Below are positions 1-56,386 of a DNA stretch of 56,386 bases, in pieces. The stretch is from Candidatus Gastranaerophilales bacterium (lineage in GTDB: Bacteria; Cyanobacteriota; Vampirovibrionia; Gastranaerophilales; Gastranaerophilaceae), in the NCBI GenBank assembly GCA_944325515.1, contig CALVAO010000014.1, positions 1 through 56,386 on the forward strand. The letters are read 5' to 3'. Position numbers and translations under genes: made by a program. The notes under the pieces were generated by a model that searched no databases, was not told where the DNA came from, and saw only the letters and a program-made list of their open reading frames with translations. The number at the start of each line of letters is the position of its first letter. Position 1 is the first letter of the stretch.

Positions 1-126
1 TCTCTGACATTATTTGGAAAGTTTTATTTGATGATTAATTGTAAATTTTTCGTTACAATCAAGAGAAATATCTACTGAAACTATGCCTTGCTTTTTATGC
101 TTATTTTTTACCGGACAAGTGTGCGC

Positions 127-145
127 CCTCTCACTGCGGGAGAGG
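127..145. repeat. GC-rich intergenic hairpin, REP-like
   Basis: A 6-bp stem CCTCTC/GAGAGG encloses a 7-nt loop in an otherwise AT-rich leader. It sits in a TGCGC...GCGCA frame (about 122-164) and is followed by AAATTTG. The layout resembles the element at 29852, which reads GCGCACTCC, hairpin, then GGATTTG. It is probably a member of a small family of GC-rich intergenic repeats. It has no T-run, so it is not an obvious terminator. Confidence 0.4.
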
Positions 146-249
146 AAATTTGTATCCCTTGCGCATATTTTATTAAGCTAGAATGGAAAAACGCTCTATA
201 AACTGGCATTCTAAGACAGATTCCTATTCTTAGCAGAATTAACAATAAC

Positions 250-278
250 TTGTCATCACTATTTTGTGGTATTATAAA
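250..278 (+). promoter_or_regulatory. Sigma70-type promoter of glmU
   Basis: TTGTCA at 250-255, a 17-nt spacer and TATAAA at 273-278 form a good vegetative promoter. The predicted start of transcription is about 285, giving a short leader that contains the ribosome site AGAGGAGA before the ATG at 299. Confidence 0.65.
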
Positions 279-298
279 AGCAATAGAGGAGAAATACT

Positions 299-1579
299 AT
301 GATTAAATCAATTATTTTGGGTGCAGGGAAAGGCACAAGAATGAAGTCTGAAACACCTAAAGTTTTGCATACAATTTTTGATAAAGCACTTTTAGGATAT
401 GTTATAGAGGCAGTTAATGCAACTAATTTAGTTGATGAAAATTATATTATTGTCGGGCACCAGGCAGAAGAAGTTGAAAATTATGTAAAAACTAATTATG
501 AAAATTCTAAGTGTATTCTGCAAAATCCTCAATTAGGTACAGGGCATGCCGTCAGCATGGCACTGCCTTTTCTTAAAGACTTTGATGATGATGTTGTTAT
601 TTTATGCGGTGATACTCCATTGATTACAGCTGAAACATTAAAGGAGTTTATTGAGTATCATAAATCTGGAAATTCTGATATTACTGTAATGAGCGCTATT
701 TTTGAAAATCCTGCTAATTATGGTCGAATTATAAGAAACTCAGATAACACGCTTAATTCAATCATAGAGGAAAAAGATGCTACTGCAGAACAGAAATCTG
801 TAAACGAAATCAATGCCGGCATTTATTGTGTTAACTGGGGCAAAATTAAAACAGCCTTTTCCGAATTAAAAACAAATAATGCACAGGGGGAATACTATTT
901 AACAGATATTATTAAATGGGGTAACGAAAATAAACTTAGAGTGAATGCATACACCTTAAAAAATAATGAAGAAATCTTCGGTATAAATTCTAAAGCAAAT
1001 CTGGCAGAAGCTTACAAGCTCTTAAACAACAGAGTAATAAATAAACACCTTACTAATGGGGTTACTATAATTGATCCTTCCACAACCTGGATTAGTCCGG
1101 AAACAGAAATCGGATCAGATACTGTCATTTACCCATCCTGCTATATAAACGGAAGAAATAAGATTGGTTCCCACTGTAAAATAGGACCGTTTGCACATCT
1201 TAGAGGTGATGTCATACTGGAAGATTATGTTAAAATCGGGAATTTTGTTGAAGTTAAGAAAACAACAATTAAATCTCATACAAATGCCTGTCATTTGACA
1301 TATTTAGGCGACAGCGAAATTGGGACAAATGTAAATATTGGTGCCGGAACAATTACAGCAAATTATAATCCGCTTACAAAAGTTAAAAGTAAAACAATAA
1401 TTAAAGATAATGTAAAAATTGGTTCAAACTCGGTACTGGTAGCGCCTGTTACAATAGAAGAAGGTGCAAATGTAGGAGCTGTCGGAGTTATTACTAAAAA
1501 TATTCCCAGCTGGGCATTAGCGATAACACGCTCACCTCTTAAGATTGTTGAAAATTGGGTAAGCAGAGCTCTAAAATAA
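299..1579 (+). CDS. glmU: Bifunctional GlmU: GlcNAc-1-P uridyltransferase / GlcN-1-P acetyltransferase
   Basis: Makes UDP-N-acetylglucosamine, the cytoplasmic precursor of peptidoglycan and lipopolysaccharide, by acetylating glucosamine-1-phosphate and then uridylylating it. The N-terminal half is a nucleotidyltransferase fold with the signature LGAGKGTRM at residues 7-15 followed by PKVLH. The C-terminal half, from about residue 250, has the hexapeptide periodicity of a left-handed beta helix (IGSDTVIYPSCYI, IGPFAHLRG, IGNFVEVKK, NIGAGTI). At 426 residues it is about 30 shorter than the E. coli enzyme, mostly at the C-terminus. The ATG follows a strong AGAGGAGA site and a sigma70-like promoter. 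It converges with the glycosyltransferase gene only 2 nt away, with no hairpin between them. Confidence 0.96.
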   Translation: MIKSIILGAGKGTRMKSETPKVLHTIFDKALLGYVIEAVNATNLVDENYIIVGHQAEEVENYVKTNYENSKCILQNPQLGTGHAVSMALPFLKDFDDDVVILCGDTPLITAETLKEFIEYHKSGNSDITVMSAIFENPANYGRIIRNSDNTLNSIIEEKDATAEQKSVNEINAGIYCVNWGKIKTAFSELKTNNAQGEYYLTDIIKWGNENKLRVNAYTLKNNEEIFGINSKANLAEAYKLLNNRVINKHLTNGVTIIDPSTTWISPETEIGSDTVIYPSCYINGRNKIGSHCKIGPFAHLRGDVILEDYVKIGNFVEVKKTTIKSHTNACHLTYLGDSEIGTNVNIGAGTITANYNPLTKVKSKTIIKDNVKIGSNSVLVAPVTIEEGANVGAVGVITKNIPSWALAITRSPLKIVENWVSRALK

Positions 1580-1581
1580 GA

Positions 1582-2265
1582 TTAATCCGTAAAACGGTAC
1601 TTCAATAACGCCCATATAGCATGCACACCGTCTTTCCAGGTAATTTTTTTACCTTCAGCAGTTTTACGAGCATTATACGAAATAGGGACTTCCATAAAAC
1701 GAGCATTCTTTTTAAGCACTTTAGCCGTAATTTCGGGTTCAAAATCAAAACGATTTGATTTTATTGTAATATCACGGATAAAATCACTGCGAAAAGCCTT
1801 ATAACAGGTTTCCATATCTGTAAGATATGTTCCGTAGAGTACACGGGTTAAATATGTAAGCGTTATATTAGCAAGATAACTTAATAACAGGAATTTACCA
1901 TTGTTTCTTGTGTCTGCTAAGCGTGAGCCGTAAACAACATCCGCAGAATTCGTTGCAATTAAATTCACAAGAGGTTTATAGTCCGCTGGATTGTATTCTA
2001 AATCTGCATCTTGAATTATAATAATATCTCCTGTTGCTTGACAGAATCCGGTCCTCAATGCGGCTCCTTTCCCCATATTTCTGCTGTGATAAAAGACCTT
2101 ATAGGGAAGTGTCGGATACAATTCTTTAGTACCGTCCGTAGAATCATCGTCAACAAGAATAATTTCTTTTTCCAAACCAAAATCCACAGCCTCAACCTGC
2201 TTTAAAATTTCAAGTAACGAATCTTTTTCATTATAGACAGGTATTAAAATTGATACTTTATTCAA
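1582..2265 (-). CDS. Family 2 glycosyltransferase, dolichol-phosphate-mannose-synthase-like
   Basis: A GT-A fold glycosyltransferase that probably moves a sugar from a nucleotide or polyprenyl donor onto a lipid carrier or cell-wall glycan. Visible motifs are SILIPVYNEKDSL at the N-terminus, IILVDDDSTDGT, QDADLEYNP (the metal-binding DxD region) and GSRLA. There is no C-terminal membrane segment, so it is a single-domain cytoplasmic enzyme. The start chosen is TTG at 2265, 227 aa, because GAGGAG lies 5-6 nt upstream. A longer frame from a TTG at 2322 has no ribosome site and its extra 19 residues do not look like the family. The acceptor cannot be deduced. Confidence 0.85.
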   Translation of the reverse strand: MNKVSILIPVYNEKDSLLEILKQVEAVDFGLEKEIILVDDDSTDGTKELYPTLPYKVFYHSRNMGKGAALRTGFCQATGDIIIIQDADLEYNPADYKPLVNLIATNSADVVYGSRLADTRNNGKFLLLSYLANITLTYLTRVLYGTYLTDMETCYKAFRSDFIRDITIKSNRFDFEPEITAKVLKKNARFMEVPISYNARKTAEGKKITWKDGVHAIWALLKYRFTD

Positions 2266-2366
2266 AACACTCTCCTCTGCTATCCTATTATCAATGTATT
2301 TATTAATACACCCCTTTGCCAAAATACTAAATTTATTATATCATATAATAAACAGAAGAGGGTTAA

Positions 2367-4034
2367 ATGACTTTAGAGAATTTTATTTACGAATCTGTTT
2401 CAGAAATCCTAAACGGCGAGTATGAAAAAGTAAGAGAGAGGATTGAAAAACATAAAGAGATTTATCTTGATGACACGGCAATCTGTTTCTGTCTGCTTGC
2501 CTTTGCAGCTTTTATCAAAAAGGATAATAACAGCTTTTACCAGTTTATGAATGATGCATCATTTCTGGTCGAACAAACAAAAGATGTTATTACGCAAATT
2601 TTGCATGAAATGGTTCTGGGGTACATAAATTTCAGCGAGAAAAATACAAATTTATATGCAATTAACTATAATAAGGCGCGAAAGTTATCCATAAAAAATC
2701 AAAAAACTGATTTTTTTGAAAAACTTAATGCTCTGTTAAAATGCCCGCCGATAAGCCACTACAACCTGCACAATCAGACAAAAGACCCTCTTATAGCTCT
2801 TGTAAACATAGGGCAGGCGGTTGCAGCAGAAAAAGACATAGATTTACTGATTAAGACCATTGCGGAAGAAACTAAAACTGCGATGAATGCTGACAGATGC
2901 ACAATATATCTATATGACAAAGAAAATAATGAGCTTTATTCAAAAGTAGCAACAGGTCTTGATACAAAAGAGCTGCGGATTCCAGCAGATAAAGGGCTTG
3001 CAGGGCATGTTCTCAAAACAGGAGAAACTATTAACATAAAAGATGCATATAGCGATTCTAGATTTAATCCGGATGTTGATAAAAAAACAGGATACAGAAC
3101 AAAAACAATATTGTGCATGCCTATAAAGAATTTTAACCAGGAAATTATAGGTGTATTTCAAGTTCTAAATAAGTTTGATGAATACTTTACTCCGGATGAT
3201 GAGGATCTCTTGATTGCAATAGCATCAAGCGCAGGGATTTCTCTGGAAAATGCCCGATTATTTGAAAGACAAAGAAAACTTCTGGAAGAACAAAAAATTG
3301 TCTTGGATAGTTTTATTGAAACTCTTGCAACATCTATCGATGCAAGGGATAAGATAACAGCAGGTCACTCGTCCAGAGTTAAAATGTTTGCAACACTTAT
3401 TGCTCAAGAATTCGGAATGGAACAAAATGATATTTATATTCTAGAAAAAGCAGCAGCATTGCATGATATAGGCAAGATAGGAATCAGAGATTCTGTTCTG
3501 CAAAAAGAAGGCAAATTAACGCCGGAGGAATACAAGCATATTCAAGAACATGTTGAAATAACACATCATATTCTGGAAAAAATCCACATGTCAAAAGATT
3601 TTCAACAAATAACAGAAATTGCCTGTTCACATCATGAAAAATATGACGGTTCCGGTTATTACAGACATCTAAAAGGTGAAGAAATTCCTTTTGGAGGCAG
3701 AATACTTGCTGTTTCAGATGTTTTTGACGCAATAACCTCAAAACGCCACTACCGTGATAAAATGCCGATAGAAAAAGTTATTGATATAATTAAAAATGGA
3801 GCAGGCACACACTTTGACCCAAATGTTGTAGATAAATTTCTGGCAATAAAACTCAATAAAATCGTCGGTGTATTTGTAACAGAAACACATATGACAATTG
3901 ATAAAGAAGATTTAAAAACATTAGAAAAATATAACCTACTTGATTTATATTACTCAATAGTAAATAATTGTAGTAATAAGTTGTTAGAAGTGTTTAATAA
4001 ATATTATGTAGGCATAGATTTAGAGCATGAATAA
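2367..4034 (+). CDS. GAF domain / HD-GYP domain signalling protein
   Basis: A cytoplasmic sensor-effector with three parts. Residues 1-135 are an alpha-helical, TPR-like region. A GAF domain spans about 150-305 (DADRCTIYLYDKE, PADKGLAGHV, ILCMPI). An HD-GYP phosphohydrolase domain spans about 315-500. HD-GYP domains typically hydrolyse cyclic di-GMP or related dinucleotides. The metal-binding HD is intact at H366-D367 (LHDIGKIGIRD), and HHEKYDGSG is present. The name-giving GYP reads GYY near residue 432, a variant whose activity is uncertain. It heads an operon: its stop overlaps the next gene by 8 nt. GAAGAGGG precedes the ATG. Confidence 0.9.
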   Translation: MTLENFIYESVSEILNGEYEKVRERIEKHKEIYLDDTAICFCLLAFAAFIKKDNNSFYQFMNDASFLVEQTKDVITQILHEMVLGYINFSEKNTNLYAINYNKARKLSIKNQKTDFFEKLNALLKCPPISHYNLHNQTKDPLIALVNIGQAVAAEKDIDLLIKTIAEETKTAMNADRCTIYLYDKENNELYSKVATGLDTKELRIPADKGLAGHVLKTGETINIKDAYSDSRFNPDVDKKTGYRTKTILCMPIKNFNQEIIGVFQVLNKFDEYFTPDDEDLLIAIASSAGISLENARLFERQRKLLEEQKIVLDSFIETLATSIDARDKITAGHSSRVKMFATLIAQEFGMEQNDIYILEKAAALHDIGKIGIRDSVLQKEGKLTPEEYKHIQEHVEITHHILEKIHMSKDFQQITEIACSHHEKYDGSGYYRHLKGEEIPFGGRILAVSDVFDAITSKRHYRDKMPIEKVIDIIKNGAGTHFDPNVVDKFLAIKLNKIVGVFVTETHMTIDKEDLKTLEKYNLLDLYYSIVNNCSNKLLEVFNKYYVGIDLEHE

Positions 4035-5547
4035 GGTTTTTATAATAACAGTATTAATATTATCTTCAATCACCGCATCCTATGCGGCAGACAACGCTGC
4101 TGTTAAACCGCTTAAAATAAAAGCTGAAACGAATTCGGCGAATATGGATATGGTAGTTAAAGATAATTTTATTAAAGCTAAATATGCATCTGCAGAAAAC
4201 CGATTTGCCCAGAGTAATGTTAAAGCTTCATATGATGATTTTAATGATTTAATCCAAAGAACTGCGCATGATGATTACGTATTTTTGGTTTATGCAGGGA
4301 AAATGGCTGAATACGGTTTTTTTGACCTGTCTGCTGCCCTCATAAAAAAACTTGATGCCAATGGTTTTACAAAACCATATAGCGAAGATATAAAAAAATT
4401 CTATTATCCATCCGGAATGGTTGCTCAAAAGGATTTAATATATCTTGCAGATGCATATTCCAACATAATGTATAATAATATGGCAATTGAAACTACATCG
4501 GAGCTTTTGAACAATAGTCAGACTTCTGACAGTGATTATAAAAACTACTTGATAGCTCTGGGGTATTATAAATCAAACAACTTAAATCAAGCCTTAAAAT
4601 ATATAGATTATGCCTTGAAACAAAATGATAACAACTGTATTAATTATCTATCATTAAAGGCTAAAATACTGGCTGATATGAATAAAACAAAACAAGCCTT
4701 AAAGCTTTTGGATAAGATAAAAAAAGTACAGTTCAATACAGTAGATTTTCAGACAAAAATCTGTGCCATAGAAGAATACATTTTGTATAAAACTTCAAAA
4801 GATGCACCTTTACAGGATTATCATCTAGCCTACTACTATCATCTGCAGGGGAAAAGCCTTCTGGCAACGAAAGTGCTGCAGTCTGCAGTACTACAAGCAA
4901 AACAATATAGCCCTTTAATATTTTCACTTCTTGGCAAAATCTACTACGAAAATGACGAACCGCTAAAGGCAATGGAATTTGCAGGACGTGCATACAAAGA
5001 AGATAACGATAACTATATTGCAGCCATTACTCTTGCTGACTTAAACTATGATAACAGAAATTACAAAGAAGCTTTAAAATACTATAAGAAAGCAAGAAAA
5101 CTAACCAGAGATGCCGAGCCTTCGATAGGACTTGCAAATACTTATCTGGCACTGGAAAATGATAAAAAATCTAAAAAAATGTATGAAAAATTACTAAAGA
5201 AATATAATAATGATGAAGAACTACTGGTTGACTCGCTTAAAGTTTTCCCTCAAAATTCAGATTACTACCTGCCAAGAGCCGTTTCTATGGATATAACAAA
5301 CAATGATTTATGGCTGGGACTTGCTAATTTGGCAATAAGAGATAAAAATTTTAATATGGCAGCCACTTATCTAAACAATTCTTATTATATTGACTCTAAT
5401 AATTTTAAATATTATTATTATCTAAGCTTAGTTTTAAGAGCAAAAGGGGATATTGAACTTGCTAATCAATCTTTAATAAGGTGCTCTAGACTAAATTCAG
5501 ATTATGCAGCAGATGTAAATCCGGGACATAGTATTTATGAAGAATAA
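4027..5547 (+). CDS. Exported TPR-repeat protein
   Basis: A 506-residue protein with a clear signal peptide (MNKVFIITVLILSSITASYA, cleavage expected after residue 20) and then helix-turn-helix repeats of the tetratricopeptide type. The repeats are strongest from residue 170 to 480 (NYLIALGYYKSNNLNQAL, AAITLADLNYDNRNYKEAL). It should sit in the periplasm or on the outer surface as a protein-protein scaffold. There is no enzymatic motif. It overlaps the HD-GYP gene upstream and the response-regulator gene downstream, so all are probably translated from one message. This may couple an envelope cue to the regulators, but that is inference from position only. Confidence 0.75.
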   Translation: MNKVFIITVLILSSITASYAADNAAVKPLKIKAETNSANMDMVVKDNFIKAKYASAENRFAQSNVKASYDDFNDLIQRTAHDDYVFLVYAGKMAEYGFFDLSAALIKKLDANGFTKPYSEDIKKFYYPSGMVAQKDLIYLADAYSNIMYNNMAIETTSELLNNSQTSDSDYKNYLIALGYYKSNNLNQALKYIDYALKQNDNNCINYLSLKAKILADMNKTKQALKLLDKIKKVQFNTVDFQTKICAIEEYILYKTSKDAPLQDYHLAYYYHLQGKSLLATKVLQSAVLQAKQYSPLIFSLLGKIYYENDEPLKAMEFAGRAYKEDNDNYIAAITLADLNYDNRNYKEALKYYKKARKLTRDAEPSIGLANTYLALENDKKSKKMYEKLLKKYNNDEELLVDSLKVFPQNSDYYLPRAVSMDITNNDLWLGLANLAIRDKNFNMAATYLNNSYYIDSNNFKYYYYLSLVLRAKGDIELANQSLIRCSRLNSDYAADVNPGHSIYEE

Positions 5548-6184
5548 TATCTTAATAATTGAAGACCATGAATTAACACGCTTCGGACTAAAAACAGCAT
5601 TTGAAGTGTGTGATTTTATTGACAAAATCTATGAGGCAGAATCTGCTGAAAAAGGTATCGAAATTGCTTCTGCTCAAGATATAAATTTAATCATTATGGA
5701 TCTGGGGCTTCCTTGTATGAACGGGATTGATGCCACTAAAAAAATTAAAGCTTTAAACAAAGACATTAAAATAGTAATTTTAACATCACATAATGATGAT
5801 TCGGAAGTAATAAACAGTTTAAAAGCCGGAGCGAATGCTTATTGTTCCAAAGAAATTAATCCGAAACGTTTAATACAGGTTGTGCAGTCAGTTCTTGACG
5901 GGGCGGCGTGGTTTGATCCTTCTATTTCACATATAGTTTTAGAAGCTGCAACAAAAGCACAGGGTAATGAACCTGTTAAGCCGGAAAAAAACTACGGACT
6001 AACAAGCCGTGAAGCTCAGATTTTAAAACTTATAACAGAAGGTTACAGCAACATCGAAATTGCCAAAGAACTTTTTGTAAGTATAAACACAACAAAAGCT
6101 CATGTGGCAAGCATATTGCAAAAATTGGAAGTAGATGATAGACTACAAGCAGCATTAAAAGCTTTAAAGGAGAAAATAGTATAA
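5537..6184 (+). CDS. NarL/FixJ-type response regulator
   Basis: A 215-residue two-domain transcription regulator. The receiver domain (about 1-120) has the acidic residue D10, phospho-acceptor D55 (IIMDLGLP), the switch threonine in ILTSH and the lysine in CSKEI. The LuxR-type DNA-binding domain occupies about 148-213 (LTSREAQILKLITEGYSNIEIA, then VSINTTKAHVASILQKL). All receiver key residues are present, so it is expected to be phosphorylated. No intact histidine kinase lies in the window. It starts inside the end of the TPR gene and ends directly against the next regulator. Confidence 0.93.
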   Translation: MKNNILIIEDHELTRFGLKTAFEVCDFIDKIYEAESAEKGIEIASAQDINLIIMDLGLPCMNGIDATKKIKALNKDIKIVILTSHNDDSEVINSLKAGANAYCSKEINPKRLIQVVQSVLDGAAWFDPSISHIVLEAATKAQGNEPVKPEKNYGLTSREAQILKLITEGYSNIEIAKELFVSINTTKAHVASILQKLEVDDRLQAALKALKEKIV

Positions 6185-6811
6185 ATGGGCGGACTCGCTT
6201 CTATATTAGTAGTAGATGACAATCCAAAATATCTTTCAGATGCGCTTCCAATGTATGGATATGATGTTACCGTGGCAAAAGACGGGCTTGAAGCACTAAA
6301 AGTTTTGGACAGCAAAGATGGTGCTTTTGATTTAATACTGCTTGATGTAATGATGCCTAATATGGATGGCTGGGATACATTAAAAGCCATAAGAAATAAT
6401 AAAAAGATTAAATATATCCCCGTAATTATGATTACAGCAGTAAGTGAAGAGCAGAAAGTTGTTTCTGGATTAAAAATAGGTGCTGATGATTACATTGTAA
6501 AACCTTTTATTCTGCCGAATTTGCTTGCCAGAATTGAAGCAGTGCTACGCAGATGCCAGTGGCAGAAAGAAGCTCAATCTACGAAAGAAAAGACTTTAAA
6601 TAAAAATGTTAACATCGATGCATTGACTCCAAAAGAAAAGGAAGTTCTTGCCTTCGTCGCTAAAGGTGCAAGCAATCAAGAAATTGCAGATAAACTCTTT
6701 GTAAGAGATGTTACAGTAAAGACACATTTAAATAGTATTTTTAAAAAACTAAAAGTTACAAACAGAACACAGGCTGTTCTGCTTGCTATGCAGATGAACT
6801 TAATCAGTTAG
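6185..6811 (+). CDS. Response regulator, OmpR-like receiver with LuxR-type DNA-binding domain
   Basis: A 208-residue regulator. The receiver domain has D11-D12, phospho-acceptor D54 (LILLDVMMP), T84 and K106 (DDYIVKPF). The KPF ending is typical of OmpR-class receivers, yet the output domain (about 143-205) is LuxR-type (LTPKEKEVLAFVAKGASNQEIA, then VTVKTHLNSIFKKLKV). Its ATG abuts the stop of the preceding regulator, and AAGGAG lies about 12 nt upstream. Two consecutive LuxR-type regulators in one operon may act as a cascade or a heterodimer, but the sequence does not show which. Confidence 0.92.
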   Translation: MGGLASILVVDDNPKYLSDALPMYGYDVTVAKDGLEALKVLDSKDGAFDLILLDVMMPNMDGWDTLKAIRNNKKIKYIPVIMITAVSEEQKVVSGLKIGADDYIVKPFILPNLLARIEAVLRRCQWQKEAQSTKEKTLNKNVNIDALTPKEKEVLAFVAKGASNQEIADKLFVRDVTVKTHLNSIFKKLKVTNRTQAVLLAMQMNLIS

Positions 6812-6819
6812 GAGATAAT

Positions 6820-7347
6820 ATGTTATCAAAAGAAGAATTAACAAATTTAATATTAACGGATATTGATGCTTTTAATGCAGAACTAGCAGGGACAAAGGAG
6901 GGCGTTGATTTAAGCGAAACGGATTTTTCTAATTCCAATCTGGAAGGAGCAGAATTTGTTAATGTAGATTTAACATCATCTTCTTTTGCAGATTCTCACT
7001 TAACAGGCGTAAAATTTGAAGCCTGTGATTTGACATCCGTTGATTTTACCAGAGCTAATTTGGTTGAATGTTCGTTTGACGGCTCAATCCTTAATGGCAC
7101 TGACTTCAGCTATTCTAAAGCTGATTATTGTAATTTCTCGGAAGCAGACCTTGCCGGCTCTGTATTTCAAGGCGCAGACCTGTCCAATTCAGATTTGTCA
7201 TCTGCAGAAAACTTGAGTGCATGCCGATTTGATGAAGAAACTGTATGGCCGGATAATGAATATTTGCCGGAAGAATTTGACTCGCAGTATGCTTCTGACC
7301 TATCTTCGCTTCAAGATGAGGATGATTATCAGCAGTCCGATTATTAA
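6820..7347 (+). CDS. Pentapeptide-repeat protein
   Basis: A 175-residue protein. Residues 28-130 carry A(D/N)LxX-type pentapeptide repeats (LSETDFSNSNLEGAEF, FTRANLVECSF, DLAGSVFQGADLSNSDL) that fold into a right-handed quadrilateral beta helix. The acidic tail (residues 140-175, rich in D, E and S) has no known motif. No signal peptide is seen, so it should be cytoplasmic. It follows the second response regulator by 8 nt with AGGAGATAAT before the ATG, making it the fifth gene of the signalling operon. Pentapeptide proteins often bind protein partners or gyrase; the role here is unknown. Confidence 0.85.
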   Translation: MLSKEELTNLILTDIDAFNAELAGTKEGVDLSETDFSNSNLEGAEFVNVDLTSSSFADSHLTGVKFEACDLTSVDFTRANLVECSFDGSILNGTDFSYSKADYCNFSEADLAGSVFQGADLSNSDLSSAENLSACRFDEETVWPDNEYLPEEFDSQYASDLSSLQDEDDYQQSDY

Positions 7348-7436
7348 TTGTTACAATAAATTTACATATATACTTGTAAAATAAAACCTTTTAAGGTACA
7401 CTTTTATTACACTGGTAGAAAGAAGGAAATAGAATT

Positions 7437-7628
7437 ATGTCAAAACAATGTGAAGTATGCGGTAAAAAGCCTTTAAAAGCAGCAAAATTAACATTTTCTC
7501 ATAAACAAATTGTAAAAAGACAAACTCCAAATTTACAAGAAATAAGAGTTAATGTAAACGGTCAAGCAAAAAAAATGACAGTATGTACTTCTTGCTTAAA
7601 AGCCGGTAAAGTACAAAAGGCTGTTTAA
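7437..7628 (+). CDS. rpmB: Ribosomal protein bL28
   Basis: A 63-residue large-subunit ribosomal protein. It opens with SKQCEVCGKKP and has a second CTSC pair near residue 51, giving a four-cysteine zinc-binding form of L28. The middle part (TFSHKQIVKRQTPNLQEIRV) is the conserved rRNA-contact region. AAGAAGGAAATAG precedes the ATG. It stands alone: the gene is closed by a strong intrinsic terminator starting 20 nt after the stop. Confidence 0.95.
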   Translation: MSKQCEVCGKKPLKAAKLTFSHKQIVKRQTPNLQEIRVNVNGQAKKMTVCTSCLKAGKVQKAV

Positions 7629-7648
7629 TACTAAGTTAAAATTTAAAC

Positions 7649-7684
7649 AAAAGCCGCAGAGTAAATAAATACTCTGCGGCTTTT
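7649..7684 (+). terminator. Intrinsic terminator after rpmB
   Basis: A perfect 15-bp stem (arms 7649-7663 and 7670-7684, core GCCGCAGAGTA/TACTCTGCGGC) with a 6-nt loop ends in TTTTGTT. It is symmetric, with A-rich and T-rich ends. Confidence 0.9.
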
Positions 7685-7689
7685 GTTAA

Positions 7690-7756
7690 GTTTTGTAACA
7701 AAATTTTATCTTTGTGAAATTCATTACTTTTTAAATACTTTTTATATATGTAAGAT
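7690..7756 (+). promoter_or_regulatory. Three-block upstream element, copy A
   Basis: Three blocks lie before the 98-aa gene: GTTTTGTAACAAA at 7690, TTTGTGAAAT at 7711 and ACTTTTTATATATGTAAGAT at 7737-7756. The same blocks with the same 21- and 26-nt offsets occur at 27558-27624. The third block contains TATATATG followed by TAAGAT and ends 24 nt before the ATG, so it probably holds the -10 region. The two upstream blocks may be activator or sigma contacts. Confidence 0.65.
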
Positions 7757-7779
7757 GAAAACAATAAGGAGCCAAAATC

Positions 7780-8076
7780 ATGTCAACTAATATTAATGCA
7801 AATGTTCTAAAAAACTTTATAGTAGATACTATAGGTTCTACAAAATTAACTGCTTCTCAAGCTCAGAAGTATGATATTGATGCCGATAAATATACAGAGG
7901 CTAATAAAGATGAAAATACATATCTTGAACTCGATGAAATATTAGAAGATTCAGATTTGTATGAACAGTTTGCAACAATGTATGTTGAAGAACAAGATAA
8001 AGAAGCGTCTGTAGACGCAGAGAAAGAGAAAGAAGAAGAGGCTAAAGTAAAAGAGAAAAATGAGAGCGGAGTATAA
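7780..8076 (+). CDS. Small acidic protein, unknown function
   Basis: A 98-residue protein that I do not recognise. The first 65 residues look folded (ANVLKNFIVDTIGSTKLTASQAQKYDID) and the last 33 are a charged E/K-rich helix. There is no signal peptide, membrane segment or cysteine. AAGGAG lies 9 nt before the ATG, and a terminator follows, so it is a single-gene unit. The upstream region shares a three-block element with the unrelated 147-aa gene at 27644, which suggests common control. Real coding is supported by the ribosome site, promoter element and terminator. Confidence 0.7.
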   Translation: MSTNINANVLKNFIVDTIGSTKLTASQAQKYDIDADKYTEANKDENTYLELDEILEDSDLYEQFATMYVEEQDKEASVDAEKEKEEEAKVKEKNESGV

Positions 8077-8104
8077 GAAAATAATTTTAATAAGGTAATT
8101 TATA

Positions 8105-8126
8105 CGGGACCACGGTCCCGTTTTTT
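8105..8126 (+). terminator. Intrinsic terminator after the 98-aa gene
   Basis: The 7-bp arms CGGGACC/GGTCCCG are followed by TTTTTT at 8121-8126. It lies 28 nt after the stop codon at 8076. Confidence 0.85.
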
Positions 8127-8203
8127 ATTACTTAAACCAAATTTTACTAGGCGTAACACATCAGTAGCACAGTGTAAGTTATACGGTCCACACAAAAGCT
8201 ATA

Positions 8204-9088
8204 TTATCCTTCAAAATTATTTGTTATAGTGTGAATATACTCGAGTATTTGAGAGAAATACGCAAGATCTGAATCACCATTCAATATAATATCAGCTTCT
8301 GCCCTATATGGTTTTACATACTTTTCACCGGCACCCAGTATGTATTCCCAATGTTTTTTAGCATTCTCTAAATCTTGATTGCGTTCAGTGTAAGCCCGTT
8401 TTAAGAATCTGTCACGTCTTATATCTAAATCCGTTTCTATATAAACTTTTATATCATATATATCTTTGTTATCACCGTACATAGAAGCCATACCTTCCAC
8501 AACTACAATCTTATTTGAAGGTATGTGCTTTGCCTTAGGAACAGAAACTCCGGTTCCATTGAGTAAATACTCCGGAGAATAAATATCTTCACCATTTGAA
8601 ATTTTTTCTAAATCTTCTTTCAAGACTTCCAGCTGAAAATTATTAGGTGAATCCACATCATAACCATTGTCGCGCAGATTATCAAATGTGCCGTATTCTT
8701 TAATAAGTTCTGATATATCATTAAAGTAGTTATCAGTCGTTAATATTGTTACAGGCATATTAAAACGATTTATAACATTTTGAATTTCTCTGCAAATCGT
8801 TGATTTACCAGATGCAGATTCGCCTGTAATACCTATCATTATTCTTTTTGATGGATTTTGTATAAGCCTTCTAGAGAACTTTTGAATAAAATCATACCGA
8901 ACCTCAATAAAAATCGGTTCGGCAGCTTTGTTATCATATGATAAGACTTGTTTAAATTTTGATTGCAGATAAAACGCGAGAAGTTCACGTCCCGTTTTCT
9001 GATTAAAATCCGGTTTCATAATTTTATCAGAGGCGGTCAATTCTTTTTCTATTAAGTGGGAAAACCCTGTTTTATCTTCTTCTGTCAT
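8204..9088 (-). CDS. Uridine kinase / phosphoribulokinase family P-loop kinase
   Basis: A 294-residue cytoplasmic kinase. The Walker A motif GESASGKST lies near residue 87, followed by the family's TTDNYFND acidic motif, VVVEGMASMYG (lid/Walker B region) and RRDRFLKRAYTERNQ. These are features of the uridine kinase family, which phosphorylates uridine and cytidine in pyrimidine salvage. It carries about 80 extra N-terminal residues compared with a typical 210-residue Udk, so the substrate may differ. A -10 box TATAAT (9111-9116) and GGAAGA precede the ATG, giving a promoter of its own after the TPR gene. Confidence 0.82.
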   Translation of the reverse strand: MTEEDKTGFSHLIEKELTASDKIMKPDFNQKTGRELLAFYLQSKFKQVLSYDNKAAEPIFIEVRYDFIQKFSRRLIQNPSKRIMIGITGESASGKSTICREIQNVINRFNMPVTILTTDNYFNDISELIKEYGTFDNLRDNGYDVDSPNNFQLEVLKEDLEKISNGEDIYSPEYLLNGTGVSVPKAKHIPSNKIVVVEGMASMYGDNKDIYDIKVYIETDLDIRRDRFLKRAYTERNQDLENAKKHWEYILGAGEKYVKPYRAEADIILNGDSDLAYFSQILEYIHTITNNFEG

Positions 9089-9127
9089 ATTTTTCTTCCG
9101 ATATTCTTAGATTATACAACGAAAAAA

Positions 9128-10720
9128 TTAAGACTCAAATAATTCACTAATTTTTTCTGCTATATCTCTGGGGTCAATTTCTTGTGTAATTTTATTGATA
9201 TCTTGAGCCATTTGATACAATTTTGCAGCCTCTACTTTATCACCTATTATAGAAATCGCACGTGCAAGGTTAAAATGAGCAAGTGCGTAGTTTGGATTCG
9301 CATCTACAGCCTTTTTGAATAGCTCTATCGCTTTATTAACCCTGCCTAAATCATCAAGATAGATTACTCCAAGGTTATTATATGCAATATCATATTTATC
9401 ATTATACTTAATAGCAAGCTCATAAGACTTAATAGCTTCTTCACTATCGCCTTTACCCCAGTATAGAAATCCTAGATTACAATGAATCTTTGCATTATGC
9501 GGCTGAAGTTCGAGAGCTTGTCTATATACAGCAAGTGCGTTATTATAATCTTCTTTGTCATAAAATGCACTGCCTAAATTTACGTAAATATCAATATCTT
9601 CCGGAGTTAAGACATACGCAGTTTGATATGCAGAGATTGCAGCATCCGGGTCTGATTTGTTCTCTTGATATACAAACCCCATTGTCTGCGCAATAACACT
9701 TGTCCATGATTTATTGGGATTAAGAGTTATTGCTGTTTGATAATTTGAAATAGCAGCATCAAACTCGCCTTTTATATAGTAAATATTAGCTAGATTGGAA
9801 TACAAATCCGGCATGTTAGGAGCCATTGCAATAAGCTTATTGTATATATCTATAGCCTGGTTATAATCTCCCTGTTCTTCATATGCTCTGCATAAATGCC
9901 TATAAGCAGCTATATTGAAAGAATCCAGCCATATAGCCATTTTATATTCTGTAATTGCATCCTCAAAATAACCTGTAGATAAATATATATCTCCCAGAAC
10001 ACAATAGAGAGGAGCAAACCCAGGGGCTGTATCTATTGCTTTTTTATATAAATCAATCGCTTTATCAAAATCTTTTACTTGTATTGCATAAAAACCTTTT
10101 ACAAACAGAGGCAAAAATCTCAAATATAAAATGTTTTTTATAATATTTTCTCTTGCATTCTTATCGAAAGGTGCAAGAACTATTGAGATAAATTTTTCAT
10201 ATAAAGCCTTAAATTTAGTATGGAAATTCTTAAAAGAAGATGCATCATACAATTTATACAGCAGATAGTGAGCACTTGAAGAAGAAAATTTTGAACAAAT
10301 AATTGCAGCCTCTGCAGCATCTATTGCATCAGTAAAATGAGCCTTTTTGACAAAAGTTTCCGCCAGCATATAATAGGCATCATAATAATTATTTTTCTTT
10401 TCCAGAGCCATTGTAAAATAGTTTATAGCCTTATCTAAATCCCCTTTATAGTAAAAGGCAGTGCCTATCTTATAATATATCTCATAAGAATCAATAAGGG
10501 ATTCCATCGCCAGCTGGTATTCAGTAATTGCCTCATCAATATATTGTCCTGCATTAAAAATATCAAGATGCCATTTGACATATAAATCGCCAAGCCTTAC
10601 ATGTAATTCTGGATTTGTTGGATCTTTCTGCAAATCCAGACGGCAGCGTTCTATCTGGTCAAACATTTTATTTCTTGAATTATTTCCATGCTTAGCATCA
10701 TTTTCAATTAACTTTTTCAT
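9128..10720 (-). CDS. Cytoplasmic TPR-repeat protein
   Basis: A 530-residue protein built almost entirely of tetratricopeptide repeats, about twelve in all, many close to consensus (GDLDKAINYFTMALEKKNNYYDAYYMLAE; ALYRQALELQP-like units; YNNLGVIYLDDLGRVNKAIELFKKAVDANPNYALAHFNLA). There is no signal peptide. It follows the PilZ-like gene by 8 nt with AGGAA before the ATG, so the two are co-transcribed. It is probably an adaptor; no catalytic motif is present. Confidence 0.85.
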   Translation of the reverse strand: MKKLIENDAKHGNNSRNKMFDQIERCRLDLQKDPTNPELHVRLGDLYVKWHLDIFNAGQYIDEAITEYQLAMESLIDSYEIYYKIGTAFYYKGDLDKAINYFTMALEKKNNYYDAYYMLAETFVKKAHFTDAIDAAEAAIICSKFSSSSAHYLLYKLYDASSFKNFHTKFKALYEKFISIVLAPFDKNARENIIKNILYLRFLPLFVKGFYAIQVKDFDKAIDLYKKAIDTAPGFAPLYCVLGDIYLSTGYFEDAITEYKMAIWLDSFNIAAYRHLCRAYEEQGDYNQAIDIYNKLIAMAPNMPDLYSNLANIYYIKGEFDAAISNYQTAITLNPNKSWTSVIAQTMGFVYQENKSDPDAAISAYQTAYVLTPEDIDIYVNLGSAFYDKEDYNNALAVYRQALELQPHNAKIHCNLGFLYWGKGDSEEAIKSYELAIKYNDKYDIAYNNLGVIYLDDLGRVNKAIELFKKAVDANPNYALAHFNLARAISIIGDKVEAAKLYQMAQDINKITQEIDPRDIAEKISELFES

Positions 10721-10728
10721 TTTTATTC

Positions 10729-11331
10729 CTAGTCAAAATTATTACTATATAAATACATGTAATACAACAGGTTCTGACGATCCTCTTCTGTCATATTTGA
10801 ATACACTGCGGTATATTCATTGTCATACACAGGATCAACTTCTGAAATAGTTCCTCTAAAATTTATTGTACCATAAGATTTTGGAAAAACTATCTCACAA
10901 TCATAAGCTTCACCTACTTGAAAAGTTCTATCACTGTAAAATTTTACGAACTCTGTCGATAATATAAATGTTCTAAACTTATTAACTTCCCCGTCAATTT
11001 GAATATTGAGAGTTTCCATTGCATTGACAACCGGTATTTCATTATTTGGAGTTAATTTCATTGCATTATAATCAAGTTCTACGGAAAATTCATCTTCCAA
11101 CGGAGAAGAAATGACAACAGTATTGAAATCAACTGTACCCAATTTTGAAAAAACTTTTGCTGTTAAAGGACAGCCAACAGCCAGATATTCAATATATCTC
11201 ATAAAATACTGCGGTAAATCAATTACCAGTCTGTCATCAAAAACAGTATTTATAACACAAGCTATCTCTACTAAATTACCGTCTTTTTCAAAATATATAT
11301 TTACTTTCTGTCCAGATTTTAATAAATCCAT
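10729..11331 (-). CDS. PilZ/YcgR-like protein lacking canonical c-di-GMP motifs
   Basis: A 200-residue protein with two beta-rich halves. The first half (KSGQKVNIYFEKDGNLVEIACVINTVFDDRLVIDLP) resembles the N-terminal YcgR-type domain. The second ends in MTEEDRQNLLYYMYLYSNN, like the closing helix of PilZ domains. The PilZ RxxxR and D/NxSxxG motifs that bind cyclic di-GMP are not evident, so this is either a divergent or a non-binding form. It lies 8 nt upstream of the TPR gene. A TATAAT sits 7 nt before the ATG with no ribosome site, so the mRNA may be leaderless. The family call is tentative. Confidence 0.5.
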   Translation of the reverse strand: MDLLKSGQKVNIYFEKDGNLVEIACVINTVFDDRLVIDLPQYFMRYIEYLAVGCPLTAKVFSKLGTVDFNTVVISSPLEDEFSVELDYNAMKLTPNNEIPVVNAMETLNIQIDGEVNKFRTFILSTEFVKFYSDRTFQVGEAYDCEIVFPKSYGTINFRGTISEVDPVYDNEYTAVYSNMTEEDRQNLLYYMYLYSNNFD

Positions 11332-11338
11332 ATTAAAT

Positions 11339-11344
11339 ATTATA
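11339..11344 (-). promoter_or_regulatory. -10 box 7 nt from the start codon (apparent leaderless mRNA)
   Basis: TATAAT on the minus strand ends 7 nt before the ATG at 11331. This would place transcription start on or next to the A of ATG. No purine-rich ribosome site is present. Confidence 0.55.
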
Positions 11345-11397
11345 TATTAACAGCACTTAATAAACAACAACAATTAACTACTTTAAACAGACTATCT

Positions 11398-14300
11398 TTA
11401 GTATGGCAATTTTTCTATAAAATCCGGAACCTTTGTATTATCTTCGGGCACATCTTTCTGCCTGTAAGATTTTTCGGTATAAGAAATCCAATTAAACAAC
11501 AAAACAGAGCTTGGTTTATCAATAATACCATTAATAATGCTTCTGAATTCTTTAGTATTTTTAACAGGCAGAGGCGGCAGCATGTCGAAATCCTCCGGCA
11601 AAATATTATATTTACTATCCTCACCTGTCAGCATAACCATTAGCTTATTCCAGGAGAAATCACCAAAGGCACCAAGACCGGAAACAATCTCATCTGAAAG
11701 TCTGCCAAGAACTACTAATTTCGCATAATCGGTCGATGTATTATAGAAACCTTTTATAAATAAAGTCATTAAAGGACCTTGTGATTGCAGCATCTTTATA
11801 TTAGCAATGCCATCCTTTAAGGAGATATCACCGCGCAAGTATTTAAACAGACCGGTATCTTTTAATATTATTGCCCTTGTCACAACACTTAAAGATGTTC
11901 TGAGCATATTATCCGCAATAACATTTTGTGCATATAAAAGATGTTCCAGTTTACCAAGAGTCCCCATTCTGCCGTTATGCACGATAAATTTTATATCTCC
12001 ATTTAAAGATTCTTTTGAGCTTAAATTGCCGGATAAGTTTGTATCAAAATCCATAACTCCGCTCACAGTATCCTTTTTTAAGGAAATAATATCAAAAATC
12101 GGTGCAGCACTTACACCTCGCGCCTGCATATCAGTTTTAAAATGTTCATCTTTTAAATTAAAATCCAAACTGCCTGCAAGCTTCCCATTAAACATTTCTG
12201 AAGAAATGTTCTTTAACATTAGAACATTATCTTTCATTTTAAAATCTGCGGTGACCGCATCCATATGAAGAGGTGAACCATATATTGAAGCTAACGCTTT
12301 TTCTGCATAAAACTTGCCTTCATTTATACGAACGGGATATAGCTTCAAAACCGGACTGTCTTTATACATAAGTAAAGTATCAGTATTAATATATTTTGAT
12401 TTTATACTTATATTCTTTACAAGAATTTCTTTTGCTATATTCGTCGATAATGTTGCATTAATTCCGGAAGCTGAATCTGCAAGCTTCACCAGCGGAGCAT
12501 TTATTACTGCAACATTCTTGTTGAAATCTATTACCATATTGTTAACAGAAAGCTGTAAAAATTGGTTTATTAAATTTTGTATGCTTATTTGACCCACAAT
12601 ATCGGGCTCATTAAATTTCCCATTAACAAAAATATCACCTCTCAGCTGCGCAACTGTATCCATGAATGTCAAATTAAGCTGCTGCGGTATAAATATTCTA
12701 ATATTTTTAAATACCGGCTCTTTAAAATTTTCAATATTGCCGGAAACAATAATCTTCTTTTGACCTTTAATATTTGCTTTAAAATCATCTTTTAACGTTC
12801 CGTTAAATGATGAAACGCTTAAATCCTCAATTTTTAGTGTATTATTTTCAAATTTTGAAAATAAATTCACAATAGAAGGCTCATCTAATATCATTGCTTT
12901 TTCCATTATTATCTGGCATATGATATTCTGAGTTTCTCTAGTTCCGTTTACATTAAGTTTTAACGGATATACCGCTGGAGCAATCTTGATATTTTTTATA
13001 TCTCTTGAATTGATAAAACCGTTTAAGTTTATATTATATATAATATCATTTGATAAATAATTGCTGATTTCTGCCTTAAGTTTTAATCTTGAATTAGGCA
13101 TAAAAATATTCGTTTCCGGAATTTTTATAAATTCACGCTCTATATATGTCTTTAATAGAGGCAGCTTTATCAATTCCGTATTTGAAGTCAAAATCGCAAT
13201 ATTGCTTATGTATGCAATATTGTTTTTTTTTGTATCAATTTTAAGAGATGAAAATGATAAACTTTTATCAGCGTTAACAGCCTTAAAATTATCTATTTGC
13301 AGATTTTCGTTATGAATAGGATTGTCAAAAGTTCCGCCTATATTAGCAACAAGAGATGCTACACCATTTTTAACTCCCCAGCTTACAGGACACATGTGTT
13401 TTAGCTCAACCTTATTCATAACAAGTTCAATATCAATATTTTTGTCGATTTTACCCTTTACCATTATTGGCGCTTTATTAACGTATCCAACCGCATTTAA
13501 AATATCAATAGTGTTATTTGAAAAATCGATGTCTGCACTTATATTGTTAACATCAAGTCCGCTTGCTTTAACAGAAGCATCAGACACTTTTAAGTAACCG
13601 GATGATTTTATTTTATTTAAATCACCTTTTATATTAAAATCTGCTTTTAGGCTGCCGTTTATACTGTCAAGACCTTTAAAAACAGAGTAATCAGCAAAAA
13701 GTTTTACTTTCTTGTATAAATCGTCCAATTTTATCGGGTCTGTTTTTACTTTTAAATCTAAACTGCGTTTTTTAGAATTATTTACAATACCTTCTATATA
13801 TAACTTTTTATCAGCCGAAGCATATATGTTAGACAGTACTCCTATCTTATCGCCTAAAAAAGTAAGATAAATGAAACTTTTTGGATTTTTTCTTTCCGGA
13901 TCTAATACAGATATATTGTCAATATTTACAAGCCCCGATACCTGCATGATTCCATTAATATTATTATAAATTTTCAGATCTGCAATAATATCTGAATGAA
14001 AATCCAGAGTTTCCAATTGTTTTATAAAGTTTTCTACATCAAATTTCTCTGCAGCTTTTTGGTCAAGTTCTATATTTGGTTCTATCGCTAAATCATATGA
14101 TAAATATTTTTTGTCATTAATAAAAAATTCGCCAAGAGATTTTAACTTAAAATTTTTATATACTTTTAACTTATTAAGCTCCGCCGAAGAGCCTGCAAGC
14201 TTGTAATGCTTATCAGTATCAGCATTATAATAATTTATACAATAAGAATTCAAAGCAATATCCGGAGTATCATCGAACTCTTTACCTGCCAGTTTATTTA

Positions 14301-14664
14301 AAAATTTATTTAAATATTTATCACGGGAGCTTATTTTTACAATTAGTTTGTCCGCATAAAGTCGTTTTACTACAACATCATTTTTTACAAGAGCCGACCA
14401 CGGTACAAAAAATCTAACATTGTCAAACTGAGCAAACTTTTGTCCATCCTCGTACATCATATGCATCATTGGAGCTTTAAGTTTTAAAGACGGTCCAACT
14501 CTTAAAATTAATTTTTCTATATGTATATCTATACCCAGATCTTTTGTCACCTGCTCTTCTACAGCTGGAATAAGTCTTGTTGCATTAATCGGTATAAAGC
14601 ATATTGATATGCAGAACACAGCAAAAAATAACACCCCTATTACAGCTTTTTTATATTTTTTCAT
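11398..14664 (-). CDS. AsmA/YhdP-like inner-membrane-anchored protein
   Basis: A 1088-residue protein with one N-terminal membrane anchor (about residues 7-26) and a very long beta-rich body in the periplasm. AsmA-family members form hydrophobic bridges linked to phospholipid transport toward the outer membrane. Typical features are the opening FIPINATRLIPAVEEQVTKDLGI, repeated short beta stretches, and a C-terminal AsmA-like region (NGRMGTLGKLEHLLYAQNVI, GLGAFGDFSWNKLMVMLTG). It starts 2 nt after the stop of the ABC ATPase gene (TAAGTATG), so translation is coupled. Its presence argues for a diderm envelope. Confidence 0.82.
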   Translation of the reverse strand: MKKYKKAVIGVLFFAVFCISICFIPINATRLIPAVEEQVTKDLGIDIHIEKLILRVGPSLKLKAPMMHMMYEDGQKFAQFDNVRFFVPWSALVKNDVVVKRLYADKLIVKISSRDKYLNKFLNKLAGKEFDDTPDIALNSYCINYYNADTDKHYKLAGSSAELNKLKVYKNFKLKSLGEFFINDKKYLSYDLAIEPNIELDQKAAEKFDVENFIKQLETLDFHSDIIADLKIYNNINGIMQVSGLVNIDNISVLDPERKNPKSFIYLTFLGDKIGVLSNIYASADKKLYIEGIVNNSKKRSLDLKVKTDPIKLDDLYKKVKLFADYSVFKGLDSINGSLKADFNIKGDLNKIKSSGYLKVSDASVKASGLDVNNISADIDFSNNTIDILNAVGYVNKAPIMVKGKIDKNIDIELVMNKVELKHMCPVSWGVKNGVASLVANIGGTFDNPIHNENLQIDNFKAVNADKSLSFSSLKIDTKKNNIAYISNIAILTSNTELIKLPLLKTYIEREFIKIPETNIFMPNSRLKLKAEISNYLSNDIIYNINLNGFINSRDIKNIKIAPAVYPLKLNVNGTRETQNIICQIIMEKAMILDEPSIVNLFSKFENNTLKIEDLSVSSFNGTLKDDFKANIKGQKKIIVSGNIENFKEPVFKNIRIFIPQQLNLTFMDTVAQLRGDIFVNGKFNEPDIVGQISIQNLINQFLQLSVNNMVIDFNKNVAVINAPLVKLADSASGINATLSTNIAKEILVKNISIKSKYINTDTLLMYKDSPVLKLYPVRINEGKFYAEKALASIYGSPLHMDAVTADFKMKDNVLMLKNISSEMFNGKLAGSLDFNLKDEHFKTDMQARGVSAAPIFDIISLKKDTVSGVMDFDTNLSGNLSSKESLNGDIKFIVHNGRMGTLGKLEHLLYAQNVIADNMLRTSLSVVTRAIILKDTGLFKYLRGDISLKDGIANIKMLQSQGPLMTLFIKGFYNTSTDYAKLVVLGRLSDEIVSGLGAFGDFSWNKLMVMLTGEDSKYNILPEDFDMLPPLPVKNTKEFRSIINGIIDKPSSVLLFNWISYTEKSYRQKDVPEDNTKVPDFIEKLPY

Positions 14665-14666
14665 AC

Positions 14667-15695
14667 TTAAATTGCTTCTCCACTGTTTATATCAAAAAAA
14701 TACATATCTCGAACTGAAATCTTTAATTCTATTTTATCATCAACAGAATATTCTAAAGGAAGCTTTGCCATGCACTTACTTCCATTTAAATTAAAATATG
14801 CAATCCTTTCGCTTCCCGTCATTTCGATTATCTCCGGTTTTACATAGATACTCTGGCTTCCAGAAATCATTTTTTCTGCTCTAATTGCAATAGTCACAGC
14901 CCCTTCTATGTTTTTATCAGTTTCAAAATCATGTCCTGCAAGCTCAAAATGTCCTTTATCTACATTTACATCTATAAAATTCATTTGACCTATAAAACCT
15001 GCAGTAAATTTATTCTTAGGGGCATTGTAAATAACTTCGGGAGTATCTGCCTGCTGGATTTTCCCGCCGTTTAGAACTACAATTCTATCCCCCATAGTTA
15101 ATGCTTCTGTCTGGTCATGCGTAACATATATAAATGTTGTCTGCAGTTTCTGGTGCAGCCTTTTAATTTCAGAACGCATCTGAACCCTTAAGTTCGCATC
15201 AAGGTTGGATAATGGTTCATCCATTAAAAAAACTTTCGGGTTACGAACTATAGCTCTTCCTAATGCCACACGCTGTCTTTGTCCACCTGAAAGCTGTTTA
15301 GGCTTTCTTTCTAATAAATCTTCTAGATTTAAAGCTTTTGCCGTTTCTAAAACCTTGTTTTTTATTACATCTTTTTTATACCCTCTCATTTTTAAACCAA
15401 AAGCAATATTATCAAAAACACTCATGTGAGGATACAGAGCGTAGCTCTGAAAAACAAAAGCGATATCCCTGTCTTTAGGATGAATATTGTTAACAACACA
15501 ATTATCTATTAAAATTTCTCCGGACGTAATGTCTTCTAAACCCGCAATTAAACGCAAAATCGTTGACTTTCCACAACCGGAAGAGCCGACTAGCACAACA
15601 AATTCTTTATCCTTTATCTCTAAATTTATATTATCTATAATCTTTTTCTTACCATCATAGCTTTTTGTAAGATGTTTTAAAACGACACTGCTCAT
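14667..15695 (-). CDS. ABC transporter ATPase, UgpC/MalK/MsmK type
   Basis: A 342-residue nucleotide-binding subunit of the carbohydrate-import class. It has Walker A GSSGCGKST (37-45), Q-loop FQSYALYPH, signature LSGGQ (135-139), Walker B VFLMDEP (155-161), D-loop SNLDANLR and switch histidine H193. The C-terminal region from about 235 is the TOBE-type regulatory domain. No permease or binding-protein gene is nearby. Such ATPases often serve several transporters encoded elsewhere. It lies between the degenerate kinase gene and the AsmA-like gene in one apparent operon; whether it functions with AsmA is unknown. Confidence 0.88.
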   Translation of the reverse strand: MSSVVLKHLTKSYDGKKKIIDNINLEIKDKEFVVLVGSSGCGKSTILRLIAGLEDITSGEILIDNCVVNNIHPKDRDIAFVFQSYALYPHMSVFDNIAFGLKMRGYKKDVIKNKVLETAKALNLEDLLERKPKQLSGGQRQRVALGRAIVRNPKVFLMDEPLSNLDANLRVQMRSEIKRLHQKLQTTFIYVTHDQTEALTMGDRIVVLNGGKIQQADTPEVIYNAPKNKFTAGFIGQMNFIDVNVDKGHFELAGHDFETDKNIEGAVTIAIRAEKMISGSQSIYVKPEIIEMTGSERIAYFNLNGSKCMAKLPLEYSVDDKIELKISVRDMYFFDINSGEAI

Positions 15696-15711
15696 TCATT
15701 CCTCAATTAGT

Positions 15712-16797
15712 TTATGCAGGCACAATAACATTAAAACTTGTACTTTTTAATATCTGTGACTCAACCCAAACAACTCCGTTTAAAGATTTTACTAAATTTT
15801 TAACACTCGCGAGTACTATCGCACGCAAAACATTCTTCCTGTTTAATGAATCCACAATTTTATAAGGATCAAACATGTACTCTAAATCGGTTTCTGACAG
15901 AAGCAGAGAAGAACAGGATAAAGAAATCATTACATAAGGCATCGGTTGTAAATTTTTTGAAGCAAGAATGCTTTCATCCGGCTCGGTTATACTAATATTA
16001 ACTTCACCTATATCAATAGATTTCAAAATAACCTCTAATATATTCTGCAAGATTGTTTTTAAAATAACTTCGTCAGAATTGATAACTTTTTTTAAATTTT
16101 CAGCTTGAGAAATGTTTATTTTGACATCTTTTCCCTTATATAACTGTTCGTTAAAGCGTACAACCGTAGAAGTCAGTGCAGTCACATCAAATGCCTTAAC
16201 TTCCGGAGATTTAAGTTCTGTTTCAGTCTGCGAAAGTTCTAACAGCTTCCCGATAAAATACATTAATTCAGTAGAATTTTTATTGATAATCCGTATATAC
16301 TTTTCCTGCTGTTCAGTCATGCTTCCGCCAAGTCCGTCTGCCATTGCCTGCGAAAAACCAACAATTGATTGTATAGGTGATTTTAAATCGTTAGAAAGTT
16401 TTAGCAAGAAATTATTTTTTTCTCTGTTTACAGTTTCTATGGCTTCTTCCTCAGCTGCAATATTATTCATAGCAGGAGATACAGCATCTCTAAAATCCAG
16501 GACATACCCTTCATCAATATCTTTTGCTGTCATATCGAAGTACACTTCTCTACCAGCAAACTTTGTTATAACGGGCTTATGCAATATAACTGCATTAGTT
16601 ATCAAATTCATTGCGTTTTCAATAAAATCAGAAATATTAGATGTCAGCAGGTGCATTTTGGAAGTTTCAAAAATCTCTGCAGCTGTATCATTAACCCACT
16701 GTATCTTGCCTTCACGAGTACAAAAAATCAACGCATCAGGCAGAGATTTTTCAACATCAATAGAACTTGTTCTAAACAATATCTTTTTTATATCCAT
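15712..16797 (-). CDS. Degenerate PAS/histidine-kinase-like protein (phospho-acceptor His replaced)
   Basis: The layout is that of a soluble sensor kinase: a PAS-like domain (about residues 10-105, DALIFCTREGKIQWVNDTAAEIFE), a HisKA-like helix pair and an ATPase-like fold. The H-box that normally reads SHELRTP reads SNDLKSP, so the phosphorylated histidine is an asparagine. The ATP-binding half lacks a recognisable DxGxG G1 box. It is probably a pseudokinase. The start chosen is ATG at 16797 (361 aa) because AAGGA lies 6-7 nt upstream; an in-frame ATG at 16827 has no such site. It is followed 16 nt later by the ABC ATPase gene. Confidence 0.75.
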   Translation of the reverse strand: MDIKKILFRTSSIDVEKSLPDALIFCTREGKIQWVNDTAAEIFETSKMHLLTSNISDFIENAMNLITNAVILHKPVITKFAGREVYFDMTAKDIDEGYVLDFRDAVSPAMNNIAAEEEAIETVNREKNNFLLKLSNDLKSPIQSIVGFSQAMADGLGGSMTEQQEKYIRIINKNSTELMYFIGKLLELSQTETELKSPEVKAFDVTALTSTVVRFNEQLYKGKDVKINISQAENLKKVINSDEVILKTILQNILEVILKSIDIGEVNISITEPDESILASKNLQPMPYVMISLSCSSLLLSETDLEYMFDPYKIVDSLNRKNVLRAIVLASVKNLVKSLNGVVWVESQILKSTSFNVIVPA

Positions 16798-16923
16798 ATA
16801 TTTTTCCTTTTGTCTGTATTTTATCATAAAATTATACTATTAAAAAAAGATTAACTTTATTAAGAATTGTAATTTTTTGTATTAATATTTAAATATAAAG
16901 AAGTATATATAAAGGATTAAAAT

Positions 16924-17952
16924 ATGAAATATAAAGACTACTATGAAATTCTCGGTGTTAGCAGAGATGCTGATACTGCAGCAATAAAATCTGCATATAG
17001 AAAACTTGCGCGCAAGTATCATCCGGATGTTAATAAAACTAAAGAAGCAGAAGAAAAATTTAAAGATATAAATGAAGCTTATGAAGTCTTGTCGGATAAA
17101 GCTAAAAGACAAAGATATGACAGCTTAGGCTCCAATTGGCAGGGCGGTGCGGATTATACACCCCCTCCGGGCTTTGAAAATTTCAGTTTCAACTTTAATC
17201 AAGGCGGAGCCCAAAGTTTCGATTTCGGCGGCAGCGGTTTTTCAGACTTTTTCAGTTCACTATTCGGAGATATGATGGGCGGGATGTCCGGCGCACAGGC
17301 TGGGCAGTCATTTAACGGTTTTGATTTTAGCCAAGGAGCCGGAAGAAGTTCTGCAAGACAAAAAAGAACTGCTCAAAATAAAGCTGAGGATCTTGACATT
17401 ACAAAAAATCTTAATGTTACAGCTAAAGAAATCTTTGACGGCAAGCCTATATCTGTCACCTTTACCGACATAGAAAAATGCGGCTACTGTAATGGCAACG
17501 GTTATTGTACACACTGCGGCGGAACAGGAATTCTCTCCACCCCCAAAACTGTAAAAGTTAAACTTCCCAAGGGGGTTACTGAAGGTAAAAAAGTCCGCTT
17601 AAAAGGAGAAGGTAAAACAGATGAATACGGCAGAAAGGGAGATTTGTATCTGGTTATACATTTTAAAGACAGTGAATATGAATTCGATGGTGATAATCTA
17701 ATCAAAGAAGTTGAAATCACGCCACCGGAGGCTGTTCTCGGATGTAATAAAGAAATCAACACACTCCATGGCAAAATTAATATAAAAATCCCTGCAGGAG
17801 TTTCCAGTGGTCAATCGCTCAGACTTAAACAAATGGGGCTGCCTAAAGCTGGTGGTTATAGCGATTTAAATGCAAAAATAAAAATAATAGTACCTAAAAA
17901 TATGTCAAATGAAGTTATTGATTTGTACAAAAAAATTCAAAAACTGACATAA
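16924..17952 (+). CDS. DnaJ/CbpA-like Hsp40 co-chaperone with a reduced zinc finger
   Basis: A 342-residue J-domain protein that stimulates the DnaK ATPase and hands over unfolded clients. The J domain (1-65) contains HPD at 33-35. A Gly/Phe-rich linker follows (about 70-150). The zinc region has only two of the four usual CxxCxGxG motifs (CGYCNGNG and CTHCGGTG, immediately adjacent), so a single zinc site is expected. The two C-terminal beta domains ([38 protein letters not shown]) are complete. AAGGA precedes the ATG. dnaK and grpE are not adjacent. Confidence 0.9.
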
Positions 17953-18014
17953 AAAGCCTTCATACTTGACATATCCTCTATTTATAAAGAAAATAAATAA
18001 TAAATGGAGGGAGT

Positions 18015-19124
18015 ATGACAAAACAGACTTTTTTGCATGACAAACATATTAAATTAGGCGCTAAAATGGTAGACTTTGCCGGCTGGGATATGCCGGTTCA
18101 ATATACCTCAATTATTGAAGAACACCGTACCGTAAGACAAAATGTCGGTCTGTTTGATGTTTCACATATGGGAGAACTTATTGTTCATGGTGAAGATGCT
18201 CTGCCTTTCCTAAACAAGCTTGTACCGCAGGACATATCAAAACTCATAAACCAAAAAGCTGTATACTGCCAGCTTACCAATAAAAACGGCGGGATTATTG
18301 ACGATTTAATTATTTATAAACTTGAAGAGCAAAAATATTTAATAATCGCAAATGCTTCACGTATTGATGAAGATTTAAACTGGATGGTTCGGAGCAAAAG
18401 AGGTTTTGAGGTAACAATAGTAAATGAATCACATAATTACTCTCTATTAGCCGTTCAAGGTCCCAGAGCATGTGAACTTATAAAAAGCTTAGGGCTTGAA
18501 GAGCTTCCAGCATTTTTCTTTATTAAAAGAGCCGAATTGTTTGATATCAATCTCTGGGTTTCCAGAACCGGTTATACAGGAGAAGACGGCGTCGAAATTT
18601 TAGTAAGAAATGAATTTTCGGAATACCTGTGGGATAAATTACTAGACGCAGGCAAAGAGTTTGGTATAAAACCTATAGGGCTTGGTGCAAGAGATACATT
18701 ACGTCTGGAAGCAGCATTACACCTTTACGGAAATGATTTAGATGAAAATACAACACCAGTTGAAGCTGGCTTAGCCTGGTCTATTGCAAAAAACAAAACA
18801 GAAGATTACAATGGCAGACGAATTATTGAAAATCAGTTAAAAAACGGAACTGATAAAAAATTAATAGGCTTAAAAATGCTGGATAGAGCAATCGCACGGC
18901 ATGGATATGAAGTCTATTCAAATAATGAAAAAATAGGAGTTATTACAAGCGGCGGTATTTCACCAATAAGAGGAGACAATATTGCACTTGCTTACATAAA
19001 AAATCTTGACAATTTAAATGTAGGCTCTACAATTCAAGTAATGATACGTGATAAATTACATGATGCTGAAATTATTAAACGTCCATTTGTCGCAAAGAAA
19101 AATAAAGAATGCAAAAATATATAG
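18015..19124 (+). CDS. gcvT: Glycine cleavage T protein (aminomethyltransferase)
   Basis: Transfers the methylene group from the lipoyl-bound aminomethyl intermediate of GcvH to tetrahydrofolate, giving 5,10-methylene-THF and ammonia. At 369 residues it has the family length. Recognisable parts are DFAGWDMPVQYTSIIEEH, GLFDVSHMGE, RTGYTGEDGVEI (folate-site region) and LGARDTLRLEAAL. GGAGGGAGT precedes the ATG. It is followed by gcvH after 12 nt and is the first gene of a gcvT-gcvH-gcvPA operon. The 62-nt space upstream is too short for a glycine riboswitch. Confidence 0.96.
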   Translation: MTKQTFLHDKHIKLGAKMVDFAGWDMPVQYTSIIEEHRTVRQNVGLFDVSHMGELIVHGEDALPFLNKLVPQDISKLINQKAVYCQLTNKNGGIIDDLIIYKLEEQKYLIIANASRIDEDLNWMVRSKRGFEVTIVNESHNYSLLAVQGPRACELIKSLGLEELPAFFFIKRAELFDINLWVSRTGYTGEDGVEILVRNEFSEYLWDKLLDAGKEFGIKPIGLGARDTLRLEAALHLYGNDLDENTTPVEAGLAWSIAKNKTEDYNGRRIIENQLKNGTDKKLIGLKMLDRAIARHGYEVYSNNEKIGVITSGGISPIRGDNIALAYIKNLDNLNVGSTIQVMIRDKLHDAEIIKRPFVAKKNKECKNI

Positions 19125-19136
19125 GAGAACACGAAA

Positions 19137-19511
19137 ATGAACGAAAGTATGTTATGTACAAAGACGCATGAATACGTGCTTGAACAAGGCGATAAATATG
19201 AAATCGGTATTACTGATTATGCAATAGAACAGCTTGGTGATATCGTCTTTATAGAATTGCCGGAAACAGGCAGTGTATTTTCAAAAAATGAAGCTTTTGC
19301 TACTATTGAATCTGTAAAGGCAGCTTCTGAAATTTACATGCCTATTTCGGGAGAAGTAGTGGAAGTAAATGAAGAACTGGTCAACAGTCCGGAGCTTTTA
19401 AATGATACTTCATATGAAAATAAATGGCTTATAAAAATTAAATCATCTGCAAACCAGGTTGAATTTGCAGATTTATTAGATTACTCGGATTATAAAGAAG
19501 AAGTTGAATAA
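19137..19511 (+). CDS. gcvH: Glycine cleavage H protein
   Basis: The lipoyl carrier that shuttles the aminomethyl group between the P, T and L proteins. It is 124 residues long with the lipoylation lysine K61 in IESVKAASEIY and the GDIVFIELPETG motif upstream. AGGAGAA precedes the ATG. Its stop overlaps the start of gcvPA by one base (TAATG), so the two are translationally coupled. Confidence 0.96.
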   Translation: MNESMLCTKTHEYVLEQGDKYEIGITDYAIEQLGDIVFIELPETGSVFSKNEAFATIESVKAASEIYMPISGEVVEVNEELVNSPELLNDTSYENKWLIKIKSSANQVEFADLLDYSDYKEEVE

Positions 19512-20752
19512 TGAAAAATTTTATTGCACATACAGATTCTACGCGGACATCAATGCTGGATGCCATAAATTTAAACTCAATTGAAGATTTATACAGCTGT
19601 CTGCCTAAAATAATAGAAAATTTTAAACTAAAAAACCCTCTTAGCGAACTTGAAACTCAGAGATACATAAAATCACTGGCTAAAAAAAATAAGACTGAAT
19701 ACGCAAATTTTATGGGCGGCGGGGTTTATGAGAAATTTATTCCTGCTGGAGTGAATTATATAGCTCAGAGATTTGAATTTTTAACGGCTTATACACCTTA
19801 TCAGCCGGAGATATCTCAAGGAACACTGCAAATTATATATGAATATCAAACAATGATATCAAGACTTACCGGAATGGATATTGCTAATGCCTCGATGTAT
19901 GATGCAGCATCTGCCTGTGCAGAAGCAATACTAATGGCACATAGAATTTCAAAAGGAAAAAAAAATAAAGCACTTATTTCAAATCATATAAATCCGGAAT
20001 ATATAGAAGTCATAAAAACTTACTGCTGGGCACAAAACATTGAAATAGACTGGTTTGATAATGAGCTGCCGGAAAATGTTTCAGAATATATTTGCGTACT
20101 TTTACAGTATCCGGATTATTTTGGCGAAATTGTAGAATTAAAAAAATTGGATACTGTTTTAATTGTCTGCGCAAATCTTTCTGCCCTAGCAATAATAAAA
20201 CCTCCGACAGAAGCAGATATTGTTGTGGGAGATATTCAGCCGCTTGGAATACATATGAATTTCGGCGGTCCGCATGCTGGATATATGGCTTGCAAAAGTG
20301 AATATATGCGGCAGCTTCCCGGTAGACTTGTAGGAAGAACTCTTGACGCTGACGGCAATCAAGCTTTTACTTTAACAATACAAACAAGAGAACAGCATAT
20401 TAAAAGAGAAAAAGCCACCAGCAATATTTGCTCTAATCAATCGCTTATAGCCTTGTCTGCAGCTTTATATCTCAGCCTTATCGGTGAAAAAGGGTTTAGA
20501 GAAGCGAGTATTCTTTCCGCGAATTTAGCACATGCCCTTTCAAAAATGCTAAATGGCAAAGGTATTAAAACTCTAAATAAAAACTTCTTTAATGAATTTG
20601 TTATAGAGGTAAACAATTCTGAAGCCTTTTTAAGCAATCTGAAAGAACAAAATATTCTTGGCGGAGTAAAAATTGATAACAGGCATATTCTGGTTTGCAC
20701 TACAGAAATGAATACAGAAGAAGATATTATAAATTATGTAGAAGCTGTTTAA
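19511..20752 (+). CDS. gcvPA: Glycine dehydrogenase (decarboxylating) subunit 1
   Basis: The N-terminal half of a split P protein, 413 residues. In split systems this subunit pairs with GcvPB, which carries the PLP-binding lysine. Recognisable segments are FMGGGVYEKFIPAGVNYI, TAYTPYQPEISQGTLQ, ANASMYDAASACAEA, NFGGPHAGYMA and RTLDADGNQAFTLTIQTREQHI. It is about 35 residues shorter than typical GcvPA proteins but ends normally, so it is not truncated. The expected gcvPB is absent: the next gene is a nucleoside transporter beyond a terminator. Glycine cleavage therefore needs a gcvPB encoded elsewhere. Confidence 0.94.
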   Translation: MKNFIAHTDSTRTSMLDAINLNSIEDLYSCLPKIIENFKLKNPLSELETQRYIKSLAKKNKTEYANFMGGGVYEKFIPAGVNYIAQRFEFLTAYTPYQPEISQGTLQIIYEYQTMISRLTGMDIANASMYDAASACAEAILMAHRISKGKKNKALISNHINPEYIEVIKTYCWAQNIEIDWFDNELPENVSEYICVLLQYPDYFGEIVELKKLDTVLIVCANLSALAIIKPPTEADIVVGDIQPLGIHMNFGGPHAGYMACKSEYMRQLPGRLVGRTLDADGNQAFTLTIQTREQHIKREKATSNICSNQSLIALSAALYLSLIGEKGFREASILSANLAHALSKMLNGKGIKTLNKNFFNEFVIEVNNSEAFLSNLKEQNILGGVKIDNRHILVCTTEMNTEEDIINYVEAV

Positions 20753-20795
20753 TCAGAATTAAATTGGCATAATTATTCATATTGTAAATTATATT

Positions 20796-20826
20796 AAAGC
20801 GGACTGATTAAAAAGTCTGCTTTTTT
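20796..20826 (+). terminator. Intrinsic terminator of the gcv operon
   Basis: The arms AAAGCGGACT (20796-20805) and AGTCTGCTTT (20814-20823) pair with one G-U, and a T-run follows to 20826. It separates gcvPA from the nupC-like gene. Confidence 0.8.
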
Positions 20827-20869
20827 GCTATAATTTAAATATTCACACAAGAAAAGAGCAGGAGCAAAA

Positions 20870-22138
20870 ATGGAAAGATTTATCGGCATTATAGGTATTG
20901 TAGTAATTTTTTTGATTGTTTTTCTGATGTCAAATAATAGAAAGGCTATCAATTATAAAACTATTGTTACAGGTTTTATATTACAAATTCTGTTTGCCGT
21001 ATTCATATTTAAAGTTCCTCTCGGACAAAAAATGTTTTTAATGATAGGTCTTTTTATTCAAAAAATACTTGATTTTGCAACTGAAGGCGGTTTATTTGTA
21101 TTTGGACCGCTTCTGCAAAATACAAAACTAAGTGAACTTTTTGGAGCAGGCAGCAGCATTTTTGCGGTTCAGCTTATTTGCACAAATATTTTTATGATGG
21201 TTTTAGTTAACATTTTATATTATTACGGAATAATGCAAAGAGTTGTCGCTGCGCTCGGCAAAGCTATGAATAAAATTATGCATGTATCTGGAGCAGAAGC
21301 CTTATCTAATGTTGCAAGTTCATTCGTAGGACAAATTTTAGCTCAGATAATGATTAAGCCATATTTAGAAAAGCTTACACGCTCAGAGCTACTTGCTTCA
21401 ATGGCTGGCAGTATGGCATGTATTTCCGGCGCAATCATGCCTATTTATATAGGTATGGGTATTCCTGCTCATTATATCCTTGCATCTTCAATAATGGCAG
21501 CTCCTGGCGCTATGATACTGGCTAAAATCGTTTATCCTGAGACAGGAGAACCGGAAACGAGGGATCATATAAGAGTTTCTAAAAGGAGAACTTTTACTAA
21601 CGTATTTGAAGCCATATCAAACGGCGCATCTGAGGGTATGAAAGTTGCTATTAACGTAACAGCTATGATTTTAGCCCTAGTTGCACTGGTTGCATTTATT
21701 GACTGGGTATTAAGACTAAGCGGTATGCTTCTTTACAAATTCTGCCCGGGATGTTCACACTTCGCTTTCTTAAGCCATCTGTCACTAAAATTAATTTTAG
21801 GTAAAATATTTGCAATATTTGCCGTTATTCTTGGTGTACCGCTTCAAGATGCCTCTGCAGTAGGAGCACTTATGGGAACTAAACTTGTTCTTAACGAAAT
21901 GGTTGCATATGTTGACCTTTCTCACATAGCATCAACCCTTAATCCGAAAAGTTTTATGATAGCAAGTTTTGCCTTATGCAGTTTTGGAAATTTCGGTTCT
22001 ATTGCAATACAAATAGGCGGTATAGGAGAACTAGCTCCTAATCAGAAAAAAAATCTTGCAAGGTTAAGCTTAAGAGCACTTGTATGCGGAACCTTGAGCT
22101 GCTATCTTTCAGCGGCTATTGTCGGCGTTTTGCTCTAA
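20870..22138 (+). CDS. nupC: NupC-type concentrative nucleoside transporter
   Basis: A 422-residue inner-membrane transporter of the CNT family that couples nucleoside uptake to an ion gradient. About ten hydrophobic segments are visible. Family motifs include TEGGLFVFGPLL, GAEALSNVASSFVGQ, ISGAIMPIYIGMGIPAHYILASS and FALCSFGNFGSIAIQIGGIGELAP. GAGCAGGAG precedes the ATG. Its last 30 bases overlap, tail to tail, with a 96-aa gene on the opposite strand. A uridine-kinase-like gene at 8204 would fit nucleoside salvage. Confidence 0.93.
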   Translation: MERFIGIIGIVVIFLIVFLMSNNRKAINYKTIVTGFILQILFAVFIFKVPLGQKMFLMIGLFIQKILDFATEGGLFVFGPLLQNTKLSELFGAGSSIFAVQLICTNIFMMVLVNILYYYGIMQRVVAALGKAMNKIMHVSGAEALSNVASSFVGQILAQIMIKPYLEKLTRSELLASMAGSMACISGAIMPIYIGMGIPAHYILASSIMAAPGAMILAKIVYPETGEPETRDHIRVSKRRTFTNVFEAISNGASEGMKVAINVTAMILALVALVAFIDWVLRLSGMLLYKFCPGCSHFAFLSHLSLKLILGKIFAIFAVILGVPLQDASAVGALMGTKLVLNEMVAYVDLSHIASTLNPKSFMIASFALCSFGNFGSIAIQIGGIGELAPNQKKNLARLSLRALVCGTLSCYLSAAIVGVLL

Positions 22139-22399
22139 TAACATTATTTCTTTTTCCATTAATAAGTTTAAATTCATAATGTTATTTACTCTTTCAGAGA
22201 GAAGTGTCAGCATATTTAGATAATTATTTCTTTCTGCACTCAACAACGGTATGTTTTTTACGGGAATATCATAATACTGCCCGTTAAATTCTCTTTCTTG
22301 ACAGGAACTTATTGTCATTTTTACAATCGTTTCTACGACATAAAGTTCATCAAATGCATCTCTGTAACAACACAATAGTTTATTATTGGTATTTTGCAT
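22109..22399 (-). CDS. Small protein of unknown function behind a palindrome
   Basis: A 96-residue protein that I do not recognise. It is probably alpha-helical, with a cysteine pair near the start (LLCCYRDAFDELYVVETIVKM) and a leucine-rich C-terminal helix (NIMNLNLLMEKEIMLLEQ). There is no signal peptide or membrane segment. TGGAGGT lies 7-8 nt before the ATG, which supports translation. A near-perfect 43-bp palindrome starts 22 nt upstream and contains -10-like sequence, suggesting repressor control. The 3' end overlaps the end of the nupC-like gene by 30 nt. Confidence 0.65.
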   Translation of the reverse strand: MQNTNNKLLCCYRDAFDELYVVETIVKMTISSCQEREFNGQYYDIPVKNIPLLSAERNNYLNMLTLLSERVNNIMNLNLLMEKEIMLLEQNADNSR

Positions 22400-22420
22400 A
22401 CTAATAACCTCCAGTTCTTA

Positions 22421-22463
22421 TTTTAAATCCAGCTTATATTTATAGTATAAACTGGATTTAAAA
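22421..22463. promoter_or_regulatory. 43-bp operator-like palindrome
   Basis: The arms TTTTAAATCCAG (22421-22432) and CTGGATTTAAAA (22452-22463) are exact reverse complements. After one mismatch, five more pairs extend inward, leaving a 7-nt centre. The minus strand contains TATACT and TATAAA within it. It lies between the DUF262-like gene's stop and the 96-aa gene's start. It is AT-rich and has no adjoining T-run, so an operator or promoter is more likely than a terminator. Confidence 0.6.
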
Positions 22464-22489
22464 AATATTATTAATATATTTTCCAATAG

Positions 22490-23581
22490 TTATTTACAGG
22501 TAATAAATGCATTCAAATATTGTATTAGTTCATTAAACTCCATATCATTATTATTCTTTACGCGATTTGCCAAATATTCATCTATTGTATTCAAAATTTC
22601 AAGAAATACAGATTCTGAAATATTATTATCCGTATAATCCTCATAAACATTTAAAATATATGCATATGTATCCTCGCCGGAATGCATTTTAATTTTAACA
22701 AAAGCTTGCTTTAATTCTTCATTATTAAAATTTATATTTAAAATATTATAATAAAGTGCAGCAGAATGCTTCATTTTTCTTATTATTGCGTCTTCCGGCA
22801 TATATTGCATCATTGTTTCAAAATAGTTCACAAAACTCTCATATAATCTATCCGGATTAAATTTTTTGTAATTAAACTTTGTTATAAAAAAGTCTTTCAA
22901 AAACAGTACCAAATCTTTTTCTTTAGGGAAATAGCGCTGCTTAATATCTGCCCACTCCTGTTCAATACCATTTTCAGACATAAAATCATCAATCAAAGAT
23001 ATTTGATTTAAATTTCTATTACTATTCAACTTATAATACAAATTTCTTTTGGAAACATTGTCGGTTTCAACAAGAGTCACGGTTATTTTTTTTAGCATTG
23101 CAAAGATTTTGGATGCCTGTAATTTTTCTTCTTTTATCTGCGACCAAAAGTTATGCAAAAGTACAAACATTGGTGATTCTTTCTCATGCCCGGATAACCG
23201 TTCGCCGTTTATGATTTTATTATATAGTTCATCATCATTAGCATTCAAATGCAGCTTTGATTTTGAACCATTTCTCAGATACTTAGAGCGAATGGTTTTT
23301 ATCGCCTTTGTGTTTTGTGCTGTTGTCTTCTTATAGCATTCACAGACAGCATGCAACAATAGTGACAGAGAAAGAATTCGATTTACACCATCTACAATAG
23401 TAAACTGATCAAAAGATTTTTGATTAATAAAAATAATGCCTAAATCAATTTTTTGAGTAAATTGCTCATCTTCTGTCATCAAATCCAGAAAATTCACAAG
23501 TTTATCACTACACCTTGCGTAATTTAAAGTGTATAAGTCGTGAACACTATTCAAAAAATCAAGTAAATTAACTGTTTCCAT
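22490..23581 (-). CDS. DUF262-like (GmrSD N-terminal / ParB-nuclease-like) protein with altered motif
   Basis: A 363-residue protein. Its region 45-80 (LGIIFINQKSFDQF, then TIVDGVNRILSLSLLLHAV) aligns with the DUF262 signature, normally IVDGQQRLTTL, found in GmrSD-type restriction and related proteins. The central QQ is VN here and the second arginine context is changed, so nuclease or NTPase activity is doubtful. The rest is helical, with a SVFLEILNTIDEYLANRV segment like the DUF262 C-terminal helical part. No DUF1524 HNH domain is visible. It starts 2 nt after the stop of the winged-helix gene (TAAGTATG), so the two are translated together. Confidence 0.6.
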   Translation of the reverse strand: METVNLLDFLNSVHDLYTLNYARCSDKLVNFLDLMTEDEQFTQKIDLGIIFINQKSFDQFTIVDGVNRILSLSLLLHAVCECYKKTTAQNTKAIKTIRSKYLRNGSKSKLHLNANDDELYNKIINGERLSGHEKESPMFVLLHNFWSQIKEEKLQASKIFAMLKKITVTLVETDNVSKRNLYYKLNSNRNLNQISLIDDFMSENGIEQEWADIKQRYFPKEKDLVLFLKDFFITKFNYKKFNPDRLYESFVNYFETMMQYMPEDAIIRKMKHSAALYYNILNINFNNEELKQAFVKIKMHSGEDTYAYILNVYEDYTDNNISESVFLEILNTIDEYLANRVKNNNDMEFNELIQYLNAFITCK

Positions 23582-23583
23582 AC

Positions 23584-24213
23584 TTATTCTGCAAGAACAA
23601 AGCCGCCGGATGGAACATTTCTCAGTTTATCACCTTCGATTTTTGCTCTTAAATTTTTAATATATTTATAAACATAATCTCTAGGTAAATCTAAAAGTTT
23701 GGCTAGATCTTTTGCAAACACTGTTTTACCTCTGTTGTTTAACATATATTCAAAAACCATTTGTTCTCTATCAGTCAAAGCTTTTTTCAAAACTATTTGA
23801 GATTCTGTTTTTGCAGCTGATAGAGCTTCAGCTTTTTGTATAACAGATTGTTTTTTAGCATCAACACTACTCTTTTCTTGAGTATTATTTATGTTTCTTT
23901 GAACTTGCTGTTTAACTTCTTTATTATTTTGTTGTAATTTAGCTGTAAATTCTTTTTTATTAATAGAAAACGGAGTATGAGATATCTGGCGTTCTCTTTG
24001 AAATGCTCTTTCTGCTATTTTAGAAAAACCATCTTTCATATGAGCACTGGTATTAGAAGAGGTTCCTTTAGACATAACGATATCAACTACGTCATTTGTT
24101 TTTTTGCTTTCCTCAACTTCTTTACCCAGTCGTGCTGCGAACTCTTCCAGTGTAATTTTTTCTAAAGAGCTTCTCCACTGTCTTATCTCTTCCTTAGTTA
24201 AATAATTAGGCAT
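23584..24213 (-). CDS. Protein with C-terminal winged-helix DNA-binding domain
   Basis: A 209-residue protein. The N-terminal 45 residues are helical (YLTKEEIRQWRSSLEKITLEEFAARLGKEV). Residues 50-145 are polar, Q/K/S-rich and probably disordered. The last 65 (LTDREQMVFEYMLNNRGKTVF, LLDLPRDYVYKYIKNLRAKI, VPSGGFVL) form a winged helix like OmpR-type output domains, with no receiver domain. The start is ATG at 24213 with AGGAG 7 nt upstream; the TTG just before it is less likely. It is coupled to the DUF262-like gene and may autoregulate the pair. Confidence 0.7.
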   Translation of the reverse strand: MPNYLTKEEIRQWRSSLEKITLEEFAARLGKEVEESKKTNDVVDIVMSKGTSSNTSAHMKDGFSKIAERAFQRERQISHTPFSINKKEFTAKLQQNNKEVKQQVQRNINNTQEKSSVDAKKQSVIQKAEALSAAKTESQIVLKKALTDREQMVFEYMLNNRGKTVFAKDLAKLLDLPRDYVYKYIKNLRAKIEGDKLRNVPSGGFVLAE

Positions 24214-24344
24214 CAAATATCTCCTATACTAACCTATGATAGTCTAACTTAATTCCCCTTAACGGATTTCATATTATATAATGTATCATAAAATCTTGAA
24301 AAATTATCAAAATATTTCGTGATGTAAAGATTTCTTTTCAAAGC

Positions 24345-24959
24345 TTAATAATCTTGAACAATCCTCCCCGGCAAATGATTCTGCTGCACTGTATAAAGTA
24401 AAGATTCTGCGCTTTGTTTATTCTTAAAAATACCTACCTGCAAAGTATAGTTATTTGATCCTATACATTTAACAATCGGATTAAGCCCGCTTCCGGACTC
24501 TTGAATAATATCTTTCGCGACCCGTGCTTGTTCTGCAGAAGTATAAGTTCCGACAAAAACTTTATATATAGGCTCTTGAGCAGGCGGGGTTGCATTTATA
24601 GCTTCTGCAGCCTCAATCTCGTGACTCTGTTCTATTTTATTTTCTTCTACCGGCGCCGGAGCATCTTTAACTATGTCATCCGGTTTAGCCATTAAATCTG
24701 AAAAATTTTTGCCCTGATCTTCATTCTGAATCATTGAAAGCCTGTTATCTACAGAATTTTTAGCTTCTTCTTGTATATCAATTTCATTTTCTGCTTGATA
24801 ATCACCGATTGAGGTATCAACAGTCGGCGAGAAAGATTTTATCAAAAAAGTAAACACCAGAAGCATTCCGAAAAATGAAATTACAAATATTTTTAATAAC
24901 GGATTGTCTCTCTGGACGTCCTTTTTCATATATTTTTTATAACCGTGATGATTGCTCAT
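24345..24959 (-). CDS. Membrane-anchored SPOR-domain protein
   Basis: A 204-residue protein with a short basic cytoplasmic tail, one membrane segment (about residues 23-44, LKIFVISFFGMLLVFTFLI), a low-complexity acidic linker and a C-terminal SPOR domain (about 128-204, YKVFVGTYTSAEQARVAKDII, NYTLQVGIFKNKQSAESLL). SPOR domains bind glycan strands stripped of peptide stems at division septa, so it is probably a cell-division or cell-wall protein. Its ATG overlaps the stop of the DUF366 gene (ATGA), making it the last gene of a four-gene coupled operon. Confidence 0.85.
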   Translation of the reverse strand: MSNHHGYKKYMKKDVQRDNPLLKIFVISFFGMLLVFTFLIKSFSPTVDTSIGDYQAENEIDIQEEAKNSVDNRLSMIQNEDQGKNFSDLMAKPDDIVKDAPAPVEENKIEQSHEIEAAEAINATPPAQEPIYKVFVGTYTSAEQARVAKDIIQESGSGLNPIVKCIGSNNYTLQVGIFKNKQSAESLLYTVQQNHLPGRIVQDY

Positions 24960-25519
24960 TCAAATACTCCACGCACTTTTGTAGCTGCCAGAATTATATC
25001 GTCGATTTCTTCCGAATATCTTTTCATAACCTCTAAGGCAAAGCCTTTTATATCATTTATACCTAATTCGCTTGTTAAACCGGATGCCTTGACAGGTGCC
25101 CCGTCTGACAAAATATTTAATCCAGTATGAATAAGAATAGATGTTAAAGATTTTGTTGCGATTGAAACTGATAATTTTTTTCCGTCTATCATCAAATCAT
25201 CCCCCCTTCTAACAACAAAAACACCCTTCTCTTCCAGCAATTCTTTTATTATACAGATTAAAAGCCTTTGCCTAAAGACACCCTCAATAAGGTCAACGTC
25301 AAATTGTTCCGTAATAAAACTCAACATATATCTGCTATAAATAGGTTCATTATTTATAACATCCTCTATATCAACCATCTCTGCCAAGTCAACTTTGCAT
25401 TCCCCGCAAAAAGCAACAATAGCATCTCCTTGAATCTTAAAATTCTTGTAAATCCAATGCGGTGCAAGCTGTGAACCAATATATTTAATCTCTTCTTCTA
25501 TAAATTTTGTTTTCATCAT
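24956..25519 (-). CDS. DUF366 family protein
   Basis: A 187-residue protein matching my memory of the DUF366 (COG2029) family along its length: TKFIEEEIKYIGSQLAPHWIY, GDAIVAFCGECKV, MVDIEDV, RQRLLICIIKELLE, RRGDDLMIDGKKLSVSIAT and ELGINDIKGFALEVMKRY. The function of the family is not established to my knowledge. Its start overlaps the stop of queC by one base (TAATG), so it is translated together with a queuosine-pathway enzyme. A role in 7-deazapurine metabolism is a reasonable guess from position only. Confidence 0.8.
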   Translation of the reverse strand: MMKTKFIEEEIKYIGSQLAPHWIYKNFKIQGDAIVAFCGECKVDLAEMVDIEDVINNEPIYSRYMLSFITEQFDVDLIEGVFRQRLLICIIKELLEEKGVFVVRRGDDLMIDGKKLSVSIATKSLTSILIHTGLNILSDGAPVKASGLTSELGINDIKGFALEVMKRYSEEIDDIILAATKVRGVFE

Positions 25520-26184
25520 TATTCAAATAAAATATTAATATATCTTTCCCCGTGATTTGCTATTAAAGCCTGCTTTAGATGAATACACGATTCGCATACT
25601 CCGCAATGCTTCTTACCCGAATTATAACAGCTCCGTACCAGCTCTAAAGGTATCGAGTTTTCCATTGCAATTTTAACTATATCATTCTTGGTAAAATTTA
25701 TCAAGGGTGCAATAACTTTAGGGTGAACTAGGGTTGATGTTTCAAAAACCTTAGATACCTCTGCTCTAAATGTTTCAGTATTATCAGAGAAAGTTTTTCC
25801 CTCATCCTTGTTTGCACCGTAAATTATATAGTTATATCCGTACGAATCTGCATACGCTGCGGCTATATTTAAAAACAAACCGTTTCTATTGGGCACCCAT
25901 ACCTGTTTTGCACTCTCAGAAGTTCCTAGATTTGTATCAGGAACAGGCAGGTCAGCCACAAGTGCCGTATTAGTAATTTCCTTTAGCCAATCCAATCTTA
26001 TAATTTTATGTTTAATATTATAATACTCAGCGATTTTTTTAGAAGCTTCTATTTCATTTTCAGCGGCTTTTTGCCCGTAATCAAATGTAAGAGCAAAATC
26101 TATTCCGTACTCCTTATATGCATAACCTAATGCCACCAGAGAATCCAAACCGCCGGATAATAAAATAATGGCTTTACTATTCAT
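25519..26184 (-). CDS. queC: 7-cyano-7-deazaguanine synthase QueC
   Basis: Converts 7-carboxy-7-deazaguanine to preQ0 with ATP and ammonia, a step in queuosine synthesis. The PP-loop SGGLDS is at residues 10-15. Other hallmarks are FDYGQKAAENEI, WVPNRNGLFLNIAAAYA and the zinc-binding C-terminus SCYNSGKKHCGVCESC. The start chosen is ATG at 26184, which has GAGG 7 nt upstream and overlaps the HEAT gene's stop (ATGAATAG); a frame starting at 26202 adds only MSMRQK. queD, queE and queF are not in the window. Confidence 0.94.
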   Translation of the reverse strand: MNSKAIILLSGGLDSLVALGYAYKEYGIDFALTFDYGQKAAENEIEASKKIAEYYNIKHKIIRLDWLKEITNTALVADLPVPDTNLGTSESAKQVWVPNRNGLFLNIAAAYADSYGYNYIIYGANKDEGKTFSDNTETFRAEVSKVFETSTLVHPKVIAPLINFTKNDIVKIAMENSIPLELVRSCYNSGKKHCGVCESCIHLKQALIANHGERYINILFE

Positions 26185-27124
26185 CTTCTGCCTCATACTC
26201 ATCCAGTAATTCCTGCGCCTCCTGTTTTAAAAACCGGCAATATGACGGCAATGAAATAATCTCGTCAAGAATATCACGCCCGCGCATGTTATAAAGAGCG
26301 GTTAAAGCATTTCTTTTAACTTCTTCATCAGAATCATCCAGTGCTGTCTTTATTAATTCATAAGCTTCTTCATACTCACTGTTCATAAGCGCTTCTATAG
26401 CACTTATTCTCACAATAGGCGAGGAATCCATTAACGAATCTTTCAGAACTTTTAACACCCTAAGATTATTAGTATTAAGCCGTCCCAGAGCTTCTACAAT
26501 TTTTTCCTTTAAAAACGAAAATTTATCCCACAAATTTTGTTTTTTTTCCATAATTGCCACAAGAGGGTCAATAGCGCTTGTATCTCCTAGAAGACCAAGA
26601 GCAAATGTGGCAGATTCTTTGACGTAGACCGATTTTTCATCTTCATCATTTACAACATCAATTAAAGGTTTTACGGCATATCTGTCACCGATACGTCCGA
26701 GAGCGTCTGCACAGGCAAGCCGAACTTTATAATTTTCGTTTTTATTATTCAAACAATATAGCAAAGCGCCTACTGTAGAGGTGTCTTTGTAATTAGAAAT
26801 AGCCTTAGCGCACATTGCTCTAATGGATATTAAATTATCAGCATCATCACATATTGAAAATTTTAGCAGCAAAATTTCCAGCAAAGACGACAAAATAGAA
26901 GGGGCTTTGTAATCTTCTGTCATAGGAATAAAATTAATTAAAATATCATAATCTTTAACATTATTAAGAATATAATTATATATTTCAATAATCTCTTCTT
27001 TTGTATAAAATTCTGCCAGATTAGCAATATTTTTAATTACACTTTGTGGTGCTTCACGCCCCAGCCCGCATTCTTCCAATATAACACTAAAATCTAACAC
27101 CTTATTCACCACAAGATTTAACAT
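26177..27124 (-). CDS. HEAT-repeat protein
   Basis: A protein of about 315 residues with at least five HEAT-like repeats (VRLACADALGRIGDRYAVKPLIDVV, VKESATFALGLLGDTSAIDPLVAIM, VRISAIEALMNSEYEEAYELI, VKRNALTALYNMRGRDILDEI). These resemble the PBS-lyase HEAT family known from cyanobacterial bilin lyases, but no bilin pathway gene is visible. It is probably a protein-interaction scaffold. No convincing ribosome site precedes either the ATG at 27124 or an upstream TTG at 27148, so the start is uncertain. It overlaps queC by 8 nt and heads the operon. Confidence 0.8.
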   Translation of the reverse strand: MLNLVVNKVLDFSVILEECGLGREAPQSVIKNIANLAEFYTKEEIIEIYNYILNNVKDYDILINFIPMTEDYKAPSILSSLLEILLLKFSICDDADNLISIRAMCAKAISNYKDTSTVGALLYCLNNKNENYKVRLACADALGRIGDRYAVKPLIDVVNDEDEKSVYVKESATFALGLLGDTSAIDPLVAIMEKKQNLWDKFSFLKEKIVEALGRLNTNNLRVLKVLKDSLMDSSPIVRISAIEALMNSEYEEAYELIKTALDDSDEEVKRNALTALYNMRGRDILDEIISLPSYCRFLKQEAQELLDEYEAEDE

Positions 27125-27240
27125 ACTATAAAAAACTTTATTTAGCAATAATATTAAAGGTTTCGGATTATATTGCTTTATTTATTTCTTAACATTTCTT
27201 TACATTTTATTCTAAAAAGGCAATTTTTTTAAAATGAAAT

Positions 27241-27258
27241 ACTTTATATATACATAAG
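27241..27258 (+). promoter_or_regulatory. Weak third copy of the shared -10-type block
   Basis: ACTTTATATATACATAAG lies 21 nt before the ATG of the 67-aa gene. It resembles the third block of copies A and B with one deletion and two substitutions. The two upstream blocks are not recognisable here. Confidence 0.35.
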
Positions 27259-27278
27259 AAGTTTAAAAGGATGAAATA

Positions 27279-27482
27279 ATGAAAGAAGAAGAATTAAATG
27301 CAACAATGTCAGTTATAGCAGATCCAATAAACAATGTATATAAATTGGAATCACGCTCAGATATAGAAGAAATCCAACGTATTTGCAGAATTTTTGCAAT
27401 TGCCGAAAAACAGGCTAATAAGCATAAAATGCTTTCAATAAAGAATTTGGCAACATTTAGGCTTGTTTTAAGTAATAACTAA
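27279..27482 (+). CDS. Small protein of unknown function
   Basis: A 67-residue protein that I do not recognise. It is polar and probably helical (RSDIEEIQRICRIFAIAEKQANKHKM), with one cysteine and no signal peptide. AAAAGGATG lies shortly before the ATG, and an intrinsic terminator follows about 20 nt after the stop, so it is a single-gene unit. It sits next to another small orphan gene, and the upstream region shares the last promoter-like block. Coding is supported by ribosome site and terminator only. Confidence 0.6.
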   Translation: MKEEELNATMSVIADPINNVYKLESRSDIEEIQRICRIFAIAEKQANKHKMLSIKNLATFRLVLSNN

Positions 27483-27500
27483 ATTTATTCAATATAGATA

Positions 27501-27530
27501 AAAATTAGGGTTTAAAAACCTAATTTTTTT
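27501..27530 (+). terminator. Intrinsic terminator after the 67-aa gene
   Basis: The arms AAAATTAGG (27501-27509) and CCTAATTTT (27519-27527) are exact complements with a 9-nt loop, and T residues continue to 27530. Confidence 0.8.
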
Positions 27531-27557
27531 GCACGCATTTTGCATGCATTTTGTAAA

Positions 27558-27624
27558 GTTTTGTAACAAATATATAAATTTGTGAAATTTCCTAAATTAA
27601 AAAAACTTTTTATATATGTAAGAT
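27558..27624 (+). promoter_or_regulatory. Three-block upstream element, copy B
   Basis: GTTTTGTAACAAA at 27558, TTTGTGAAAT at 27579 and ACTTTTTATATATGTAAGAT at 27605-27624 repeat the blocks and the exact 21- and 26-nt offsets of copy A. The sequence between the blocks differs. It ends 20 nt before the ATG of the 147-aa gene. Confidence 0.65.
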
Positions 27625-27643
27625 ATAAAAAAGGTATAAGAAG

Positions 27644-28087
27644 ATGGCAAACACAGCAGCTTTATTAGGAAATTTATTAAACACTAACGCAGACATTAAC
27701 TATTATACCCAGCAGTCTATTTATTGGAATGCTAAGTATGAAGCTAACCATGCTAAGTTAGAAAAACAAGTTAAATATGAAGAAAAATGGGAAAGCGCCT
27801 TTGACTCAGCTATTGATAACACAAAAGATATTAGTGCATACATAAACGGTACCAAGATGGTTATTAAAGAAGGCAATACAAACGAAATGCTTGCAGATCA
27901 ATATGCACATGCAAAAGTTGACCAATATAATGAAGAATTATCATTAGAACTTGCTGACTTAGATATGGAATATGATACTATGAAAACAATGTACGATACA
28001 ATGCTTGAAGAATTAAGAGCACAGCAGGAATCCGAAAAGACTGCTACTTCTACAGCTGCTCAAGACACAGGCTTATTACAAGCATAA
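27644..28087 (+). CDS. Small coiled-coil protein of unknown function
   Basis: A 147-residue protein that I do not recognise. It is predominantly helical with charged heptad-like stretches (YEANHAKLEKQVKYEEKWESAF; LSLELADLDMEYDTMKTMYDTMLEELRAQQE), and it has small-residue N- and C-termini (MANTAALLGNLLNTNAD; TSTAAQDTGLLQA). There is no signal peptide, cysteine or membrane segment. The shape recalls export-apparatus helper or secreted filament proteins, but there is no specific match. AAGGTATAAGAAG precedes the ATG. The upstream element is shared with the 98-aa gene at 7780. It converges with folD. Confidence 0.7.
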   Translation: MANTAALLGNLLNTNADINYYTQQSIYWNAKYEANHAKLEKQVKYEEKWESAFDSAIDNTKDISAYINGTKMVIKEGNTNEMLADQYAHAKVDQYNEELSLELADLDMEYDTMKTMYDTMLEELRAQQESEKTATSTAAQDTGLLQA

Positions 28088-28117
28088 GGGTAAATGATGG
28101 AGTCATATATTCCTTCA

Positions 28118-28936
28118 TCAATAAACCTTTGAAGCATTGTACATTAAAGAAGCTATGGTCATTGGACCAACACCGCCGGGTACAGGCGATATATACCCGC
28201 AAGACGGAGATACAAAATCGAAATCAACATCTCCTGTCAATTTACCGTTGCTATCGCGAAAAATACCGACATCAACGACACAAGAATTATTCCTAACCAT
28301 CTTACATCTTACAATTTTTTTACCAACCGCAGATATTAAGATATCAGCGGTTTTTATTTTATCTTCTATCCCCTTTGAGAAAGAATGACAAATAGTGACC
28401 GTAGCATTTCTTTTAAGCAGCATTTGTGCCATCGGTTTACCTACTATATTAGAGCGTCCTATTATTACAGCATCAGCACCTTCTATTGGAATATTATACT
28501 CATCAAGAAGCATTATTACACCCTGAGGAGTTGCAGGATAATAATATGGCTCTAAACCAATTGCCAAACGTCCTACATTTTCCGGTGTAAAACCATCAAC
28601 ATCTTTTTGGGGAGAAATCGATTCAACAACCTTATTCTTATCAATATGTGCAGGTAGTGGCAGCTGGACAAGAATACCTGTTACCTCTTTATCATTATTT
28701 AAATCATTTATTATAGATAACAATTCTTTCTCTGATGTTTTTTTAGGGAGTTCTATTATAGTTGATTTTATCCCGACTTTATCTGCCGCTTTCTTCTTAT
28801 TGTTCACATATATTTTACTCGCAGCGTCATCACCTATTAAAACTACAACCAGATGAGGCTTTTTAGACAATTTTGAAACATTGTTTCTTACATCATCTAA
28901 TATTTTTAATGACAAAGCTTTTCCATCTAATATCAC
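28118..28936 (-). CDS. folD: Methylene-THF dehydrogenase / methenyl-THF cyclohydrolase FolD
   Basis: Interconverts 5,10-methylene-THF and 10-formyl-THF, linking the methylene group made by glycine cleavage to purine synthesis. At 272 residues it is near the usual 280. Motifs include YVNNKKKAADKVGI (catalytic Lys region), GILVQLPLPAHI, KDVDGFTPENVGRL, VIIGRSNIVGKPMAQMLL (NADP-binding) and PVPGGVGPMTIASLM. Its start overlaps the last base of the upstream CooC/MinD-like gene, so both are co-translated. Confidence 0.96.
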   Translation of the reverse strand: MILDGKALSLKILDDVRNNVSKLSKKPHLVVVLIGDDAASKIYVNNKKKAADKVGIKSTIIELPKKTSEKELLSIINDLNNDKEVTGILVQLPLPAHIDKNKVVESISPQKDVDGFTPENVGRLAIGLEPYYYPATPQGVIMLLDEYNIPIEGADAVIIGRSNIVGKPMAQMLLKRNATVTICHSFSKGIEDKIKTADILISAVGKKIVRCKMVRNNSCVVDVGIFRDSNGKLTGDVDFDFVSPSCGYISPVPGGVGPMTIASLMYNASKVY

Positions 28937-29688
28937 TAGCGATTCTCCTGTGGTAAATTTAATCTGAAATAAAACTGTTTGACAGCATCATTAACAATTT
29001 GTGATGATCTGTCGAGCGGACCAGAAGCCAGTTCATTAGTAAAAGGAATAGTACCTAAAACATCTACATCAGCATTTTTGAGTTCTTCTGCAATTAAGTT
29101 TATATTTTCATCCTTAACCTTATTTATTATAACGCCCATTTGTCCGCCCGCTGCATATTTTGCAGAAAACTCTGTTATTCTTTTGGCTAGATGGAGCGAA
29201 TCAATTGTCGGATTTGCAATAACTAATGTCAAATCAATGTCAGTATCTACTAATTGATTGAGATATTTTAAATCGAATTCACAATCAAACAGAACAAAAT
29301 CATATCTTTCAATCAATTTTTGACAGGCATCATTAATTTGTCCGGTTATAGGACATCTGCAGTCTTTTGCACCTACAAACCAGGACACAATAATATCAAC
29401 ATTGTCATTTAAATTTACCAGAATATCTTCTATTGCCCATTCAACATACTCGTGTTTAGTCATACCCTGCGGAATACCGGTTTTATATTCGTGTTTACCG
29501 CTCCTTATACCATAGATTGTATTTCTAATATCCAACCCGAAAGAGTGTCCAAGTTCTCCTGTTAAATCATTATCAAAAAGCAATATCGACTTATCCGGAA
29601 AATTTTCTTGTATTATATTTAAAAACGCTTTAGTAATTGTAGTTTTACCATTACCGCTTTTTCCTGTAATTGCAATTTTTATACTCAA
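28936..29688 (-). CDS. CooC/MinD-family P-loop ATPase
   Basis: A 250-residue cytoplasmic ATPase of the deviant Walker A (SIMIBI) class. The motif GKSGNGKTT at residues 8-16 includes the signature lysine, and FVLFDCEFD is the Walker B region. The closest family by feel is CooC, which matures carbon monoxide dehydrogenase, or a nickel/iron-sulfur insertion ATPase. No CODH gene is in the window. The start is a TTG at 29688 with AGAGG about 11 nt upstream. The overlap with folD suggests a link to one-carbon metabolism. Confidence 0.7.
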   Translation of the reverse strand: MSIKIAITGKSGNGKTTITKAFLNIIQENFPDKSILLFDNDLTGELGHSFGLDIRNTIYGIRSGKHEYKTGIPQGMTKHEYVEWAIEDILVNLNDNVDIIVSWFVGAKDCRCPITGQINDACQKLIERYDFVLFDCEFDLKYLNQLVDTDIDLTLVIANPTIDSLHLAKRITEFSAKYAAGGQMGVIINKVKDENINLIAEELKNADVDVLGTIPFTNELASGPLDRSSQIVNDAVKQFYFRLNLPQENR

Positions 29689-29851
29689 TATTCAAATACC
29701 TCTTTTTACTCATAATATCATAAAAACGGCGATTTCATACATGTCGCCATTTCCCAGAGTGGGGTGGGGAATTTAGAGCAGTCTGGTGCAGCTGTAACAG
29801 CCCCTTACGCTCTTTGGCGATTTTAATTTTGTAGTGATACTAAAATATAAT

Positions 29852-29886
29852 GCGCACTCCTTCCCTGGATGGAGAGCGGATTTGCA
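29852..29886. repeat. GC-rich intergenic repeat, partial copy R1
   Basis: GCGCACTCCTTCCCTGGATGG repeats the first part of the sequence at 30003-30022, but then diverges to GAGAGCGGATTTG. CTCC/GGAG-type pairing around CCCTGGATGG gives a small hairpin. Confidence 0.55.
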
Positions 29887-29917
29887 GACGGACGGGGGTA
29901 AAGGGGTAAATATATAA

Positions 29918-29975
29918 GTCTGGATAGCGAGCAGACGAAGCCGGCAAGACCGATTAGGTCTGAAGGCGATGCTCT
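29918..29975. other. GC-rich segment with small hairpins in the gene-free region
   Basis: Within 29689-30573 (no gene seen), this stretch is much richer in G and C than its surroundings. It has GTCTG/CAGAC (29918-29922 and 29932-29936) and GACC/GGTC (29948-29951 and 29957-29960) pairs. I cannot assign it to a known RNA family. The rest of the 885-bp stretch is AT-rich and holds the inverted repeat at 30007-30259. Confidence 0.3.
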
Positions 29976-30006
29976 GTGGTAGAATATTATGGAGTATTTA
30001 CACGCA

Positions 30007-30042
30007 CTCCTTCCCTGGATGGGGAAGGCTGGGATGGGGTGA
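30007..30042 (+). repeat. Left arm of 36-bp inverted repeat
   Basis: This 36-nt GC-rich arm begins CTCCTTCCCTGGATGGGG and ends GGGATGGGGTGA. Its exact reverse complement is at 30224-30259. The arm itself folds through CCTTCCC/GGGAAGG. The 181 bp between the arms are AT-rich and encode nothing that I recognise. Confidence 0.85.
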
Positions 30043-30223
30043 GACTCGGAGGTTTAAATTAGTTTAATTAATAAATATTTTAATATAAAAAAGTAGGTCA
30101 AGCATTGATTGACTATAACTTATTCGTAATATCTTAGGATTAGTTTATATTATAGAAATATTAATTTTATTTCAGCATGTGTTGATTGGACATATTAAAA
30201 GAACAAGCGCATTCTCGTTCTTA

Positions 30224-30259
30224 TCACCCCATCCCAGCCTTCCCCATCCAGGGAAGGAG
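30224..30259 (-). repeat. Right arm of 36-bp inverted repeat
   Basis: The exact reverse complement of 30007-30042, continuing to GATTGCGCGTG, which parallels the GCGCAC lead-in of the copies at 29852 and 30003. It is typical of dispersed intergenic REP-like sequence. Confidence 0.85.
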
Positions 30260-30527
30260 ATTGCGCGTGAAATCTTTGTGAGATTCCAATTTTTGTAGTA
30301 TTGCTTATATACCGTAAGTATTGTCTGGGGCTTTGATTATTCATAGAATTACTATCTTTCGCTGCTTGTTGCATTGGGGTGCTAAATTTTTACCGGACAG
30401 TTATGAAAGAAGACACTGGAAACAATTTTATTTTTAAATTGCGTTAAATATAAGGATAACACCATACAGTTCTACACCTGGAAATCATTAACTCATTTAA
30501 TAAAGCTTAATTCTAATAAATAAAAAA

Positions 30528-30553
30528 ATGGCACGGATTAAAATCCGTGCCAT
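30528..30553 (-). terminator. Intrinsic terminator of rpoB-rpoC1-rpoC2
   Basis: On the minus strand ATGGCACGGATT pairs exactly with AATCCGTGCCAT and is followed by TTTTTTTATTT. It lies 21 nt past the rpoC2 stop. Confidence 0.9.
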
Positions 30554-30573
30554 AATATATGTCTCCCTTAATA

Positions 30574-33500
30574 TTATTCTTTTTCAGTACTGTCTGTACC
30601 TGCTGTCAACTCCGGCGCCCCAAACATACCTTCAATTTCTTCTAATATTGCAGAAGGTTTTCTTGCTTGATTGCGCTGTGCAGCTCTTTTCTGTGCTTCT
30701 TTATCACGTTCTTCACTTGCACAAGAAAGATGATAGAAACCAGTACCAGCCGGTATCAGACGACCAATGATAACGTTTTCTTTCAAACCACGCAACAGGT
30801 CTTTCTTGCCTTCGACAGCGGCTTCGGTAAGAATTCTTGTTGTTTCCTGGAATGAAGCAGCTGAGATAAAGCTTTCTGTATTCAATGAAGCTTTTGTTAT
30901 ACCCAATAACATGTATTCACAAGTAGCTTCTTGACCTTCATGCTCTTTTACAGCTTTATTTTCATTCTCAAAAGTTTGAACTTCTACCAGTTCACCAGGC
31001 AGTAAGTTTGTATCACCAGGATCAACAACTCTTACTTTCTTTGTCATCTGACGTACAATGATTTCAATATGTTTATCAGCAATTTCTACACCTTGTGAAC
31101 GATAAACACGCTGAACTTCATCTACCAGATATTGCTGTGCTTCTTCCGGTCCGCAAAGTCTAATTACATCATGCGGATTCAAAGGACCACTCGTTAAAGG
31201 CTGACCTTTTTTGATTTTTTGTTTATTTTGAACAACGATGCTTGCATCTATTGCAAACTTGATTTCAGTTCTGCTGCCACTATCACTTACTAGGAATAAG
31301 CGCGGGACATCATCTTCTATTTCGATTTCAGCAACACCGTCAGTTTCTGCCAATATTGCACAATCTTTCGGTTTTCTTGCTTCAAGAAGCTCCTCAACTC
31401 TCGGAAGACCTTGAACAATATCACCAGTTTTTTCTCTTTCAAATACCAGTGTTGCCAGCATATCACCCCTAAGAACAAGAGAACCTTCTTCTACCTGCAA
31501 CATTGTTCCGGGACTAATTAAGTAAGGACGTCCGTTTCTAATAGTAACCGACTTTGAATCAACAGCAACAATTTTACCGGATACCGTTGCTACTTCTCCA
31601 GAATCAGCAAGAACACTGTCTAACTTGATAAAATCACCTTTTTTAACTGATGGTTTTGATTTTGTTTCAATAACAGTTTCAAAATTACTGCAGTTTAAAA
31701 GCAATCTTCTTGACTCATTGAGTTCTCCTTTTATAGAAGCTACACCGTCATTCAAAGCTAAAACTTCTGTTTTTGCTATCGGAGTTTTCGGATCAATTAC
31801 TTGACCGTTATCAACTAAAAGTTCTGTCTGGAGAGAATCATTCATCTTAGAATTACCTTCTAATTCACGACGAACAATTAAGGTTTCAAGAACAACAATC
31901 TTGAGTTCACCCTTATCATCAAGTTCTACCAAACCTTTTAGGTGAGACAGGTATCCTTGCATTTGAAGCACAAGACTTGTTCTGGTAAGAGTTGCCCCAT
32001 CCAGATTTCTTACTCTTGCACCATCTTTGTACTGTAATTGTGTTACAGGAACAATATTGATAAGTTCATCCGTTGTATTAAACTCAATAGAAACTTCTTT
32101 TGGTTCTATATACATCGGTTGAACAGGTCTTACAAGAATTTGAACCGGTTTGTCTTCTAAAGATTCTTCTTCTAATGAAGAAGTATCAATTTCTTCATCC
32201 AGATCATCTATATCCAAATCATCAAAGACTGTTTCCATAATTGTAACAATAGAAGTTTCTTTTGCCTTTATACCTTTAGCTATAGCAGTACCGGCTTCAA
32301 CAACAGCACCTTCTTCAACCTTTAATTCAGAAACACTAGGCAATGTATGAATTTCTCCAGGTCTTATTGTTACTTCGTGTATTACTTCGTTAAATTCTTT
32401 AAATTCAACGATACCATCGATATGGCAATATACATCTTTTACAACCTCTGTACCAGCTGTAACGAAAGTACCATTGTCAACCATTTTCAGAGAAGAATCT
32501 TTATTAATTTGATGTACTTCTTCCGGAACAAAAACTATATTACCAGGTTTTGTTACAATCTGATTATCATCAACTTCTATATCCACATATTTAATCTCAC
32601 CGGAAGAAGAAACTGAGCACTCATCATCAATTAACTCAGCAATAATCATACCGTTTTCAACCGTTGTATCAATAGGAGCTTTAACTATATATTTTTCACC
32701 GGTTTTCTTAACCGTCCACAATTGTTCTTTCTTTGTTTGTTCAAATGTAGCGTTTGCCGGATTCAAAGACGCTATTACAATCGTAATTTCTTTACCTTGA
32801 ACGATTTTGTTAATCTTATTCTTGCCGGACTTAACTGTTTCTACAATTAAATCTTCTGAATAACGGACTTCCCCGCCGTGTTCAGATATCATAATGGTTT
32901 CAGCCAGCTTATCACCGGCTTTCACTTTTTGTTCATCACTTACAAGAACTTTTGAACCGCCAGGCAAATTATAAACATCACCGCCAATAATCCAAACAAT
33001 ACCGTTTTTGTTTGCAGTTCTTGAAATATTACCCTGTCTGTCTTTCTTTTCATCTGCTACAAAGTCTTCAAATAGAACAACACCAGACATATCGGCATTA
33101 ATATCTTTTGTAGCTTTTTCTGTAAGACGACCGCTGTCATTTGAGTTCGGTTTATATTCAGCAAGCTTGAAGTTCTTATCAATCTTCATACCGTCTTCAA
33201 AGAAAACTGTAGCACCTGCTGGAATATGATAAGAAGCAGATTTCTTACCGTTAGATACTTCAATATCAGCTTCATAAATAGAAACTCTTACAACATCACC
33301 ATGTCTGGTTCTAAGTTCACGAGTTTTGATTTTTGAAGAAACTGTACCCGCTTCATTAGCATGAATTTCTCTGGTAGCTTCTTTTACTCCGACAGCACCA
33401 CCAGTGTGGAAAGTTCTCATTGTCAACTGCGTACCTGGTTCACCAATTGATTGAGCTGCTATAATACCAATAGCTTCACCCACATCAACCAATTTCTGTG

Positions 33501-34437
33501 TTGTCATTGCCCAGCCGTAACATTTCTGGCATACTCCATATTCCAAACCACAGGTTAAACCGGAACGAACCTTTAATTCTTGAAGATTTAAGTGAGAAAT
33601 TTTCTTAATATCTTTTCTATCTAAAGTCGTATTCTTAGCAACAAGAAGAGTAGTGCCGTCTTCATCAAAGATATCTTGAGCAACAGTTCTTCCCAACAGT
33701 CTGTCAATCAACGGAACAATAACATTGTCACCATCACATATTGGTTTCATATTGATATATTTATCCGTACCACAGTCTGTATCTCTAATAATTACATCTT
33801 GCGCAACATCTACCAGACGTCTTGTCAAATATCCAGAGTCTGCTGTTTTAAGAGCTGTATCTACAAGCCCTTTTCTTGCACCGTAAGATGAAATAATGTA
33901 TTCGGTAACTGATAAACCTTCTTTAAAGTTAGATGTAATCGGCAAGTCGATAATTTGCCCCTGCGCATCTGCCATCAGACCTCTCATACCAACTAACTGT
34001 GATACTTGAGATAAGTTACCTCTTGCACCAGAGAATGCCATCATATAAACAGGATTTAATTTATCAAAGTTTTCAACAACCTGTTCTGTCAACTTTGCTG
34101 TAGTTTCAGACCATGTATCAATAACCTTTGTATAACGTTCTACCTCTGTAATTTCACCTTTTAAATATCTATTAGTCGATTTTTCAATTTCAGCTTCAGC
34201 CTCTTTTAATAATTCTTTTTTAGATTCCGGAACTGAAAGGTCTGCTATTGAAATTGTAACACCGGATTTTGTTGCATATTTATACCCTAAGTTTTTTAGA
34301 GTATTCGCAAGTTCTGCTGTTTTAGCTCCGCCGTATTCAAGATACATTTGAGAAAGAAGCTTTTTCAAACCGCCTTTATCCATTTGTTTATTAATAAACG
34401 CCGGAGTTTGTTTTGCGTGTGTATAAGTATTTTCCAT
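30574..34437 (-). CDS. rpoC2: RNA polymerase subunit beta' (C-terminal part), RpoC2
   Basis: The C-terminal portion of the largest RNA polymerase subunit, 1287 residues. It begins with the cyanobacterial-type RpoC2 opening (DKGGLKKLLSQMYLEYGGAK, YATKSGVTISIADL). The bridge-helix/trigger-loop start ESIGEPGTQLTMRTFHTGGA lies near residue 340, and the second half of the trigger region, GLPRVEELLEARKPK, near residue 1010. The roughly 650 residues between them are repeated beta-barrel-like segments, matching the large SI3 insertion of cyanobacterial RpoC2. The start has AAAGGAAAT upstream. The gene lies 25 nt after rpoC1, and the separation is a genuine stop plus new ribosome site. Confidence 0.96.
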   Translation of the reverse strand: MENTYTHAKQTPAFINKQMDKGGLKKLLSQMYLEYGGAKTAELANTLKNLGYKYATKSGVTISIADLSVPESKKELLKEAEAEIEKSTNRYLKGEITEVERYTKVIDTWSETTAKLTEQVVENFDKLNPVYMMAFSGARGNLSQVSQLVGMRGLMADAQGQIIDLPITSNFKEGLSVTEYIISSYGARKGLVDTALKTADSGYLTRRLVDVAQDVIIRDTDCGTDKYINMKPICDGDNVIVPLIDRLLGRTVAQDIFDEDGTTLLVAKNTTLDRKDIKKISHLNLQELKVRSGLTCGLEYGVCQKCYGWAMTTQKLVDVGEAIGIIAAQSIGEPGTQLTMRTFHTGGAVGVKEATREIHANEAGTVSSKIKTRELRTRHGDVVRVSIYEADIEVSNGKKSASYHIPAGATVFFEDGMKIDKNFKLAEYKPNSNDSGRLTEKATKDINADMSGVVLFEDFVADEKKDRQGNISRTANKNGIVWIIGGDVYNLPGGSKVLVSDEQKVKAGDKLAETIMISEHGGEVRYSEDLIVETVKSGKNKINKIVQGKEITIVIASLNPANATFEQTKKEQLWTVKKTGEKYIVKAPIDTTVENGMIIAELIDDECSVSSSGEIKYVDIEVDDNQIVTKPGNIVFVPEEVHQINKDSSLKMVDNGTFVTAGTEVVKDVYCHIDGIVEFKEFNEVIHEVTIRPGEIHTLPSVSELKVEEGAVVEAGTAIAKGIKAKETSIVTIMETVFDDLDIDDLDEEIDTSSLEEESLEDKPVQILVRPVQPMYIEPKEVSIEFNTTDELINIVPVTQLQYKDGARVRNLDGATLTRTSLVLQMQGYLSHLKGLVELDDKGELKIVVLETLIVRRELEGNSKMNDSLQTELLVDNGQVIDPKTPIAKTEVLALNDGVASIKGELNESRRLLLNCSNFETVIETKSKPSVKKGDFIKLDSVLADSGEVATVSGKIVAVDSKSVTIRNGRPYLISPGTMLQVEEGSLVLRGDMLATLVFEREKTGDIVQGLPRVEELLEARKPKDCAILAETDGVAEIEIEDDVPRLFLVSDSGSRTEIKFAIDASIVVQNKQKIKKGQPLTSGPLNPHDVIRLCGPEEAQQYLVDEVQRVYRSQGVEIADKHIEIIVRQMTKKVRVVDPGDTNLLPGELVEVQTFENENKAVKEHEGQEATCEYMLLGITKASLNTESFISAASFQETTRILTEAAVEGKKDLLRGLKENVIIGRLIPAGTGFYHLSCASEERDKEAQKRAAQRNQARKPSAILEEIEGMFGAPELTAGTDSTEKE

Positions 34438-34462
34438 TTTATATTTCCTTTTATTCTTTTAC

Positions 34463-36172
34463 TTAAACTAGAGCTGATCTAACGGCTTCATTAAATATAA
34501 TTCTGCCTACAGTTGTTTCGATTCTCTTACCTTTTTCGTCACGAACAACAATTTTATCGTGAAGTGTAATTACCTTAGCTTCTAAAGCAGAAATCGCATC
34601 CTGGAAGCTGTAGAAATAACCTTGAATATCTTGTTCCGGGTTCTTCATAATTGTTAGGTAATACATACCCAAGACCATATCTTGAGAAGGTGTAATAATC
34701 GGCTTACCGTTAGCAGGAGCAAGGATGTTATTAGTTGCTAACATAAGCATTCTTGCTTCTGTTTGAGCCTCTATTGAAAGCGGTACGTGTACAGCCATTT
34801 GGTCACCGTCGAAGTCAGCGTTGAATGCTGTACATACCAACGGATGAAGCTGAATAGCACGACCTTCAACCAACTTAGGTTCAAACGCTTGAATACCTAG
34901 TCTGTGCAAGGTTGGTGCACGGTTCAATAGTACAGGATGACCGTCAATAATTTCTTCTAATATATCCCAAACTTTTGCGTCAGAGCGTTCAATCATTTTC
35001 TTTGCAGATTTAATGTTTTGAACAAAACCTCTTTCAATAAGTTTATTAACGACAAAAGGTTTAAATAATTCTATAGCCATTTCCTTAGGAAGTCCGCACT
35101 GGTTAAGTTTCAATGTCGGACCTACAACGATAACAGAACGTCCGGAGTAGTCAACACGTTTACCTAACAAGTTTTGACGGAAACGTCCCTGCTTACCTTC
35201 AATAATGTTAGATAAAGATTTTAGTGCTCTGTTATTCGGTCCAACAACCGTTCTTCCGCGTCTGCCGTTATCAATAAGAGCGTCAACAGCTTCCTGTAAC
35301 ATACGTTTTTCGTTTCTTACGATAATTTCAGGAGCACCCATTTCTAATAATCTCTGTAAACGGTTATTTCTGTTGATAACTCTTCTATATAAGTCATTCA
35401 AATCAGACGTAGCAAATCTTCCGCCGTCTAATTGAACCATAGGTCTCAAATCCGGAGGAGTTACAGGAAGTACATCCATAATCATCCAGGTAGGATCCGT
35501 TTCAGAAGAGATTAAAGAATCCAATAATCTTAGTCTCTTAATTAACTTACCTTTTTTCTGAACAGATGTAACATGACCTGCAAGTTCAGACCTAATTTCT
35601 TCAGCTAATTCATGAATATTGATTTCACTCAATAATTTTTTAATAGCTTCAGCACCAATACCGACTTCTAGCTTAGATTCTTCATTTTCCATAATGAAGT
35701 CTTCATACTCTTCCTCACTCAGAAGCTGTAATTTTTTGAACGGGCTGTCTGCAGGGTCAATAACAACGTAATTATTGAAATAAATTACCTGTTCTAAGTC
35801 TTTCAAAGTCATATCAAGCAAAAGACCAAGATAAGAAGGAATACCTTTTAAGAACCAGATATGAGATACTGGAGCTGCAAGCTTGATATGTCCCATTCTG
35901 TGACGTCTTACTTTTGAATCGGTAACCTCTACCCCGCATCTTTCGCAGATGATGCCTTTGTGACGAACTCTTTTATACTTTCCGCAATAGCATTCCCAGT
36001 CCTTTGTAGGTCCAAAAATTCTTTCGCAGAAAAGACCGTCTCTTTCTGGTTTTAAGGTTCTATAATTTATTGTTTCAGGTTTTGTAACCTCGCCGTAAGA
36101 CCACTTCAAAATCCTTTCCGGAGAAGCAATACTTATGCGTATATAATCAAAATAATCAATACTTGTAGACAA
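34463..36172 (-). CDS. rpoC1: RNA polymerase subunit beta' (N-terminal part, gamma), RpoC1
   Basis: The N-terminal portion of split RpoC, 569 residues, called gamma in Cyanobacteria. It carries the zinc-binding domain ([23 protein letters not shown], about residues 61-83), the clamp and rudder region ([19 protein letters not shown]) and the catalytic magnesium loop [12 protein letters not shown] near residue 457. It starts at a TTG codon, 8 nt after AAGGAG; no nearby ATG has a better site. It follows rpoB by 12 nt and precedes rpoC2 by 25 nt. Confidence 0.97.
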
Positions 36173-36184
36173 TTTCCTATCTCC

Positions 36185-39100
36185 TTATATTTCACCTAAT
36201 GTTGTAGAAGTTTCAAAGAAGTTAATATTCAACAGCTCTGAATCTATATCAGACAATGTTCTTTTTGGAGCTGATTTACGTAAATCATCCATATCAGACA
36301 TTAAGTCTACTTCTACACCATTTTTCTTAGCTACTGTTATATCTAAACCGATACTTTGCAATTCTCTTACAAGTACCTTAAATGATTCCGGAATACCTGG
36401 TCTTGGTATATTGTCACCTTTTACGATGGATTCATATGCTCTGTTACGTCCATTAACATCATCTGACTTGATTGTTAACATTTCTTGCAGAGTATATGCA
36501 GCACCGTAAGCTTCCAATGCCCAAACTTCCATTTCACCGAACCTTTGTCCACCGAATTGAGCCTTACCGCCTAATGGCTGCTGTGTTACTAATGAGTAAG
36601 GACCAGTTGAACGTGCGTGAATCTTATCATCAACAAGGTGAACAAGTTTCAGAATATATGACAGACCAACTGCTATCGGTTCATCAAATGGTTCACCGGT
36701 TCTGCCGTCAATTAAGTAAACCTTACCATCTTCTCTTACCCAATCACAGCCGGATTCTTTTATACCTCTTAAAAGTTCAGCCTTTGTAGCGATTTCTGAC
36801 TGATTATCACCGTATCTTTCATCAAAAGACGGTGCCTCATAGTGTTCTCCTGTCAAATATGCGGCTAAACCTAATAAACATTCATAAGTTTGACCCACAT
36901 TCATACGTGAAGGAACACCCAGCGGGTTAAGAACTATATCTACAGGAGTACCATCCGGCAAGAAAGGCATATCTTCTTTTGGAAGAATTCTTGAAACAAT
37001 ACCTTTGTTACCGTGACGTCCAGAGAGTTTATCACCAACTGAAACCTTACGTTTTTGTGCGATATAAACTCTGATTACAGTATTAGCTCCTGGAGGAAGT
37101 TCATCACCTTTTTCTCTGTCGAATACCTTAACATCAAGTACTCTTCCGCCTTCTCCATGAGGAACTCTTAAGGAATTATCCTTAACATCTCTTGCTTTTT
37201 CAGCGAATATTGCTCTTAAAAGTTTTTCTTCCGGCGGATGTTCACTTTCACCTTTCGGAGTAACTTTACCTACCAATATATCGTCAGCATAAACTCTGGC
37301 ACCGATACGAACAATACCGCGTTCGTCTAAGTGTCTCAAAGCTTCTTCCGAAACATTCGGAATTTCTCTTGTAATTTCTTCCGGTCCGAGTTTTGTTTGA
37401 CGTGCATCTATTTCTAATTTTTCAATGTGAACTGATGTAAATATATCATCATGTACACATCTTTCAGAAAGCAGGATAGCATCTTCGAAGTTATAACCTT
37501 CCCAAGGCATGTATGCTACCAGAATGTTTTTACCGATTGAAAGTTCACCACAGCTTGTAGAAGCACCATCTGCAATTACATCGCCTGCTTGAACCTTATC
37601 GCCTTCGTGAACAATCGGCTTTTGGTTAATACAAGTATCCTGGTTTGAACGTACATACTTCATTAACGTATGTAAATGATGCTTACCGCTCTGATCTGTA
37701 ATAACGATTTCTTCACCTGTTACACGGGAAACAACACCGTCCACTCTTGCACAAACAACCATGCCGGAATCTTTTGCAACTCTTCTTTCCATACCTGTAC
37801 CGACAACCGGTCTTTCTGTTATAAGAAGAGGTACTGATTGACGCTGCATGTTTGAACCCATCAAAGCACGGTTCGCATCATCGTGTTCAATGAACGGAAT
37901 CATTGAAGTTGCAACCGAGATAATCTGTATCGGGCAAACACCCATATAGTCAACCTTTGAAGAGTCGCTCATAATAAATTCTGAACGATAGCGGACAGGA
38001 ATTTGAGCAGCTTTAAATGTATTATCCGGATTCAATTGAACGTCAGCCGGAGCACATCTATAGTTTTCATCTTCATCAGCTGTCATATAAACAACTTCAT
38101 CAGTAACTTTTCCATCTTTAACAACAAAGAACGGAGATTCAATAAATCCGTAATCATTAACTCTTGCGTGAGTAGCTAATGAACCTATCAAACCTGCGTT
38201 AGGACCTTCTGGAGTTTCAATCGGACAAATACGTCCATAGTGAGAAGGGTGGATATCACGAACTGCAAACCCTGCTCTTTCTCTCTGTAAACCTCCTGGT
38301 CCTAATGCTGAAATACGTCTTTTGTGAGTTAATTCAGCAAGCGGATTAATCTGATCCATAAACTGTGACAACTGAGAAGATCCAAAGAATTCTTTTAATG
38401 ATGCCACAAGAGGTTTTGTATTCAACAAGTTCAGCGGAGTTAAAGTTTCTGAATCTTGAAGAGTCATTCTTTCTTTAACAATTCTTTCAATTCTTGACAA
38501 ACCAACTCTAAACTGGTTTTGAAGAAGTTCACCGACTGAACGGATTCTTCTGTTTCCTAAGTGGTCAATATCATCTAAAGAACCTTCATCATAAGTTAAA
38601 TTAATTAAATACTCAATTGATGCAACTATATCTTGAACCGTTAAAGTTCTTTGATTTTTTGAAATGTTTAAATTCAGTTTTTTATTTAACTTATAACGAC
38701 CTACACGACCAATATCGTATTTTTTATCATCAAAGAATCTTGACTCTAAAATCTGACGTCCTCCTTGCGCAGAAGCAGGATCACCCGGTCTTAATTTTTT
38801 ATATAAATCAATTAATGCATCATCTGTAGTTTCTGTTGTATCTTTATCCAGAGTTTTCTTCAAGAATTCAAAGTGAGTAAATAAAGATTCCATTTCAGAA
38901 ACTGTGATACCCATTGCCTTTAATAAAGTTGTAGCAAGAATTTTTCTATTTTTATCTATCTTAACGTAAATTAAATCGTTGGAATCTGTTTCAATTTTCA
39001 ACCATGCGCCTCTATTAGGAATCATAGTTGCATTATATAATCTCTTACCGGTTGGAGAGATTTCACGCTTAAAGTAAACCCCTGGAGAACGAACAATCTG

Positions 39101-39499
39101 AGATACAATAACACGTTCTGCACCATTTACAATAAACGTACCTTTATCTGTCATGGTCGGAATATCACCGATATAGACTTCTTGTTCCTTAATTTCACCG
39201 CTGTCACGGTTAACAAGCCTTACCATAACGCGGAGCTGTTTTGCATATGTAGCGTCATGTATGCGGGCTTCTTCAACTGTGTACTTTGCATTATCAAACG
39301 TGTAGTTTGGAAGGAAATGAAGCTCCAATCTTCCCGTATAATCTTTTACAGGAGAAAAAGCCAATAATTCTTCTTTAAGCCCTTCTTTTAAAAACCATTC
39401 AAATGATTTTTTCTGCACGTCAATTAAATCCGGTAAATCGTCCAAACGTGTATTAGGAATACCCATTGGCGTTACTCTTTTTGCATATTCTGTCGACAT
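36185..39499 (-). CDS. rpoB: RNA polymerase subunit beta
   Basis: The second-largest subunit of RNA polymerase, 1104 residues, close to the cyanobacterial size of about 1100 and well below E. coli (1342), lacking the large E. coli insertions. Conserved blocks include the rifampicin region [80 protein letters not shown] and [33 protein letters not shown] precedes the ATG. rplJ and rplL, usually just upstream, are not here; the gene upstream is a small exported protein. Confidence 0.98.
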
Positions 39500-39579
39500 T
39501 AATTCACCTCATCTATTCTAATGATGTACTATATAAAAAATTTATTTTTTATTCTACTTTATTTCGGACATAATTATCC

Positions 39580-39609
39580 CATATACTAGCATGTTATACT
39601 ATCGTACAA
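39580..39609 (-). promoter_or_regulatory. Possible rpoB promoter
   Basis: On the minus strand TTGTAC (39604-39609) and TATATG (39580-39585) are separated by 18 nt. A start near 39573 would leave about 75 nt of leader before the rpoB ATG. The match is moderate. Confidence 0.35.
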
Positions 39610-39738
39610 CATCAAAAATTAACGTCAAGTTAATAAGGGTATAATGTACAATTTTTCAACCCTTTTGTTTACAAAAATTTACAAAAGACTTCAAAATTTT
39701 AAATTTAATATCACAAAGGTTCCTGTTACTAAAATAAA

Positions 39739-39945
39739 TTAACCGCCACAGACTTTACATGGCACTCCACCCCTGCTTACAGCCTCTTTTTTCTCTAATT
39801 TAATACAATTTACGGTACATTTAATTGCCCAGGTGCAACCAGGCTTATGATATTTATGAGTCTTTACGTTATATACCACCGTTTCAGCATAACATGCGGG
39901 CAAGATAACACATAAACTCATTATTATAATAAGAAAATTTTTCAT
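39739..39945 (-). CDS. Small exported Cys-rich protein, Ada-type metal-binding motif
   Basis: A 68-residue protein with a signal peptide (about 1-20, ending CYA). A short domain follows with the pattern YHKPGCTWAIKC...C...GGVPCKVCGG, including NCIKLEKKEAVSRGGVPCKVC. This resembles the zinc-binding motif of Ada-like and nuclease-associated small domains (HxxxC with a terminal CxxC). It is probably a periplasmic or secreted metal-binding peptide. AAGGA precedes the ATG, and it follows the matrixin-like gene by 12 nt, so both are expressed together after purB. Confidence 0.72.
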   Translation of the reverse strand: MKNFLIIIMSLCVILPACYAETVVYNVKTHKYHKPGCTWAIKCTVNCIKLEKKEAVSRGGVPCKVCGG

Positions 39946-39957
39946 TTTTTAATATCC

Positions 39958-40521
39958 TTAATGATATTTTTTATATAACAGCCTCATATCTTCATCTGTC
40001 AGATACTGCATCGAATCTAAATCATAAGGATACATTATGCTGCCGCTGTTAGGAGAATGATCCAGTCCGATAGCATGACCTGCTTCATGAAGCATTACGC
40101 CGTATATATGGTCTTTGGGACGAGTGATAATTTTTCTGACATACTGCCCGCCCTCTATAGCTCTATAATATTCTTTTGTACCGATGGTTACAAATGCTTT
40201 ATAATATTGTCCGCCTCTGGTCATCATTTCCGTACAGCCAACAGCCCCTGCATCATTACAATTTGCCACGAAATCAACAAATTCAACTTGAATATTAGCA
40301 TTGCTTGGACTGTCTACGAATTTAAAACGCACCAATTTTTTTGATTGATACTCCCAGGCTCTAAAAGCCTGCTTCATTAAATCACTCATTCTGCCGTACT
40401 CCGGAATATATACATATATAGGAGAACCTACCCAGCGTGGCTTTTCTAGAGCCATACAAGAAAATGTAATAGAAAAGACAAACAAAATTAATAACAATCT
40501 TTTAATCATAGCTTTAATCAT
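39958..40521 (-). CDS. Exported matrixin-like zinc metalloprotease
   Basis: A protein of about 187 residues with a signal peptide (IKRLLLILFVFSITFSCMA) and a compact metzincin catalytic domain. The zinc site is HEAGHAIGLDH near residue 144, followed by SIMYP, the Met-turn, and then LTDEDMRLLYKKY, as in the matrixin (M10) family. No propeptide cysteine switch is obvious. The substrate is unknown; secreted matrixins of gut bacteria act on extracellular proteins. The start is ATG at 40521 with GAGG upstream and a one-base overlap with the purB stop (TGATG). Confidence 0.85.
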   Translation of the reverse strand: MIKAMIKRLLLILFVFSITFSCMALEKPRWVGSPIYVYIPEYGRMSDLMKQAFRAWEYQSKKLVRFKFVDSPSNANIQVEFVDFVANCNDAGAVGCTEMMTRGGQYYKAFVTIGTKEYYRAIEGGQYVRKIITRPKDHIYGVMLHEAGHAIGLDHSPNSGSIMYPYDLDSMQYLTDEDMRLLYKKYH

Positions 40522-41801
40522 CACACCTCAAATCTTGCAAAAACTTTATCAATATTTTTAAGATAAGATTTTGTATCAAAACATTCTTCAAGCTCTGCAT
40601 CTGATAATATATTTTCACTAATTAATCCTTTTTTAAAATCACCGCCTTGAAGCGCATTAAGTGCGTGTTTTTGTACTATTCTGTACGCATCTTCTCTGGT
40701 AAAACCTTTTTCAACAAGTTTTAAAAGAACTTTTTGAGAAAATACAACACCGCCGTACAGTTTTGTATTTTTAAGCATATTATCTTCATGAATTACGAGA
40801 TTTTCCATAACTCCATAAAATCTATGAAGCATAAAATCTATAAGAATTAATGAATCCGGAAATATTATTCGTTCTGCAGAACTATGAGAAATATCTCTTT
40901 CATGCCAGAGATTAATATTTTCAAAAGAAACTAACATATTTGAACGTACTACTCTTGCCAGACCGCATAAATTTTCACACAATACAGGGTTTTTCTTATG
41001 GGGCATTGCAGAAGAACCTTTCTGATGAGAGCCGAAACCTTCTTCTACTTCTCTGACTTCCGTCTTTTGAAGATGTCTTATTTCAGTTGCAAACTGTTCT
41101 ATCAATGATGCTATTAATGCAAGTACAGACATAAACTTAGCATGCCTGTCACGAGAAATAATTTGAGTGGATATTTTAGCAGGCTTTATACCTAAAGCTT
41201 CGCAAGCATACTCTTCAACTTCCAAAGGAAGGTTACTGTATGTACCTACCGGTCCGGATATCTGACCGACGGAAATTTCAGTTAATGCATCTTTAAAACT
41301 TTGTCTTGCTCTTTGTAATTCATCAAGCCAATTTAACAATTTAAAGCCGAAAGTTGTAACTTCCGCATGAACACCGTGAGAACGACCTATACAAATAGTA
41401 TCTTTATATTTGAAAGCCATTTTTCTGACAAGCTCTATTAAGCAATCTAAATCTTGATTAATAATTTTTGAACTGTCTACAATTTGCAGAGCAAATGCTG
41501 TATCGATTACATCAGAACTTGTTAAACCCATATGAATATATTTTGCATTCTCTTCTCCTACAGATTCATTTACTGCAGTTAAAAAAGCTATGACATCATG
41601 CCTAACTTCCCTCTCTATTTCATCAATTCTATCTATAGTAAAAGAAGCTCTATTTTTTATTTCACTTAGATTACTTTGTGGAATTTTTCCTATTTTTGCA
41701 TATGCATCACACACTGCCAGTTCAACTTTTAAATAATAAGTAAACTTTTCATGCAAATCCCAAATCTTTTTTATTTCTTCCCTAGAATATCTATCAATCA
41801 T
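40521..41801 (-). CDS. purB: Adenylosuccinate lyase
   Basis: Removes fumarate from SAICAR and from adenylosuccinate in purine synthesis, in the cytoplasm. It is 426 residues, the short bacterial form. Signatures are MGLTSSDVIDTA, GRSHGVHAEVTTFG and the fumarase/aspartase motif GSSAMPHKKNP near residue 265. A -10 box TATAAT ends 8 nt before the ATG and no ribosome site is present, so the message may be leaderless. It is followed, with overlap, by an exported protease gene, which is an unusual partner. Confidence 0.96.
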   Translation of the reverse strand: MIDRYSREEIKKIWDLHEKFTYYLKVELAVCDAYAKIGKIPQSNLSEIKNRASFTIDRIDEIEREVRHDVIAFLTAVNESVGEENAKYIHMGLTSSDVIDTAFALQIVDSSKIINQDLDCLIELVRKMAFKYKDTICIGRSHGVHAEVTTFGFKLLNWLDELQRARQSFKDALTEISVGQISGPVGTYSNLPLEVEEYACEALGIKPAKISTQIISRDRHAKFMSVLALIASLIEQFATEIRHLQKTEVREVEEGFGSHQKGSSAMPHKKNPVLCENLCGLARVVRSNMLVSFENINLWHERDISHSSAERIIFPDSLILIDFMLHRFYGVMENLVIHEDNMLKNTKLYGGVVFSQKVLLKLVEKGFTREDAYRIVQKHALNALQGGDFKKGLISENILSDAELEECFDTKSYLKNIDKVFARFEV

Positions 41802-41809
41802 ATATTAAA

Positions 41810-41815
41810 ATTATA
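41810..41815 (-). promoter_or_regulatory. -10 box 8 nt before purB (apparent leaderless mRNA)
   Basis: TATAAT on the minus strand is followed by TTTAATAT and then ATG. Transcription would begin at or within two bases of the start codon. Confidence 0.55.
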
Positions 41816-41822
41816 CTATAAA

Positions 41823-41848
41823 AAAGGAAGGTTTAAAAGCCTTCCTTT
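41823..41848 (-). terminator. Intrinsic terminator after the coiled-coil gene pair
   Basis: AAAGGAAGG pairs with CCTTCCTTT over 9 bp around an 8-nt loop. On the minus strand it runs into a T-rich tail, just upstream of the purB promoter. Confidence 0.8.
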
Positions 41849-41856
41849 ATTTAAAT

Positions 41857-42198
41857 TTATTTATCCCCGCTAAAAAGAGACTTCCAGAAACTGGTTTCAG
41901 CTTCTATTGCATTTCTTGTATTTTCGCGTCGTTTTTGAGCTTCTCTTTGTTTTTTCTTTAATTCTCGCTGCTGCTTTTTGTATGCTTTCTGGCGTTCTTT
42001 TTGTTGTTTTTCATAGGCTTTTTGTCTCTGCTCTCTTGCTTTTCTTTGAGCTTCAGCTTGAGAATTAAGTTCTTTTTCTTTTTGGGTAATCGGGGAGATT
42101 AAATTATCTACAAAATTCTGAATACGAGATTCTGCCGCGTTGGCAGCCATTGAAGTTGTTAGTATAGCTATTATTGCTGCTGCTAAAAACTTTTTCAT
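41857..42198 (-). CDS. Exported coiled-coil protein, paralogue 2
   Basis: A 113-residue protein with a signal peptide (MKKFLAAAIIAILTTSMAANA). After it come a short conserved block (AESRIQNFVDNLISPITQKEKE), a highly charged K/Q/E/R helix (about residues 45-95) and a short end (ETSFWKSLFSGDK). It is clearly related to the neighbouring 115-aa protein in every part, so the two arose by tandem duplication. It is probably periplasmic or secreted and forms a single long helix or coiled coil. No function is known to me. AAAGGAAAT precedes the ATG, 15 nt after its paralogue. Confidence 0.72.
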   Translation of the reverse strand: MKKFLAAAIIAILTTSMAANAAESRIQNFVDNLISPITQKEKELNSQAEAQRKAREQRQKAYEKQQKERQKAYKKQQRELKKKQREAQKRRENTRNAIEAETSFWKSLFSGDK

Positions 42199-42213
42199 AA
42201 ATAATTTCCTTTC

Positions 42214-42561
42214 TTATTTTTTAATTAAAGAGTTCCAGTAATCCTTCTCTGCTTGAATTGCGTCTTTTGTTGCCTGACGTCTTGCTTGAGCTTCTTGTCT
42301 TTGTTTTTCAGCGGCAGCCTGACGTGCTTCTTGCTGTTTTTTTAATTCTGCGCGTCTTGCTTCCTGCTGTTTTTGGTACTCAGCTTGTTTTGCTTCATTA
42401 GCTTTTTGTTGCGCTTCCATTTTTTCATTAAAAGCTTTTTCCTTTTCAGTTAGTGGAGAAAGTTTTTTGTTTACATAATTTTCCAATCTAGATTCTGCAG
42501 CATTTGCAGCTATAGATGCCGTTAATGCGACTACAGCTAACAAGGTAAATAATTTTTTCAT
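42214..42561 (-). CDS. Exported coiled-coil protein, paralogue 1
   Basis: A 115-residue protein with a signal peptide ending AANA and the block AESRLENYVNKKLSPLTEKEKA. A Q/A/E/K/R-rich helix with repeated KQQEAR units follows, and the end is AEKDYWNSLIKK. It matches the downstream paralogue at both ends, while the middle helix differs in composition. The start chosen is ATG at 42561 with AAGGAG 7 nt upstream; a TTG two codons earlier overlaps that site. It is divergent from the WecG/TagA-like gene. Confidence 0.72.
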   Translation of the reverse strand: MKKLFTLLAVVALTASIAANAAESRLENYVNKKLSPLTEKEKAFNEKMEAQQKANEAKQAEYQKQQEARRAELKKQQEARQAAAEKQRQEAQARRQATKDAIQAEKDYWNSLIKK

Positions 42562-42621
42562 AATCAAACTCCTTTCACTCGTGTATTTAGAATTTTAAAA
42601 TACTTTTTTTTATTTTTCAAG

Positions 42622-42627
42622 TATAAT
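42622..42627 (+). promoter_or_regulatory. -10 box 6 nt before the WecG/TagA-like gene
   Basis: TATAAT at 42622-42627, then ATTGAT, then ATG. There is no ribosome site, consistent with a leaderless message. Confidence 0.6.
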
Positions 42628-42633
42628 ATTGAT

Positions 42634-43353
42634 ATGAGTGTTGAACTGCTAGGATTTAATATTGACGATTATACTTTTGAGGATGCTGTTGTTAAGGCTA
42701 AAAGTCTTATAGACAGTACTAAAGTTTCGCAAATTATAACTATTAATCCAGAAATGATTCAAGAAGCAGAAAAAAACAACAAATTTTCTAACATCATAAA
42801 AGAAGCAGAAATGGTTATCCCTGATGGAATCGGTATTCAACTTGGTCTAAAAATAACCGGTAAGAATGTACAGCGAATTCCGGGAATTGATTTTGCTAAA
42901 CGAATGCTCTATGAGGCATCTAAAAATGATATACCGGCTGCAATTATAGGAGCAAAAGAAGAAGTTATAACAAAAGCCATAGAAAATTTGCAAAAAGAAA
43001 TTAACGGTTTAAATATCGTATATTTCCATAATGGTTATTTTAGTGACGATAATATTATAATGGAAGAGCTCAAAGCCAAAGCGCCAAAACTTATACTTGT
43101 TGCACTTGGTTCTCCAAAACAGGAAGAATTTATATACAAGGCAAAAACCAAACTAAAACCTGCATTGATGATTGGTATAGGAGGCAGTCTGGACGTTTGG
43201 TCTGGAAATGTTAAAAGAGCACCTAAAATATTCCAAAAATTAGGATTAGAATGGTTATACAGGACTCTTGCGCAGCCCTCAAGATTTAAAAGAATTTTTC
43301 CAGCACTACCATTATTTTTAATAAAAGTACTTAATTATAAGGACAAAATATAA
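42634..43353 (+). CDS. WecG/TagA/CpsF family glycosyltransferase
   Basis: A 239-residue transferase of the family that adds N-acetylmannosamine or an N-acetylmannosaminuronate sugar to an undecaprenyl-linked acceptor during surface polysaccharide or teichoic acid synthesis. Family motifs are ITINPEMIQEAEKN, VIPDGIGIQLGLKI, ERIPGIDF-like RIPGIDFAKRM, VALGSPKQEEFI and GIGGSLDVWSGNVKRAP, with EWLYRTLAQPSRFKR at the end. It directly precedes the transketolase gene with no gap, so they share a message. The specific donor is not determined. Confidence 0.9.
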   Translation: MSVELLGFNIDDYTFEDAVVKAKSLIDSTKVSQIITINPEMIQEAEKNNKFSNIIKEAEMVIPDGIGIQLGLKITGKNVQRIPGIDFAKRMLYEASKNDIPAAIIGAKEEVITKAIENLQKEINGLNIVYFHNGYFSDDNIIMEELKAKAPKLILVALGSPKQEEFIYKAKTKLKPALMIGIGGSLDVWSGNVKRAPKIFQKLGLEWLYRTLAQPSRFKRIFPALPLFLIKVLNYKDKI

Positions 43354-44184
43354 ATGTTAACAAATTTAGAAATTGAAGAATTAAAAGCTTTTGCGTGTGA
43401 AACTAGAAAGAATATTCTAAAAATGGTGCATAATGCAAAATCCGGACACCCGGGCGGCTCGCTTTCCGGAGCTGATATTTTAGCAGTACTGTATAATAAG
43501 TGTTTAAATATACCCTGCGATTGGGATAAAAATCCGAATTTTGCGAAACGTGACAGATTTATACTATCAAAAGGACATGCTTCCCCGCTATTATATTCAG
43601 TACTTGCGCAAAAAGGATTTTTTCCTGCAGAAGATTTAATGACATTCAGATTATTTGGTTCAAAATTACAAGGTCATCCATGCAAAAAAGCATTAAACGG
43701 AATAGAAACCTCAACAGGCTCACTGGGACAGGGGCTTTCTATTGCTTGCGGAATTGCATTAGGACTTAAATTAAATAATAATCCGGCAAATGTAATTGTT
43801 TATACAGGAGATGGAGAGCTGCAAGAAGGCTCTTGCTGGGAAGCTTTTATGCAAGCCGCACATAGAAACTTAAACAATTTAATTGCAATAATTGATCGTA
43901 ACAGACTTCAAATTGACGGATGTACTGAAGATGTTATGGCAATAGATAACCTGCATGACAAATTAAAAGCTTTTAATTGGGACGTGATAGAAATTAACGG
44001 ACATGATTACACACAGATTTATGAAGCTGTGGAGAAGGCAAAAAAAGCGTTACATCCATGTGCTATTATTGCACATACCATTAAAGGCAAAGGCTGTTCT
44101 TTCATGGAAAATCAAGCTTCATGGCATGGAAAAGCTCCGGATAATAAAGAACTAGAGCAAGCTTTAAAGGAATTAGGAGAATAA
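43354..44184 (+). CDS. Transketolase, N-terminal subunit
   Basis: The thiamine-diphosphate-binding half of a split transketolase, 276 residues. It includes SGHPGGSLSGADILAVLY, SKGHASPLLYS, GSLGQGLSIACG and the TPP motif GDGELQEGSCWEAFMQAAHRNLNNL. Split transketolases need a separate C-terminal subunit with the pyrimidine-binding domain. That gene is usually adjacent but is absent here: the next gene is a 69-aa Cys-rich protein and then the opposite strand. The pentose phosphate pathway role follows from the family. AAGGAC lies upstream in the end of the previous gene. Confidence 0.92.
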   Translation: MLTNLEIEELKAFACETRKNILKMVHNAKSGHPGGSLSGADILAVLYNKCLNIPCDWDKNPNFAKRDRFILSKGHASPLLYSVLAQKGFFPAEDLMTFRLFGSKLQGHPCKKALNGIETSTGSLGQGLSIACGIALGLKLNNNPANVIVYTGDGELQEGSCWEAFMQAAHRNLNNLIAIIDRNRLQIDGCTEDVMAIDNLHDKLKAFNWDVIEINGHDYTQIYEAVEKAKKALHPCAIIAHTIKGKGCSFMENQASWHGKAPDNKELEQALKELGE

Positions 44185-44189
44185 ACAAT

Positions 44190-44399
44190 ATGATTATAAA
44201 AACTTGTCCGTTTGCAGAAAATCGTGTTTGTAATGATGAATGTCCGCTTTATATCTCTCCGGATGAGCTTAACGAATTTGTTGTTGCAAGACTCTCTTCT
44301 ATAGGTGTTATTAACAGAGCAGAAGGAGAGTGCTCTCTGAAAATGCTGGCACTGAGTCAGAGCCGCTCAATTTTTGAGAATACGAATACGCGCGGCTAA
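44190..44399 (+). CDS. Small Cys-containing protein, unknown
   Basis: A 69-residue protein with a compact Cys cluster CPFAENRVCNDECPLY (Cys 6, 13 and 17) and a later C48 (GECSLKM). This resembles small zinc-binding proteins with a CxnCxxxC pattern of unknown role. There is no signal peptide. AGGAGAAT, within the end of the transketolase gene, lies before the ATG. It follows by 5 nt and so is co-transcribed. It converges with the SpoU gene, overlapping by 4 nt. Confidence 0.65.
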   Translation: MIIKTCPFAENRVCNDECPLYISPDELNEFVVARLSSIGVINRAEGECSLKMLALSQSRSIFENTNTRG

Positions 44400-45118
44400 A
44401 AAGCAAGTTTGTACATAATAAGCCCCGCTGAAATACTTAGATTTAAGGACTCTACTTTATCAGACATTTCTATTGTTATATTTTTTGTTGCAAAATTCTT
44501 TAAAAATCTGCTCAGCCCGTTTGCTTCCGAACCAAACATTATAAGTGTTTTTTCTGCAGGTTTATACTCATTTAACCAGATAGTATTTTCTGATTTTGGC
44601 AGAGTAGCTACACGCTCATAATCCTCAAAACAGCTTAAATCACTCATTTCAAACACCGGAACTTTCCAGAGGTTTCCGACTGCCGAACGCACGCATTTTG
44701 GATTATATAAATCAACAGTATCACCGTATAAAACTACTGCATCAATATTAAAAGCACAGGCGGTGCGCAATATTGTCCCCAAATTACCTGCATCTTTGAT
44801 ATCCTCTAATAAAATAACTTTTTTATAAGAATCAGACCAGACGCGTTTCAGCTTTTTTGCTACAGCAACAGCTTTTGGCGGTGTATCCGTTGAAGAGATT
44901 TTTGCTAAAACGGCTTCTGTTGTTTCTATCCTGTTATCTTTATTGATAAAAAGCTTAGAGTCTTCTTCTACAAATAAAGAAACAATTTCTAAGCCGGAAT
45001 TTATGGCTTCCTCTATACATTTTTCTCCCTCAAGCAGGAAGCAATCACGCCTGTATTTCTTTTGCAAAAGCTTTGCTGTCTCTTTTACAAGTTCATTATT
45101 AACACTTGTTATTTTCAT
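44396..45118 (-). CDS. TrmH/SpoU family RNA 2'-O-methyltransferase
   Basis: A 240-residue SAM-dependent RNA ribose methyltransferase of the knotted SPOUT class. Motif 1 DAGNLGTILRTACAF, motif 2 IMFGSEANGLS and motif 3 ESLNLSISAGLIMYKL are all present. An N-terminal RNA-binding part (TSVNNELVKETAKLLQKKYR) is typical of the 23S rRNA Gm2251 (RlmB-like) and TsnR subgroups. Which nucleotide it modifies cannot be told. Its ATG overlaps the stop of the peptidase gene (ATGA), so the two are coupled. Confidence 0.9.
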   Translation of the reverse strand: MKITSVNNELVKETAKLLQKKYRRDCFLLEGEKCIEEAINSGLEIVSLFVEEDSKLFINKDNRIETTEAVLAKISSTDTPPKAVAVAKKLKRVWSDSYKKVILLEDIKDAGNLGTILRTACAFNIDAVVLYGDTVDLYNPKCVRSAVGNLWKVPVFEMSDLSCFEDYERVATLPKSENTIWLNEYKPAEKTLIMFGSEANGLSRFLKNFATKNITIEMSDKVESLNLSISAGLIMYKLAF

Positions 45119-46590
45119 AAAATCTCAAATTCCTCAAGCCATGATTTCTCTTGTTCAGATAATAAATCATAATTAATAAGTTTACCTTCATACCCCATTT
45201 TAACAAAAGAATGGATAATTCCATACTTCATATAACAAGAATTCTCCAGTCTTACACCAAAATGCTCCGGATTATAGAGTCCTGGTTCTATTGTAAATGT
45301 CATATTATCTTTTATTTCTGTATGAGCAATTTCTGTTTGGTTTAATGCCGGCGGAGCCTCATGCACATTGATACCAATACCGTGACCCAACCCGTGTCCA
45401 AAAGTAAACCCGTCTATTTTGTTATCCAGTATTGAATGCGCTAATTTATCGTATTCATAACCTGTATTAAAATTTGCGTTATACGCATTCAGAAAAGATT
45501 TTAATACAGTTGTATAAACCTTTTTTTGCAATTCAGACGGCTCACCTTTTACAAATACTCTAGTTATATCCGTTGCTAAACCGCTTTCATAGTATGCACC
45601 GCAATCTATCAGAACCAGAGAACCGTCTTTGAGGATTACATCCTTTGAATTTTTTGCATAATGAGCAAGAGCAGAATTTTTATCTACTGCAACAATAGAA
45701 TTAAAGCTTAAGGATTTTGCACCGTATTTTATAAACTCTTCTCTCAGCCTTTTTGCAATATCATATTCGGAAAGATTATCATTCTTTTCTATATAATCCC
45801 TTATTGCACGCATTGTTTTGTCTGTTGCAGCAAAAGCTTTTTTGTACGCTTCTATCTCATCTTCTGATTTAACAGATTTCATAAGCGCAACTTCGGAAGG
45901 TTTATGCACCGGATTTTTTATTAAAGCGTAATCATAAGCATTTATAGATCTTTTATCTACAATTAATTCACCTTTAAAATTCTTTAAGAAATTTTCACAC
46001 TCAATATTATCCGTAAAAAGAATTTGTTTTTCTTTATCAATATACAGTTTTGCCCAAATCTTAGACGTGCAGTCTTTAGAGAAATCTCGCAAGCCCGAAA
46101 GATAAGAAACTTCTTCAAGATTTGTTATAAACATCGGACTTTTGGGAGCATATTTTTTTGGGGGAACTGCTTGTACAAATTTACTTTTGTCTTGGAGTTC
46201 CGTATGATTATTTATAAAATCTTCTTTAAGAAGTTTAATTTTACAGCTATCAAAATTTTCCAGCCTCTTTTGCGAAACTTTTTTAGCGACTATGCCGAGA
46301 GTTTTTTCAGAATCTAAAAGTTTTTTTATCTCTTCATCTTGTTTTTGCCCTAATTGCAGCTTCACAACAGTAACTCCCGCTTTAGCTTCCATATCTGCCT
46401 GCGTATGATATCGCCCGTCAACAAAGAGGTAAATATTATCCTCTGTAACCAGGGCATCACCGGTAGAGCCGGAAAATCCTGTTAGAGTATATCTTGCATT
46501 CTCCGACAAAGCCGGATACTCAACCAAATATTCATTAGTAGAGTTTACAAGCAAATAATCAACGCCAAGTTTGTTTAACAAATTATTCAT
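45115..46590 (-). CDS. Xaa-Pro aminopeptidase-like M24 peptidase
   Basis: A metallopeptidase that removes N-terminal residues before proline. A creatinase-like N-terminal domain is followed by a pita-bread catalytic domain with the expected metal ligands: two aspartates in LIDCGAYYESGLATDITRVF, the histidine in GHGLGHGIGINVHE, and glutamates in FTIEPGLY and VRLENSCY. The start chosen is ATG at 46590 (491 aa). A longer frame to 46695 would translate across an inserted repeat and reads unlike the family. An extended -10 box lies 8 nt before this ATG, consistent with leaderless mRNA. Confidence 0.9.
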   Translation of the reverse strand: MNNLLNKLGVDYLLVNSTNEYLVEYPALSENARYTLTGFSGSTGDALVTEDNIYLFVDGRYHTQADMEAKAGVTVVKLQLGQKQDEEIKKLLDSEKTLGIVAKKVSQKRLENFDSCKIKLLKEDFINNHTELQDKSKFVQAVPPKKYAPKSPMFITNLEEVSYLSGLRDFSKDCTSKIWAKLYIDKEKQILFTDNIECENFLKNFKGELIVDKRSINAYDYALIKNPVHKPSEVALMKSVKSEDEIEAYKKAFAATDKTMRAIRDYIEKNDNLSEYDIAKRLREEFIKYGAKSLSFNSIVAVDKNSALAHYAKNSKDVILKDGSLVLIDCGAYYESGLATDITRVFVKGEPSELQKKVYTTVLKSFLNAYNANFNTGYEYDKLAHSILDNKIDGFTFGHGLGHGIGINVHEAPPALNQTEIAHTEIKDNMTFTIEPGLYNPEHFGVRLENSCYMKYGIIHSFVKMGYEGKLINYDLLSEQEKSWLEEFEIL

Positions 46591-46591
46591 A

Positions 46592-46608
46592 CTTAAAAGT
46601 ATAGCACA
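46592..46608. repeat. 17-nt direct repeat, left copy (contains the peptidase-gene -10)
   Basis: CTTAAAAGTATAGCACA is exactly repeated at 46752-46768, flanking the palindromic element at 46624-46750. On the minus strand it reads TGTGCTATACTTTTAAG, an extended -10 (TGCTATACT) 8 nt before the peptidase ATG. Confidence 0.75.
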
Positions 46609-46623
46609 CATCATATATAAACA

Positions 46624-46750
46624 TGTAGGTTGGGTGGAACCCAACAAATAAAATATTGATAATGAGTTATAAAAAATTAATTGTCCTAAATTCAATTGTT
46701 CTTATTACATCTATAACCTAAATAAGTTGTTGGGTTTCACCCAATCTACA
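46624..46750. repeat. 127-bp palindromic repeat element, copy 1
   Basis: Ends in inverted repeats (TGTAGGTTGGGTGG at left, CACCCAATCTACA at right), each containing an inner GGGT..ACCC-type hairpin (TTGGGT/ACCCAA). The AT-rich middle is about 85 percent identical to copy 2 at 48049. It is a non-coding MITE- or REP-like element, bounded by a 17-nt direct repeat. Confidence 0.8.
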
Positions 46751-46751
46751 G

Positions 46752-46768
46752 CTTAAAAGTATAGCACA
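46752..46768. repeat. 17-nt direct repeat, right copy
   Basis: An exact copy of 46592-46608 in the same orientation, placed one base after the palindromic element. Confidence 0.75.
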
Positions 46769-46845
46769 TTATTACAAATTCGTTACATAAAAGCAATTTT
46801 ATACTTAAATTTGTTTTTATATAAATAATGCATGAAAGGTAAAAA

Positions 46846-48033
46846 ATGGTTAATGGAATAAATTTTAATAGTATTACCTATACTCTTCCTTTTAAAACTA
46901 CAGAAAAAAGCTCTGTAGTTTCTAAGCCTGTTGAGCTTCAAAACAAAAACTTAAATGGTCTGGATGCTTTAGGGAATTATAACTCGACATTAGCAATGCA
47001 GCCTCCGGATTTTGATATACCTATACTTAAACCTGTAGAAATTCCTCGAGACATAAACAATATTAAGGGGGAAAGAATTTATTCTTCTGACGGCAAACTC
47101 GTTCAAATCGTTGATGAAGATGCGAATTTTAAAAAAGTATATCTACTTGGAGAACATGGAATAAGGTACTCAGTAACAGATAAAAATATAAATAAGGACG
47201 TTTTTAGCCAAATACATTGGTATGATAACAATGAGATTATGCTTGAGAGTTATAATCCTCAAAATGGGTATAAATACTCTACATTTTATGAAAACAATGA
47301 ACTTCTGAATTATTATAAATTAAAAGAATTTAGCAATGGAAGCTCTATAACAGTTAATTATGATAACAGAGAACAGTTATATGATTATGAAGTTTTTGAT
47401 GCACAAACATCCTGCATAACAATGAAAAGATATAATAAAGAGAAACAATTGATTGACAAATGCATAAAAAAATATGATGAAACAACTAATTCTAAACTTC
47501 AAACTAACTATATAGGAACAGAAGCAGTTTCAGAAGAGTATACTCAAACAAACTCAATTAAAAATAATATTGCAGAGAAAATTCTAAATGATAATGATTT
47601 AAAACCAATTCCCAAAATTGAGTACCCAACTGATTTAAATAAAATACAAGGTAAAAAGACATATTATTCAGACGGGACTGTAGAAAGCGTAGTAACACCG
47701 GATAATGTAAAATATACTTATGATTTAGGTGAAAATCTTATGACTATTAAAAATAAGAATAAGAAAATTCATCATTATCTGGATAATAATTGGTACAGTA
47801 TAGAAGAAAAAATCAATGACAATGAATGCAAGACGACAATTTACCATCCGAACGGCGACATATCTGTTTCTTGTCAAAAAAATGATAATGAAAAAAGAAT
47901 TATACTAACCAATGGAAAAATAAGTCATTATGAAGAAACCATTGATGGTGAATGTGAAAAAATTATAGCATTTGATAAAAACGGAAATGCAATGAAAGAA
48001 TTTGACAATGTCCAAGACTATAACAATTTATAA
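46846..48033 (+). CDS. Orphan protein with an internal duplication
   Basis: A 395-residue protein that I do not recognise. Two halves are related: PILKPVEIPRDINNIKGERIY then SSDGKLVQIV, and PIPKIEYPTDLNKIQGKKTYY then SDGTVESVV. Each is followed by short beta-strand repeats with Asn-Gly and Asp-Gly turns (DKNGNAMKEF, HPNGDIS), reminiscent of YD- or MORN-like beta repeats. There is no signal peptide. GAAAGG precedes the ATG. The gene is bracketed by two copies of a palindromic repeat element, so it may have moved or been acquired as a unit. The AT-rich codon use matches its neighbours. Confidence 0.65.
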   Translation: MVNGINFNSITYTLPFKTTEKSSVVSKPVELQNKNLNGLDALGNYNSTLAMQPPDFDIPILKPVEIPRDINNIKGERIYSSDGKLVQIVDEDANFKKVYLLGEHGIRYSVTDKNINKDVFSQIHWYDNNEIMLESYNPQNGYKYSTFYENNELLNYYKLKEFSNGSSITVNYDNREQLYDYEVFDAQTSCITMKRYNKEKQLIDKCIKKYDETTNSKLQTNYIGTEAVSEEYTQTNSIKNNIAEKILNDNDLKPIPKIEYPTDLNKIQGKKTYYSDGTVESVVTPDNVKYTYDLGENLMTIKNKNKKIHHYLDNNWYSIEEKINDNECKTTIYHPNGDISVSCQKNDNEKRIILTNGKISHYEETIDGECEKIIAFDKNGNAMKEFDNVQDYNNL

Positions 48034-48048
48034 TAGAATTTGCGACAT

Positions 48049-48172
48049 AGTAGGTTGGGTGAAACCCAACAAATAAAATATTGATAATGAGTCATAAAAA
48101 TTTAATTGTCTTAAATTCAATCGTTTTTATTACTTGTGTAACCAATATTTGTTGGGTTTCACTCAACCTACT
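48049..48172. repeat. 124-bp palindromic repeat element, copy 2
   Basis: Terminal inverted repeats of 27 bp with a single mismatch (left AGTAGGTTGGGTGAAACCC, right GGGTTTCACTCAACCTACT). It has the same interior as copy 1. It lies 15 nt after the stop of the orphan gene. Confidence 0.85.
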
Positions 48173-48199
48173 TTTTAAATTATTTACCCCTTTATCCCT

Positions 48200-48481
48200 T
48201 TAGTCCTCATCAACATCTGTTAATTTAATCAAATGCCAGCCGAATTGGGTCTGAACGGGTTTGGAAATTTCACCTTTCTTCATGGCAAAAACAGCATCTT
48301 CAAACGGCTTTACCATCATGCCTTTGCCGAACCATCTTAAATCGCCGCCATTGCGTCCGGACGGACATTTTGAATACTCTTTTGCCAAATCTTCAAACGC
48401 AACACCTTTTTCAATATCAAGCAAAAGATTCTCTGCTTGTTCTTTAGTATCTACCAAAATATGACTCGCTCTTACTTTCAT
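48200..48481 (-). CDS. Parvulin-type peptidyl-prolyl isomerase, PpiC-like
   Basis: A 93-residue single-domain parvulin that catalyses cis-trans isomerisation at prolines. Hallmarks are RASHILVDTKEQAENLL, FEDLAKEYSKCPSGRNGGDLRWFGKGMMVKPFEDAVF and VQTQFGWHLIKL. There is no signal peptide, so it is cytoplasmic like E. coli PpiC, which has the same length. AAGGAGATAAGT precedes the ATG. It lies downstream of rplA but behind two terminator hairpins, so it is largely an independent unit. Confidence 0.94.
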   Translation of the reverse strand: MKVRASHILVDTKEQAENLLLDIEKGVAFEDLAKEYSKCPSGRNGGDLRWFGKGMMVKPFEDAVFAMKKGEISKPVQTQFGWHLIKLTDVDED

Positions 48482-48525
48482 ACTTATCTCCTTTTAAAAC
48501 TGCTAAAAAATTTTAGCATAAAAAA

Positions 48526-48559
48526 TAGAAAAAGGATAGACTAATCTATCCTTTTTCTA
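48526..48559 (-). terminator. Second hairpin terminator between rplA and ppiC
   Basis: A perfect 14-bp stem (48526-48539 with 48546-48559, core AAAAAGGATAG) and a 6-nt loop. On the minus strand it is followed by TTTTTTATG. It stands in tandem with the terminator at 48561-48586. Confidence 0.75.
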
Positions 48560-48560
48560 T

Positions 48561-48586
48561 AAAAAAAAGCTAACCTTGCGGTTAGC
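48561..48586 (-). terminator. Intrinsic terminator after rplA
   Basis: On the minus strand GCTAACC pairs with GGTTAGC around GCAA, a stable tetraloop, followed by eight T residues (48561-48568). It starts 8 nt after the rplA stop. Confidence 0.9.
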
Positions 48587-48594
48587 CGTAAATA

Positions 48595-49320
48595 TCAACC
48601 AACAATTTCTTTCACTTCAGTTTGTAAGTTCTTTGAATCAATTTTAATACTTGGTCCCATAGTGGTTGTCAAGTATATTGACTTAACATAAGTACCTTTA
48701 GCTGCAGAAGGTTTAGCTCTTAGAACTGCATCAACTAAAGTTCCGTAGTTCTTAACCAAATCTTCGTTAGAAAATTGAACCTTACCGATAGGGCAGTGAA
48801 TCATACCCTGCTTATCAGCTCTGAATTCAACTTTACCAGCCTTAGCATCCTTAACAGCTTTAGCTATATCTAAAGTTACAGTACCGGTCTTAGGGTTTGG
48901 CATCAAGCCTTTAGGTCCTAAAACTCTACCAAGTTTACCTAACATACCCATGCAATCAGGTGTAGCAATCAATGTATCAAATTCAAACCAGCCGCCTGCA
49001 ATTTTATCTATAATATCTTCCGTGCCGTAGAAATCAGCACCAGCGTCTTTTGCTTCGTTTACCTTTGGTCCTTTTGCAATAACACAAACACGGACTTCTT
49101 TACCTAATCCTGCTGGTAATACAACAGTTGATCTTATTTGCTGTTCAGCGTGTTTAACTTCAATACCTAATCTCATATGGCATTCAACTGTTTCATTAAA
49201 CTTCGCCACTTCTTTAGATATTTCCTGTAATTTTACAAGAGCATCACGACCGCTAGCCGGTTGTTGGAAATCAGCAAGCAATTCTTGAAGCTTCTTTTGT
49301 TTTTTAGTTATTTTTGACAT
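48595..49320 (-). CDS. rplA: Ribosomal protein uL1
   Basis: A large-subunit stalk protein, 241 residues, that binds 23S rRNA helices 76-78 and in many bacteria represses its own operon. Conserved segments are [72 protein letters not shown] and [27 protein letters not shown] precedes the ATG. It is preceded by a hairpin that repeats the one before rplK. Unlike the usual order, rplJ and rplL do not follow; a terminator does. Confidence 0.97.
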
Positions 49321-49334
49321 TTTTCTTATCCTTT

Positions 49335-49364
49335 CATGGTATTAGCGGACAAAAGTCCTTCCAT
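49335..49364 (-). promoter_or_regulatory. L1-site-like RNA hairpin before rplA
   Basis: On the minus strand ATGGAAGGAC, a short loop, then GTCC and TACCAT form a stem with an internal loop. The shared pattern TGGAAGG...CCGYTARTACCA also occurs before rplK. It is immediately followed by the rplA ribosome site. Confidence 0.5.
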
Positions 49365-49426
49365 TATTGTTCTAACTTAATGAGTGCAACCTTTTAACTT
49401 AGGGAAGGGAACTATTTACCTCTTAT

Positions 49427-49855
49427 TTAACCCTCTTTTACGGTAACGCCCATTGCTCTGCAAGAGCCTTTAATCATATTAACAGCAGCTTCCATAGAAG
49501 TAGCGTTCAAATCGTTCATTTTAATTTTAGCGATTTCTTCTAATTGAGCTCTTGTAATTTCACCAACTTTTGTTTTGTTAGGCACAGCAGAACCTTTCGG
49601 TAAGTTTAATGCCTTTTTAATCAAAACCGGAGCCGGAGGTGATTTTGTTACAAAAGTGAAACTTCTGTCTTCATATACATCAATAACAACAGGGATTATA
49701 TAACCTGCCTGTGATTCAGTTCTTGCGTTAAACTGTTTGCAGAAATCCATGATGTTAACACCGTGCTGACCTAAAGCCGGACCAACCGGAGGTGACGGAT
49801 TTGCTTTTCCTGCTTGAATTTGCAGTTTAATTTTTCCTACTACTTTTTTTGCCAT
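49427..49855 (-). CDS. rplK: Ribosomal protein uL11
   Basis: A GTPase-centre protein, 142 residues from the ATG at 49855, which has AAAGGAGAA upstream; an extension to 49891 would read through the leader hairpin and is rejected. Conserved parts are [46 protein letters not shown] and [17 protein letters not shown]. It is followed by rplA after 106 nt. The leader carries a hairpin resembling the L1 autoregulatory site. Confidence 0.97.
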
Positions 49856-49870
49856 TTGTTGTTCTCCTTT

Positions 49871-49902
49871 CGTGGTACTAACGGGGGGCATCCCCTTCCA
49901 CG
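49871..49902 (-). promoter_or_regulatory. L1-site-like RNA hairpin before rplK
   Basis: On the minus strand CGTGGAAGGGGAT, then GCCCCCCG and TTAGTACCACG, fold with outer stem CGTGG/CCACG and inner stem GGGG/CCCC. The pattern fits what is known of L1-binding leader hairpins that mimic 23S rRNA. It ends 5 nt before the rplK ribosome site. Confidence 0.55.
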
Positions 49903-49972
49903 TTATTTGTATCTTGCAATTGAGAGTAATTCGCAGAATTTAGAGTTTTAAACCAAACCCTGTTAATTTACC

Positions 49973-50584
49973 CTATAATTTTTGTATTTGTTTATATTCC
50001 AGCTCAACCGGAGTTTCACGTCCGAAGATTGAAACCATTGCTCTGAGTTTAGCCTTATCAGGATAAACTTCAGTAATATCACCAACAAACTCTGCAAACG
50101 GTCCAGATATAATTCTGACTTTTTCGCCGACCTTAATATCCATTTCAATTTTCTGAGTTTGTGCTGTAGATCTATGTATAATCTTTTTAATTTCACTTTC
50201 TTTTGCAGGAATAGGTTTCTTTGCAGAACCTACAAATTTTGTAACACCTGCTGTATGACGAACAACATACCAGCTGTCTTCATCCATTATCATCTCAACT
50301 AAAACATAGCCCGGGAAGATTTTTTCTTCTTTCTCCTGTTTTCTACCGCCTTTAATCTGCGTAACGGTCTTTTGTGGAACTTCAACTCTAAAAATCTTAT
50401 CTCCCATGTTCATATATTCAATACGCTTTTCAAGGTTACTTTTAACTTTATTTTCATAACCAGAATAAGTATGAACAATATACCAGCGTTTTTGATTTTT
50501 CTTTTCTGAAGATTTATGGTTTTCAACTTCCGAAGTTTCTTCCATATGAGATTCATTTGTAATGTTTTCGTCTTTTTCAGTCAT
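49973..50584 (-). CDS. nusG: Transcription elongation/termination factor NusG
   Basis: Binds the RNA polymerase clamp and suppresses or modulates pausing, linking transcription to Rho or ribosomes. It is 203 residues with an acidic N-terminal extension of about 30 residues. The NGN domain (KRWYIVHTYSGYENKVKSNLEKRI, KIFPGYVLVEMIMDEDSWYVVRHTAGVTKFVG) is followed by a KOW domain (VGEKVRIISGPFAEFVGDITEVYPDKAKLRAMVSIFGRETPVELEY). AAAGGATAAG precedes the ATG. It lies 17 nt after secE. Confidence 0.97.
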   Translation of the reverse strand: MTEKDENITNESHMEETSEVENHKSSEKKNQKRWYIVHTYSGYENKVKSNLEKRIEYMNMGDKIFRVEVPQKTVTQIKGGRKQEKEEKIFPGYVLVEMIMDEDSWYVVRHTAGVTKFVGSAKKPIPAKESEIKKIIHRSTAQTQKIEMDIKVGEKVRIISGPFAEFVGDITEVYPDKAKLRAMVSIFGRETPVELEYKQIQKL

Positions 50585-50601
50585 TATTCTTATCCTTTTA
50601 A

Positions 50602-50802
50602 TTAAAACTTAGATAACAGAGCATTGAATATTATATCCACGAAGTAAATAAACACAGTAAATATAAAAACAATTGCAACAACAAAGAATGTTTCAACAAC
50701 AACTTGATGTTTCTCCGGCCAGGTAATTTTACCCCATTCTGTTCTAACACCTTTAAAATATGTTATAATGTTTTTCTTTGCTGTTTCAAACGTATCGTTC
50801 AT
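50602..50802 (-). CDS. secE: Preprotein translocase subunit SecE
   Basis: A small SecYEG translocon subunit of 66 residues with one membrane segment (about residues 36-58, FFVVAIVFIFTVFIYFVDIIF) preceded by the family's amphipathic helix and hinge (YFKGVRTEWGKITWPEKHQVV). This is the usual size for non-proteobacterial SecE. It lies between tRNA-Trp and nusG, the standard bacterial order. Confidence 0.95.
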   Translation of the reverse strand: MNDTFETAKKNIITYFKGVRTEWGKITWPEKHQVVVETFFVVAIVFIFTVFIYFVDIIFNALLSKF

Positions 50803-50829
50803 TTTTAATTACCTATAATTTTATCAAAT

Positions 50830-50902
50830 CGCGCCCTGAAGGACTCGAACCCTCGACATCCGGTTTTGGAGACCGACGTTCTACCAACTGAACTAAGGAC
50901 GC
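50830..50902 (-). tRNA. trnW: tRNA-Trp (anticodon CCA)
   Basis: A 73-nt cloverleaf. The acceptor stem GCGTCCT pairs with AGGGCGC (one G-U pair), and the discriminator is G, the usual tryptophan identity base. The D arm is AGTTCAGTTGGTAGAAC, the anticodon loop CTCCAAA with CCA, and the T arm GAGGGTTCGAGTCCTTC. CCA is not encoded. Its place between rpmG and secE is common in bacteria. Confidence 0.95.
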
Positions 50903-50915
50903 CTAACTAGTGATT

Positions 50916-50965
50916 AGTGACTGGTGAATGGTGAATAGAATTCTACTCACAATTCACCAGTCACT
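50916..50965. repeat. 14-bp inverted repeat beside tRNA-Trp
   Basis: AGTGACTGGTGAAT (50916-50929) and its exact reverse complement (50952-50965) lie between tRNA-Trp and rpmG, around a spacer with further TGAAT/ATTCA-type repeats. It could be a processing hairpin or an intergenic repeat. Confidence 0.6.
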
Positions 50966-50973
50966 GTTCACTA

Positions 50974-51141
50974 TTATTTTGTTTCCTTGTGAGTTGTATG
51001 TTTTTTGCAAGTCGGACAGTATTTGCTTAATTCCAATCTGTCTTTAGTATTTTTCTTGTTTTTTACCGTTGTGTAGTTTCTTTCTTTACAATCTTCACAA
51101 GCTAGAACTACCATTCTGTCGTTTTTGCCTTTGATACCCAT
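50974..51141 (-). CDS. rpmG: Ribosomal protein bL33
   Basis: A 55-residue large-subunit protein. It reads [18 protein letters not shown], then [14 protein letters not shown], then [20 protein letters not shown]. The two CxxC pairs mark the zinc-binding form. It is the first gene of the rpmG-tRNA-Trp-secE-nusG-rplK-rplA run. AAAGGAAACTG precedes the ATG. Confidence 0.95.
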
Positions 51142-51249
51142 TTTTCAGTTTCCTTTATATTTAAATAATGCTATTATTCTATGAAGAGGAGCTGCTAGTG
51201 TATAATTAGCCTTTTGTGCTGCCTCTGTTTACTATCTGTCTCGACCTTT

Positions 51250-51275
51250 TAAAAAGAATGTGTAAAACACATTCT
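51250..51275 (-). terminator. Intrinsic terminator after the GAF/HD-GYP-like gene
   Basis: On the minus strand AGAATGTGT pairs with ACACATTCT (9 bp, TTT loop) and is followed by TTTTT (51250-51254). It lies 130 nt past the stop of the upstream gene and before rpmG. Confidence 0.75.
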
Positions 51276-51404
51276 CTCTTTAAAAATCGGCGTATAAAAT
51301 TATCCTAAAATAAACATAATTAAAATGCAAATAATATGTGAAGATTTTTTAATAATATCATTTTGAGCTTTGCATAAAAATATTGTAAAATATTCAAAAC
51401 ACAA

Positions 51405-52772
51405 TTAAGAATTCACAACTTCAAATAAAGCATTTACAACAACCGGATCCCATTTAACACCGGCTTCTTCTTTTATAATAGATAACGCTTTATCTTTATT
51501 CATCGCTTCACGGTAAGAACGATCAGACGTCATTGCAGTATAAGCATCTGCAACAGCTATAATTCGTGAACCAAACGGAATAGAATTACCTTTTAATCCC
51601 TCTGGTTCGCCACAGCCGTCCCAGCGTTCTTTGTGGTAATGAATATAAGGGATTACCTCGGATAAGAAATTTATATTCATCAAGAGGTTGACCCCAACAT
51701 TAGGATGGTTTTGCAATTTATCCCATTCTTCTTTTGAAAGCTTACCTTTGTTAGCAAATAATGATTCCGGAAGGGTTATTTTACCTATATTTTGCAAAAG
51801 TCCTGCGTAGTAAACCAGATCTGTAGTCTTTTCATTCAGACCTAACTGTTTACAAAGCTTTCTGGAAAGATCTGCAGTATTCTGCGAATGAGCTACCTTG
51901 TATTGTCCTTTTTCATCAACAGCTTTAGCAAGTCTTTCAACAAATGCCTGCTGTTGAACTCCCAAATCTCCGATTAAGGCTGTTAATTCCGCACGCTTAT
52001 GCTGGAGAGCTTCCGCAAAAATGCTGTCCTCATTGATTAACTCTTCGGTTTCTTCTATTGCTTTTTGAAGGTGCAATGAGGTGCCGAACAAGCGTCCTAT
52101 GGTTTCAAGAAGATCCATATAAGCTTTTTTAATTGTTTTTTCCTTGTAGTTTTCTATCACAACAACACCCACAATATATGCGTTGTTATGCATAGGAACA
52201 ACCGCAAGTGATTTTACATCATATTCTTTGAGTTCATATTTCGGAATAAAATTATCAATTTTAGAAACATCCTTTATCTGGACTTTTTCCAGCGTGTTGA
52301 ATGCTTTAACAACAATAGATTTGTCATCGGCGGAATATCCGAGTTTTTTTGCGTATATATCTTCGTCAAAATCTATTGATGAACCGGCAAGACCAAGGAT
52401 TTTGTTTTCTATATTCAACCCTTTAGTAAACTCTTTTGTAAGATAGATATGGCATGCATCAACATCAAGAATCTGTGTCAACGTTTTTGCAATAGAATTA
52501 TATACAACATATTCATCTTGAGAGTTGAAGCCCAGAACACAAAGTGTATTATCCAATGAATATATTGAAATAAGCTCTTTCAATTGAGATTTTAATCTGG
52601 TTGTCTTATCCTTGACATCTTTGCCGATTTTATTTGCTAAATCTTCAGATATTAAATATTCAGATATAAAGTCACCTATATTAAGGGCAAATATTTCTTC
52701 AAGCGGATCGTCTTCCATCAAATCTATGGACTTGCTGAATAGTGAAGCGCCTAATTCTTCTTTATCTGTCAT
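51405..52772 (-). CDS. GAF/HD-GYP-like protein with lost catalytic HD
   Basis: A 455-residue cytoplasmic protein with an N-terminal helical part, a GAF-like domain (about 85-235, DVDACHIYLTKE, SLAVVPMHNNAYIVGVVVIE), a coiled-coil linker and an HD-GYP-like domain (about 275-455). Where active HD-GYP proteins have LHDIGKI, this one has LQNIGKI (Q327-N328), so both metal-binding residues are replaced. GYP reads GEP in DGCGEPEGLKG. Other parts are preserved (HYHKERWDG, AVADAYTAMTSDRSYREAM). It is probably a non-catalytic sensor or binding protein. It is a single-gene unit. Confidence 0.85.
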   Translation of the reverse strand: MTDKEELGASLFSKSIDLMEDDPLEEIFALNIGDFISEYLISEDLANKIGKDVKDKTTRLKSQLKELISIYSLDNTLCVLGFNSQDEYVVYNSIAKTLTQILDVDACHIYLTKEFTKGLNIENKILGLAGSSIDFDEDIYAKKLGYSADDKSIVVKAFNTLEKVQIKDVSKIDNFIPKYELKEYDVKSLAVVPMHNNAYIVGVVVIENYKEKTIKKAYMDLLETIGRLFGTSLHLQKAIEETEELINEDSIFAEALQHKRAELTALIGDLGVQQQAFVERLAKAVDEKGQYKVAHSQNTADLSRKLCKQLGLNEKTTDLVYYAGLLQNIGKITLPESLFANKGKLSKEEWDKLQNHPNVGVNLLMNINFLSEVIPYIHYHKERWDGCGEPEGLKGNSIPFGSRIIAVADAYTAMTSDRSYREAMNKDKALSIIKEEAGVKWDPVVVNALFEVVNS

Positions 52773-52942
52773 AATATTCCTTCCTACAAAATTTGATTTC
52801 TTCTTATTAATACATATAACGGCATAAATTTCAAAAACTTTAGGAAATTTTACAAATTTTATACTTTAGTTGTAGAAAAGTTATACTAAATGGCGAAAAT
52901 AAAGGACAAAAGAGGTTTACAAAACGTAATAAATTATAATAT

Positions 52943-53554
52943 TTACTCTCTTTCCTGCACGCCTTTATAAAATTCATTTGTAATTAGCTGGGAATATTTA
53001 CCTTTTTCATTGATTGCAAGAGCGAGTTTTTCCGAACCATCCGAAGTTTTGACACTTGACACGACACCGGATACATCAGAAAAAGGAAGTTTTGTCACAT
53101 GCGCTTCAAATTTTGCATAAGGCACCTGTCTGCCATAAACATTCATCATTCCTCTGTTAGTTATTTTTATATCTTGAAGAGTTATTGCTTGATATTTAAA
53201 ATTACCTGCAAGCTCCTTCAATTTTTTATCAACTTCGCTGCTTTTTATATCATCCTGGGTTAAAAGAGGTTTTTTACCTGAATCAACAATAATCATCTTC
53301 TGCCCCGAGGCTTTATGCTCAGCAAGAACAGCCTTATAACCTGCAAGATTTACAGCATTATCTATTTGAAATTCTTCATTTAATTTAGAGAAATCACCTA
53401 TTTTTTTAGCACTTTCTACAGCATGCTCCTGTACAAATTTCACAATACAGACTTTTACCGCTTCAACATATTTTTGTCCGCCTATTGCATTAAAACCTAT
53501 AACTGCAAGAACAAGCAAAAAAGCATTAAAAATTATTTTTATCAATCTAAACAT
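52943..53554 (-). CDS. Membrane-anchored protein of unknown function
   Basis: A 203-residue protein with one N-terminal membrane segment (about residues 3-24, RLIKIIFNAFLLVLAVIGFNAIGG) and a soluble, probably extracytoplasmic body that I do not recognise. The later part (NRGMMNVYGRQVPYAKFEAHVTKLPFSDVSGVVSSVKT) suggests a beta-rich domain. The start is the ATG at 53554, with GGAGGT 7 nt upstream; a GTG three codons earlier lies inside that site. It is divergent from mutS, 39 nt apart, so promoters overlap. Confidence 0.75.
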   Translation of the reverse strand: MFRLIKIIFNAFLLVLAVIGFNAIGGQKYVEAVKVCIVKFVQEHAVESAKKIGDFSKLNEEFQIDNAVNLAGYKAVLAEHKASGQKMIIVDSGKKPLLTQDDIKSSEVDKKLKELAGNFKYQAITLQDIKITNRGMMNVYGRQVPYAKFEAHVTKLPFSDVSGVVSSVKTSDGSEKLALAINEKGKYSQLITNEFYKGVQERE

Positions 53555-53580
53555 TACTTGCACCTCCAGTAAATATTATG

Positions 53581-53586
53581 TACAAT
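53581..53586 (+). promoter_or_regulatory. -10 box 7 nt before mutS (apparent leaderless mRNA)
   Basis: TACAAT at 53581-53586 is followed by TATAACT and the ATG at 53594, with no ribosome site. Confidence 0.5.
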
Positions 53587-53593
53587 TATAACT

Positions 53594-56161
53594 ATGACAA
53601 AGTCTGAAATCAATCTTGTTAATACGTCGGATGTTTGTATCGAGGATGCTACACCTGCAATGCAGAGGTTTTTGGAGATAAAAAGAGAGAATCCCGGCTG
53701 CCTTTTGCTCTACAGGATGGGGGATTTTTATGAAACATTCTTTGAAGACGCAGTTGTATTGTCACGCGAACTAGAGCTTACCCTTACCGGACGCGACTGC
53801 GGAGCAAAACTCGGAAGAATACCGCTTGCAGGTATTCCTGTTAAAGCAATTGACGGATATTTAGAAAAACTTGTCGCAAAAGATATTAAAGTTGCAATCT
53901 GTGAACAACTAGAAGACCCAAAACTTGCAAAAGGCGTTGTTAAAAGAGGTGTTGTAAGGATTATTACTGCAGGTACAATTATTGAAAGTAATTTTCTAAA
54001 TCAAAACAGTAATAATTATATGTGCGCTCTGTTTAAGGAGAAAGATAAATGGGGTTTTGCTTATACCGATATCTCGACTGGCGAGTTTAAAGCTTCTGAA
54101 TTGGATTATGATACTGTAATTACTGAGCTTGCGAGAATACAGCCTTCAGAAGTTGTTGCTCCGGCAAAAAAAATGAAATTACAACCTTTCCAGATTGTAC
54201 CGGAAGAAACTGTTGATTTGCCGGAAGAAATCATTAATAATTATAACTGCTCAAAAGTTCCTGCAAAAATCTTTGATAATGATTTCGCACAAAACAATCT
54301 TAAACAGGTTTTTAATCTTAACTCACTTGATGCACTTGGATATAATTCCTGCCCCCTTGGTTTTAGAGCTGCTGCCGGCATGCTTGCATATATTTGGGAA
54401 AATCTAAAAGAAGGCTTTCCAAAATTTGAAAAAATTGATATTTATGAACTGAGCGAATACATGGCGATTGATGCAGGCACAAGAAAAAACCTTGAGCTTA
54501 CAGAAACATTAAGAGAAAAAAATAGATACGGCTCACTTTTATGGGCAATAGATAAAACAAATACAAATATGGGAGCAAGGCTTTTAAAGTCTTGGATTTG
54601 CCAGCCTCTAAAAAATCCTAAGAAAATAATAAAACGGCAGGAGGCAGTAAAAAAGCTTATTGACAGCTCCTCTATACGTTTTGAACTCGAAAAATCTCTA
54701 AAAAATATATATGATATTCAGCGTCTTTCAACCAGATTGAGTAACGGAACTGCAACACCACGAGATTATTTAAGTTTGAAAATATCATTAGATAATATTC
54801 CGCATCTGGTTGAATTATCAAAATCTATAGGATTAAATATTTTTGATACACTGGAAAATTCCTTAAGCTCAATAAAAGATTATGTTGATACCATAGAACA
54901 GACAATAAGCGAGGATGCACCTGTTACAATAAAAGAAGGCGGCTTAATTAAAAAAGGCGTGAACGCTAATTTGGATTATTTAAGAGATTTGATGTTCAAT
55001 GGCGAAGACTGGCTTAAAAAATTTGAGCAGCAAGAAAAAGAAAAAACAGGTATTACAACTTTAAAAGTGGGATATAACAGAGTTTTTGGATATTATATAG
55101 AAATTACAAACTCTAATTTAAATAAAGTTCCTGCTAACTACATAAGGAAACAGACACTTACAGGCGCGGAAAGATTTATCACTGATGAATTAAAAAAACA
55201 TGAAGATGAGGTACTTACAGCTCAAGTTAAAGCAAATGAATTAGAATACAAAATTTTTAGTGATTTTCGCAATTATTCAAAAGAATTCGTAACAATTATA
55301 CGCGAAATTGCAGACTGTGTTGCCGAGCTTGATGTATTTACATCTTTTGCTTCTGTTGCAATTGAACAAAATTATGTCTGCCCTAAGATAAATGAAAGCG
55401 GGAATTTTAATATAAAGAACGGACGTCACCCTGTTCTTGAAAAAATTCTACCGCTTGGAGCTTATGTACCGAATGATATTGAACTTTCAAGTTCTGATAG
55501 TACCAAAACTCAATTTATGATATTAACCGGTCCGAATATGGCAGGTAAATCAACTTTTATGCGGCAAAATGCGCTCATTGCAATTTTAGCCCAAACAGGC
55601 TCCTTCATTCCTGCGGATTACGGAGAAATTGGAATAATTGATAAAATATTTACACGCGTTGGTGCTAGTGATGATTTGACACTCGGCAAATCTACTTTTA
55701 TGGTGGAGATGACAGAAACTGCATATATTCTGAACAGCGCAACAGAAAAAAGTCTTATCTTGATTGATGAAATCGGACGCGGTACAAGTACATATGACGG
55801 AGTAGCAATAGCCTGGGCAGTTGCGGAATATATTGCAGATAAAATAAAAGCAAGATGTATTTTCGCAACACACTACCATGAGCTCAACGTAATGACGAAT
55901 ACATTCCCGCAAATAAAAAATTACAGAATAACTGTAAGCGAAGAAAATGGAGAAATTGAATTTTTACGTAAAATTGTCCCAGGAGGAGCAAGTAAAAGTT
56001 ACGGCATACAGGTTGCCAAAATGGCAGGACTTCCTAATAGTGTCGTAAAGCGTTCTGAAGATTTAATGAGCCGTATGCAGAAGGATTTTTCTAAAAACCT
56101 AGCCTCTCGTAAAAAATCTGCAGATTCTGATTTTGTACAACCACAGCTTAATTTGTTCTAG
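53594..56161 (+). CDS. mutS: DNA mismatch repair protein MutS
   Basis: Recognises mismatches and small loops in newly replicated DNA and recruits MutL. At 855 residues it is close to the family's usual 850-860. The mismatch-binding motif lies in LLYRMGDFYETFFEDA near residue 40 (the F-Y-E element). The ATPase half has Walker A GPNMAGKST near residue 645, LIDEIGRGTSTYDGVAIAWAVAEYI and ATHYHEL. The C-terminus is a short basic tail ending QPQLNLF, like a beta-clamp-binding motif. mutL is not in the window. Confidence 0.97.
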   Translation: MTKSEINLVNTSDVCIEDATPAMQRFLEIKRENPGCLLLYRMGDFYETFFEDAVVLSRELELTLTGRDCGAKLGRIPLAGIPVKAIDGYLEKLVAKDIKVAICEQLEDPKLAKGVVKRGVVRIITAGTIIESNFLNQNSNNYMCALFKEKDKWGFAYTDISTGEFKASELDYDTVITELARIQPSEVVAPAKKMKLQPFQIVPEETVDLPEEIINNYNCSKVPAKIFDNDFAQNNLKQVFNLNSLDALGYNSCPLGFRAAAGMLAYIWENLKEGFPKFEKIDIYELSEYMAIDAGTRKNLELTETLREKNRYGSLLWAIDKTNTNMGARLLKSWICQPLKNPKKIIKRQEAVKKLIDSSSIRFELEKSLKNIYDIQRLSTRLSNGTATPRDYLSLKISLDNIPHLVELSKSIGLNIFDTLENSLSSIKDYVDTIEQTISEDAPVTIKEGGLIKKGVNANLDYLRDLMFNGEDWLKKFEQQEKEKTGITTLKVGYNRVFGYYIEITNSNLNKVPANYIRKQTLTGAERFITDELKKHEDEVLTAQVKANELEYKIFSDFRNYSKEFVTIIREIADCVAELDVFTSFASVAIEQNYVCPKINESGNFNIKNGRHPVLEKILPLGAYVPNDIELSSSDSTKTQFMILTGPNMAGKSTFMRQNALIAILAQTGSFIPADYGEIGIIDKIFTRVGASDDLTLGKSTFMVEMTETAYILNSATEKSLILIDEIGRGTSTYDGVAIAWAVAEYIADKIKARCIFATHYHELNVMTNTFPQIKNYRITVSEENGEIEFLRKIVPGGASKSYGIQVAKMAGLPNSVVKRSEDLMSRMQKDFSKNLASRKKSADSDFVQPQLNLF

Positions 56162-56311
56162 ATATAATACTTTTGTATACGTAATATCTACAAATCAGTA
56201 CAACATCGTATCTATTTAACATTTATACCATATCAATATTAAATAGCCCCACAAATTACTGTCAGAAGAAAGAATGTTATCCGACAGGTAAGAAAGTTGT
56301 ATCTCTTAATT

Positions 56312-56386
56312 TCATAGATTATACTTCTTTTCAATCTCAGCTAAAGACTCAGAAGTAATAATTTTTGCAATAAAAGCCAGAGTCAC
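56312..56386 (-). CDS. 3' end of a gene running off the right edge
   Basis: The last 24 codons and stop (TGA) of a minus-strand reading frame are visible, ending in ITSESLAEIEKKYNL. The amphipathic helical ending and lack of internal stops suggest coding, but the fragment is too short to identify. The 150 bp between it and mutS hold no gene or clear terminator. Confidence 0.4.
   Translation of the reverse strand: MTLAFIAKIITSESLAEIEKKYNL

Follow-up and report, generated by a model that had tools for sequence, protein, structure and literature searches.

The cyanobacterial light/redox regulator RpaB is a response regulator of the OmpR type. It binds the HLR1 site, KTTACAWW-N2-KTTACAWW, from which it activates transcription when the site lies at about -66 to -45 and represses it when the site overlaps the transcription start (PMC13421787). 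In Synechocystis it acts jointly with the small RNA PsrR1 (PMC6202907). Homologs of RpaA, RpaB and NblS were reported in Melainabacteria in 2013 as regulators of light and circadian responses that have no evident task there and perhaps serve another function (PMC3787301), and are also described in PMC4040986 and PMC5877343; the NblS kinase is reported in two of these studies (PMC3787301, PMC4040986). Here we describe a three-block element from a bacterium of the order Gastranaerophilales whose first block matches HLR1, and compare it with the cyanobacterial system.

The DNA analysed, called the window below, is a stretch of 56,386 nucleotides. The sequence-only reading had noticed three blocks before a 98-aa gene (7780..8076, plus strand) and again before a 147-aa gene (27644..28087, plus strand), and took them for a promoter class read by a specific sigma factor or activator that might control an undescribed regulon of small proteins. 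Re-reading the sequence placed the blocks where it had put them, at 7690, 7711 and 7737 and at 27558, 27579 and 27605, with identical offsets of 21 and 26 nt in both copies and with inter-block sequence that differs, being conserved neither within the genome nor between species. All three blocks in this arrangement are found exactly twice in the window, and 100 shuffled versions contain none. A window-wide profile scan gave E-values of 8.5e-18 and 4.8e-16 for the two copies, both of which are among the 11 sequences used to build the profile, and found nothing else comparable. The element is longer than first described. It begins with TGTWAAG at 7684 and 27552, so that block 1 makes up one half of a tandem site of 17 nt. 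Within block 2 the conserved core, kept in copies and orthologs, reads TGAAATT (7715..7721 and 27583..27589, plus strand), and the first letters of block 3, ATACTTT, begin at 7735 and 27603. This last block, ATACTTTTTATATATGTAAGAT at 7735..7756 and AAACTTTTTATATATGTAAGAT at 27603..27624 (both plus strand), is predicted to hold a -10-like element and probably the start region. From the end of the element to the start codon there are 23 nt for the 98-aa gene and 19 nt for the 147-aa gene. On the same strand, the terminator hairpin of the gene preceding the 98-aa gene (7646..7687, 18 pairs) extends to the start of the element, and another terminator-like hairpin lies 3' of the 98-aa gene (8104..8121), so that its transcription unit is probably monocistronic.

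The element recurs throughout the 2.1-Mb genome, in which the two-block pattern, allowing up to 3 mismatches, was matched 17 times and its reversed form 2 times, and the block 3 core has 19 matches against 0 in the reversed control. Eleven own-genome copies align without gaps over 74 nt, with TGAAAT of block 2 invariant in all of them. A sequence-only profile search found 21 copies at E<=1e-3; these E-values are rough, and the matches to the 11 training copies are built into the profile. Random positions or places inside genes would have spoken against a promoter, and most copies instead lie 5-34 nt ahead of a start codon or of a short transcript bounded by a terminator and are oriented toward it, a few weaker ones having a longer leader or no clear gene. 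We refer to these copies as class A. A profile search of related genomes detected class A in 34 of 34 members of the genus, with 14-36 copies each, and 1-8 copies per genome in other families of the order; it was absent from the one genome searched from outside the order.

Many near-identical copies per genome would also be expected of a dispersed duplicated repeat or a mobile element. To separate the element from the way it was found, relatives of the 98-aa and 147-aa proteins were gathered by protein similarity, so the promoter played no part in their selection; the loci were placed by tblastn and their upstream regions scored with a matrix made from own-genome copies only. The element lies 18-29 nt before the ATG in 20/20 orthologs of the 98-aa gene and 21/21 of the 147-aa gene (each count includes the window's own gene, and one further ortholog was lost to a contig end). 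It scores 48-85 bits, compared with at most about 11 bits for the best site elsewhere in the same loci. Positions conserved in both ortholog sets are TGTWAAG..TGTAACA, TGAAATT and ATACTTTATATATATGTAAGAT, TGAAAT being at least 90% conserved. Since every ortholog carries the element before its ATG, it is almost certainly a promoter class with a regulon. A duplicated repeat, which we rejected and consider hardly credible, is contradicted by this test: the sequences between the blocks and at the flanks are unrelated and diverge while the spacing is kept across the genus, and the orientation toward the gene is constant. The earlier claims of a promoter class and of an undescribed regulon, made up mostly of small lineage-specific proteins, thus hold up in placement, fixed spacing and conservation across the genome, the genus and the orthologs.

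Block 1 forms the latter half of TGTWAAGTTTTGTAACA, which is the reverse complement of the cyanobacterial site HLR1 (KTTACAWWNNKTTACAWW); by its sequence it is an HLR1-type box, a known kind of site. Upstream of the 147-aa gene (27550..27568, plus strand) the match to the consensus is exact, the minus strand at 27550-27567 reading KTTACAWWNNKTTACAWW, and upstream of the 98-aa gene (TGTTAAG-TTT-TGTAACA, 7684..7700, plus strand) there is one mismatch, TTAACA instead of TTTACA. Only some class A copies carry an exact HLR1; many, including the 98-aa promoter, have TGTTAAG with its one mismatch. Across the genome the exact HLR1 consensus has 51 matches and its reversed control 1, an excess of about 50-fold, and four genomes of the genus together have 187 against 7 in the control, with enrichment in the whole family. 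The sites were intergenic in 29/30 cases checked, in contrast to 16/120 control positions (104/120 controls lay inside ORFs). One further exact site in the window (39668..39685, plus strand) lies about 170 nt upstream of rpoB, which starts at 39499 on the minus strand. The genome also encodes RpaB itself, scoring 355.5 bits with NF045944 (NCBI curated cut-off 330), with 70% identity to a Synechococcus RpaB and a near-identical recognition helix in which DTRVVDVHISRLRSKLE is the same in both proteins. The sequences most closely related to this RpaB come from Gastranaerophilales and Vampirovibrio. A literature search joining HLR1 with Gastranaerophilales found no paper among those covered; what is new is the HLR1 identity of block 1, RpaB itself having been reported from these bacteria before, with no role assigned.

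The same box could be read by another OmpR-type regulator, of which the genome has two (NF045944 208 and 199 bits, far under the cut-off), or by a dimer that recognises a palindrome, TGTTA-N7-TAACA. Indeed the outer arms TGTTA...TAACA of block 1 can be read in this way, as in the TGTTAAGTTTTGTAACA variant with its inverted TGTTA/TAACA arms, and in a sister promoter class described below the site is inverted with its distance to the core unchanged. We consider this unlikely, because the TGTAAAG variant keeps the direct repeat and breaks the palindrome, the cyanobacterial direct-repeat consensus is the one enriched about 50-fold over its control, and the recognition helices of both paralogs are altered and unlike that of RpaB. 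RpaB is retained here as the likely regulator of class A promoters.

Ten of the 30 HLR1 sites outside class A precede textbook sigma-28 promoters (TAAAGTTTT...GCCG), which we call class C; the sigma-28 pattern occurs in 0.5% of random 75-nt windows. In 9/10 the promoter begins exactly 17 nt after the box, and all lie on the same side (L139, L149, L153, L156, L157, L159, L160, L162, L163 and L164; the gap in L160 is 28 nt), an apparent joint RpaB and sigma-28 regulon at ten loci. In class A GAAAT begins 16 nt past the box, giving a common same-side offset in which HLR1 is followed after 16-17 nt by GAAAT or TAAAG. GAAA is then separated from ATACTTTATA by 15 nt. Given this shared 15-nt spacer (GAAA-ATACTTTATA, TAAA-GCCG) and the near-equal distance to the box, the two predicted promoter classes have a common architecture but differ in their recognition sequences. 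In class A, block 2 resembles a -35 element and block 3, after the 15-nt spacer, a -10/start element, and the pair appears to serve a non-principal sigma factor.

The genome encodes eight sigma-70-family proteins, among which are several of group 1/2, a FliA/WhiG sigma that scores over the TIGR02479 cut-off and a SigF/SigB-like group 3 sigma (L044) that falls under the cut-offs. Class A, with GAAA-N15-ATACTTTATA, does not fit the sigma-28 pattern TAAA-N15-GCCGATAA, and the cyanobacterial SigF core TAGGC...GGTAA is not found in the class A consensus. A SigF reading by way of GGCAA was rejected, the published -12 element being GGTAA (PMC2758279). We also rejected an ordinary sigma-70 promoter: a scan for TTGACA- and TATAAT-like hexamers 16-18 nt apart gave no site overlapping either window element. 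The principal sigma might still read a poor, activator-dependent promoter with TACTTT or TATATA as its -10, an arrangement compatible with RpaB control. TACTTT fits the TAnnnT pattern and there are several group 1/2 sigma factors to choose from; this is a serious alternative that we nevertheless hold to be less probable than its opposite. Against it, conservation over the long ATACTTTATATATATGTAAGAT is much tighter than in a sigma-70 -10, another locus of the genome (L072) does show a TATAAT promoter, neither element overlaps a sigma-70-like site, and the 15-nt spacer is that of the sigma-28 promoters found beside other HLR1 sites. For a sigma factor dedicated to class A promoters we judge the chances to be about even. 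Of the earlier proposal of a specific sigma factor or activator, a candidate activator site has been found, and the specific sigma factor is so far only inferred.

A further set of promoters, class B, has the box inverted, as far from the core as in class A, with GGCAATTTTT in place of TGAAATT. Such a flipped box is unusual for a head-to-tail dimer and counts against the RpaB reading. More than 30 matches to class B reach E<=1e-3, and some of these overlap with class A matches. The window contains one at 27185..27259 (plus strand; a TTAACATTTCTTTACA box in the other orientation, AAAGGCAATTTTT and ATACTTTATATATACATAAGA), upstream of a 67-aa ORF (27279..27482, plus strand); its E-value with model R2 is 2.4e-17, the site being itself among the six training copies. 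A weak class B-like promoter (TTACAAATTCGTTACAT ... AAAGCAATTTT, 46765..46827, plus strand) with an E-value of only 0.012 lies upstream of a 395-aa ORF at 46846. With classes A, B and C, at least three predicted promoter types in this genome carry an HLR1 box. An HLR1-type box is apparently common to divergent promoters at G000:C5:67126-67243 and G000:C8:85809-85929. At the former a class B promoter of a 95-aa gene lies on one side and a TATAAT promoter before a glycosyltransferase-like gene on the other, and the 95-aa genes of the two sites have the same sequence over the part compared. Class B promoters also stand before each of two paralogous 80-aa genes (L084 and L096) and upstream of two CopG-like genes (L086 and L087).

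The products encoded downstream of class A are mostly without a Pfam family, and a Pfam search of the 98-aa and 147-aa proteins gave no family over the cut-off. The predicted model of the 98-aa protein (pLDDT 79) shows an EF-hand-like pair and, at the C-terminus, an acidic helix; it has no significant match in the PDB and a weak resemblance to EF-hand proteins at E>0.3. The predicted model of the 147-aa protein (pLDDT 93) combines a long helical hairpin and a beta hairpin, without a significant fold match in the PDB, the best being Vipp1/PspA at E 0.02 with a low TM. Other class A copies, including the best-scoring one of the genome, precede C-rich predicted transcripts, about 80 or 125 nt long and closed by a terminator, which look like small RNAs. 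The ~80-nt family occurs in five species with differing downstream sequence (L005, at G000:C6 from about 12345, L114, L119, L129 and L132) and has an unpaired AATCCCTAAATCCCTTCCTAA stretch followed by a GCTTCTC/GAGAAG terminator. Two copies of the ~125-nt family (CCTTTCATACAACCTACACACTAACCTTCTACACATGAGGAATT and a terminator) lie behind class A-like promoters (L007, at G000:C1 from about 167051, and L029, at G000:C3 from about 162193), as does a third similar transcript (L030, at G000:C4 from about 38212). An Rfam search of these transcripts returned no family, the sole match being a nearby tRNA. In a 57-aa gene family behind class A (L013, L121 and L122) the leader is roughly 100-230 nt long and differs in sequence between species.

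Taken together, the best explanation is probably a composite RpaB/HLR1 promoter used with a non-housekeeping sigma factor. TGTWAAG and block 1 would form a tandem HLR1-type operator for RpaB, which would presumably be phosphorylated by an NblS-like kinase. Block 2 (TGAAATT) would act as a -35-like element and block 3 (ATACTTTATATATATGTAAGAT), 15 nt past GAAA, as a -10-like element with the start region. The box would lie at about -67 to -50 provided that the start, itself predicted, falls within block 3, and RpaB bound some 50-67 nt upstream of the start would have the spacing of activation in cyanobacteria. It may then aid RNA polymerase carrying a non-housekeeping sigma factor, the output being short units that encode small proteins specific to the lineage, along with small RNAs. 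The element, its fixed geometry, conservation and position before genes, the RpaB gene and the enrichment of HLR1 are observed; we infer that RpaB binds and that it activates instead of repressing, and likewise where transcription starts and which kind of sigma factor is used. RpaB could instead bind and repress, the genes being released once it leaves, as cyanobacterial RpaB does repress from start-overlapping sites (PMC13421787). This appears improbable, a shade more so than control by a different regulator, since, relative to the predicted start, the box lies far enough upstream to occupy the activation position, and it directly precedes sigma-28 promoters with a constant gap. Returning to activation, a broader proposal, to which we give an even chance, is that RpaB serves as master activator for a large regulon specific to the lineage, comprising small RNAs as well as small proteins with predicted helical and EF-hand-like folds, and that it acts through promoters of an undescribed alternative sigma specificity (GMAA-N15-ATACTTTATA) beside sigma-28 promoters of like architecture.

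The HLR1 match hints at the possible targets of RpaB in gut relatives of cyanobacteria that no longer use light. It gives RpaB a concrete and testable candidate regulon in non-photosynthetic bacteria, which bears on the question of whether the regulator predates photosynthesis, and the class A signature gives a strong, recognisable handle on small RNAs and uncharacterised genes that are co-regulated in gut bacteria, a largely uncultured group. Compared with RpaB-HLR1 of Synechocystis PCC 6803 and Synechococcus PCC 7942, the system described here has an orthologous regulator with a near-identical recognition helix, the same 18-bp tandem site, a predicted upstream placement like that of the activating sites at -66 to -45, and small RNAs among its apparent targets, which recalls PsrR1 (PMC6202907). 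It differs in that the Gastranaerophilales host has no photosynthesis, the apparent targets are lineage-specific small proteins and RNAs without a known family, the site is often TGTTAAG/TGTAACA, and it is coupled to promoter elements that fit none of the sigma-70, sigma-28 and SigF patterns compared here. With cyanobacterial SigF-type promoters (TAGGC ... GGTAA) the likeness lies in the SigF/SigB-like sigma (L044) encoded here, whereas the published core (PMC2758279) is absent from class A. With sigma-28 (FliA/WhiG) promoters, TAAA-N15-GCCGATAA, class A shares the 15-nt spacer and nearly the same distance to HLR1, and it differs from them in having TGAAAT as its -35 and ATACTTTATA rather than GCCGATAA as its -10.
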